DNA of 35,745 nt from Bacteroidetes bacterium GWA2_40_15 (GTDB lineage Bacteria; Bacteroidota; Bacteroidia; Bacteroidales; VadinHA17), in contig MENI01000092.1 in assembly GCA_001768195.1 (NCBI GenBank), forward strand, positions 1 to 35,745. Reading direction: 5' to 3'. The notes beneath the pieces are model-generated. The model did not search any database. It had not been told where the DNA came from and saw only the letters and a list, made by a program, of their open reading frames with translations. Below are positions 1-35,745 of the stretch, piece after piece. The stretch's first letter is position 1; the number at the start of each line of letters is the position of its first letter. The translations under genes and the position numbers were made by a program.

Positions 1-1036
1 TCACAACAATCTTTGGTTTCAGATACTGCTTGTCATTTATTGTTGTACGGTTATAGATTTTATACGTTATCGGACTGACAATCTTAAACATCTGCATAAC
101 ATCGTCAATCGATTCATCAATAAATGTTGCGGTATACTTCAGCTCAAGAAGATCACTGTTCCTTATCTCAAACGTAACATTGTATCTCCTGGCAATCTTT
201 CTTAGCACCTCCTCGAAAGGGGTGTCGTTAAACCTTAATTTATTTTCTTTCCATGAGGTATAGGTTTCCGTTGAAACATCCCTCACGGCAGCTTTGTTTG
301 TTTTTATAAAATAGACCACCTGCTGACCGGGTTTTACATCGATAGGCTCCTGTCCGGCGATTGAAACCTGTACTTTACCCTTTTCAAGGGTTGTCTCTAT
401 CCTGTCCTCATTGTCATATGACAAAATATTGAACCGGGTACCTGTTGCAGAGACATTCATTTTACCCAGCTGAACAATAAAGGGCTTTTCCGGATTTGTA
501 CGGACATCAAAAAAGGCTTCCCCCCAAAGTTTTACTTTACGCTCATTTATATTATAGTCTGTCGAATATTCAATTGTACTGCCTGAATTCATAAAAACGC
601 AGGAGGAATCGGCGAGAAGGATATGTGCTTTCTCTCCTTCGTTCGTGCGTATAGTTGTTGAAGCTACAGTAATTTGTTTGTCTGATTTTCTTTCATTGTG
701 CCATAGAGTTAACCCGCCAATGGCAACCATACAGGCAATTGATGCCGCGGCTATTAATATTCTGAAATTATTCTTATTCAGCATAATCACATGCCTGATT
801 CTGTTTTCTCCAATCCCCAGTTGTGTTGAAATTTCTGCCCATGCATTGTCCGTTTTAAAATGGTCAAGTTTTGTTTTTATTCCCGATACATGCCATATCT
901 CATTTTCTTCATCAAAAATGCGCCGGTTAGAAGGGTCCTTTTCGAGCCACGCTTTCAAAACATCAATTTCATTGTCAGAAATCTCTCCTGCCAGAAATTT
1001 ACTTATCAGAGTTCTGTTGTATAATTCTTCCTTCAT
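1..1036 (-). CDS. FecR-family anti-sigma factor (3' end cut by window edge)
   Basis: Reading leftward from an ATG at 1034-1036 there is an open frame of 345 codons that runs off the window. It is a membrane-bound regulator that should hold the ECF sigma factor encoded just upstream and pass on a signal from a TonB-dependent receptor. The N-terminal cytoplasmic part (about residues 1-85) holds the sigma-binding region. One hydrophobic segment follows at about 88-107 (IAAASIACMVAIGGLTLW). The periplasmic FecR domain comes next (NEGEKAHILLADSS, WGEAFFDV, ATGTRFNI), then a C-terminal DUF4974-like part (LRFNDTPFEEVLRKIARRYN, ATFIDESIDDVMQMF). Bacteroidota FecR proteins are usually about 320-350 residues, so little is missing. 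It starts 226 bases after the sigma gene stop; a SusC/SusD pair would be expected beyond the left edge, but that is inference. Confidence 0.93.
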   Translation of the reverse strand, partial: MKEELYNRTLISKFLAGEISDNEIDVLKAWLEKDPSNRRIFDEENEIWHVSGIKTKLDHFKTDNAWAEISTQLGIGENRIRHVIMLNKNNFRILIAAASIACMVAIGGLTLWHNERKSDKQITVASTTIRTNEGEKAHILLADSSCVFMNSGSTIEYSTDYNINERKVKLWGEAFFDVRTNPEKPFIVQLGKMNVSATGTRFNILSYDNEDRIETTLEKGKVQVSIAGQEPIDVKPGQQVVYFIKTNKAAVRDVSTETYTSWKENKLRFNDTPFEEVLRKIARRYNVTFEIRNSDLLELKYTATFIDESIDDVMQMFKIVSPITYKIYNRTTINDKQYLKPKIVV

Positions 1037-1261
1037 GAATCCATATTAAAATTAATGATTATACAAGTAAGAGCGGTTTTACCCTTACTTTTACCGGTTT
1101 TAGTTCAATTGATAAGATAAGTGCCAAACTTTTCAGTTCAGCACTTACCCTTACTAACCTAAACCCTAACCCTCTGAGATATGAGTTCACTATCTCTTAA
1201 AAAAGTTTACATGAGTTAATACAATCAATTCCGTTTTTACCCTTATGAAGTGTATCAGATA

Positions 1262-1834
1262 CTAATAAAATAGTCCTATTAAAGGAATGATTATGATTTT
1301 TAGGTATTCTCTTAATTCATATCTGAGTATATGAAGCGCTTTTGACATCTGGGCTTCGACTGTTTTTAGGGATATCTGTAGTCTGTCAGCTATTTCACGG
1401 TACTTAAGACCCTCCACTCTGCTTAAGTCAAAAATTCTTCTGCACTTGGAAGGGATCTTCTTTAGAGCATTAGTGATATTTTCATTTAACTCATCGGCTA
1501 TGAGTGAATCATAAGGTGAGAATTCCCTGGTTTCAGTATAAACAAGTTTGTAAATCTCGATATATTTCGATTCAACCTGCTTTCGGCGAAGCTTATTAAT
1601 GCAGATGTTACGGGTGATCTTAAATATGTAAGCCCTCAGTGATTCTTCCGGATCAATATCCTCTCTCCCTTCCCATATCTTTATAAAAACTTCCTGTACA
1701 ACCTCCCGGGCTTCCTCAGGATCATTGGAATATTTATTTGCAAACCCACACAACCGAACATGGTACTTTCGAAAGAGCAGTTCAAAGGCCTGTTCATCTC
1801 CCATTTTAATTCTCAGGGCAAGCATATCTTTCAT
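1262..1834 (-). CDS. ECF RNA polymerase sigma factor, FecI-like
   Basis: A 190-residue sigma-70 family factor of the extracytoplasmic function type. Region 2 is at about residues 20-90, with the promoter-melting and -10 recognition stretch EEAREVVQEVFIKIWEG and LRAYIFKITRNICINKLRR. Region 4 is at about 118-175, with the helix-turn-helix LKYREIADRLQISLKTVEAQ. It directs RNA polymerase to a small set of promoters and is normally inhibited by the FecR protein encoded immediately downstream on the same strand. In Bacteroidota such pairs usually control an adjacent glycan uptake locus; the GH78 gene lies upstream on the same strand, 94 bases away. The C-terminus (KIIIIPLIGLFY) is unusually hydrophobic but short. 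No clear promoter was recognised upstream. Confidence 0.93.
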   Translation of the reverse strand: MKDMLALRIKMGDEQAFELLFRKYHVRLCGFANKYSNDPEEAREVVQEVFIKIWEGREDIDPEESLRAYIFKITRNICINKLRRKQVESKYIEIYKLVYTETREFSPYDSLIADELNENITNALKKIPSKCRRIFDLSRVEGLKYREIADRLQISLKTVEAQMSKALHILRYELREYLKIIIIPLIGLFY

Positions 1835-1928
1835 GAATGCAGGTTTAGGTTTTCAAGAATGAATTCATCTTAAAAATTCCGGCTCAAATCCCTATGTAAA
1901 ACGTTATTCACAATTTAAACAATTAATT

Positions 1929-4601
1929 TCATATTTGAGGAATGATATTGTAAAACAGGTTGTATTTTCCGCTCTCAATCTCTAAAAATGAGGATATCTT
2001 GTCAATTATCTTTCCGTTCAGTGTTATCTTCTCTGTATCTTCCGGGATAACAATCCGAGCTGTGCATCCCACAGGAATTCCAATATCTATCCTGATAACT
2101 CCGTCTCCAAGAGTCCATTTTACTTTAACTGTCCCGTATGGTGTCTCTTTTGATGTATTAGCCCAGGTGATGCCATCAGGGATCTGCGGATCAATAATTA
2201 CTTTCCCGTACGCCTGTGAGTTCTCTTCCTGACAGATGCCTCCCACAGCCTGGTAAAACCATGCGCCTATACCATTGTAACAGTTATGTATCCTGCTTCG
2301 TGCTCCGTTCCAGTGTTCCCATGTCGTTGTGGCTCCGTTGTCAATCATGAAAAGGTATCCGGGGTATTCTCTCTTCTTCAGCATGGAGTACATCAGATCA
2401 GATTCCCCGTTCCTGATAGCCCATTCTGTAAAAACAGGGATACCAACAAGACCTGTTGAAATATGCCCATTGTGGTTTATCTCTATCTCGTCTAATAGTT
2501 TTTTTCTTATTTCATTTTTAAGAGAATCCGGAACTACACCTGCCAGAAGGGGATATGTAAGATCGATCTGAATTCCGCTTCCATATATCTTATTATTGCT
2601 GTCATAAAGGTCACTGTTGATCAGTTCGATGATACTTAATCTCCTTTCAGCATAATCTTCTGCTTCATCTTTTTTCCCGAGTGTCAGTGCGATCTTCTGC
2701 ATAGTTTCAAAACAAACTGCCATAAAGCAGTTGTTTACCAGTTTAATAGAAGCAGTATCTGTGTGATCAGTCCCTTCAGGGCTGGCCCAGTCGCCCAGAT
2801 ACCACGACCTGTAATCAGTTTCAGGCCAGGGTTCAAGTAAGCCCGATGGTGAATACTTGTCTGCATAGCTGATCCACTTCTGCATTACCGGGTAATACTT
2901 TTCGAGTATCCTCTTATCACCATAATTCATGTATGTCCGCCATGAAGCAGTAATAACAAATCCACACCAGTATGGTCCGCCGCCGGCAGGATAAGGATTT
3001 GGTGCAGTATGCGGCATCCCCCCGTCTTCACGTAAACAGTCTCCCCATGCCTGCAGCCAGTTCCTGTAAAGGGGCGCCAGATCGAACATTGTCTGGGCAG
3101 TTTCGGTAGAGGCATTACCGTCCCCTCCATAACCCAGACGTTCTATCTGAGGACAATCAACCAGATAGCCTCCAAGGCTGAGATTCTGGAGTGTATAAAA
3201 GATCATATCGTGGATTGAATTCATATCAGGATCGGAGCATTCAAATGAAGCAGCAAGACTATAACCTGTCCTTACAGGGTATGCAGATATATCCTCCCTA
3301 TGGGGCTCCGAATCGAGATTGTTAATGATTATGTATCTGTATCCGTGATAATTAAACCTGTTTCTGAAAGTTTCGTCAGGAATTCCGGATGCTGTATAAT
3401 AATCTGTTTGTCCCTGGTCAACAGGTTTCCCGTCCTTGTCGAGATGGTCACAGAACTGAAGTTCAATCCTTTGACCTTTTTTGAGTTTGCTGAACCTGAT
3501 CTCGGTCAGCCCCGTCAGTGTAGTACCAATATCTGCCATCCATTTTTTACTTCCTGTTTTAGTTACTGATAAGGCCTTTAAAGTATCGGTGATGATATTT
3601 CCTTCGGTAAGTTGTGCTGTTACCTTGTGTCCCGGGATGCTTACAGTAATAACTGATTGCCAGTCAGTTGTTTTTAGTGATGCCTCTGTCAGATCGGGCA
3701 GCAGCATGGAAGCATCTATTGCTTCCCCTCCGAATTCTCCCGGTTTCCAGGTCCCAAGAGTATAATACCCGCTAGGTCTGGCCTTCCAGGTAGTATCTGT
3801 TTTGATCAGAGTATTCCATTCATTGTTTTTCAGAACATCCATCTGTGCTCTGACTACAGGTCCTTCAGTTACCACACCGGGTAATCCGGGTGCATACCAC
3901 CCTCTTCCAGCCCATATTACGAGATCATTTTTCCCGGATTTTATTCCGGTAGTGACATCATATGCTATTACCTGCGATCTTTTACTGAACTGCGCAACAG
4001 CAGGAGCAAGAACCATGTTGCTAACCTTTTTGCCGTTGAGGTAAACTTCATGATACCCCAGTGAGTTAACATAAAGAAAGATCCTGGATGGATGTTCTGA
4101 TATTTCAAAACTTCTGTGGAACTGAGGTGAAGCTGATTTTTCGCTATTATTCTTAAACACTATATATTCTGCCTTCCAGTCCGATTCATTCAGCAATCCG
4201 ATACTGAATTTAGAAACAGGGCTCCACTCCGAAGTTTTATTCATTTCATCCCATATCCTTACCTTCCATACACAGGCTGATCTGGAATCCAATTGTTTTC
4301 CCCCGTATTTTACAAGTATCTGAAATGGACTTTTTATTTTTCCTGAATTCCAGAGATCTGAGTCTTTTTCATTAAGGAGACTTGTATCTGAGGCAACAAG
4401 AACCTGGTATGCTTCCTGGGAGATACCATTCCTGTCGGAGTCAATTTTCCAGCTCAGACCGGGTTCTGAAGTTCCTATTCCATCAGGATTTAGCAGATTC
4501 TCACAGGCGAGATCAAATACTTTAGCATCAGATCTTTTCTCGATGCACGATTGTACTAAAATGCTTAATAGAACTATTGCGGGGAAAAGCTGCATAATCA
4601 T
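1929..4601 (-). CDS. GH78 alpha-L-rhamnosidase, lipoprotein
   Basis: An 890-residue enzyme expected to remove terminal alpha-L-rhamnose from plant pectin, gums or flavonoid glycosides at the cell surface or in the periplasm. The N-terminus is a lipoprotein signal (LLSILVQSC, lipid-modified Cys at about 19). In order there are an N-terminal Ig-like domain, a beta-sandwich rhamnosidase N domain (YLNGKKVSNMVLAPA, WAGRGWYAPG), a second beta domain (GQRIELQFCDHLDKDG), the alpha/alpha barrel with the acidic catalytic motif DCPQIERLGYGGDG at about 482-495 and WEHWNG at about 760, where the general-base Glu is expected, and a C-terminal beta domain. The usual motif is DCPQRDERLGWTGD; this copy is one residue shorter and lacks the RD, which may mark a subfamily. 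It is divergent from the metallo-beta-lactamase-like gene, with 99 bases between the starts. Confidence 0.92.
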   Translation of the reverse strand: MIMQLFPAIVLLSILVQSCIEKRSDAKVFDLACENLLNPDGIGTSEPGLSWKIDSDRNGISQEAYQVLVASDTSLLNEKDSDLWNSGKIKSPFQILVKYGGKQLDSRSACVWKVRIWDEMNKTSEWSPVSKFSIGLLNESDWKAEYIVFKNNSEKSASPQFHRSFEISEHPSRIFLYVNSLGYHEVYLNGKKVSNMVLAPAVAQFSKRSQVIAYDVTTGIKSGKNDLVIWAGRGWYAPGLPGVVTEGPVVRAQMDVLKNNEWNTLIKTDTTWKARPSGYYTLGTWKPGEFGGEAIDASMLLPDLTEASLKTTDWQSVITVSIPGHKVTAQLTEGNIITDTLKALSVTKTGSKKWMADIGTTLTGLTEIRFSKLKKGQRIELQFCDHLDKDGKPVDQGQTDYYTASGIPDETFRNRFNYHGYRYIIINNLDSEPHREDISAYPVRTGYSLAASFECSDPDMNSIHDMIFYTLQNLSLGGYLVDCPQIERLGYGGDGNASTETAQTMFDLAPLYRNWLQAWGDCLREDGGMPHTAPNPYPAGGGPYWCGFVITASWRTYMNYGDKRILEKYYPVMQKWISYADKYSPSGLLEPWPETDYRSWYLGDWASPEGTDHTDTASIKLVNNCFMAVCFETMQKIALTLGKKDEAEDYAERRLSIIELINSDLYDSNNKIYGSGIQIDLTYPLLAGVVPDSLKNEIRKKLLDEIEINHNGHISTGLVGIPVFTEWAIRNGESDLMYSMLKKREYPGYLFMIDNGATTTWEHWNGARSRIHNCYNGIGAWFYQAVGGICQEENSQAYGKVIIDPQIPDGITWANTSKETPYGTVKVKWTLGDGVIRIDIGIPVGCTARIVIPEDTEKITLNGKIIDKISSFLEIESGKYNLFYNIIPQI

Positions 4602-4700
4602 TATCTTTAATATTTTAATGTTCTCATTTCGAAAATTAATAACTTTAAAACAAATCCCTCAGGAATGGGGTGATTTTATTTTCTTAAATGACCAGATGTT

Positions 4701-6602
4701 ATGAGAATCCAGTATCCCATCAGTAAAACCTTACTGCTTCCTTTAATTTTTCTGTTAGTACAATGTTCAGATAAAAAACAGGTAACTGAAAGCCTGAAAG
4801 TGGTTAGCGGACCAGTGAATGGTGCAATTATTGAGCGTAACGGAAAGATACTTTCAATATATGGAGATCCATCGGGGAAAATTTCAAAAGCCGATATGGT
4901 ATTATTTACCCATTTCAGAAGAGATGTGATATGGGCCGGGGAGAAGCTGCTTAACTCGGGAACCAAAGGAATTGCACCGGCAGGGGAGAAGGCATATTTC
5001 ATATCTGCCGATTCAATCATAAGCAGATTACCCGAAACCAGGTTTCATGATTATTACTGTCAGACCACGAAAATTACAGACAGACCTTTCAAAACAGACC
5101 GTTTTGTGAACGGAGGAGATATGATCTCATGGGAGGGAATAAATATAAAGGTCCTGTCATCACCAGGCTATACCAGAAACGCAGTGTCATATATAGCTGA
5201 TATAGACGGTAAAAAAGTGGCTTTCACCGGTGATCTTATTTATGGAGAAGGACAGCTTATTGATATTTACAGTCTGCAGGATTCATTTAAAGCAATAGGA
5301 GGATATCACGGATATGCCACCCGGCTGGGGAATCTCATCTCGAGCCTTCAGTTTATTAAGGCTGAAAGGCCGGACATCATTATCCCATCCAGAGGACCTG
5401 TCATTTACAACCCTTCATCTGTAATTGATGAACTTACAGAAAGGATCCGTAGAATCTATACCAATTATCTTTCAATATCCGCTTACAGATGGTATTTCCC
5501 TGAACGGATGGGTGATCTTACTGAGCATGTTCTGGGGGCCGGTAGAAAAGCAGAACCTATGCATTATTCCGAAATTATAAGATATAACCCGCCGGAATGG
5601 TACAGGCATGTAAGCAACAGTAATCTTGTAATTGCAGATGACAGCTCTGCATTTCTTATTGATTGCGGTACAAAGGATGCTTTAAACGGAATAATGGATC
5701 TTGTAAAGGGAGGCAGGATAAAATCGGTTGACGGTATATTTATCACACATTACCATGATGATCATACCGATTTGATCAATGATGCTTCCGATAAGTTCAA
5801 CTGCCCTGTTTATGCCACGGAAGAGCTGAGAGATATACTGGTAAATCCGGGAGCTTACCGTATGCCATGTCTGACCACACGTCCTGTTAATAATTTAACA
5901 ATAAAAATGGATGGAGAAAAAATGGTATGGAAGGATTTTGTACTTTCATTCTATTTCTTCCCCGGTCAGACAATTTATCATGATGCGGTTCTGTTCAGTA
6001 AGAATGGAGGCGAATCGATCTTCTTTATCGGTGACTCCTTTACTCCTTCAGGAATAGATGATTACTGCCTCCTCAACCGTAACCTCCTTCATGAAGGTGA
6101 AGGGTATTCCTATTGTCTCGATATTCTGAAGAAGATGCCATCAGGGACTCTTCTGGCAAACCAGCATGTTGAACCACTTTTCGCATTTTCTTCTCAGCAG
6201 CTTGAATTCATGAAAATGAAACTTCTTGAGAGAAATGGATTATTCGCGGACCTTTTCCCGTGGGATGATATCAACTATGGCATTGATGAACAATGGGCCA
6301 CAGCTTATCCTTATGTTCAGAATACTGCCTCCGGCAGCAATGTGGTTATAAGTGTTAAATTGACGAACCATACAGAAAAACAAAAGAAGTTCTATGTGGT
6401 GGCAAACCCCGGAGATGATCTGTTATGCCGCGATAAAAAGATGTCTGCAACAATTGAACCCGGCTCAATCAGGAGTTTTAGTTTTAACGTGGAAATTAAA
6501 GAAAATGCAGTGTCAGGTGTAAAACAGATAGCATTCGATGTAGGTTCGGATGGCATGGAATTCAGAAAATTTTGTGAAGCTTTAATAATAACTGAGAATT
6601 AG
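4701..6602 (+). CDS. lipoprotein with tandem metallo-beta-lactamase-fold domains
   Basis: A 633-residue predicted lipoprotein (signal LLLPLIFLLVQC). The second MBL-like domain, about residues 300-525, carries an intact metal motif THYHDDHTD near residue 350, a later Asp in FFIGDSF and a late His in LANQHVEP, so it is probably a metal-dependent hydrolase. The first half, about 35-250, keeps the fold landmarks but not the ligands: the HxHxDH position reads THFRRDV, the usual GHT position reads GYTRN, and the final His position reads PSRGP; FTGDLIYG retains the Asp. It is therefore likely a pseudo-enzyme domain. The last 100 residues resemble a beta-sandwich (VVISVKLTNHTEKQKKFYVV). The downstream Tat oxidoreductase starts 15 bases after the stop, suggesting an operon. 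The substrate is unknown; the GH78 neighbour suggests glycan or glycoside metabolism. Confidence 0.8.
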   Translation: MRIQYPISKTLLLPLIFLLVQCSDKKQVTESLKVVSGPVNGAIIERNGKILSIYGDPSGKISKADMVLFTHFRRDVIWAGEKLLNSGTKGIAPAGEKAYFISADSIISRLPETRFHDYYCQTTKITDRPFKTDRFVNGGDMISWEGINIKVLSSPGYTRNAVSYIADIDGKKVAFTGDLIYGEGQLIDIYSLQDSFKAIGGYHGYATRLGNLISSLQFIKAERPDIIIPSRGPVIYNPSSVIDELTERIRRIYTNYLSISAYRWYFPERMGDLTEHVLGAGRKAEPMHYSEIIRYNPPEWYRHVSNSNLVIADDSSAFLIDCGTKDALNGIMDLVKGGRIKSVDGIFITHYHDDHTDLINDASDKFNCPVYATEELRDILVNPGAYRMPCLTTRPVNNLTIKMDGEKMVWKDFVLSFYFFPGQTIYHDAVLFSKNGGESIFFIGDSFTPSGIDDYCLLNRNLLHEGEGYSYCLDILKKMPSGTLLANQHVEPLFAFSSQQLEFMKMKLLERNGLFADLFPWDDINYGIDEQWATAYPYVQNTASGSNVVISVKLTNHTEKQKKFYVVANPGDDLLCRDKKMSATIEPGSIRSFSFNVEIKENAVSGVKQIAFDVGSDGMEFRKFCEALIITEN

Positions 6603-6617
6603 TTTAACCTCAACAGA

Positions 6618-7664
6618 ATGAAAGAAATTAAATGGTCAAGAAGAAGTTTCATCAGGTCCGCAGGGCTCAGTGCATTGGCATTGGGAACTTATCAGTACAG
6701 TTGCAGCACTTCGAAAAAGGCTGCACAGACAGAAGTTACACCTCCGGCAATTCAGGGTTTTGAAAGAGACAATCAGATTGTGACAAATCAGGCACCATGG
6801 AAGCCTTTCTCTGACAGAAAAATCAGAGTTGGAATTGCCGGTTACGGGGTATGTCGTTTCGGAGCTGATTTCGGTTTTCAGAATCATCCAAACGTGGAGA
6901 TCGTTGCTGTAACCGATCTCTTCCCGGACCGTTGTGCAGAGCTGGCAAGAGTATGCGGATGTTCAAAAACTTATCCCTCAATTGAAGAGATGGTTAAAGA
7001 TGAAAGGATTGAGGCAGTTTTTGTTGCTACCGATGCTCCTTCGCATGCAAAACATGTAATAGAAGCCCTGAAATATGGTAAACATGTAGCTTCTGCGGTA
7101 CCTGCTGTTTTCGGATCGATGGAGGATGCTGATATGATCTATGAAGCAGTGAAAAAGAGCGGATTGAAATATATGATGTTCGAAACTTCCTGTTTCCATG
7201 ATGCTCTTTATGCCATGAGGAAGATTTATTATGCCGGAGGTCTTGGCAAACTGGTATATTCTGAAGGTGAATACTATCATTACATGAGTGAACCAATAGA
7301 CTCATATAAGGGATGGCGCATAGGAGGCACTTCAAGGATGGCTGTGAGCTGGGATACGCCTGGGGATGAAGGGGAGAGGGGGAGAATAAGGGGAGAAAGA
7401 GGTTACTTTTACGGAAAGTACCAGGGGCCTGAAAAGAATCTTCCTGATGTAAGGAAACCGGCTTTACCGCCGGGCGTCCCTCCGGGCGGCCATGGAGGTT
7501 CGCATGGTTATCTTATGAATGATTTTGTTGAATCAATTCTGCTGGACCGTACACCTCTGGTAAATATTGCAGTTGCTTTGAACATGACAGTTCCGGGTAT
7601 TGTGGCACATCAGTCGGCGCTTAAGGACGGAGAGGTGATGAAGATCCCGAGGTATGAGTTATAG
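6618..7664 (+). CDS. Tat-exported Gfo/Idh/MocA oxidoreductase, internally shortened
   Basis: A 348-residue NAD(P)-binding Gfo/Idh/MocA protein with a twin-arginine signal (SRRSFIRSAGLSALALG). The Rossmann part is at about residues 70-190 (VGIAGYGVCRFG, VAVTDLFPDR, EAVFVATDAPSHAKHVIEAL). The usual EKP motif is replaced by SAVPAV, as in the paralogue at 34250-35482. Alignment with that 410-residue paralogue shows continuous similarity up to GWRIG near residue 236 and again from TSRMAVSWDT. Between these points the paralogue has about 60 further residues, including YPTHCTSF and GLGWGDD. The loss is in frame, and the C-terminal GGSHGYLMNDFVES and GIVAHQSALKDGE are intact. It could be a real deletion that abolishes function, a minimal variant or an assembly error. 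It follows the metallo-beta-lactamase-like gene by 15 bases. Confidence 0.85.
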   Translation: MKEIKWSRRSFIRSAGLSALALGTYQYSCSTSKKAAQTEVTPPAIQGFERDNQIVTNQAPWKPFSDRKIRVGIAGYGVCRFGADFGFQNHPNVEIVAVTDLFPDRCAELARVCGCSKTYPSIEEMVKDERIEAVFVATDAPSHAKHVIEALKYGKHVASAVPAVFGSMEDADMIYEAVKKSGLKYMMFETSCFHDALYAMRKIYYAGGLGKLVYSEGEYYHYMSEPIDSYKGWRIGGTSRMAVSWDTPGDEGERGRIRGERGYFYGKYQGPEKNLPDVRKPALPPGVPPGGHGGSHGYLMNDFVESILLDRTPLVNIAVALNMTVPGIVAHQSALKDGEVMKIPRYEL

Positions 7665-7731
7665 CGGGGGAGAATGGGTGAGAGGGAGAAGGGGAGACTT
7701 TGCGAGTGGGCGACAGGGCGAGTGGGAGATG

Positions 7732-7791
7732 GGGCGATGAGGCGACAGGGCGACTGGGCGATGAGGCGACAGGGCAACTGGGCGATGAGGC
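7732..7791. repeat. 24-bp tandem repeat, 2.5 copies
   Basis: Units begin at 7732, 7756 and 7780. The first reads GGGCGATGAGGCGACAGG then GCGACT; the second differs by one base; the third is partial. The surrounding 7665-7731 is made of looser variants of the same purine-rich G/A pattern, so the whole spacer downstream of the oxidoreductase is strongly strand-asymmetric (few C or T apart from the repeat). No gene is seen in it. Confidence 0.85.
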
Positions 7792-7806
7792 AGAAGTGCT
7801 AAAGTT

Positions 7807-7850
7807 CCCCTCCTGGGAGAGCCTGTCCCGCTTAAGCGGGAGGCCAGGGG
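7807..7850. terminator. strong palindrome between convergent genes, possible bidirectional terminator
   Basis: The core CCCGCTTAAGCGGG (7827-7840) is a perfect 14-base palindrome. Outer arms GCCT/AGGC and CCCCTCCTGG/CCAGGGG can extend the stem with bulges. It sits between the rightward oxidoreductase and the leftward short-chain dehydrogenase, the place for a shared terminator, but there is no clear T-run on either side. It also resembles the dispersed hairpin repeats elsewhere in the window, so termination is inference. Confidence 0.45.
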
Positions 7851-7882
7851 TAGGTTTTACGGGTATAAGCCAGAGATGATTA

Positions 7883-8689
7883 CTAAATCTTGTAATGCCC
7901 CTGAAGAATAAGTCTGAACAATTTTCCGGGCAGGAGATTCTTTAATGCTACTGCCAGTTTCTGTTCAAAAGAGCCTATAATGTATCTTTGTTTTGGATAT
8001 CCGCATTCAACAATTCTGACAATTTTCTTTGCAAGCAGATCCGGTGGCCATCCGTTGGCTTCATCTTTTTCAATCACATTCAATGTTTTTTCAAACTGTT
8101 CCCTGTAGGGATCATCAGGTCCTGTGGGTGCAAGGTAATTCCTCCTGTTGGCTGAATTACTTGTATGAAAATCGCCGGGATTAATCAGAATAACTTTGAT
8201 ATTGAACTGATTGACCTCCATTCGCAGAGCTTCGCTGAATCCTTCGATGGCAAATTTACTTGCCGAATAGTATGACTGGAAAGGCAATCCCATAACTCCT
8301 CCTATCGAAGAGAAATTAATAATTGTACCGCCTACCTGATTTCTCATATGCGGAAGGACTTCCCTTGTGAGACTCACCATTCCGAGGAAACTGGTTTCCA
8401 TCTGAAGCCTGATATTTTCCATCGGAGATGTTTCGGCCGGCCCTCCTGTATGCATCCCGGCATTATTGATCAGGATATCGATTCTTCCCTCTTTTTCAAT
8501 TACTGTTGAAACGGCAGTTCTGATCGATTCTGAACCGGTGAGATCCATTATGAGATGATGGACAGGTGTGTCTGAAAGTGGATTCTTCCTGACTGTTCCA
8601 TATACTTTATAGCCATTCTCAGCCAGAAGCCTTGATGTTTCTTTGCCGAATCCCGAGGAGACGCCTGTTATAAGGATTACTTTTTTCAT
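7883..8689 (-). CDS. short-chain dehydrogenase/reductase, candidate 3-ketosphinganine reductase
   Basis: A 268-residue classical SDR: NAD(P)-binding TGVSSGFG at about residues 7-14, NNAG at about 80, catalytic Ser in INFSS and the YSASK catalytic pair at about 148-152. The frame is open upstream to 8773, but the extra 28 residues would overlap the preceding gene and translate a GC hairpin repeat, so I place the start at the ATG at 8687-8689, directly before the beta-strand KKVILITG. The gene follows the serine palmitoyltransferase gene by 40 bases on the same strand. Serine palmitoyltransferase makes 3-ketosphinganine, which must be reduced by an NADPH-dependent SDR-type enzyme, so this is a natural candidate. 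That role is inferred from position; SDRs of this type have many other substrates. Confidence 0.88.
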   Translation of the reverse strand: MKKVILITGVSSGFGKETSRLLAENGYKVYGTVRKNPLSDTPVHHLIMDLTGSESIRTAVSTVIEKEGRIDILINNAGMHTGGPAETSPMENIRLQMETSFLGMVSLTREVLPHMRNQVGGTIINFSSIGGVMGLPFQSYYSASKFAIEGFSEALRMEVNQFNIKVILINPGDFHTSNSANRRNYLAPTGPDDPYREQFEKTLNVIEKDEANGWPPDLLAKKIVRIVECGYPKQRYIIGSFEQKLAVALKNLLPGKLFRLILQGHYKI

Positions 8690-8706
8690 AACTTTAGGCC
8701 CCCCAA

Positions 8707-8722
8707 CCCCCCTATAGGGGGG
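8707..8722. repeat. C6-TATA-G6 palindrome in the gap between the two sphingolipid genes
   Basis: CCCCCCTATAGGGGGG is a perfect 16-base palindrome lying in the 40-base gap between the serine palmitoyltransferase stop and the SDR start. It is flanked by CCCCAA, like the C-run hairpins at 17473-17488 and near 19888-19904, so it belongs to a dispersed repeat family. In mRNA it would form a G/C hairpin and could reduce read-through to the SDR gene or protect the upstream message. Confidence 0.8.
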
Positions 8723-8729
8723 CTGATTA

Positions 8730-9914
8730 TTAAAGTATTCCAAGTGCCTTAGCAGCTTTTGTGATCTTCTCAACAGATATCTCTACCTGTTCCTTAGTAT
8801 GGGTTGCCATCAGGGAATATCTGATGAGGCAGTCCTCCTTTGGAACGGCAGGTGAAACAACAGGATTAACAAAAATTCCATCGGCAAGGAGCATCTGGGT
8901 AAGCTGAAGAGCTTTTATATCATCACGGATAAAGAGCGGAATGATCGGGGTTTCTGAAGTACCGGTATCAAAGCCGGCTTCTTTGAAACCCTTAAGAGCG
9001 ATGGCTGTCATATCCCAGAGATGTTGAATCCTCTCAGGCTCATGTTCCATTATATCGATCGAAGCAAGCACTGCAGCAGTGGATGCAGGTGTCATACTGG
9101 CGCTGAAAATAAGCGTTCTGGAATTATGCTTGATGAAATTAATTACCTCCTTGTCACCCGCAATAAAACCACCAAGAGAAGCAAATGATTTTGAGAAGGT
9201 TCCCATGATAAGGTCGACCTTTTCGGTAAGTCCGAAATGCGATGCAGTACCGGAACCGTTTTTTCCTATAACCCCAAGTGAATGGGCATCATCAACCATT
9301 ATTGATGCATTATACTTTTCAGCCAGCCTTACAACCTCCGGCAGGTTTATAATATCCCCCTCCATTGAGAATATGCCATCAACGACTATTAGTTTGAGCC
9401 TTTCACCATCACATATCTTAAGTTTTGCTTCCAGGGCATCCATGTCGTTGTGAGCGAACTTCAGCACTTTTGAAAAAGAGAGCCTGCTGCCTTCAATTAT
9501 TGATGCATGATCAAGTTCGTCAAGCACAAGATAGTCATGCCGGCCTGCAAGAAGGGAAACGACTCCAAGATTTACCTGGAATCCGGTACTGTAGCAAAGA
9601 GCGCCATCCATACCGACGAGTTCTGCAAGCTTTCTCTCAAGTTTAATATGGATATCGAGGGTCCCGTTCAGAAACCTCGATCCGGCACAGCCTGTTCCAT
9701 ACTTGTCGATAGCGGCTTTTGCAGCTTCCTTTACTTTTGGATGGTTGGTAAGTCCAAGGTAGCTGTTCGATCCGAACATCAGAACCTTTTTACCGTTTAT
9801 CAGAACTTCGGTGTCCTGGTCAGACTCTATTTCCCTGAAGTAGGGATAGATACCGGCCTGCATTGCTTTCTGCGGGGCATCATAGCCTGATAGTCTCTCT
9901 TTTAAAAATCTCAC
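8730..9914 (-). CDS. spt: serine palmitoyltransferase (PLP-dependent alpha-oxoamine synthase)
   Basis: A 394-residue cytosolic fold-type I PLP enzyme that condenses serine with a fatty acyl-CoA (or acyl-ACP) to 3-ketosphinganine, the first step of sphingolipid synthesis in Bacteroidota. Visible motifs are FGSNSYLGL, GCAGSRFLNGT, the PLP-stacking His in DELDHASI, MVDDAHSLG with the PLP Asp and His, and the Schiff-base Lys in GTFSKSFASLGGF. The N-terminus (APQKAMQAGIYPYFREIES) and the C-terminal SLMATHTKEQV resemble the Bacteroides enzyme more than 8-amino-7-oxononanoate synthase or glycine C-acetyltransferase, which share the fold and are the main alternatives. The start is a GTG (9912-9914); no ATG gives a better N-terminus. 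It is the first gene of a likely two-gene operon. Confidence 0.88.
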   Translation of the reverse strand: MRFLKERLSGYDAPQKAMQAGIYPYFREIESDQDTEVLINGKKVLMFGSNSYLGLTNHPKVKEAAKAAIDKYGTGCAGSRFLNGTLDIHIKLERKLAELVGMDGALCYSTGFQVNLGVVSLLAGRHDYLVLDELDHASIIEGSRLSFSKVLKFAHNDMDALEAKLKICDGERLKLIVVDGIFSMEGDIINLPEVVRLAEKYNASIMVDDAHSLGVIGKNGSGTASHFGLTEKVDLIMGTFSKSFASLGGFIAGDKEVINFIKHNSRTLIFSASMTPASTAAVLASIDIMEHEPERIQHLWDMTAIALKGFKEAGFDTGTSETPIIPLFIRDDIKALQLTQMLLADGIFVNPVVSPAVPKEDCLIRYSLMATHTKEQVEISVEKITKAAKALGIL

Positions 9915-10460
9915 TGGTAAGATTAATTTTTAAATTTAACGATCAAAAATAGTTAAAATCAGATATAAATGACGAATTAGTTATATTTTCGAACATATTT
10001 ATGTTCTAAGCTTTAAGAAATAAAGTGTTTTATTAGATTGTAACAGTTATATTTACAGTGTGTTATATGCAAAATGCAAAGAAGCTTAACCAATGGAGGA
10101 AATTTACAGGTTCTTTTTATTTCTGATTTTCAGCTTTGCAGTGCTTATATTTATTTTATTATTCTTTATAAGTAGTGTCCTATTAAAATAATGAGATTCT
10201 TCGCTGCGCTCAGAATGACAAGTGTTTAGGGAGTTAGGGAGTTAAAAACATAAGCATCTGTCATTCTGAGCGAAACGAAGTGAAGCGAAGAATCTCCTTC
10301 TAATTTTATATATTATCCGTTTAGCAGTGATTCTTTATATTAACTCCTTATGGGAAATTACTGAGGAAAGGGTAGATCCCTATAAAATTTAATCCAATTT
10401 CTTTTGGTGGATTTAAATATGCGATTTACTTTTGTGTCCGAAATCAAATCAGAGGATCTA
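9915..10460. other. intergenic region with promoter-type inverted repeat and repeat element
   Basis: This gap separates the leftward serine palmitoyltransferase gene from the rightward metal module. It contains a GAACAT-ATTT-ATGTTC inverted repeat at 9991-10006, which could be an operator about 80 bases upstream of the palmitoyltransferase start, and a longer repeat element at 10193-10296 (listed separately). No gene was recognised. Promoters for both flanking operons should lie here, but I could not place them with confidence. Confidence 0.5.
10193..10296. repeat. imperfect inverted-repeat element (MITE-like)
   Basis: The left arm (10193-10220) starts GAGATTCTTCGCT and ends with CTCAGAATGACA. 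The right arm (10259-10296) starts with TGTCATTCTGAG and ends with AGCGAAGAATCTC, the inverted counterpart, with about ten extra bases in a GAAACGAAGTGAAGCGAAG stretch. The 38-base centre contains GGGAGTTA twice. Such paired arms look like a small non-autonomous repeat; no target duplication was found. Confidence 0.7.
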
Positions 10461-10505
10461 ATGGACGACGACCCGGCGGAGAGATTATTTGTTAACCTGG
10501 TATAA
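10461..10505 (+). CDS. upstream ORF, candidate Mg2+-sensing leader peptide MDDDPAERLFVNLV
   Basis: A 14-codon ORF with ATG at 10461 and TAA at 10503-10505, preceded by the Shine-Dalgarno-like AGAGGA at 10451-10456 with a 4-base spacer. The peptide starts Met-Asp-Asp-Asp-Pro. Acidic and acidic-proline N-termini are known to make nascent-chain-bearing ribosomes fall apart when Mg2+ is low (intrinsic ribosome destabilisation), the mechanism described for the MgtL leader of enterobacterial mgtA. Here the ORF ends 58 bases before a gene with an MgtE-type Mg-sensing domain and upstream of an Nramp-type carrier, so a Mg-responsive leader is plausible. The sequence shows only the ORF, its ribosome site and position; the sensing role is inference. 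A structured, untranslated RNA element or chance are the alternatives. Confidence 0.5.
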   Translation: MDDDPAERLFVNLV

Positions 10506-10512
10506 AGGGATA

Positions 10513-10558
10513 ACCGGTCGTTCCGGTCACTTCCTGCATTATCAGAATTAAAAGGAGG
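10513..10558 (+). promoter_or_regulatory. leader RNA structure with sequestrable Shine-Dalgarno
   Basis: ACCGG (10513-10517) and CCGGT (10523-10527) form a 5-bp hairpin with a 5-base loop. CTTCCT (10530-10535) can pair fully, with one G-U, with AGGAGG (10553-10558), the strong ribosome binding site of the next gene, which has a 5-base spacer to its ATG at 10564. CCGGTCGT (10514-10521) can alternatively pair with ACGACCCGG inside the upstream ORF (10468-10476) with one bulged C. Two mutually exclusive folds are thus possible, one blocked by a ribosome on the upstream ORF. Function is inferred; the pairings were found by eye. Confidence 0.45.
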
Positions 10559-10563
10559 TGGCT

Positions 10564-11838
10564 ATGACATCACTCACAACATTTTACCTAAGCGGCATAA
10601 TTGGCAAAGAGGCATTTGATGCCGATGGTGAAGCTATCGGATTTATCAGGGATTTACTTGTAAGCTCCATGCCCACGGAGAATAATGATCCGGGGCATCA
10701 GCTGGTTACAGGTGTGAAGCTCAGGATTAATAAAGAGATTCACTGTTATTCCTTTAACAGCTTCAGAGTAGTCAAGGCACGTGAAATGCTTAATGTATCA
10801 TGCAGTGAACTCATTGAGATGGGAAGGGAAGAGGTGGAGAACGGGCTTCTTCTTGTTGAAAATATTCTTGACAAACAGATCGTTGACCTTAATGGCAGAA
10901 AGCTTGTCAGAGTTAATGATATCAGGCTTGTAACCCTTCCTACCGGTACATTTACCATTGCTGTTGACATTGGGATAGAGGGTTTGCTGCGCAGGATAGG
11001 CATTGCACAGCCAATAAAAAGAATACTGTCGCTGTTTAAAATAAATATACCCGCAAAATTCATTCTCTGGGATGATGTTCAGGCTATTGATTACTCAAAT
11101 CTTAATATCAGGCTATCAAAAAGTTACGCCAAACTGCATACTCTTCACCCGTCTGATATAGCTGATATTCTGGAAGACCTTGGAAAAAAATCGAGTATGT
11201 CGGTTTTCTCTGCTCTCGATGAAGAGAAAGCGGCTGATGTACTTGAGGAACTTGAAACCCATGCACAGGTACATATTGTTGAAAACCTGCCGGTAGACAA
11301 AGCAGCAGATGTTCTTGAAAAAATGCCGGCTGATGAAGTGGCTGATATTCTCGATGAGCTTGAGGATGATAAGGCAGAACTGCTTCTGAAAGAAATGGAT
11401 ATGGAATCCTCTCAGGAGGTCCGTGAATTGCTTGAATATGACGACGACATGGTTGGAAGTATCATGACGACCGATTATCTCTCATTCAGTGCCGATAAAA
11501 CTGTCGAAGATGTTCTTCAGGTACTCCGGCATAAGAAACCTGAAGCTGCGGAACTTTATAACCTTTTTGTCACAGAGAAAAACGATGAGCTTATCGGAAC
11601 CTTTAATCTCCGCGACCTGGTTCTTGCTGAACCAACTCTAAGCATAAATGAGATTATGAAGTCCGAACCTGTATATCTGTTCGATGATCAGAAAGCAAGG
11701 GCGATTGCTGAAATTGTTTCAAAGTACAATCTGCTGGCCGTACCTGTTGTTGACAGGAACAACCTTCTCCAGGGTATGGTTGTGGTTGATGATGTTGTAG
11801 AGGATCTGATTAATGAAAGGAGAACCAGGAAAAGATAA
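10564..11838 (+). CDS. soluble PRC-barrel/MgtE-N/CBS-domain protein, putative Mg2+-responsive partner of the Nramp carrier
   Basis: A 424-residue protein without a convincing membrane segment. Residues about 1-165 look like two PRC-barrel-like beta segments (GKEAFDADGEAIGFIRDLLV; DKQIVDLNGRKLVRVNDIRL). Residues about 190-290 form a superhelical MgtE N domain with repeated ADILEDL/ADVLEEL units (HPSDIADILEDL, AADVLEKMPADEVADILDEL). Residues about 295-420 are a CBS pair (VGSIMTTDYLSFSADKTVEDV; NLLAVPVVD, LLQGMVVVDDVVEDL). In the Mg2+ channel MgtE, the N and CBS domains sense cytosolic Mg2+; here the channel domain is absent. A carrier gene follows after about 110 bases, so it may gate or regulate that carrier. 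An in-frame GTG at 10558 overlaps the Shine-Dalgarno AGGAGG, so the ATG at 10564 is the start. Confidence 0.87.
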   Translation: MTSLTTFYLSGIIGKEAFDADGEAIGFIRDLLVSSMPTENNDPGHQLVTGVKLRINKEIHCYSFNSFRVVKAREMLNVSCSELIEMGREEVENGLLLVENILDKQIVDLNGRKLVRVNDIRLVTLPTGTFTIAVDIGIEGLLRRIGIAQPIKRILSLFKINIPAKFILWDDVQAIDYSNLNIRLSKSYAKLHTLHPSDIADILEDLGKKSSMSVFSALDEEKAADVLEELETHAQVHIVENLPVDKAADVLEKMPADEVADILDELEDDKAELLLKEMDMESSQEVRELLEYDDDMVGSIMTTDYLSFSADKTVEDVLQVLRHKKPEAAELYNLFVTEKNDELIGTFNLRDLVLAEPTLSINEIMKSEPVYLFDDQKARAIAEIVSKYNLLAVPVVDRNNLLQGMVVVDDVVEDLINERRTRKR

Positions 11839-11858
11839 AAGGCACGAGATGCAAGAAA

Positions 11859-11890
11859 CAAGACAAAAGACAAAAGACAAAAGACAAAAA
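11859..11890. repeat. short tandem repeat of AGACAAA type
   Basis: About four copies of a 7-base AAGACAA unit (period shift near the ends) lie in the spacer between the MgtE-N/CBS gene and the carrier gene. The 110-base spacer also contains TTGCCAATACCTGGCA. No coding or terminator role is evident. Confidence 0.75.
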
Positions 11891-11950
11891 GTTGTAAGTT
11901 GAAAGTGAAAGATAATTGCCAATACCTGGCACCCGGCAACTAATTATGTG

Positions 11951-13204
11951 ATGATCAGGTACAGATTAAGAAACATGCATTTTTTCAAAAGAGCGGCAAT
12001 TTTCTTTGCAATTCTGGGCCCTGGCATTATTACCGGAAGTGTTGATAATGATGCAGGGGGAATAACCACTTATTCAGTTGCCGGTGCGTTGTACGGCTAT
12101 GGATTGATCTGGACCCTTATTCCCTCCTTCATCGTGCTTCTGGTTGTTCAGGAGATGAATGCCCGAATGGGTATCGTCACCGGGAAAGGATTGTCTGATC
12201 TGATCCGTGAAAATGCAGGAATGAAGATAACCTTTCTTATCTTCCTCGGACTACTTCTGTCAAACATAGGCAATACTACCACAGAATTTGCAGGTGTTGC
12301 CGGCAGTCTGGAAATATTCGGTGTAAGCAAGTATTTTTCTGTACCGGTAGTGGCAGTTTTGGTCTGGTTTCTGGTAGTCAAAGGCACCTACAAAATTGCT
12401 GAGCGTATTTTTCTGGTTTTCAGTGCATCGTTGCTCACCTATGTGGTGTCGGCACTTATGAGCAAACCCGACTGGGGATCAATTGGCTCATCTATTATCA
12501 GGCCTGATGTCGAAATGAACACTCAGAGCCTTGCAATGGTTATTGCTCTGGTTGGTACAACTATTGCACCCTGGATGCAGTTTTATATGCAATCGACTGT
12601 AATAGAGAAGGGGTTGAAAATGAAGAATTTCAGATATACCATGATCGATATAGCCGTGGGTTGCGTTATAACCGTTGTTGTGGCGTTTTTCATAATGGTG
12701 GCTTGTGGTTCGACTCTTTATCCCAATGGGATTCAGATCAACGAGGCCAAAGATGCCGCCATGTCTCTTGAACCGCTTGCCGGAAGGCTGGCTTCACACG
12801 TTTTTGCATTTGGATTGTTCATAGCATCTGTGTTCTCTGCCACGATATTACCCCTTGCCACAGCCTACTATGTCTCAGAAGCATTTGGTTTTGAAGCAGG
12901 TATTGATAAAAAATGGGACGAGGCAAAGGAGTTTTATTCTCTTTATACCGGAATACTTATAATATCGGCACTTATCATATTAATCCCTGGCGCTCCGCTT
13001 ATTAAAATTTCCATCTGGTCGCAGGTACTGAATGGGATTCTGCTTCCTGTCGTTCTTATCAGCATGATCCTGCTTATTAACAATAAAAAGATTATGGGAG
13101 CCTATGTTAATAATCTGACGCAGAATATTATTGGATGGGTAGCTGTTGTATTACTTGTCGGATTGTCTCTTGCACTGCTTGTGATACCATTCTTTAGCGG
13201 ATGA
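11951..13204 (+). CDS. Nramp (SLC11)-family divalent metal transporter with variant metal site
   Basis: About 417 residues with ten to eleven hydrophobic segments of an Nramp carrier in the inner membrane. In TM1 the canonical DPGN metal-binding motif is replaced by DNDAGG (about residues 32-37, in GPGIITGSVDNDAGGITTYS). In TM6 the canonical Met before the Pro is Ala (TTIAPWM, Ala about 206). Loss of that Met is a feature of the Nramp-related magnesium transporters, so Mg2+ rather than Mn2+/Fe2+ is a plausible substrate; this is inference. The upstream partner has MgtE-type Mg-sensing domains, which fits. A GTG at 11948, the ATG at 11951 and an ATG at 11975 (before HFFKRAAIFF) are all possible starts; none has a good Shine-Dalgarno. 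The pyrophosphatase gene follows by 43 bases. Confidence 0.87.
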   Translation: MIRYRLRNMHFFKRAAIFFAILGPGIITGSVDNDAGGITTYSVAGALYGYGLIWTLIPSFIVLLVVQEMNARMGIVTGKGLSDLIRENAGMKITFLIFLGLLLSNIGNTTTEFAGVAGSLEIFGVSKYFSVPVVAVLVWFLVVKGTYKIAERIFLVFSASLLTYVVSALMSKPDWGSIGSSIIRPDVEMNTQSLAMVIALVGTTIAPWMQFYMQSTVIEKGLKMKNFRYTMIDIAVGCVITVVVAFFIMVACGSTLYPNGIQINEAKDAAMSLEPLAGRLASHVFAFGLFIASVFSATILPLATAYYVSEAFGFEAGIDKKWDEAKEFYSLYTGILIISALIILIPGAPLIKISIWSQVLNGILLPVVLISMILLINNKKIMGAYVNNLTQNIIGWVAVVLLVGLSLALLVIPFFSG

Positions 13205-13247
13205 TCACGGATAATTTTCTTTTTATTTAAACATTAAATATCTGAAT

Positions 13248-13805
13248 ATGAAATGTGAAAGGCATCCCTGGCATAGTGTCGATCCAGGACAGGAAGCTCC
13301 TGAATATGTGAGAGCTATTATTGAAATTCCGAAGGGATCAAAAGGCAAGTATGAGCTGGATAAGAACTCGGGCCTGCTCAGGCTTGACCGGGTGTTGTTC
13401 TCTTCAGTCCATTACCCGGCAAATTATGGATTTATCCCCCAGACTTATTGCGATGACCACGATCCGCTGGATATTCTGGTTATATGCTCAATAGATGTTT
13501 ATCCTATGTGCATAATTGAAGCAAAAGTTATCGGCGCTATGGAGATGATAGACAGCAATGAACGCGATGATAAGATAATCGCGGTGGCAAAGAATGACAT
13601 GTCAGTCAATTATTTAAATAACCTCTCTGAGCTCCCTCCTCATACCCTTGTTGAGCTGAAGCGTTTTTTTGAAGACTATAAAAATCTTGAACATAAGGAT
13701 GTTCTTGTTGATCACTTTATGGACCGGGAGAAGGCATATGAGATAATAAGGGAAGGCCTGAAATTATACCAGGAGAAGAAAAGTTACCTTATCCAGCCAC
13801 ACTGA
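13248..13805 (+). CDS. ppa: inorganic pyrophosphatase, family I
   Basis: A 185-residue cytosolic enzyme that hydrolyses pyrophosphate to two phosphates and pulls biosynthetic reactions forward; it needs several Mg2+ ions. The signature DDHDPLDILV carries the metal-binding aspartates at about residues 65-71. IIEIPKGSKGKYELDK supplies phosphate-binding Lys residues and HYPANYGFIPQT matches the conserved family I block. Length is normal (about 170-220). It lies 43 bases after the Nramp-type carrier and likely shares its transcript, a fitting neighbour if that carrier moves Mg2+. The stop is only four bases from the stop of the convergent propeller gene. Confidence 0.95.
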   Translation: MKCERHPWHSVDPGQEAPEYVRAIIEIPKGSKGKYELDKNSGLLRLDRVLFSSVHYPANYGFIPQTYCDDHDPLDILVICSIDVYPMCIIEAKVIGAMEMIDSNERDDKIIAVAKNDMSVNYLNNLSELPPHTLVELKRFFEDYKNLEHKDVLVDHFMDREKAYEIIREGLKLYQEKKSYLIQPH

Positions 13806-13809
13806 TCTC

Positions 13810-14877
13810 TTAATCTTCAGGCCAGTTATTATTTTTCATTTGTTTTGTTTCTATTCTTTCCGGATCAACAACCACATGTTTTATCAGCATTCTTTTCCAT
13901 GTATATGTAATATGCACCAGTCCGTCAGCACTCTGAATAACTGCCGGATAAGAAAACTCGGTTCCTTCCATATCAATCTCCAGTAGCACAGCAGCTTTCC
14001 ACTCTGTCCCATCATCAGACAGAGCTACGTTTAACATATTTCTACCTTTTGAAAGATGGTTATAAACCAGAAGATGACTGCCATTCTTAAGGGTAACTGC
14101 GTCAATGCCGGAATTTGGATTCGGTAAGGATGTCGGTATTAACTCACTCCAGGTGTATCCGTTATCGATTGATTCTGAAGTTAGAATATGTGAGGAGGTG
14201 CTTCTGCAAAGCATCTGTATCTTCCCTCCTTTGTGAGTAATAACTGTAGGTTGAATGGCCCCTGTAGCCTTATCATTTATGGGAGCCGTTTTTTCCCATG
14301 TCTTTCCGAAATCGCTTGTGAATTCCATATGGACCCTCCAGCCGTCATTCTCGGTGCTTGAAGGACAGATAAGCTCATCATTTTCAAGAAGCACAGGCTT
14401 GTTCTTAACGGGTCCCAGAATGTTTTTCGGCAACCTGACGCTTTCTGACCAGGTACGTCCTTCATCGTCGGATGTCATCAGCATTCCCCACCATGTTGAT
14501 GGTGAGGACCCTACCTTATAAAAGAGAAGTACCTTACTGCCGGAGTTATACAGGACCGGATTCCAGCATGGGTATCGCCAAAGCTTGTTCTGAATTCCAT
14601 TTGCTGCTTCAACCGGCTTTGACCAGGTGCCGTTTATATAGCTGCTTACCCATATTCCTACATCCTTATTGCCCTCTTCAGTACCTCCAAACCATGCTGC
14701 CAGCAAACCATCACTTGTTGATATTATAGTTGAGGCATGGCATGAGGGAGCTGTAATGTCTCCGGTCTTCCAGATGAATTCAGATTTAATGATGCAATTA
14801 TCTCCTTTCCAGGGATCATCTGAAGATGCCGTATGAAATAAAACAAGCAGCAAAATTAATAATATTGATTTCTTCAT
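13810..14877 (-). CDS. secreted BNR/Asp-box beta-propeller protein (sialidase-like)
   Basis: A 355-residue protein with an N-terminal signal peptide (KKSILLILLLVLFHTASS). Four Asp-box repeats are visible: SDDEGRTW, TSDFGKTW, SIDNGYTW and SDDGTEW, at regular spacing as in a six-bladed propeller. LWRYPCWNPVL and FYKVGSSPSTWWGM are typical of a BNR_2-type subgroup often annotated as exo-alpha-sialidase. I see HASTI and WFGGTEEG but cannot identify the Arg triad, Tyr and Glu of true GH33 sialidases, so the substrate is open; other exo-acting enzymes on plant or uronic sugars share this fold. It is divergent from the M20 amidohydrolase; the 82-base gap contains the palindrome CTTTAAATTTAAAG (14898-14911). 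Confidence 0.78.
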   Translation of the reverse strand: MKKSILLILLLVLFHTASSDDPWKGDNCIIKSEFIWKTGDITAPSCHASTIISTSDGLLAAWFGGTEEGNKDVGIWVSSYINGTWSKPVEAANGIQNKLWRYPCWNPVLYNSGSKVLLFYKVGSSPSTWWGMLMTSDDEGRTWSESVRLPKNILGPVKNKPVLLENDELICPSSTENDGWRVHMEFTSDFGKTWEKTAPINDKATGAIQPTVITHKGGKIQMLCRSTSSHILTSESIDNGYTWSELIPTSLPNPNSGIDAVTLKNGSHLLVYNHLSKGRNMLNVALSDDGTEWKAAVLLEIDMEGTEFSYPAVIQSADGLVHITYTWKRMLIKHVVVDPERIETKQMKNNNWPED

Positions 14878-14959
14878 AGTTGTCAGATTAAAATTTCCTT
14901 TAAATTTAAAGATTTGATTTTAATACCAGGTTGTGAAACGGCTTTAAAAAGTAAAATAA

Positions 14960-16501
14960 ATGAAATCACTATTGTCCTTCAGGTTTATATTATTGATATC
15001 CACGGTTTTATTGGGTTTTTCATTACAGGTTTCCGCACAGAAGAATAAGGAGGAGGAGTACCTGGGTAAAGCAGATCTGTACAAAGCCAAGAAAAACATA
15101 CTGGAGTATCTGAGTGATACCGTTACGGTCAGAAAATACGGACTTATCTCTGATGCTATCTGGAATTATGCAGAACTTGGGATGCAGGAGTTCAAATCTT
15201 CGGCCCTTCTGATAAAAACTCTTGAAGATGAAGGTTTTCAGGTTGAAAAGGGGGTTGCCGGAATGCCTACCTGTTTTGTAGCAACCTGGGGTTCAGGTAA
15301 GCCTGTTATAGGTATTCTTGGTGAGTATGATGCTCTCCCTATGATTTCCCAGAAACCTTTGAGCCCGGTTCAGGCACCAATCGTTGACGGAGCTCCCGGC
15401 CATGGATGCGGTCATAACATGATGGGTACTGCCGGGGTTGCAGCCATTGTGGCTTTAAAGAGGAGTATGGAGCAGAATGATATCAGGGGGACCATTAAAT
15501 TTTTTGGATCTCCGGCTGAAGAGACTCTTATAAGCAGGCCATATATGGTCAGGGCAGGGGTATTCAATGATGTTGATGCTGTTATTGATAATCATGCATC
15601 TTCGGATTTTGCGACCAGTTATGGTATTAATGGCACTGCAGTAATGTCTGTTATCTTCTCTTTCAAAGGAAAAACTGCGCATGCCGCAGGTTCTCCATGG
15701 GCAGGTAAAAGTGCACTTGACGGAGTTGAACTGATGAACATAGCCTCCAACTATCTCAGGGAACATCTCTTTTACACTCAGCGTCTTCATTATGTAGTCA
15801 CAGAGGGAGGTGAGGCCCCGAATGTTGTCCCTGACCGAGCTTCAGTATGGTATTATATAAGGAATACTGACGAGCGCCTTGAGGAAATGTACCAAAGAGT
15901 TCTTGACTGCGCAAAAGGAGCAGCACTGGCATCAGGTACAATTCTTGATACAGCTTCAGTGCTTACAGCAACGCATCAGCGCCATTCAAACAAAAATTTG
16001 GCTGAAACGATACAGCGGAATATAGAACTTATCGGTATGCCTGACTGGACCGATCAGGAGCATCAGTTTGCAAAATCCCTGCAGAAGGAACTGGGAGCAA
16101 AAGAGACAGGATATCCTTTAAAACCAAAAGGACTTTCAAAACCTTCAGAAGTGCAGACTGGTGGAGGGTCATCTGATGTAGGAGAAGTTACTCTTATAAC
16201 CCCGACTGCAACAATTAATTTTCCGGGAGTGGTGCCGGGAGCAATCGGGCATCATTGGTCAACCGTTACTTCAAACTATGGGAGTGCAGCATGGAAGGGA
16301 TTAAATTGTGGTGCAAAGGCAATTGCAGCAACTGCACTCGACCTGCTTACCAATCAAAAACTTCTGGCTGAGATTAAAAACGAATTCACAGAATACTCCA
16401 AAGATCATCCGTACAAATCATTTCTTCCCGAAGGAGCACAACCTCCTCTAAATCTGAATAAGGAACTGATGGATAAATACAGGGATGCAATTTCGCAATA
16501 A
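14960..16501 (+). CDS. M20D-family amidohydrolase (AbgB-like), exported
   Basis: A 513-residue metallo-amidohydrolase with an N-terminal signal peptide (FILLISTVLLGFSLQVSAQ). Family landmarks are GILGEYDALP, PGHGCGHNMMG with the metal His residues at about 148-155, SPAEET with the catalytic Glu, and DNHASSD, followed by the dimerisation domain (GKTAHAAGSPWAGKSALDGVE). The C-terminal part has TGGGSSDVGEVT and a final metal-site His region PGAIGHHWS. Relatives cleave p-aminobenzoyl-glutamate, N-acyl amino acids or similar amides; the substrate here is not evident. The export signal argues for a periplasmic role. The acyltransferase gene follows by 32 bases on the same strand. Confidence 0.9.
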   Translation: MKSLLSFRFILLISTVLLGFSLQVSAQKNKEEEYLGKADLYKAKKNILEYLSDTVTVRKYGLISDAIWNYAELGMQEFKSSALLIKTLEDEGFQVEKGVAGMPTCFVATWGSGKPVIGILGEYDALPMISQKPLSPVQAPIVDGAPGHGCGHNMMGTAGVAAIVALKRSMEQNDIRGTIKFFGSPAEETLISRPYMVRAGVFNDVDAVIDNHASSDFATSYGINGTAVMSVIFSFKGKTAHAAGSPWAGKSALDGVELMNIASNYLREHLFYTQRLHYVVTEGGEAPNVVPDRASVWYYIRNTDERLEEMYQRVLDCAKGAALASGTILDTASVLTATHQRHSNKNLAETIQRNIELIGMPDWTDQEHQFAKSLQKELGAKETGYPLKPKGLSKPSEVQTGGGSSDVGEVTLITPTATINFPGVVPGAIGHHWSTVTSNYGSAAWKGLNCGAKAIAATALDLLTNQKLLAEIKNEFTEYSKDHPYKSFLPEGAQPPLNLNKELMDKYRDAISQ

Positions 16502-16533
16502 ACCCATGCCCGGTTTACGCAAAATAACAGGAT

Positions 16534-17322
16534 ATGCAGAAAGGATATTTCAAGTCAGACTCATATCAGTCTCCGGAGAAAGCCAATCCTGAAATATGGG
16601 ATAGGTTACGGTCAGACAGCCGTTTATATTTCACTCTCAAATATGCAGGTATTGTCTTGCGTTCAAGGAAGCAGGCAATAAGGAAAAACTATGATACAAG
16701 GGACTGGACAGACTCGTCATATTATATCTTCAGGATCATTGAAGAAACAGGAGGCAGGTTTAAAATAGCCGGAATGGAGAATATAACTAAACCGGAAGGT
16801 CCTGTTCTCTTCATCAGCAACCATATGAGTACGCTTGAAACGATGATATTGCCCTGCATAATTGCACCTCACAGGGAGTTGACATTTGTTGTCAAGGAGA
16901 GTCTTGTAAAGCACCCGCTTTTCAAGGATGTGATGCTCTCAAGGAATCCTGTTGTAGTTGGAAGATCTGATCCCAGGAAAGACTTTGAAGCTGTTATGAA
17001 CGGAGGTGCTGAACGTCTGTCAAAAGGGATCTCAATTGTGATTTTCCCGCAGAGTACAAGAAATCTTGAGTTTATACCTGAAGAGTTTAATTCATTAGGT
17101 GTTAAACTGGCTAAAAAGGCAGGAGTACCTGTTGTCCCGATTGCTTTGAAGACTGATTTCTGGGGGAATGGCAGGCTTGTTAAAGAGCTGGGACCGCTCG
17201 ATCACAGAAAGACAATTCATTTTAAATTCGGAGAACCATTCAACGTAACAGGTAACGGAAAGGAAGAGAATAGCAGGATAATAGATTTCATTCAGTCTTC
17301 ATTGGAGGAGTGGAAGGAATAA
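16534..17322 (+). CDS. PlsC-family 1-acyl-glycerol-3-phosphate acyltransferase-like protein with variant motifs
   Basis: A 262-residue membrane-associated acyltransferase of the PlsC/LPLAT fold. Motif I reads SNHMSTLE (about residues 95-102), that is H-x4-E instead of the usual H-x4-D. Motif III reads FPQSTRN (about 170) instead of FPEGTR. The motif IV region PVVPIALKTDFWGNG is well preserved. The other blocks (LTFVVKESLVKHPLF, KGISIVIF, LGVKLAKKAGVP) look intact, so the gene is not decaying; the substitutions probably define a subfamily with an altered acceptor. It may acylate lysophosphatidate or another lipid. It lies 32 bases after the M20 gene and ends before a repeat-rich gap. Confidence 0.85.
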   Translation: MQKGYFKSDSYQSPEKANPEIWDRLRSDSRLYFTLKYAGIVLRSRKQAIRKNYDTRDWTDSSYYIFRIIEETGGRFKIAGMENITKPEGPVLFISNHMSTLETMILPCIIAPHRELTFVVKESLVKHPLFKDVMLSRNPVVVGRSDPRKDFEAVMNGGAERLSKGISIVIFPQSTRNLEFIPEEFNSLGVKLAKKAGVPVVPIALKTDFWGNGRLVKELGPLDHRKTIHFKFGEPFNVTGNGKEENSRIIDFIQSSLEEWKE

Positions 17323-17748
17323 TTGTCCCCTGAAGGAATGGCCTCGTTACCCGTAAAGGCAGCCCCCCCTGCTCCTCCCTATTTAAGGCACTCATTACCA
17401 GTCTGATCAACCCCCCTGCCCCCCCCGTTTATTTATTTAAGACACTCATTACCAGTCTGATCAGCCCCCCTGCCCCCCTAAAGGGGGGTGTATTTCGTTT
17501 TATCACAAACGTTATGTGTAGGAATTATACCCCCTTCAGGGGGTGGCCACGCCCTAGCGTGGCCGGGGGCTTTATTTCGGAGTAGAGAATTATTTTAAGT
17601 GTAATTAATACATTTAATTTCTTTTTTTCTTAGATTTGAAATGCACATCGGATCTGGAGTTGTCATGAAAAGACTTTCCCGATTGCTATCTTTCCGAAAC
17701 TTGAATATAATTAATTGTTAATCATTGCTTATTTAACCTGAGTGCACT
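17323..17748. repeat. repeat-rich intergenic region with direct repeats and three hairpins
   Basis: Two direct copies about 44 bases long, 54 bases apart, start at 17381 and 17435; each contains CACTCATTACCAGTCTGATC followed by C-runs. They are followed by CCCCCCTAAAGGGGGG (17473-17488), ACCCCCTTCAGGGGGT (17529-17544) and GGCCACGC-CCTA-GCGTGGCC (17545-17564). These may end the acyltransferase transcript, but no T-run follows. The last 180 bases are AT-rich and should hold the symporter promoter; TAGATTTG at 17631-17638 matches the Bacteroidota -7 pattern TAnnTTTG, without a clear -33 partner. No gene is seen. Confidence 0.75.
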
Positions 17749-19401
17749 ATGGGAACAATGGACTGGATTGTACTGGGGATTTTTTGTCTTGGGCTGGTCG
17801 GAATAATTATCTGGGTGACCAGGCAGAAGTCGGAAACCTCAACAGATTATTTTCTTGCAGGACGTGATGCAACCTGGCTTGCAATAGGCTCATCAATATT
17901 TGCATCTAACATTGGATCGGAACATCTTGTAGGGCTTGCCGGAGCCGGAGCTTCAAGCGGGATGGCAATGGCCCACTGGGAAATGCACGGATGGCTCATA
18001 CTTATCCTGGGATGGTTCTTTGTTCCTTTTTATGAGAGAAGTGGTGTTTTTACAATGCCGGAGTTCCTTGAGAAAAGATATAATAAAGGTGCCAGAAGCA
18101 TATTGTCGATTATATCCCTGGTAAGTTATGTATTCACCAAAGTGGCAGTTACTGTTTATGCCGGTGGTGTTGTCTTTAAGCAGGTCTTTGGCATTGAGTC
18201 GATGTTTGGGATAGATTTTTTCTGGATCAGCGCTGTCGGACTGGTAGTTCTGACAGGGATTTATACCACACTTGGAGGCATGAAAGCTATACTATGGACC
18301 TCAGTTCTGCAGGCCCCGGTACTATTGATTGGCTCACTGGCAGTTCTTGTTATAGGGCTTATCCGGCTCGGGGGCTGGTCGGAGATGATGGAAATATGCC
18401 GGGCTGTTCCGGTAAATGCCGATGGCGACTCCATGACATCTCTGATAAGGTCGGCAAATGACCCTGAATACCCGTGGACCGGAGTTCTTCTGGGATCGGC
18501 AATAATTGGTTTCTGGTATTGGTGCACCGATCAGTTCATTGTTCAAAGGGTTCTTTCGGGACGCAATCAGACAGAATCACGCCGGGGAGCTATCTTAGGG
18601 GCAGCATTTAAGATTACTCCTGTTTTTATTTTCCTGATACCGGGTATGATCGCATATTCCATGAATGCAAAAGGAATGATATCCCTTCCCGATTCCGATT
18701 CTGCATTTTCGGTACTGGTGAAAGAGCTTCTTCCTCTTGGGTTCAAAGGGCTTGTAGTAGGAGGGATTCTTGCTGCCCTCATGAGTTCCCTGGCATCACT
18801 CTTCAACTCCTCAGCCACTCTCTTTACAGTTGATTTTTATGAGAAGTTTAAACCTGATGCTTCGGAAAAGGAGCTGGTTAAAGTTGGAAGAATAGCCACA
18901 GTTGTTGTGGTGGTTCTGGGAATACTTTGGATTCCCGTGATGCGGGGACTTGGGAAAGTGTTATACGCTTATCTGCAGGATGTTCAGTCGCTGCTCGCTC
19001 CGGGTATTGCAGCAGTATTTTTGTTTGGAATAGCTACTAAGAGGACAACTCCCGCAGCTGGTCTTATCGGGCTTGCAACCGGTTTTATATTGGGAATGAC
19101 ACGTCTCGGGCTTAAGGTATTTGCCGGAGGGATAAATCCCGACGGAGTTATATATAAGGTATTCCTTGCTCCGAACTGGCTGCACTATGAGATAGCCCTC
19201 TTTTTCATTGTGATAATCATAATGATTGTTACGAGCATGCTTACTAAAAAAGCCGACGAAATAAAAATCAAGGGATTATATATTGGATCGGCAACCGCAG
19301 AACAAAAGGCGATCACCCGTGCGAGCTGGAATAACTGGGATGTGGTGTTTTCGGGGATTATTATCGCAGTGATTATTGGATTTTATATTTATTTCTGGTA
19401 A
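17749..19401 (+). CDS. sodium:solute symporter (SSS/SGLT-type), probable arabinose or related sugar importer
   Basis: A 550-residue inner-membrane carrier with about 14 hydrophobic segments. SSS-family landmarks are DYFLAGRDATWLAIGSSIFA near the N-terminus, SNIGSEHLVGLAGAGASSGM in the region of the first core helix, YTTLGGMKAILWTSVLQ and ALMSSLASLFNSSATLFTVD, the last containing the Na+-site serines of TM8. The overall pattern resembles SGLT-type sugar carriers rather than proline or pantothenate carriers. It lies directly upstream of araA on the same strand, so uptake of L-arabinose or an arabinose-containing sugar is likely; that is positional inference. A long inverted-repeat element separates it from araA, so the two may not share one transcript. 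Confidence 0.9.
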   Translation: MGTMDWIVLGIFCLGLVGIIIWVTRQKSETSTDYFLAGRDATWLAIGSSIFASNIGSEHLVGLAGAGASSGMAMAHWEMHGWLILILGWFFVPFYERSGVFTMPEFLEKRYNKGARSILSIISLVSYVFTKVAVTVYAGGVVFKQVFGIESMFGIDFFWISAVGLVVLTGIYTTLGGMKAILWTSVLQAPVLLIGSLAVLVIGLIRLGGWSEMMEICRAVPVNADGDSMTSLIRSANDPEYPWTGVLLGSAIIGFWYWCTDQFIVQRVLSGRNQTESRRGAILGAAFKITPVFIFLIPGMIAYSMNAKGMISLPDSDSAFSVLVKELLPLGFKGLVVGGILAALMSSLASLFNSSATLFTVDFYEKFKPDASEKELVKVGRIATVVVVVLGILWIPVMRGLGKVLYAYLQDVQSLLAPGIAAVFLFGIATKRTTPAAGLIGLATGFILGMTRLGLKVFAGGINPDGVIYKVFLAPNWLHYEIALFFIVIIIMIVTSMLTKKADEIKIKGLYIGSATAEQKAITRASWNNWDVVFSGIIIAVIIGFYIYFW

Positions 19402-19420
19402 AGTTTTCACCCCTTAACCC

Positions 19421-19884
19421 CATAGCCGTCAACCTAAGAGCATTATTATAAATGAGGAAACTGGAAAGAGTTTCCCCTCCTTTTGAAGGAGGGGTGGCCG
19501 GGACACTTGATTATCTGATTTTTACAAGGTTCATTCCCCGGCCGGGGTGGTTGATTTATTTGAACTTGACAGAGTACATATGCAGACTGTAATAAACTGC
19601 AGAAAGTTGAAGACAAGAATAACTACAGGTGAGCTTAGGATTCACGGTATTAAGGTTTGAAAACAGATTTGTATTCCAGGAACCTGAATCTGTAAAAAGT
19701 GAGATAAGAAAAGTTATCAATGAAAAAAAAGAATCGATCTGATAAATCAATCAACCACCCCGGCCGCAAACGTACTTTGCAATACATGAACTATCATTTT
19801 TCTGCGGCCACCCCTCCTTCAAAAGGAGGGGAAACTTATGCTGATCTCTGGATTTACAATACCACTCTTAAGTTGACGGCCATG
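19421..19884. repeat. 464-bp long inverted repeat between symporter and araA
   Basis: The 80-base outer arms 19421-19500 and 19805-19884 align in inverted orientation without gaps at 64 of 80 positions. The inner 32 bases of each arm (19469-19500 and 19805-19836) are identical. Each arm also contains its own short hairpin, CCCCTCC-TTTTGAA-GGAGGGG. Inside lies a second pair of arms, 19539-19556 and 19749-19766, with 18 identical bases (CGGCCGGGGTGGTTGATT), and a perfect palindrome CCCCGGCCGGGG (19536-19547). The centre (19557-19748) shows no recognised gene; short open frames there are not protein-like. It could be two inverted copies of a dispersed repeat, a fold-back element, or a transcription attenuator in front of araA. 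Confidence 0.85.
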
Positions 19885-19954
19885 CTCCCAACCCCCCTAG
19901 GGAGTGCTGATTATGTAAGTGATGAATTATAATATTGACATTAAAAATAGTTCT

Positions 19955-21448
19955 ATGGATAACATAATGACAAAAGAGGTCTGGTTTATAACAGGGAGCC
20001 AGGATTTATATGGCCCTGAAACACTTAAGCAGGTATCTGCCGATTCGCAGAAAATTGCTGCTTCACTTGGCAGGTCGAAATTAATATCACAAAAGGTAAT
20101 CTTCAAACCGGTACTGACATCCCCCGGCTCAATTACCGGACTGATCTCAGATGCAAATAATTCCGATAAATGTGTTGGACTTATAGCCTGGATGCATACA
20201 TTCTCCCCGGCTAAAATGTGGATTCAGGGGCTCTCGATCCTGAACAAGCCACTTCTTCATTTTCACACTCAGATGAACAGGGATATCCCCTGGCAATCGA
20301 TCGATATGAACTTTATGAACCTGAATCAGTCAGCTCATGGCGACAGGGAATTCGGATTTATAGGATCGAGGATGAGGCTTGACAGGAAAGTGGTTGTGGG
20401 CCATTACCTCGATGCCGAAGCTATCGACCGTATTGCCGTGTGGATCAGGGCAGCAACCGCCTTTAATGATGCCCGTTCCATGAAGGTTGCAAGATTCGGC
20501 GATAATATGAGGGAGGTAGCGGTTACAGAAGGAAATAAGGTGAGCGCCCAGATACAAATGGGCTATTCAGTTTATGGATACGGGATCGGGGACCTTGTGA
20601 GAGAGGTTAACAGGGTTTCTGATTCCGGGATTAAGAAGCTTCTGGCTGAATATGGTTCGGAATACAATATCTCAAAACCAGTTTATAATTCTGATTCTCT
20701 GAAAGAGGCAGCAAGGATAGAACTGGGTATGGAATCGTTTCTTAAAGCAGGTAGTTTCAAGGCATTTACCACCTGTTTCGAAGATCTCCATGGTTTGAAA
20801 CAGCTTCCGGGTCTGGCAGTTCAGCGACTTATGGCAAAAGGCTATGGATTTGGGGCTGAAGGCGACTGGAAAACTGCTGCGCTTGTCAGGTCAATGAAAG
20901 TAATGGCCTGCGGACTGAAAGGCGGTACATCTTTTATGGAGGATTACACCTATCATCTCGATCCGGATAATATGTCAGTACTGGGCGCTCACATGCTTGA
21001 AATTTGTCCTTCAATTGCAGCAGGTAAACCATCCGTACAGGTGCATCAGCTTTCAATAGGTGGTAAAGAGGACCCGGCCAGGCTTGTCTTTAAAACCGAA
21101 CTGGCAGATGCGATAAATGTATCCGTAATTGACCTTGGAAACAGGTTCAGGATGATAGTCAATGATGTAGAAGTCATTAAGTGTCCGGATATGCCAAAAC
21201 TCCCGGTAGCAAGCGTCCTCTGGAAACCGATGCCCGATCTTAAAACAGGTGCTGCAGCATGGATACTTGCCGGAGGAGCTCATCACACCGGATTCAGTAA
21301 TGCAATAAATTCGGAATACATGGAGGATTTTGCCGGAATGATGGGTATTGAATACGTTATAATTGATAAAAAATGTAATTTGTCTGATTTCAGGAAGGAA
21401 CTCAGATGGAATGAACTATATTACCATATTTCAAATGGGATTGGCTGA
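19955..21448 (+). CDS. araA: L-arabinose isomerase
   Basis: About 497 residues (E. coli enzyme 500); converts L-arabinose to L-ribulose in the cytosol with Mn2+. Landmarks are [13 protein letters not shown] at the N-terminus, [28 protein letters not shown] and [15 protein letters not shown] with the two catalytic Glu residues, [13 protein letters not shown] with a metal His, and GGAHHTGFS with the second catalytic His. The frame is open upstream to 19919; ATGs at 19922, 19955 and 19967 are possible. I chose 19955 because it leaves a family-like N-terminus before EVWF, but 19967 is equally possible. araR follows by 43 bases, then araD and araB, forming the classic Bacteroidota arabinose operon. 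Confidence 0.96.
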
Positions 21449-21491
21449 TTGTGAACAAGTTTGAATTAATGATTTGGTTTATTGAAGCTTA

Positions 21492-22193
21492 ATGAAAAAC
21501 TATTCGAAATATTCGAAATACCTGGTTGCTGTGGATTGCATAGTTTTCGGGTATGATATTCAAAAAAAGATACTGAAGCTTCTCCTTGTAAAGCGCAGTT
21601 TTGAACCTGCCAAAGGATCATGGTCACTACCGGGAGGTTTTGTGAAAGAGAAAGAGGACCTCGATGCGGCTGCCGGACGGGTTCTTCGTAAACTTACAGG
21701 GCTCTCAACCGTTTTCCTTAGCCAGTCGCATACATATGGCGAAACTGACAGGGATAGTGGTGCGAGAGTTATTTCAACAGCTTATTATGCGCTTATTGCC
21801 ATAAGGGATATTGACCAGGAGCTGGCTAAGGATAACGGGGCCCACTGGCGTTCAGTATCTGAACTGCCCAGTCTCATTTTTGACCACTCTGATATGGTTA
21901 AAAGAGCTCTGACTGATCTTCAGTATCAGATAAAAGTCAAGCCCTTAGGTTTTGAACTGCTGCCGGAGAAATTCACACTTGTACAGCTGCAGGAGCTGTA
22001 TGAAGCCATTTATCAGAAAAAAGTCGATAAGAGGAATTTCAGGAAGAAAATCCTCTCGATGGGAGTGCTTGAGAAGCTTGGGGAAAAGGAAAAAGAGACT
22101 TCTAAAAAGGGAGCCTGGTATTACATGTTCAATAAGGAACGGTATGAAAAGCTTAACAGTAATGGATTCAGTTTTAATCTGGATGTCAGTTAA
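21492..22193 (+). CDS. araR: NUDIX-domain arabinose regulator AraR
   Basis: A 233-residue repressor of the NrtR/AraR type. The N-terminal NUDIX domain (about 10-145) binds the ligand; the C-terminal winged helix (about 150-225, LLPEKFTLVQLQELYEAIYQ, RNFRKKILSMGVLEKLGE) binds DNA. The NUDIX box reads GGFVKEKEDLDAAAGRVLRK, so the catalytic REuxEE residues are replaced (RVLRKL), consistent with a sensor rather than a hydrolase. In Bacteroides, AraR of this type represses arabinose genes and is released by L-arabinose. Its position inside the ara operon suggests autoregulation. Operators were not identified. A NUDIX hydrolase is the alternative but is unlikely given the lost residues. Confidence 0.93.
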   Translation: MKNYSKYSKYLVAVDCIVFGYDIQKKILKLLLVKRSFEPAKGSWSLPGGFVKEKEDLDAAAGRVLRKLTGLSTVFLSQSHTYGETDRDSGARVISTAYYALIAIRDIDQELAKDNGAHWRSVSELPSLIFDHSDMVKRALTDLQYQIKVKPLGFELLPEKFTLVQLQELYEAIYQKKVDKRNFRKKILSMGVLEKLGEKEKETSKKGAWYYMFNKERYEKLNSNGFSFNLDVS

Positions 22194-22226
22194 GTGCCTA
22201 AAGTGCCTAAAGTTTGGAGTGCCAAA
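22192..22226. repeat. AAGTGCCTA direct repeat in the araR-araD gap
   Basis: AAGTGCCTA occurs twice in tandem (22192-22200, 22201-22209), overlapping the araR stop, followed by AGTTTGGAGTGCCAAAAGTT. A near copy, GTTGGAGTGCCTAAAGTT, lies at 30009-30026 in another intergenic gap. It looks like a short dispersed repeat inserted in the operon; a regulatory role is not evident. Confidence 0.6.
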
Positions 22227-22237
22227 AGTTATATGTT

Positions 22238-22939
22238 ATGCTTGAAAAATTAAAAGAGGAAGTATTTAAGGCCAACCTTGAATTGGTGAATGCGGGACTT
22301 GTGATCCATACCTGGGGTAATGCAAGCGGCAGGGACCCGAAGAGTGGAAGTATTGTAATTAAGCCATCGGGGGTCAGTTATGATTCAATGAAACCAGACG
22401 ACATGGTTGTATTGGATGTGGAAGGAAATGTTATTGAAGGAAGGTACAATCCTTCAACGGATGCGCCTACTCATCTTCTCCTGTACAAAAAATGGCCGTC
22501 AGCAGGAGGCATTGTTCATACTCATTCAACATTTGCCACTTCATGGGCCCAGGCAGGCAGGGCTATTCCTGCATTCGGGACAACACATGCCGATCATTTT
22601 TATGGTGAAATTCCGGTAACAAGGAAACTTAAATCAGGTGAAATAGATTCAGATTATGAGATAAATACCGGAAAGGTAATAATAGCAACTTTCGGGAAAT
22701 CAGACCCTATGCTGATACCCTCCGTTCTTGTGTATAATCATGGTCCGTTCTCGTGGGGAACCAATGTTCAGAATGCTGTTCGCAACGCTGTTGCTCTGGA
22801 AGAAATTGCCAGGATGGCATATTATACAGTTCAGCTGGGGAAGGATGATCCGGTAGGAGGGACTCTTCTGGATAAGCATTTTAACAGGAAACATGGAATC
22901 GGTGCATATTATGGGCAGAATAAGAAGAAGCATAAATAA
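22238..22939 (+). CDS. araD: L-ribulose-5-phosphate 4-epimerase
   Basis: A 233-residue class II aldolase-fold enzyme that converts L-ribulose 5-phosphate to D-xylulose 5-phosphate with a Zn2+ ion (E. coli AraD 231 residues). Visible are TWGNASGRD (phosphate loop), KPSGVSYDSM, the metal pair in VHTHSTFA, GTTHADHF and the third metal His in VYNHGPFSWG. The frame opens at 22214, but the ATG at 22238 gives the normal family N-terminus LEKLKEEVFKANLEL, so I use it. It starts 44 bases after araR, across a short repeat, and araB follows by 5 bases, so araD and araB are surely cotranscribed. Confidence 0.96.
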   Translation: MLEKLKEEVFKANLELVNAGLVIHTWGNASGRDPKSGSIVIKPSGVSYDSMKPDDMVVLDVEGNVIEGRYNPSTDAPTHLLLYKKWPSAGGIVHTHSTFATSWAQAGRAIPAFGTTHADHFYGEIPVTRKLKSGEIDSDYEINTGKVIIATFGKSDPMLIPSVLVYNHGPFSWGTNVQNAVRNAVALEEIARMAYYTVQLGKDDPVGGTLLDKHFNRKHGIGAYYGQNKKKHK

Positions 22940-22944
22940 TTGAT

Positions 22945-24618
22945 ATGGATAAGAAGTATGTAATTGGAATTGACTATGGTACGGACTCAGTCCGTTCAGT
23001 GGTTGCTGATGCAGCAGATGGCAAAATCCCTGGGAGCTCTGTATTTGAATATCCACGGTGGAAACAGGGCTTATTCTGTGATCCTTCCATCAACCAGTTC
23101 CGCCAGCATCCTGCCGATTATATTGAAGGGCTTGAACAATCGGTTAAAGGAGCAATTGAAGGATTATCCTCCGATGTGGTTAGTTGCATCGCCGGTATTT
23201 CAGTCGATACAACCGGTTCAACACCTGTAGCAGTCGACAAAAACGGTGTTCCGCTGTCTCTTAAGCATGGATTTGAGTGCAATCCTGATGCCATGTTTGT
23301 CCTTTGGAAAGACCATACTGCTGTTAGAGAGGCTTCGGAGATCAATGAGCTGGCACGCTCCTGGGGCGGACCGGATTTCACGAAGTATGAAGGGGGTATC
23401 TATTCATCAGAATGGTTCTGGTCCAAGATCCTTCATATCCTGAGAACCAACAGCGATGTCAGAAAAAATGCATGGTCGTGGGTTGAACATTGCGACTGGA
23501 TACCTGCACTGCTCACGGGAAATACCAATCCGCTTGAGTTGAAGAGAAGCCGCTGCGCTGCAGGACATAAGGCAATGTGGCATGAGGATTTCAACGGATT
23601 GCCTGATCAGCAGTTCCTTACACGACTTGATCCCCTTCTGGCAGGCATAAGAGAGAGACTATACCGAAATACTTATACCTGCGATATCAGTGCAGGAAAC
23701 CTCTCACCTGAATGGGCTGAACGACTCGGACTTTCAACAAGCGTAAAAGTAGGGGCAGGTTCATTTGATGCACATATCGGAGCTATCGGAGGTGATATTA
23801 AACCTTACCAGCTCATTAAGGTTATGGGCACCTCCACGTGTGACATGATCATTGCACCTGTTTCAGAAGTGGGAAACAAGCTGGTGGCAGGTATCTGCGG
23901 ACAGGTTGACGGTTCTATTGTACCCGGGATGATTGGCCTGGAAGCCGGACAGTCGGCTTTCGGAGATATCTACGCATGGTTCGGCAACCTGATTATGTGG
24001 CCGGTGAATAACATAATATCAGGTATGGAGTGGCTTGATGAAAACACCAGGAATAAAATAAAAGAACAGACTTCCGATAAAATTATTGCTGAGCTCAGCA
24101 GGCAGGCTGAGCAAATACCTCCTGATGAAACCGCTGTCGTAGCTCTCGACTGGATGAACGGCAGACGGACTCCGGATGCAAACCAGGAACTTAAGGGAGC
24201 TATTACAGGAATAACACTTGGTTCAGACGCACCAAGGATCTTCAAAGCGCTGGTGGAAGCAACTGCATTCGGATCAAAAATGATAAATGAAAGGTTCATC
24301 AGGGAAGGAATAAACATTGACGGAGTAATTGCAATCGGAGGCGTCGCCAAAAAGAATCCTTTTGTATTGCAGATAGTTGCTGATGTCCTTAACATTCCTA
24401 TAAGAGTTGCCAGTTCAGATCAGACATGCGCACTGGGAGCAGCAATGGCAGCCTCAGTGGTGGCAGGAATCCATAAGGACATACCTGCGGCACAGAATGC
24501 CATGGGCGGAGGCTGGGAGAGAGAATACAGGCCTGATCATGATCGTGCTGCAAAGTATGAAGTACTGTTTAATAGGTACATGAAGTTGGGATCTATCATA
24601 GAAAAAGGTTTATCATGA
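22945..24618 (+). CDS. araB: L-ribulokinase
   Basis: A 557-residue FGGY-family sugar kinase; phosphorylates L-ribulose to L-ribulose 5-phosphate with ATP. It has the N-terminal ATPase fold motif YVIGIDYGTDSVRS, the substrate-domain segment GISVDTTGSTPVAVDKNG, LWKDHTA, the second-domain GSFDAHIGAIGG, the FGGY-type VMGTSTCDM, and C-terminal DWMNGRRTPDANQELKG and IAIGGVAKKNPFV. Length matches AraB (about 560). The 5-base gap after araD indicates one operon. After its stop there is a short repeat tract and then the DUF2271 gene. Confidence 0.96.
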   Translation: MDKKYVIGIDYGTDSVRSVVADAADGKIPGSSVFEYPRWKQGLFCDPSINQFRQHPADYIEGLEQSVKGAIEGLSSDVVSCIAGISVDTTGSTPVAVDKNGVPLSLKHGFECNPDAMFVLWKDHTAVREASEINELARSWGGPDFTKYEGGIYSSEWFWSKILHILRTNSDVRKNAWSWVEHCDWIPALLTGNTNPLELKRSRCAAGHKAMWHEDFNGLPDQQFLTRLDPLLAGIRERLYRNTYTCDISAGNLSPEWAERLGLSTSVKVGAGSFDAHIGAIGGDIKPYQLIKVMGTSTCDMIIAPVSEVGNKLVAGICGQVDGSIVPGMIGLEAGQSAFGDIYAWFGNLIMWPVNNIISGMEWLDENTRNKIKEQTSDKIIAELSRQAEQIPPDETAVVALDWMNGRRTPDANQELKGAITGITLGSDAPRIFKALVEATAFGSKMINERFIREGINIDGVIAIGGVAKKNPFVLQIVADVLNIPIRVASSDQTCALGAAMAASVVAGIHKDIPAAQNAMGGGWEREYRPDHDRAAKYEVLFNRYMKLGSIIEKGLS

Positions 24619-24652
24619 AATTAAACTTAGTGAATCCTGGTGCTTTTTCACC

Positions 24653-24692
24653 GTTGCGCCTTTGCGCCTCTGTGCCTTTGCGCCTTTGTGTC
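24653..24692. repeat. tandem TTTGCGCC-type repeat after araB
   Basis: Four to five imperfect 9-base units of the form CCTTTGCG / CCTCTGTG occupy the gap between araB and the DUF2271 gene. Pyrimidine-rich, no coding potential seen; it may be one of the dispersed low-complexity repeats of this genome. Confidence 0.7.
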
Positions 24693-24715
24693 AAAAAATA
24701 AAGTGAAACAGAAAA

Positions 24716-25270
24716 ATGAATAAATCAAATCGGATAATAACAAAGGTAGCCCTGGCGGCAGTAATAATCCTCCTTACAGGTTTCGGTGGAGCAAAGAACC
24801 GGAAATTTGATATCAGCTTTAATTTAAATGACATACAGAGTTTCGTTCCATCCAATCAGATAGCAATATGGCTTGAAACTACTGACAGCAGCTACGTAAG
24901 GACTTTGTTCCTGAGTGAATATCTCTCTTATGGGGGATATAATATTCCTGAGATATGTAATGGCTGGTCATCAAAAACGAAGTGGGATGAAGTTACAAAG
25001 GAAGAGTTCGATGCGGTAACAAGCGCTACTCCACGTGTCGGTAACGTTAAGCTTAAGCTTGAGTGTCCTGCCAGTCTGGTTCCTGACGGGAAATATCTTA
25101 TCTTTATCGAAGTTCATCTGGTTAATGAGTACAATGAATTGTATTCAGGAGAACTTACAATATCAGGAAAAAAGAGTGTTGCTGACCTTCAGGTGATATA
25201 CAAACCCGGGAAATATCCAAAGAAAACAGAGGGAGACATCCTTTCAAATGTCAGGGTCATAGCAAAATAG
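24716..25270 (+). CDS. DUF2271-like exported protein
   Basis: A 184-residue protein with a hydrophobic N-terminal signal (KVALAAVIILLTGFGGA). The segments QIAIWLETTDSSYVRTLFLS, YNIPEICNGWSSKT and DAVTSATPRVG match the pattern of DUF2271 periplasmic proteins as I know it; no catalytic residues can be named and the function is unknown. It lies between araB and a Tat aldo/keto reductase on the same strand, with 54 bases to the latter. Other DUF2271 genes often sit beside redox or flavin-linked envelope proteins, so a link to the reductase is possible but unproven. Confidence 0.7.
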   Translation: MNKSNRIITKVALAAVIILLTGFGGAKNRKFDISFNLNDIQSFVPSNQIAIWLETTDSSYVRTLFLSEYLSYGGYNIPEICNGWSSKTKWDEVTKEEFDAVTSATPRVGNVKLKLECPASLVPDGKYLIFIEVHLVNEYNELYSGELTISGKKSVADLQVIYKPGKYPKKTEGDILSNVRVIAK

Positions 25271-25324
25271 ATTGATTGTATAAAGGTACATGATAAAACA
25301 TTTTTATAATATAAATTTCAAATC

Positions 25325-26338
25325 ATGAAAGACAAAAAAAAATATTCGAGACGTGAGTTTATTTCTGCATCTGTAAAGGGAGCAGCAGTCCTTTCTGCAA
25401 CCAGTATGCTTGGGAATGAAGCATTTGGAGCCTTTGAAAAGCCCGGTGGTATTCCAAGAAGGACTCTGGGTAAAACAGGGATGTCAGTATCCATACTCTC
25501 ATTTGGTGGTGGTTCTCAATTCCTGAAAAATCCTGACGGTGAATGGGAAAAGCTTCTGCAGAAGGCACTCGACAGCGGCATTAACCTTTTTGATACCGCA
25601 CCTGAGTACACAATTGCCAATTATTTCAAGCCCGGAGAAGTTAAAAAATCAGTTGGCAGCAGCGAGGAGCGTTTCGGGGAGATTCTATCACCTTACAGAA
25701 AGAATATCCACTTAATTACCAAAATCGATGGGAGGGATCCTGCAACAGTGAAGAAATCAGTTGAGGACAGCCTTAAGAACATGAAGACAGATTATCTCGA
25801 TGCCCTTCTTATTCATGCAATAAGTGATAAAGACACTGTAGCTGACCTTGAAAAAGGGGTATACAGGGAGATTGCGGATCTGAAAAGACAGGGTATTGTG
25901 AAATTCATCGGTTTCTCAAGCATGGATAGCGGCGGGCGTTCAAAAGATATTCTGCAGAATCTCGATTTTGATATTGCAATGATGGCGATCAATCCGACAA
26001 AATACAGGAATTATGCATCAATAGCCGTTCCTGTTGCACGTGAGAAGGGAGTTGGTGTTATTGCTATAAAGGTTCTTCGTGATATTGTAGGCAAGGATGC
26101 CAAACCAGCCGAACTTTTCGAATATGTCTGGAGCGAAGCAGGTGTAGCTGCTGCCATGGTCGCTCATGTCGGGATGAAAACATTTGATGAGAATATAAAG
26201 CTGGCCGTAAAATATGGCAAGGCAACAGCGGCAAGCGTCAACCGGCAGGAGATGGAATTCCGTCTCGCCTCTTATGCCGGCCCGCATGCTCTTAGCTGGG
26301 CAAGACCGGATTACAGGGATGGTGGAATTATTGTTTAA
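25325..26338 (+). CDS. Tat-exported aldo/keto reductase
   Basis: A 337-residue protein with a twin-arginine signal (SRREFISASVKGAAVLSA). The AKR barrel follows: RRTLGKTGMSVSILSFGG, the catalytic Asp and Tyr in FDTAPEYT (about residue 90), Lys in LITKIDG and His in ALLIHAI, giving the usual Asp-Tyr-Lys-His tetrad. NAD(P)H would have to be bound before export, as for other Tat oxidoreductases. The substrate is unknown; the neighbourhood (DUF2271 upstream, GH127 12 bases downstream) suggests a role in processing arabinose-containing glycans or oxidised sugars. It probably shares a transcript with the GH127 gene. Confidence 0.9.
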   Translation: MKDKKKYSRREFISASVKGAAVLSATSMLGNEAFGAFEKPGGIPRRTLGKTGMSVSILSFGGGSQFLKNPDGEWEKLLQKALDSGINLFDTAPEYTIANYFKPGEVKKSVGSSEERFGEILSPYRKNIHLITKIDGRDPATVKKSVEDSLKNMKTDYLDALLIHAISDKDTVADLEKGVYREIADLKRQGIVKFIGFSSMDSGGRSKDILQNLDFDIAMMAINPTKYRNYASIAVPVAREKGVGVIAIKVLRDIVGKDAKPAELFEYVWSEAGVAAAMVAHVGMKTFDENIKLAVKYGKATAASVNRQEMEFRLASYAGPHALSWARPDYRDGGIIV

Positions 26339-26349
26339 TATTTTAAAGA

Positions 26350-28767
26350 ATGGTAAGACCTGTCAGGGTATTAACTATCATTGCAGGATGTGTATTGATG
26401 TTCATGGGATGTGCTGAAAATAAGACATCACCTGATGATTATCCCATACAGCCGGTTCCATTTACCTCCGTTAAACTGAGTGACAATTTCTGGGCACCAC
26501 GGATAAAAAAGAATGCCGACGTTACTATCCCGATAGCCTTTCATCATTGTGAATCAACTGGCAGGATAAGAAACTTTGAGATTGCAGGTAGTATTGATAC
26601 AGGGAAGTTCCAGACAATATATCCCTTTGATGATTCTGATGTTTTTAAGATCATAGAAGGAGCAAGCTATTCCTTTCAGACTTTTCCTGATCCCCAGCTT
26701 GAAGGATACCTCGATGCACTTATTTACAAGATTGGCCTGGCCCAGGAAGAGGATGGATATCTTTATACCAACAGGACAATTGCTGAAATGCATGGAGGTG
26801 AAGGTCTGCATGAATGGGCTGATGAAAAAAGATGGCTCCTTGATTCGGTATTGAGTCATGAACTGTACAACCTGGGTCATTTATATGAGGCAGCAGCTGC
26901 CCATTACCAGGCTACTGGAAAGAGATCACTGCTTGACATTGCACTTAAATCAGCCGACCTTGTAATAAATGATATAGGATGGGATAAGCTAAAGGTATAT
27001 CCTGGCCACCAGGTTATTGAGATGGGTCTTGTTAAACTCTACAGGGTAACAGGAGAAAAGAAATACCTCGATATGGCATGCTTCTTTCTCGATTTCAGGG
27101 GTCCTAAAGGAGAGCAATACAACCAGGCCCACAAAAGAGTTATTGATCAGTCAGAAGCTCTGGGACATTCGGTCAGGGCTACATATATGTATTCCGGTAT
27201 GGCCGATATTGCAGCCATTGAAAATGATACTTCATATCTCAATGCGATAACAAGGATATGGGAAGATATAGTATACAGAAAAATGTATCTGACCGGCGGT
27301 ATAGGTCAAACCGGTGGAAATGAAGGCTTTGGAGATCCGTATGTATTGCCTAATATGTCTGCCTATTGCGAAACCTGCGCATCGATAGGAGATATTTTTT
27401 TCAATCACCGCCTTTTTCTTTTACATGGAGAGTCAAAGTACATAGATATTCTCGAAAAGACTCTTTATAATGCGATGCTGTCAGGTGTATCATTGTCTGC
27501 TGACAGGTTCTTTTATCCGAATCCCCTGGAGTCAGAGGGTCAGCATAACAGGAGCGCCTGGTTTGGATGTGCCTGCTGTCCAAGTAATTTGGTCAGGATA
27601 ATCCCTTCAATTCCGGGCTATATTTATGCTGTGGCAGAAGATGAGGTTTATATTAATATGTTTATGTCGAATGAAGCTTTGATTGAACTTGGTAAAGGCA
27701 AGGTTCAGATATCTCAGAAATCTGATTTTCCATGGGAAGGGAAAGTCATTCTGACAATAAACCCTGAAAAGTCCGGAAAATTCAGTCTGAAGGTCCGAAT
27801 CCCCGGTTGGGTGATGAATGAAGCTATTCCGGGTGATCTTTACAGGTTCACTGATAAAACAGATCAGCAGGTTTCCTTTATGGTTAACGGTGAGAATACT
27901 GAGGTATCAATGTCTGAAGGATACGCTGTTTTAACAAGGAAATGGGAACCGGGTGATAAAGTGGAATTTGAGTTTCCGATGCCTGTAAGGAAAATAATTG
28001 CTGACCAGAGGGTTTGGGCTGATGCAAGCAAAGTTGCAATGCAGAGAGGTCCCGTCATTTATTGTGCTGAATGGCCCGATAATAATTCGGGCAAAGTACT
28101 TAATATGATGATAAATGAGGATGCTGCATTTACCCCTGAATTTGAACCGGCTATTCTTAATGGTGTTTGTATCCTCAAATCAACCGGATACCAGACAAAA
28201 CGAAATCTTAATGGAGGTATCGACAAACTTGCAGAGGAACCGCTTACCCTGATTCCTTATTATAGCTGGAATAATCGCGGACCAGGTCAGATGATGGTAT
28301 GGCTTCCTGTTTCGGAAGGAGCCACACGTCCGTTGCCGGCTCCGACCCTTGCATTTACATGCAAGATACGGGCGAGCAAACAGGAGAATACACTTCAGGC
28401 GGTGCGCGACCAGATCATTCCGCTTTACCCCGGAGACAGATCTCCCGCTGTTTTTAACTGGTGGCCGGCAACGAACAGATGGGAATGGGTGGAGTACGAT
28501 TTTGAAAAACCGGAAAGGATATCCAAAACAAAAGTTTACTGGTTTGACGACGGACCTGCCGGTGGCTGCCGCGTGCCGGTAGAGTGGGAGATTCTGCAAT
28601 TGAATGGAAATGTATGGGAGCCGGTAAGGGCCAGGAACAGATATAAAATTACAAAGGACGGAATTGATTCACTGATGTTTGATCCGGTTGTCACTTCATC
28701 GGTCAAAATTAAGGTACTGCTGAACCGGAATTATTCCGCCGGAATATATGAGTGGATAGTTGAATAA
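26350..28767 (+). CDS. GH127 beta-L-arabinofuranosidase, lipoprotein
   Basis: An 805-residue protein of the former DUF1680 family with a lipoprotein signal (IAGCVLMFMGC). It is expected to remove beta-L-arabinofuranose from plant glycoproteins or pectin. The zinc and nucleophile residues known from HypBA1 are all visible: Glu and Cys in CETCAS (about residue 341-343) and the CxCC cluster in FGCACCPSN (about 406-410), in which one Cys is the nucleophile. The alpha/alpha barrel spans about 40-430; beta domains follow, ending in a region with WWPATNRWEWVEYDF and VEWEILQLNG that resembles a carbohydrate-binding jelly roll. It would supply L-arabinose to the ara operon just upstream. Confidence 0.93.
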   Translation: MVRPVRVLTIIAGCVLMFMGCAENKTSPDDYPIQPVPFTSVKLSDNFWAPRIKKNADVTIPIAFHHCESTGRIRNFEIAGSIDTGKFQTIYPFDDSDVFKIIEGASYSFQTFPDPQLEGYLDALIYKIGLAQEEDGYLYTNRTIAEMHGGEGLHEWADEKRWLLDSVLSHELYNLGHLYEAAAAHYQATGKRSLLDIALKSADLVINDIGWDKLKVYPGHQVIEMGLVKLYRVTGEKKYLDMACFFLDFRGPKGEQYNQAHKRVIDQSEALGHSVRATYMYSGMADIAAIENDTSYLNAITRIWEDIVYRKMYLTGGIGQTGGNEGFGDPYVLPNMSAYCETCASIGDIFFNHRLFLLHGESKYIDILEKTLYNAMLSGVSLSADRFFYPNPLESEGQHNRSAWFGCACCPSNLVRIIPSIPGYIYAVAEDEVYINMFMSNEALIELGKGKVQISQKSDFPWEGKVILTINPEKSGKFSLKVRIPGWVMNEAIPGDLYRFTDKTDQQVSFMVNGENTEVSMSEGYAVLTRKWEPGDKVEFEFPMPVRKIIADQRVWADASKVAMQRGPVIYCAEWPDNNSGKVLNMMINEDAAFTPEFEPAILNGVCILKSTGYQTKRNLNGGIDKLAEEPLTLIPYYSWNNRGPGQMMVWLPVSEGATRPLPAPTLAFTCKIRASKQENTLQAVRDQIIPLYPGDRSPAVFNWWPATNRWEWVEYDFEKPERISKTKVYWFDDGPAGGCRVPVEWEILQLNGNVWEPVRARNRYKITKDGIDSLMFDPVVTSSVKIKVLLNRNYSAGIYEWIVE

Positions 28768-28813
28768 AGTTACCTGCCAGTGAATTAATTGTTAGTCATC
28801 TGTTAAAATATCT

Positions 28814-29962
28814 TTAATTTATTTCAACTCTGTTTCCGGTTTTGCCAGACTGAAGTGCTGCAGTAAAGAGTTCATGACTCCACATTGTTTCTTCGGGGGT
28901 GACATTCCCGAAAGGGTGTTTGTTTTCGTTTCCTGACAGTTCATGCATAAAAGCGCCTATCATTTGTTGAAACGCATCTGAAAATCCAAATTCAAAAATG
29001 CCGCCGGTTATTGTAGGTATTGCTGATTGAGATCCAACATCTATTCTTGTCCAGCCTTGTTCTTTTCCACTGGTTGTCAAAAAGTTAAATGCTTTGGGAT
29101 TATGAGTGGAAAATATTACAGAGCCTTCAGTGCCATAAACTTCAATGAACCAGTTATTGGTTGAGCCGGGAGCCATTCTTTTTGTTTCAATAATCATTGA
29201 GAATTCTTTCCCTGTTTCCCGATCAGTACTTCTGCAAGTTAGAACTGCATTATCCCATGTTTTACATGGCACCATTCCTCCACTACCATCCGGCCGGGTT
29301 TCTGCTATTTTTTGAAGGTCGGCATACACATTTTTGGGTTTCCATCCCATTCGAAAAGGAATATGCAATGTGTGTATTCCCAGATCCCCCATACATCCAT
29401 ATTCTCCATTTATTTCAACCATTCTTTTCCAATTTATTGGTTTATTCAGGTCCATGTCACTTGAATGATGAAAGCCGGTCCTTACTTCGATTAACCTGCC
29501 GTACTTTCTGGCATTCAGCCATTTTATCAATTGCTGGCAGGCAGGGAAATATGGAAATTCCGAACTGCATCTTACTGACACCTCCGGGTTATTTTTAATA
29601 GCTTCAAGGATATTTTTATTTGCATTTTTGTCAATTCCAAAGGGTTTCTCTCCCAGGAGATGTTTCCCCGCATTTATTATATCAGTGTATATTTTTTCAT
29701 GCAGATTATGAGGAACAGCACAATATATTGCATCAATATCCTTTGAGTTCAGGAGATCCTTATAATCATCAGTTTTAATAGTTATATCCTTAAAATTGTC
29801 TTCATACCATTTCCATGTTTCCTTATTTTTATCACAAATTGCTGAAACCACAGGTATGGGACTATTGTCAAGCAGATGGCACCAGCGGGCTATTGAGCTG
29901 CTGAATTCTTTACCCATTAAACCTAATCCTATTATTCCGAAATGAATTTTTTTCCTTTGCAT
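28814..29962 (-). CDS. cytosolic Gfo/Idh/MocA oxidoreductase
   Basis: A 382-residue protein without a signal peptide. The Rossmann motif is FGIIGLGLMGKEF at the N-terminus, then YCAVPHNLHEKI and the conserved EKP motif in GEKPFG (about residue 97), whose Lys takes part in catalysis. The C-terminal domain carries GCMGDLGIHTLHIPFRMGW with the catalytic Asp and His. This is a normal family member acting on a sugar or inositol with NAD(P). It is the last gene of a leftward group with the GalM-like epimerase upstream (119 bases). Confidence 0.9.
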   Translation of the reverse strand: MQRKKIHFGIIGLGLMGKEFSSSIARWCHLLDNSPIPVVSAICDKNKETWKWYEDNFKDITIKTDDYKDLLNSKDIDAIYCAVPHNLHEKIYTDIINAGKHLLGEKPFGIDKNANKNILEAIKNNPEVSVRCSSEFPYFPACQQLIKWLNARKYGRLIEVRTGFHHSSDMDLNKPINWKRMVEINGEYGCMGDLGIHTLHIPFRMGWKPKNVYADLQKIAETRPDGSGGMVPCKTWDNAVLTCRSTDRETGKEFSMIIETKRMAPGSTNNWFIEVYGTEGSVIFSTHNPKAFNFLTTSGKEQGWTRIDVGSQSAIPTITGGIFEFGFSDAFQQMIGAFMHELSGNENKHPFGNVTPEETMWSHELFTAALQSGKTGNRVEIN

Positions 29963-30081
29963 AATAATCTTTTAATTTATCAAATAAGTACTAAAAGTGA
30001 GCTGGAGGTTGGAGTGCCTAAAGTTAAAACTAGGTGCTGCAAATAATAAAACTCCGCCATGAGCTCTTGATCAAAATTAAT

Positions 30082-31206
30082 CTATTTAACTGAAAATCTG
30101 TATACAGTGGTTGATTTAAATGTATCACCCGGATTAAGTGTAGTTGTCGGAAAATCAGGATGGTTAGGGCTATCTGGATAATGGGCTGTTTCGAGACATA
30201 ACCCAGATCTGAAATTGTATATCTTTCCTCCATAACCTATCTTAGTCTCATTTAGAAAATTTCCAGTATAGAGTTGTAATCCGGGTTGATCAGTTATTAC
30301 CTCAAGCATACGACCACTTACAGGGTCAAAGACTATTGCATCCACCTCCTCCTTATTGTCCAGGACATAATTACAATCATATCCGTTGCCTATGATCAGT
30401 TGTTCCTCGTTTTCATCTATTCTTTCTCCTACAATATGAGGTATAGTGAAATCAAAAGGAGTACCTGCAACCGGACGAATCTCGCCGGTGGGAATCATTA
30501 CTGAATTTACCGGAGTGAAAGCCGAAGCTTTGATAGTAAGCTTATGATCAAGGATATCACCATTACCTGCTCCACGGAGGTTAAAATATGCATGGTTGGT
30601 AATATTCAGAACGGTTTTCTTATCTGTTGAAGCGGTATAATCCATCACAATCTCATTATTATCTGTCCAGGTATATATAACTTCAACGTTCATCGTACCT
30701 GGAAAGCCCGCCTCCATATCAGGGCTGACATAAGTAAATTTAACAGCAGGATATTTACTATCTTTAATAATTTCTGTATCCCATACAACACTATGCCATC
30801 CTGCTTTACCTCCTGACCAACTATTTTTTCCGGCGTTTAAGGGGAGATTATATTCTACCCCATCAAGAGTAAATTTTCCATTTGCAATCCGGTGAGCATA
30901 TCTTCCCAGAGTAGTGCCAAATGAAATATCACCATCGATTGTTTCCTCAAATGTATCGTAACCAAATGTGATATTATCCTTTTTACCATTTCTGTCCGGT
31001 ATTTCTATCCATGTAATCCTCGCTCCGAAATTGGTAAGTTTTATAACATTCCCTGTCTTGTTTGTAAGCGTCAGGAGATAAACCTCCTTCCCATTATGCG
31101 TACCGTAAACTTCTTTTCTAACTGTTTGGTTTTTTTTTGCGGATTCGTTACAACTGGAAAAAGATGCTATAACCAGAATAATCGATAATAAATATATTCT
31201 TCTCAT
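30082..31206 (-). CDS. galM: aldose 1-epimerase (mutarotase), lipoprotein
   Basis: A 374-residue galactose mutarotase-like protein with a lipoprotein signal (IILVIASFSSC). It interconverts alpha and beta anomers of free sugars. Motifs are NFGARITWIEIPDRNG, GRYAHRIANGKF with a conserved Asn and His, NITNHAYFNLRG with the catalytic His, and GLCLETAHYPDSPNHPDFP with the catalytic Glu. Length is near that of Bacteroidota homologues (about 370). Arabinose utilisation loci of Bacteroidota often include such a mutarotase, and the ara genes lie in the same region; it could as well serve another sugar. It lies between a concanavalin-like gene and an oxidoreductase on the same strand. Confidence 0.93.
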   Translation of the reverse strand: MRRIYLLSIILVIASFSSCNESAKKNQTVRKEVYGTHNGKEVYLLTLTNKTGNVIKLTNFGARITWIEIPDRNGKKDNITFGYDTFEETIDGDISFGTTLGRYAHRIANGKFTLDGVEYNLPLNAGKNSWSGGKAGWHSVVWDTEIIKDSKYPAVKFTYVSPDMEAGFPGTMNVEVIYTWTDNNEIVMDYTASTDKKTVLNITNHAYFNLRGAGNGDILDHKLTIKASAFTPVNSVMIPTGEIRPVAGTPFDFTIPHIVGERIDENEEQLIIGNGYDCNYVLDNKEEVDAIVFDPVSGRMLEVITDQPGLQLYTGNFLNETKIGYGGKIYNFRSGLCLETAHYPDSPNHPDFPTTTLNPGDTFKSTTVYRFSVK

Positions 31207-31310
31207 ACTTTACCGGTGGTTTAAAAGTAAAACAATTTTAATCCTATTTTAAGAAATTTCACAGAGACTTTAATATTAACATTTTATGAGATAAATATCC
31301 GATGTTATAT

Positions 31311-31934
31311 TCAAAAATCCGGAGTATACTTTAATTGTCTTTCTTTCCATTTTACCTGCCTTATCCGCACTTTTGCAATTTTAATATGACTGCAATAGGC
31401 TTCAAAGCCTACTTTATCATTCTTTATATTGTCAATTGGTGTCGGATCAGTTACCTCAAGGGCAAGTTTCCCATCAACGAAAATGAAACAATGTCCATTT
31501 ATACTTCCTGCCATAATATGATACTTACGACCCGGATCGTAGCAAAACAGAGGAGTTCCGGCATTCAACTTATAATCGGGAGATTTTTCGATACCAACCT
31601 TACCTTCCCACCATCCCTGCAGTCCTGCTACGTAGGCTTCTCCTCTCTTATTTATTGAGTCGTTCCAGCTGCCATTCCACATAAGATTTATATCATGATC
31701 GCTAGGCAGAACATTTTGAGCCTCAAATTCAACTATAACATCGCCTGGAAATCCTCGTTTTGAGATAATCATTCCTGGAGAATTGTCCCGATGTTTACCG
31801 TAACACCACCCATCTTTTACCTCCCATTCCCCACTTTTCACATTCCAGTTTTCGTTTAAATCATTTGATAAAAAATCATCCTCAAAGATAATGGGAGAGT
31901 TTGCCAGGGCTATCTCCTTTTGCATTATGTTCAT
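31311..31934 (-). CDS. concanavalin A-like domain protein, function unknown
   Basis: A 207-residue protein made of one beta-sandwich: FEDDFLSNDLNENWNVKSGE, WEVKDGWCYGKH, GDVIVEFEAQN, GQRG-free core strands ending in FIFVDGKLALEVTDP and VGFEAYCSHIKIAKVRIRQV. This strand order resembles LamG/DUF1961/DUF1080-type proteins. The frame is open upstream to 32096, but the 54 extra residues have no family character and are AT-derived; I take ATG 31932-31934 (an ATG at 31923-31925 is also possible). No signal peptide is seen. It heads the leftward group with the mutarotase and oxidoreductase; a role on oxidised or disaccharide sugars is speculative. Confidence 0.7.
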   Translation of the reverse strand: MNIMQKEIALANSPIIFEDDFLSNDLNENWNVKSGEWEVKDGWCYGKHRDNSPGMIISKRGFPGDVIVEFEAQNVLPSDHDINLMWNGSWNDSINKRGEAYVAGLQGWWEGKVGIEKSPDYKLNAGTPLFCYDPGRKYHIMAGSINGHCFIFVDGKLALEVTDPTPIDNIKNDKVGFEAYCSHIKIAKVRIRQVKWKERQLKYTPDF

Positions 31935-32512
31935 ATTATCTGTTCGTTTAAAAGTTATTCCAAATAATGACCAACTCTTACAATAATTTACAAATATTAA
32001 TAAAGTTGAAAGTCTTTTTTGTAAGGATTCTGACAGGGTTGAATATATAGAAAAAATTCTATTTGCGAGATATTGAAAATTAAAATTTAAAATCATAAAT
32101 CAAATTATGCCAAATCCGCTTTGAGATTAAGCTCAAAAAAGTGCCTGTAACAAAAACCAAATATAGTATCATTCCGATTTGTATGAACTATTTGAATCTG
32201 CAAAAAATGATATTGTTAAAAGCATTTGAGTAGTACATATAATGATAACAGGAGAAAGCGCTTCTGCAGAAGAGACACCGGATCGGTTGTCGTAAGATTA
32301 TCACCTGGCAGAATTCTTAAGAGGAACAATAAAAAAAAATATTAAATTTGAATTAATAATCAGTGTTCATAACAGACTATGCTTCAATTGCCCGGCGGGG
32401 AGGGCTCCAGACAGGTGGTCAATTGATAAAAACGGGGACCAGGCATGTGTTGAATAAACATTAAATAACTGATTTATAGTTTATTACAATGATAAAAAAT
32501 GTTTTCCATTTT
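31935..32512. other. AT-rich intergenic region between divergent operons
   Basis: No gene, tRNA or clear hairpin is recognised. It should carry the promoters of the leftward concanavalin-like group and of the rightward envelope trio. There is a small palindrome CTTCTGCAGAAG near 32260 and a GC-rich island GCCCGGCGGGGAGGGC near 32390, both of unknown meaning. The only short frame starting MITGESASAEETP is not followed by anything gene-like. Confidence 0.5.
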
Positions 32513-32863
32513 ATGAATAAAAAAATAGTGTTATTTGCTTTATGTGTTTTTATCTTTCTGGGATGTAATAAAAACGAAAATGATAATGATCCTGAACGGG
32601 ATAGCTATTTAACCCATTTTGAAAGTTTGAAAGCAGAACAAGATACCCTAAAAAGAGGTGAATCAACCGTAATAAAAGCCGTAGCAATCGGAAAAAACAT
32701 TAAATACTCATGGACTGCAAGTGAAGGACCTATTCTGGGCGAAGGACCCGAGGTAAAATACGTTACTTCGCCCTGTTGCTATGGGAATATTACGATCACT
32801 TGCATAGCCAGTGGAGGCAACGAATCTGTAACCAAATCGTTAATAATATATGTTTTATTATGA
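32513..32863 (+). CDS. small lipoprotein with a PKD/Ig-like domain
   Basis: About 116 residues; the lipobox FIFLGC follows a short hydrophobic stretch (KKIVLFALCV). The mature part is a single beta-domain (GESTVIKAVAIG, KYSWTASEGPI, GPEVKYVTSPCCYGNITITC) that resembles PKD or Ig-like extracellular domains. It holds an unusual Cys-Cys pair. An earlier in-frame ATG at 32489 would add eight residues. Its stop overlaps the start of the barrel gene (ATGA at 32860-32863), so the two are translationally coupled. The function is unknown. Confidence 0.78.
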   Translation: MNKKIVLFALCVFIFLGCNKNENDNDPERDSYLTHFESLKAEQDTLKRGESTVIKAVAIGKNIKYSWTASEGPILGEGPEVKYVTSPCCYGNITITCIASGGNESVTKSLIIYVLL

Positions 32864-33801
32864 CCCGCTCAATATGCATTATTATACTGCTGATAATAAC
32901 TCATAAAACAGCTAATTCACAATGCTGTGCATCATCTGGCAATCCTATTGGAAGTACAGTTAACATAGGACTCCTGGACAAGCATATTTTCAGAATAGCT
33001 GCATTTTACCGTTTCTCATCTTACGATGAATATTATATTGGTGACAAAAAATATTCAGGGAATATTGGGAGTGTCGAAAAAGCCATATTTAATTATGTGG
33101 GACTATTATCGGCTTATGGCATTTCTGACAGAATCACCCTGGAACTGGAAACAGGCTATTTTATCAACAAAACTCATTTTTATAAAATAAATGATCAGAA
33201 ACTTACAGGATACGGGCTGGCTGATGCAGTTATATCGGTCAGGCCAAGGATCTACCATAATCCAGATAAACAATTCGAAATAAGCTGTACATTTGGTTCA
33301 AATATTCCTTTCTCAAGAGATCTGCAACAGGTTAATGGAGTAACATTACCAATAGACCTGCAACCTTCAACAGTCTCTTTCGGTCTGGTCTTTCAATCCA
33401 ATATTATCAAAGAAAATTCTTTCAGGTCCAGCAGTTTTTTATTATTGACCCGTATTGAAAAATATTTTGAAACCAAACAAGGTTATACATTTGGTAACTC
33501 TTATTCAAATTCCTTGTTTTTTTCAAAGTTCTTTTTCGTTGAAAATCAATTTTTACAGGGATGGACTTCAGTTTTGCAGATCAGAAATCAAATAAGAGGG
33601 CAAAATTCATGGTCAGATAATCCTATTAAGGCGACAGGTAACTGCTCTTTCTTTTTTATACCTCAAATAAGTCTGTCTCTTCCGCACAAATGGAATTTTT
33701 CAATGCTGGTTGATGTTCCAGTTTACCAGTACTTCAATGAAATTCAACTAGCAAAGAAGATATCATATGCGATAAGTATAAATAAAGATTTTATATTATA
33801 A
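32860..33801 (+). CDS. outer-membrane beta-barrel protein, function unknown
   Basis: A 313-residue protein with a signal peptide (CIIILLIITHKTANS) followed by QCCASSGNPIG. The rest has alternating amphipathic strands with tyrosine and serine (FRIAAFYRFSSYDEYYIG, DRITLELETGYFIN, GLADAVISVRPRIYHN), and the end SYAISINKDFIL is a typical barrel C-terminus, near aromatic though not ending in Phe. The frame is open from 32776, but the ATG at 32860 lies at the signal peptide and overlaps the upstream stop. Its own stop overlaps the next start by one base. I would expect a small barrel or channel; the CCxS start may bind a metal or form a disulphide. Confidence 0.8.
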   Translation: MTRSICIIILLIITHKTANSQCCASSGNPIGSTVNIGLLDKHIFRIAAFYRFSSYDEYYIGDKKYSGNIGSVEKAIFNYVGLLSAYGISDRITLELETGYFINKTHFYKINDQKLTGYGLADAVISVRPRIYHNPDKQFEISCTFGSNIPFSRDLQQVNGVTLPIDLQPSTVSFGLVFQSNIIKENSFRSSSFLLLTRIEKYFETKQGYTFGNSYSNSLFFSKFFFVENQFLQGWTSVLQIRNQIRGQNSWSDNPIKATGNCSFFFIPQISLSLPHKWNFSMLVDVPVYQYFNEIQLAKKISYAISINKDFIL

Positions 33802-34199
33802 TGAAAATCATCATGAAACAACATTTTTTTATTTTTACTATCCTTGGAGTATCATTCTTCTGCAATGCTCAGGATGGCGTAGGTTCAAAAATTGTATTTG
33901 ATAATACTACATTCAATTTCGGGGTATTGGAAAGAGGTTCTAAGGCTGAGTGCGAGTTTTCATTTATCAACAAAAGCCTGTCACCTGTTGCGATTGCCAA
34001 AGTCAAAGCCTCTTGCGGATGTACGGCTCCAACCTGGTCGAAAGAACCGGTAAAACCGAATGGCTCTGGGAAGATTAAAGTTAAATATAATACAAATATT
34101 ACCGGTTCATTTGTTAAAACAATCACAATATACACAACTTTGGACAATGAGACAATAACCCTGACCATTCATGGAGAGGTAAAAAAGAAACCAAAATAA
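33801..34199 (+). CDS. DUF1573 periplasmic/secreted protein
   Basis: A 132-residue protein with a signal peptide (FFIFTILGVSFFCNAQ). The mature part is one DUF1573 Ig-like domain: TFNFGVLERGSKAECEFSF, ASCGCTAPTWSKEPVKPNGS, KIKVKYNT, TITLTIHGEV. DUF1573 proteins are widespread in Bacteroidota envelopes, of unknown function; the CGC motif is typical of the family. Start and stop are shared with the barrel gene (1-base overlap), so it belongs to the three-gene envelope operon. The convergent oxidoreductase gene ends 50 bases further on. Confidence 0.9.
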   Translation: MKIIMKQHFFIFTILGVSFFCNAQDGVGSKIVFDNTTFNFGVLERGSKAECEFSFINKSLSPVAIAKVKASCGCTAPTWSKEPVKPNGSGKIKVKYNTNITGSFVKTITIYTTLDNETITLTIHGEVKKKPK

Positions 34200-34249
34200 T
34201 CAGTTGTTAATTATGATTTAATTATTGTCTTTCCGTAGTCATTTAATTA

Positions 34250-35482
34250 TTAATTGTCAAAATCAGGGATACTCATATATTCACCGTTCCTGAGCGCAGA
34301 CTCATGTGCTACTATTCCTGGTGCTGTGTAAGCGAGTGATTCATAAATATCGATCTCCGGCCGGCGCTTGTTCACGAGTGAATCTATAAATTCGTGTGTA
34401 ATAAATGTATGTGACCCGTCATGTCCGCTGTTATGTCGTAATGGTTCAGGCAACATATCTGTCTTCCACCACTTGGGTTGCTTATATGTTTCAATTATGT
34501 TAGATTTATACTGGAATCCTGCATCATCACTGCCAATCCTGTCGGCTAACTTCACTATCGTATGTTCATCACCGCCTTCCCCGGCTCCTGAAATGAAACT
34601 CATTTTATCTCCTCTCCATTCAGCTCTTACCGTATTAATTAAAGCTCCCTTCCAATTTACTTCAACCCTGAAAGGATTACCCTTATTGGTTTTAAAAAAT
34701 GCTGTTCCATTCCAGAAGGGATTATTATAAGGATTATTTTTTAAATACGGACTGTCATCACCCCAGCCTAAACCACTCACATGAGTCAGTCTTTCACCGG
34801 TTACTGATGTAAGAAAGGATGTGCAATGTGTGGGATATAGCAATGGAGGCATCCCATGACGCCATGTAGGTTTCCCATTCTCAAACCACAGCGATTCAAG
34901 ACCCGGATGATTATACTCAGCAGCAGCGCTGAAAATATTTCCAAAAAGGCCCTCTTTATAAAACTTCCTGACAGATATTGTATTCTGCATGTAATTAGAA
35001 GTCTCTGCCATCATATAAGTCAGGCCGGAACTAAGTACTGCGTCTTTCAACTTATAACACTCCTCGAGAGTAACAGCGGCAGGGACGGCGCTTAATACAT
35101 GTTTGCCTGCTTTAAGAGTAGCTACTGAATGATTAACATGATCAGGAGCCGGGGTGGCAATAAATACAGCTTCAATCTTGGGATCGAGAAGAAGTTTATC
35201 AAGCGACTCATAACTCTTTGAACATTTATAAACTTCCATCAAACGCTTACGCCTCTCCGGGCGAAGATCACTAACTGCTTCGACGATACAGTCAGGATGT
35301 TCATGGAATTCAAACCCGGCACCAAACCTTCCACCGACAATCCCAATCCTGATTTTCCGTGCAATGACCTGGTCTGCAGCAAAAGTGACTCTCGGCGCTA
35401 TAGTTAATGCAGCAATGCCCATTCCGGCCTGACTTATAAATTTACGTCTGCCGGTTCTCTGGTTAAATGATGGATTATTCAT
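34250..35482 (-). CDS. Tat-exported Gfo/Idh/MocA oxidoreductase, full length
   Basis: A 410-residue protein with a twin-arginine signal (GRRKFISQAGMGIAALT). The nucleotide fold has IGIVGGRFGAGFEF; the EKP Lys is replaced by SAVPAA (about residue 130), as in the paralogue at 6618-7664. The central block WRHGMPPLLYPTHCTSFL to FKTNKGNPFRVEV includes about 60 residues missing from that paralogue. The C-terminus GSHTFITHEFIDSLVNKRRP is typical. Exported Gfo/Idh/MocA proteins act on glycosides or aminosugars in the periplasm or may not be catalytic in the usual way. It faces the DUF1573 operon and stands apart from other genes. Confidence 0.9.
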   Translation of the reverse strand: MNNPSFNQRTGRRKFISQAGMGIAALTIAPRVTFAADQVIARKIRIGIVGGRFGAGFEFHEHPDCIVEAVSDLRPERRKRLMEVYKCSKSYESLDKLLLDPKIEAVFIATPAPDHVNHSVATLKAGKHVLSAVPAAVTLEECYKLKDAVLSSGLTYMMAETSNYMQNTISVRKFYKEGLFGNIFSAAAEYNHPGLESLWFENGKPTWRHGMPPLLYPTHCTSFLTSVTGERLTHVSGLGWGDDSPYLKNNPYNNPFWNGTAFFKTNKGNPFRVEVNWKGALINTVRAEWRGDKMSFISGAGEGGDEHTIVKLADRIGSDDAGFQYKSNIIETYKQPKWWKTDMLPEPLRHNSGHDGSHTFITHEFIDSLVNKRRPEIDIYESLAYTAPGIVAHESALRNGEYMSIPDFDN

Positions 35483-35745
35483 ATTTATTATGGATTAGTT
35501 TATTCTCAAATCTTCATATATCACATATTAATTTCTCCTTATTAAGTGGTTTGTAAAACTAAGGGTAAATCAAAATATGAACAGATTATTTGTTTAATTA
35601 TACTTCAATCGTAATTATTCAAATATAAAAGCAAATGATTCCTTTCGTAAGATTACATATTTGGAATAGTTTACAAATTCATTTCTATTTTCAAATCAAT
35701 ATCTTATAACCATTATACCAACTGTGGAATCTTCATTTGCTTGCC

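Follow-up and report, generated by a model that had tools for sequence, protein, structure and literature searches.

A short, acidic open reading frame (ORF) placed just ahead of a predicted transporter operon raises the question of whether its translation could report the supply of Mg2+ to the genes behind it. Such a frame lies in the stretch of DNA analyzed here (the window; 35,745 nucleotides, contig MENI01000092.1 of Bacteroidetes bacterium GWA2_40_15), for which the original prediction proposed a leader peptide that controls an Nramp-type operon on the principle of MgtL. According to the accessible parts of two reports, acidic residues early in a nascent chain cause ribosome pausing or drop-off that is suppressed by Mg2+, and MgtL carries the residues EPDP (PMC11282234, PMC9718836).

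The leader frame and the operon behind it

The ORF MDDDPAERLFVNLV has 14 codons and runs on the plus strand from the ATG at 10461 to the TAA at 10505, with its stop 58 nt upstream of the main ATG at 10564, exactly where it had been proposed. The ATGGAYGANNNNCCNGCG motif has a single occurrence in the whole 4.77 Mb genome. The leader had also been credited with its own Shine-Dalgarno (SD) sequence, AGAGGA, and this part did not stand up to comparison: the element is not conserved, and an SD-like 4-mer is present in 9 of the 77 upstream regions of relatives described below. What is conserved upstream is the Bacteroidota −7 box TRNNTTTG: 57 of 77 relatives have it at a distance of 22-28 nt ahead of the leader ATG, compared with 7 of 156 control windows. 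It agrees with the promoter consensus TAnnTTTG / TTTG quoted in the accessible text of PMC7366714. The transcript is predicted to start near 10440, a position inferred from the promoter, which would give a 5′ UTR of about 20 nt. The coordinates of all features are collected in Table 1.

Table 1. Features of the leader, the downstream RNA and the operon in the window.
Feature	Position	Strand	Basis and details
Bacteroidota-type promoter (predicted)	10403..10434	+	TTTG 10403-10406; −7 box TACTTTTG 10427-10434
Leader ORF MDDDPAERLFVNLV*	10461..10505	+	Sequence and relatives; conserved part, codons 1-6 (10461-10478)
Possible helix C	10463..10523	+	Folding; codons 1-3 (10463-10469) with 10517-10523, codons 4-6 (10471-10476) with arm 1 (10496-10501)
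Putative helix B (ON)	10497..10545	+	Folding, swap test; arm 1 (10497-10502, 10506-10510) with arm 2 (10540-10545, 10531-10535)
Putative helix A (OFF)	10525..10563	+	Folding, swap test; anti-SD 10525-10535 GGTCACTTCCT with main-gene SD region 10553-10563
Shine-Dalgarno AGGAGG of the first gene	10553..10558	+	Sequence; alignment of relatives
MgtE_N and two CBS stretches	10564..11838	+	Pfam; N-terminal PRC-barrel match below the Pfam cut-off
Nramp-related Mg2+ transporter (NRMT)	11951..13204	+	Pfam PF01566; DNDAGG and GTTIAPW motifs

Upstream of the promoter, at 10190-10299, there are imperfect inverted repeats (arms 10199-10228/10251-10280 and 10190-10210/10279-10299) whose arms are 83-86% complementary and which are perhaps a small repeat element. 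The best weak Rfam matches in the window (E 0.015 and above) fall on this repeat, away from the leader, and were set aside. A gene for a serine palmitoyltransferase of the CFB type (8730-9914, minus strand) is divergent from the operon.

The MgtE-N/CBS and Nramp genes that the leader had been said to precede were both confirmed by Pfam. The best PDB match of the window Nramp is EleNRMT (7qia, E 1.4e-110), and the next is an MntH at 4.3e-25, a gap of 85 orders of magnitude. Its GTTIAPW motif aligns with GTTIAPW of EleNRMT, and a binding-site change of the NRMTs, in which a Met is replaced, is named in the accessible text of PMC8806188. These sequence matches support placing the window Nramp with the Mg2+ transporter EleNRMT rather than with MntH, and the operon would thus be, by homology, a Mg2+ uptake operon. 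What counts against this reading is an Acidobacterium relative of the Nramp, which is reported to carry mainly Mn2+ (PMC4072509, as far as its text was accessible). In the organism's own genome no MgtE transporter domain scored above the Pfam cut-off (best, 21.8 bits), and on this domain search alone a main route of Mg2+ import into the cell may be the NRMT.

An Nramp match lies downstream of the MgtE_N/CBS gene in 72 of 80 contig loci, and four others are cut short. Four loci (L093, L101, L103, and L112) carry MgtE_N/CBS without an adjacent Nramp within about 2.4-2.5 kb downstream and stand as counter-evidence to the pairing. The leader is normally spaced in L093, L101, and L112, and that of L103 is 34 nt from the gene; L112 has a CorA-like ORF about 1.2 kb downstream, with a GMN motif recognized by eye. 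The intergenic gap of the window (11839-11950, about 110 nt) contains two 7-nt tandem repeats, AAGACAA at 11860-11889 and AAAGTTG at 11888-11911, whereas the next ORF follows the first gene after 12-21 nt in 10 of 12 loci.

Conservation of the leader at the codon level

Homologues of the MgtE_N/CBS gene were gathered from 61 genomes (49 with a match, from which L028 alone was added to the set) and from 80 named contigs. The resulting set of 77 upstream regions consists of the 80 contig loci minus L072, L079, L081, L083, and L085, in which the contig or the match starts only at or within the gene, together with the window and L028; L027 was left out as a duplicate of the contig of L068. A leader of the type M-D-[DEGP]-x-P-A is present in 69 of the 77 regions, with the ORF starting 97-124 nt before the gene, and only four of these leaders depart from the type, each at one position (MGEDPA, MDEDPS, MDEGPI, and MDDLPD). 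Codon 2 encodes Asp in 68/69 leaders and codon 3 Asp or Glu in 62/69, in a set whose regular expression itself demands ATGG[AG][CT] and CC at codon 5. A peptide-free search, whose sole requirements were a −7 box and, 18-32 nt further on, the ATG of an ORF of 6-30 codons, was passed by 50 of the 77 regions, and among those 50 leaders Pro5 is found in 49, Asp2 in 48, and Ala6 in 46. The ends of the leaders vary, anywhere from codon 9 to codon 25.

No leader was called in eight regions (L062, L103, L088, L092, L100, L102, L106, and L111). In L062 the leader frame is intact and begins with ATA GAT rather than ATG GAC, which could be a lost start, an unusual initiation codon or an assembly error. 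L103 does have a leader, at the short distance given above. In L111 the leader and arm 1 have apparently been deleted, so that the promoter lies directly before the anti-SD and the SD, a natural variant.

Changes were counted by Fitch parsimony on a 77-tip tree that included eight new leaders from the order-wide scan described below. Codons 2, 3, and 5 together show 34 third-position changes vs. 6 at positions 1-2. Codon 5 has 14 changes, all silent, its positions 1-2 having been fixed by the selection pattern, and codon 3, which the pattern did not fix, has 17 third-position vs. 5 other changes. The third positions of codons 3 and 5 vary about as much as the sites after codon 6. Codon 4 is free, and codon 6 has two changes at each position; from codon 7 onward there are 9-25 changes per site and nothing is conserved. 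Across codons 7-9 of the 77 sequences there are no in-frame stops, compared with 1, 9, and 33 in frame +1 and 10, 3, and 2 in frame +2. By these comparisons the coding signature is restricted to six codons, and the start of the leader ORF, its frame, its acidic residues, and Pro5 are conserved to a degree that excludes chance. This is the outcome that the original prediction had called for when it suggested checking homologous upstream regions at the codon level: the ORF is conserved in 69/77, with silent changes. Nor are the relatives devoid of the ORF or out of frame, and the conservation is not that of RNA alone.

Two codons are constrained further. At position 6, all 66 Ala codons of a set selected without a GCG requirement are GCG, while GCG makes up 6% of Ala codons in 14 ORFs of the window and 10% in the homologous genes. 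Of the 68 Asp codons at position 2, 65 are GAC, compared with 28-34% elsewhere. The frozen GAC2 and GCG6 are an RNA- or tRNA-level constraint beyond what a peptide model alone explains. Slow decoding at GCG after Pro5 might, as a guess, explain the frozen Ala6 codon in the NRMT form; the only tRNA-Ala seen among 30 of 35 tRNA places has the anticodon GGC. A helix between the leader codons and the 5′ end was considered as a reason for the frozen GCG; its pairing proved weak (z −2.2) and the idea was not adopted.

The RNA between leader and operon

Two mutually exclusive helices are predicted between leader and gene: helix A pairs the anti-SD with the SD of the first gene, whereas in helix B the anti-SD is bound by arm 1, in or near the leader stop. 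In the window this stop codon (10503-10505) sits between the two parts of arm 1. A swap test compared native helix partners with partners exchanged between loci in 78 regions, with 300 swaps. Native partners pair better than swapped ones both in helix A (arm 2 with the SD; z −10.3) and in helix B (arm 1 with arm 2; z −6.3), suggesting that both helices covary, although these permutation tests, like the rank tests, treat relatives as independent and are optimistic. Compensated pairs are visible in single loci, such as GGCCAC/GTGGC (L050), ATTGC/GCAAT (L070), and TGCATCTTCC/GGAGGATGCA (L089). Pairing of the leader with the loop (helix C) gave z −2.9 and pairing with the whole spacer z −0.2, with a leader sequence that itself hardly varies. 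No conserved block was seen in the alignment outside the leader except for the helix arms and the SD.

Sequestration of the SD was scored as pairing with upstream bases while a ribosome footprint was moved along the leader in 70 regions. This score took the place of the unpaired probability of the SD, a poor measure of accessibility because of additional weak pairing between the SD and the opening codons of the gene. Mean sequestration was 0.73 for ribosome-free RNA; a P site at codons 2-7 lowered it to 0.50-0.56 and one at codons 11-17 raised it to 0.91-0.93, and it dropped again from codon 19 onward. The leader stop lies at codons 10-18 in 63/70 regions, near or inside this OFF zone. Codons 11-15 exceeded the early positions by more than 0.05 in 50/70 regions and fell below them in none; the 20/70 regions with no such gain are evidence against a general switch. 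A ribosome at the last sense codon left the SD more sequestered than an early ribosome did in 48/70 regions, and an early ribosome gave lower sequestration than no ribosome in 39/70; the opposite was seen in 4/70 regions in each comparison and counts against the model. The late-minus-early difference was +0.38 for native vs. −0.12 for shuffled spacers (82 regions, six shuffles each).

The window's own RNA is less favorable. Equilibrium folding prefers helix A in every state (0.98, 0.96, and 1.00), and the overall fold is no better than that of shuffled sequences (z −0.25), both of which speak against a switch at equilibrium. A switch in the window would thus have to be kinetic and depend on helix B being in place before transcription reaches the SD. 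A search of the plus strand for intrinsic terminators found none. No Rfam model, the M-box included, reached its gathering score in the window or in any of 20 related loci, and nothing at E<=0.05 came up in nine leaderless loci.

Taken together, the leader and the helices probably constitute a ribosome-sensing translational attenuator for Mg2+ uptake. At low Mg2+, ribosomes carrying nascent MDDDP(A) would pause and/or split at codons 2-6, and the stalled and newly initiating ribosomes would cover the leader start and never reach arm 1. Arm 1 could then capture the anti-SD, which would leave the SD free, and MgtE_N/CBS and NRMT would be made. Early drop-off and early pausing would both fit, because repeated initiation would keep the leader start covered and arm 1 free. 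At ample Mg2+, ribosomes would proceed to the stop codon, which lies in or next to arm 1, and would block helix B; helix A would form and the SD would be hidden. If the leader is not translated, helix C together with helix A may hold the operon off.

Other Mg2+ transporters, known systems and rival readings

Leaders of this kind were also sought without reference to the gene behind them, using two patterns in 393 genomes of the order. The first pattern (ATGGA.. with CCNGCG) matched 18 places in 17 genomes, and 12 of these have the leader arrangement. All 12 precede a MgtE_N/CBS homologue (50-100% identity), 11 of them with an Nramp start in the flank; one is the window itself, L158, L159, and L162 are identical to L097, L099, and L098, and eight are new. 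The other six matches (L161, L163, L165, L167, L170, and L174) lie inside frames of 365-763 codons and were rejected. The second pattern had GAN at codons 2-3, GNN at codon 4 and then Pro-Tyr, so that the DG-P-Y consensus is partly imposed; it fixes codons 4 and 6 and not the downstream gene, and the placement before CorA and MgtE is therefore not imposed. It matched 19 places in 17 genomes, or 17 distinct loci (L313 and L314 being second matches at L297 and L310), and the 13 loci with the leader arrangement all precede an Mg2+ transporter gene, namely 8 CorA and 5 MgtE by Pfam. L297, L301, L302, and L305 were rejected as lying inside frames of 262-1008 codons. The accepted matches sit in no frame longer than 82 codons, except that the CorA leader L303 is also within an open frame of 253 codons, which weighs against it.

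Scanning of 395 genomes of the class gave 13 places. One is the window and one precedes a CorA gene, with the leader MDDYPA (L117); the 11 others were dismissed because they lie inside frames of 176-615 codons. Among 295 genomes of the class of G201, G201 alone matched, and in a CorA survey around G201 (29 of 30 loci, the fragment L152 left out) the single leader was that of L128, the same gene as L117. Surveys through the MgtE gene covered 24, 30, and 30 loci, the latter largely from the same genomes; in the first of them L177, L184, L185, and L198 are not valid negatives, another ORF having been taken there. Leaders were found in G475, G537, G334, G457, G776, and G808 only, those of G475, G334, G457, and G808 being added by the gene-based surveys. 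The close MgtE homologues in G478, G499, and G471 have no leader, and most of the more distant MgtE and CorA examined are also without one, which counts against a general association. In three other Bacteroidia genomes, an out-of-frame ATG lies 7 nt before the start taken for CorA (L129 1470, L130 1470, and L131 1482) and opens with MDDDYQ.., MDDDND.., and MEDDPD.., respectively, possibly an acidic overlapping ORF and a different layout of the same idea.

The leaders before other Bacteroidales CorA and MgtE genes are of the M[DE][DE][DG]PY type, plus the one MDDYPA before CorA. Codon 6 is Tyr or Gly in the MgtE leaders L236, L240, L241, and L270, which were found via the gene and not by the pattern. 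In the CorA/MgtE set of 18 regions the swap test gave z −4.5 for helix A and −5.2 for helix B, and 0 of 1000 swaps were as good. The ribosome scan had the same shape but was weaker (0.82 with no ribosome, 0.68-0.73 at codons 4-8, and 0.89-0.91 at codons 11-15), and as counter-evidence the early and last codons differ by 0.05 or less in 10/18 regions. Mean identity between CorA and MgtE leader regions is 0.59 (63 pairs) compared with 0.56 and 0.60 within the families, part of codons 1-6 having been fixed by the pattern. NRMT, CorA, and MgtE are unrelated families with Mg2+ as their common substrate. One peptide type before three such families thus ties the leader to Mg2+.

The closest functional parallel is MgtQ, an 8-codon ORF in the Salmonella mgtC-mgtB intergenic region. 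As described in the accessible text of PMC8092293, Asp2 and Glu5 of MgtQ keep the ribosome near the start, whereupon helix 2:3 forms and frees the mgtB SD, while no translation or efficient translation leaves 3:4 closed. Both systems have a short ORF with early acidic residues (in MgtQ together with Pro4), alternative RNA structures (3:4 vs. 2:3), the SD of an Mg2+ transporter hidden in 3:4, and a translational output, which is the most likely one here; to helix 1:2, which accompanies 3:4 in MgtQ, helix C would be the possible counterpart. However, MgtQ is located between two operon genes and acts on enterobacterial mgtB, and its Pro4 mattered through base pairing (PMC8092293, same parts), whereas the Bacteroidota leader is 5′-proximal, upstream of the first gene of the operon, has a Pro5 that is conserved as an amino acid, and would serve NRMT, CorA, and MgtE. 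It appears to reproduce the logic of MgtQ by analogy and not to be an orthologue of it. MgtL, the 5′ leader peptide of mgtA in E. coli and Salmonella, likewise has acidic residues and prolines near its start (EPDP; Pro at 3, 5, 7, and 9) and senses Mg2+ via ribosome stability or elongation, but it acts on Rho-dependent transcription termination in the accessible parts of PMC11282234, PMC6460261, and PMC11552253, while here the SD is the apparent target and the plus strand has no intrinsic terminator. CorL, the enterobacterial corA leader, is also a uORF before corA, with translation inverse to corA expression and dependent on Mg2+; it is said to have fewer acidic and Pro residues and to act through Rho (PMC11552253, in part), whereas the Bacteroidales corA leaders combine the acidic-Pro peptides given above with an anti-SD switch. 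Finally, operons of MgtE-N-like and NRMT genes under an Mg2+-responsive RNA leader are known: the M-box precedes mgtE-like/nrmT operons, mostly in Clostridia and Deltaproteobacteria, according to the accessible text of PMC4072509. The Bacteroidota operon has no M-box match and has a translated leader instead.

The proposed MgtL-like control of the Nramp operon is thus supported in its principle, by the conserved acidic/Pro5 start, its recurrence before three Mg2+ transporter families and the closeness of the Nramp to EleNRMT. Besides the leader SD, which is not conserved, two points need correction: the output is most likely translational, through an anti-SD switch, and not transcriptional as in mgtL, and codons 2 and 6 are constrained below the amino-acid level.

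Several other readings of the leader have to be weighed. An attenuator of the ordinary kind that responds to some other translation signal (charged tRNA-Pro or tRNA-Ala, EF-P, ABC-F supply, or general elongation stress) would use the same ribosome readout without Mg2+ as its direct input. Pro5 in 49 of the 50 peptide-free leaders and the rare Ala codon at position 6 would suit such a device, and EF-P and charged tRNA-Pro are reported to act on the mgtL and mgtP leaders (PMC6460261, accessible parts). However, there is a single Pro codon where classical attenuators have a run of one amino acid, the acidic residues at codons 2 and 3 are kept as well (68/69 and 62/69), codon 6 is Tyr or Gly in the four MgtE leaders named above, and the targets found are Mg2+ transporters; we regard this reading as unlikely. 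A riboswitch that binds Mg2+, with GGACGA..CCKGCG acting as an RNA motif and the ORF arising as a by-product, is improbable to a somewhat greater degree. It would account for the nearly frozen GAC and GCG at the nucleotide level, and Mg2+ riboswitches do precede mgtE-like/nrmT operons elsewhere (PMC4072509, in part), but the third positions of codons 3 and 5 vary like the sites after codon 6 while positions 1-2 hardly do, and the CorA/MgtE cassettes retain the peptide type and not GCG. Rfam gave no gathering-score match in the window or the 20 related loci, and the leader, the helix arms, and the SD are the sole conserved blocks.

A role of the peptide as a small protein in its own right, for example as a regulator of the transporter, seems very improbable: its end ranges from codon 9 to codon 25 and the residues past codon 6 are unconstrained, although enterobacteria do possess small regulators of Mg2+ transport, such as MgtS and MgtR. 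The least credible reading is a chance ORF within a structured 5′ UTR. The window alone lacks statistical support for folding, but the comparative evidence from conservation, swaps, codon signature, and scans refutes chance as far as sequence can.

The reading as an Mg2+ attenuator may also be stated more broadly, with somewhat lower confidence than for the locus itself. It is fairly likely that Bacteroidota have a widespread, portable Mg2+-sensing cassette, made of a 5′-terminal acidic-Pro5 leader and an anti-SD switch and placed on the NRMT operon, CorA, and MgtE, in which sensing would couple nascent-chain ribosome destabilization to slow decoding (Pro5, then the rare GCG in the NRMT form). 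It would be the counterpart of enterobacterial MgtL and MgtQ in this phylum, having arisen independently or through very old descent. Among the literature matches listed, with subscription journals mostly outside the coverage, we found no description of leader-peptide Mg2+ sensing in Bacteroidota and none that joins intrinsic ribosome destabilization with mgtE. The phylum, the peptide, the transporters, and the shared cassette thus appear to be undescribed in the literature searched, and the logic of MgtQ and MgtL is already known. If this reading is true, acidic nascent-chain destabilization of the ribosome would serve as an Mg2+ sensor far beyond the enterobacteria, its readable sequence signature would predict Mg2+ transporters, and dozens of natural variants would be at hand for testing which residues and codons matter. 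One regulatory cassette would then be common to unrelated transporter families; the leader regions of CorA and MgtE, with part of codons 1-6 set by the pattern, resemble each other between the two families as much as within each.
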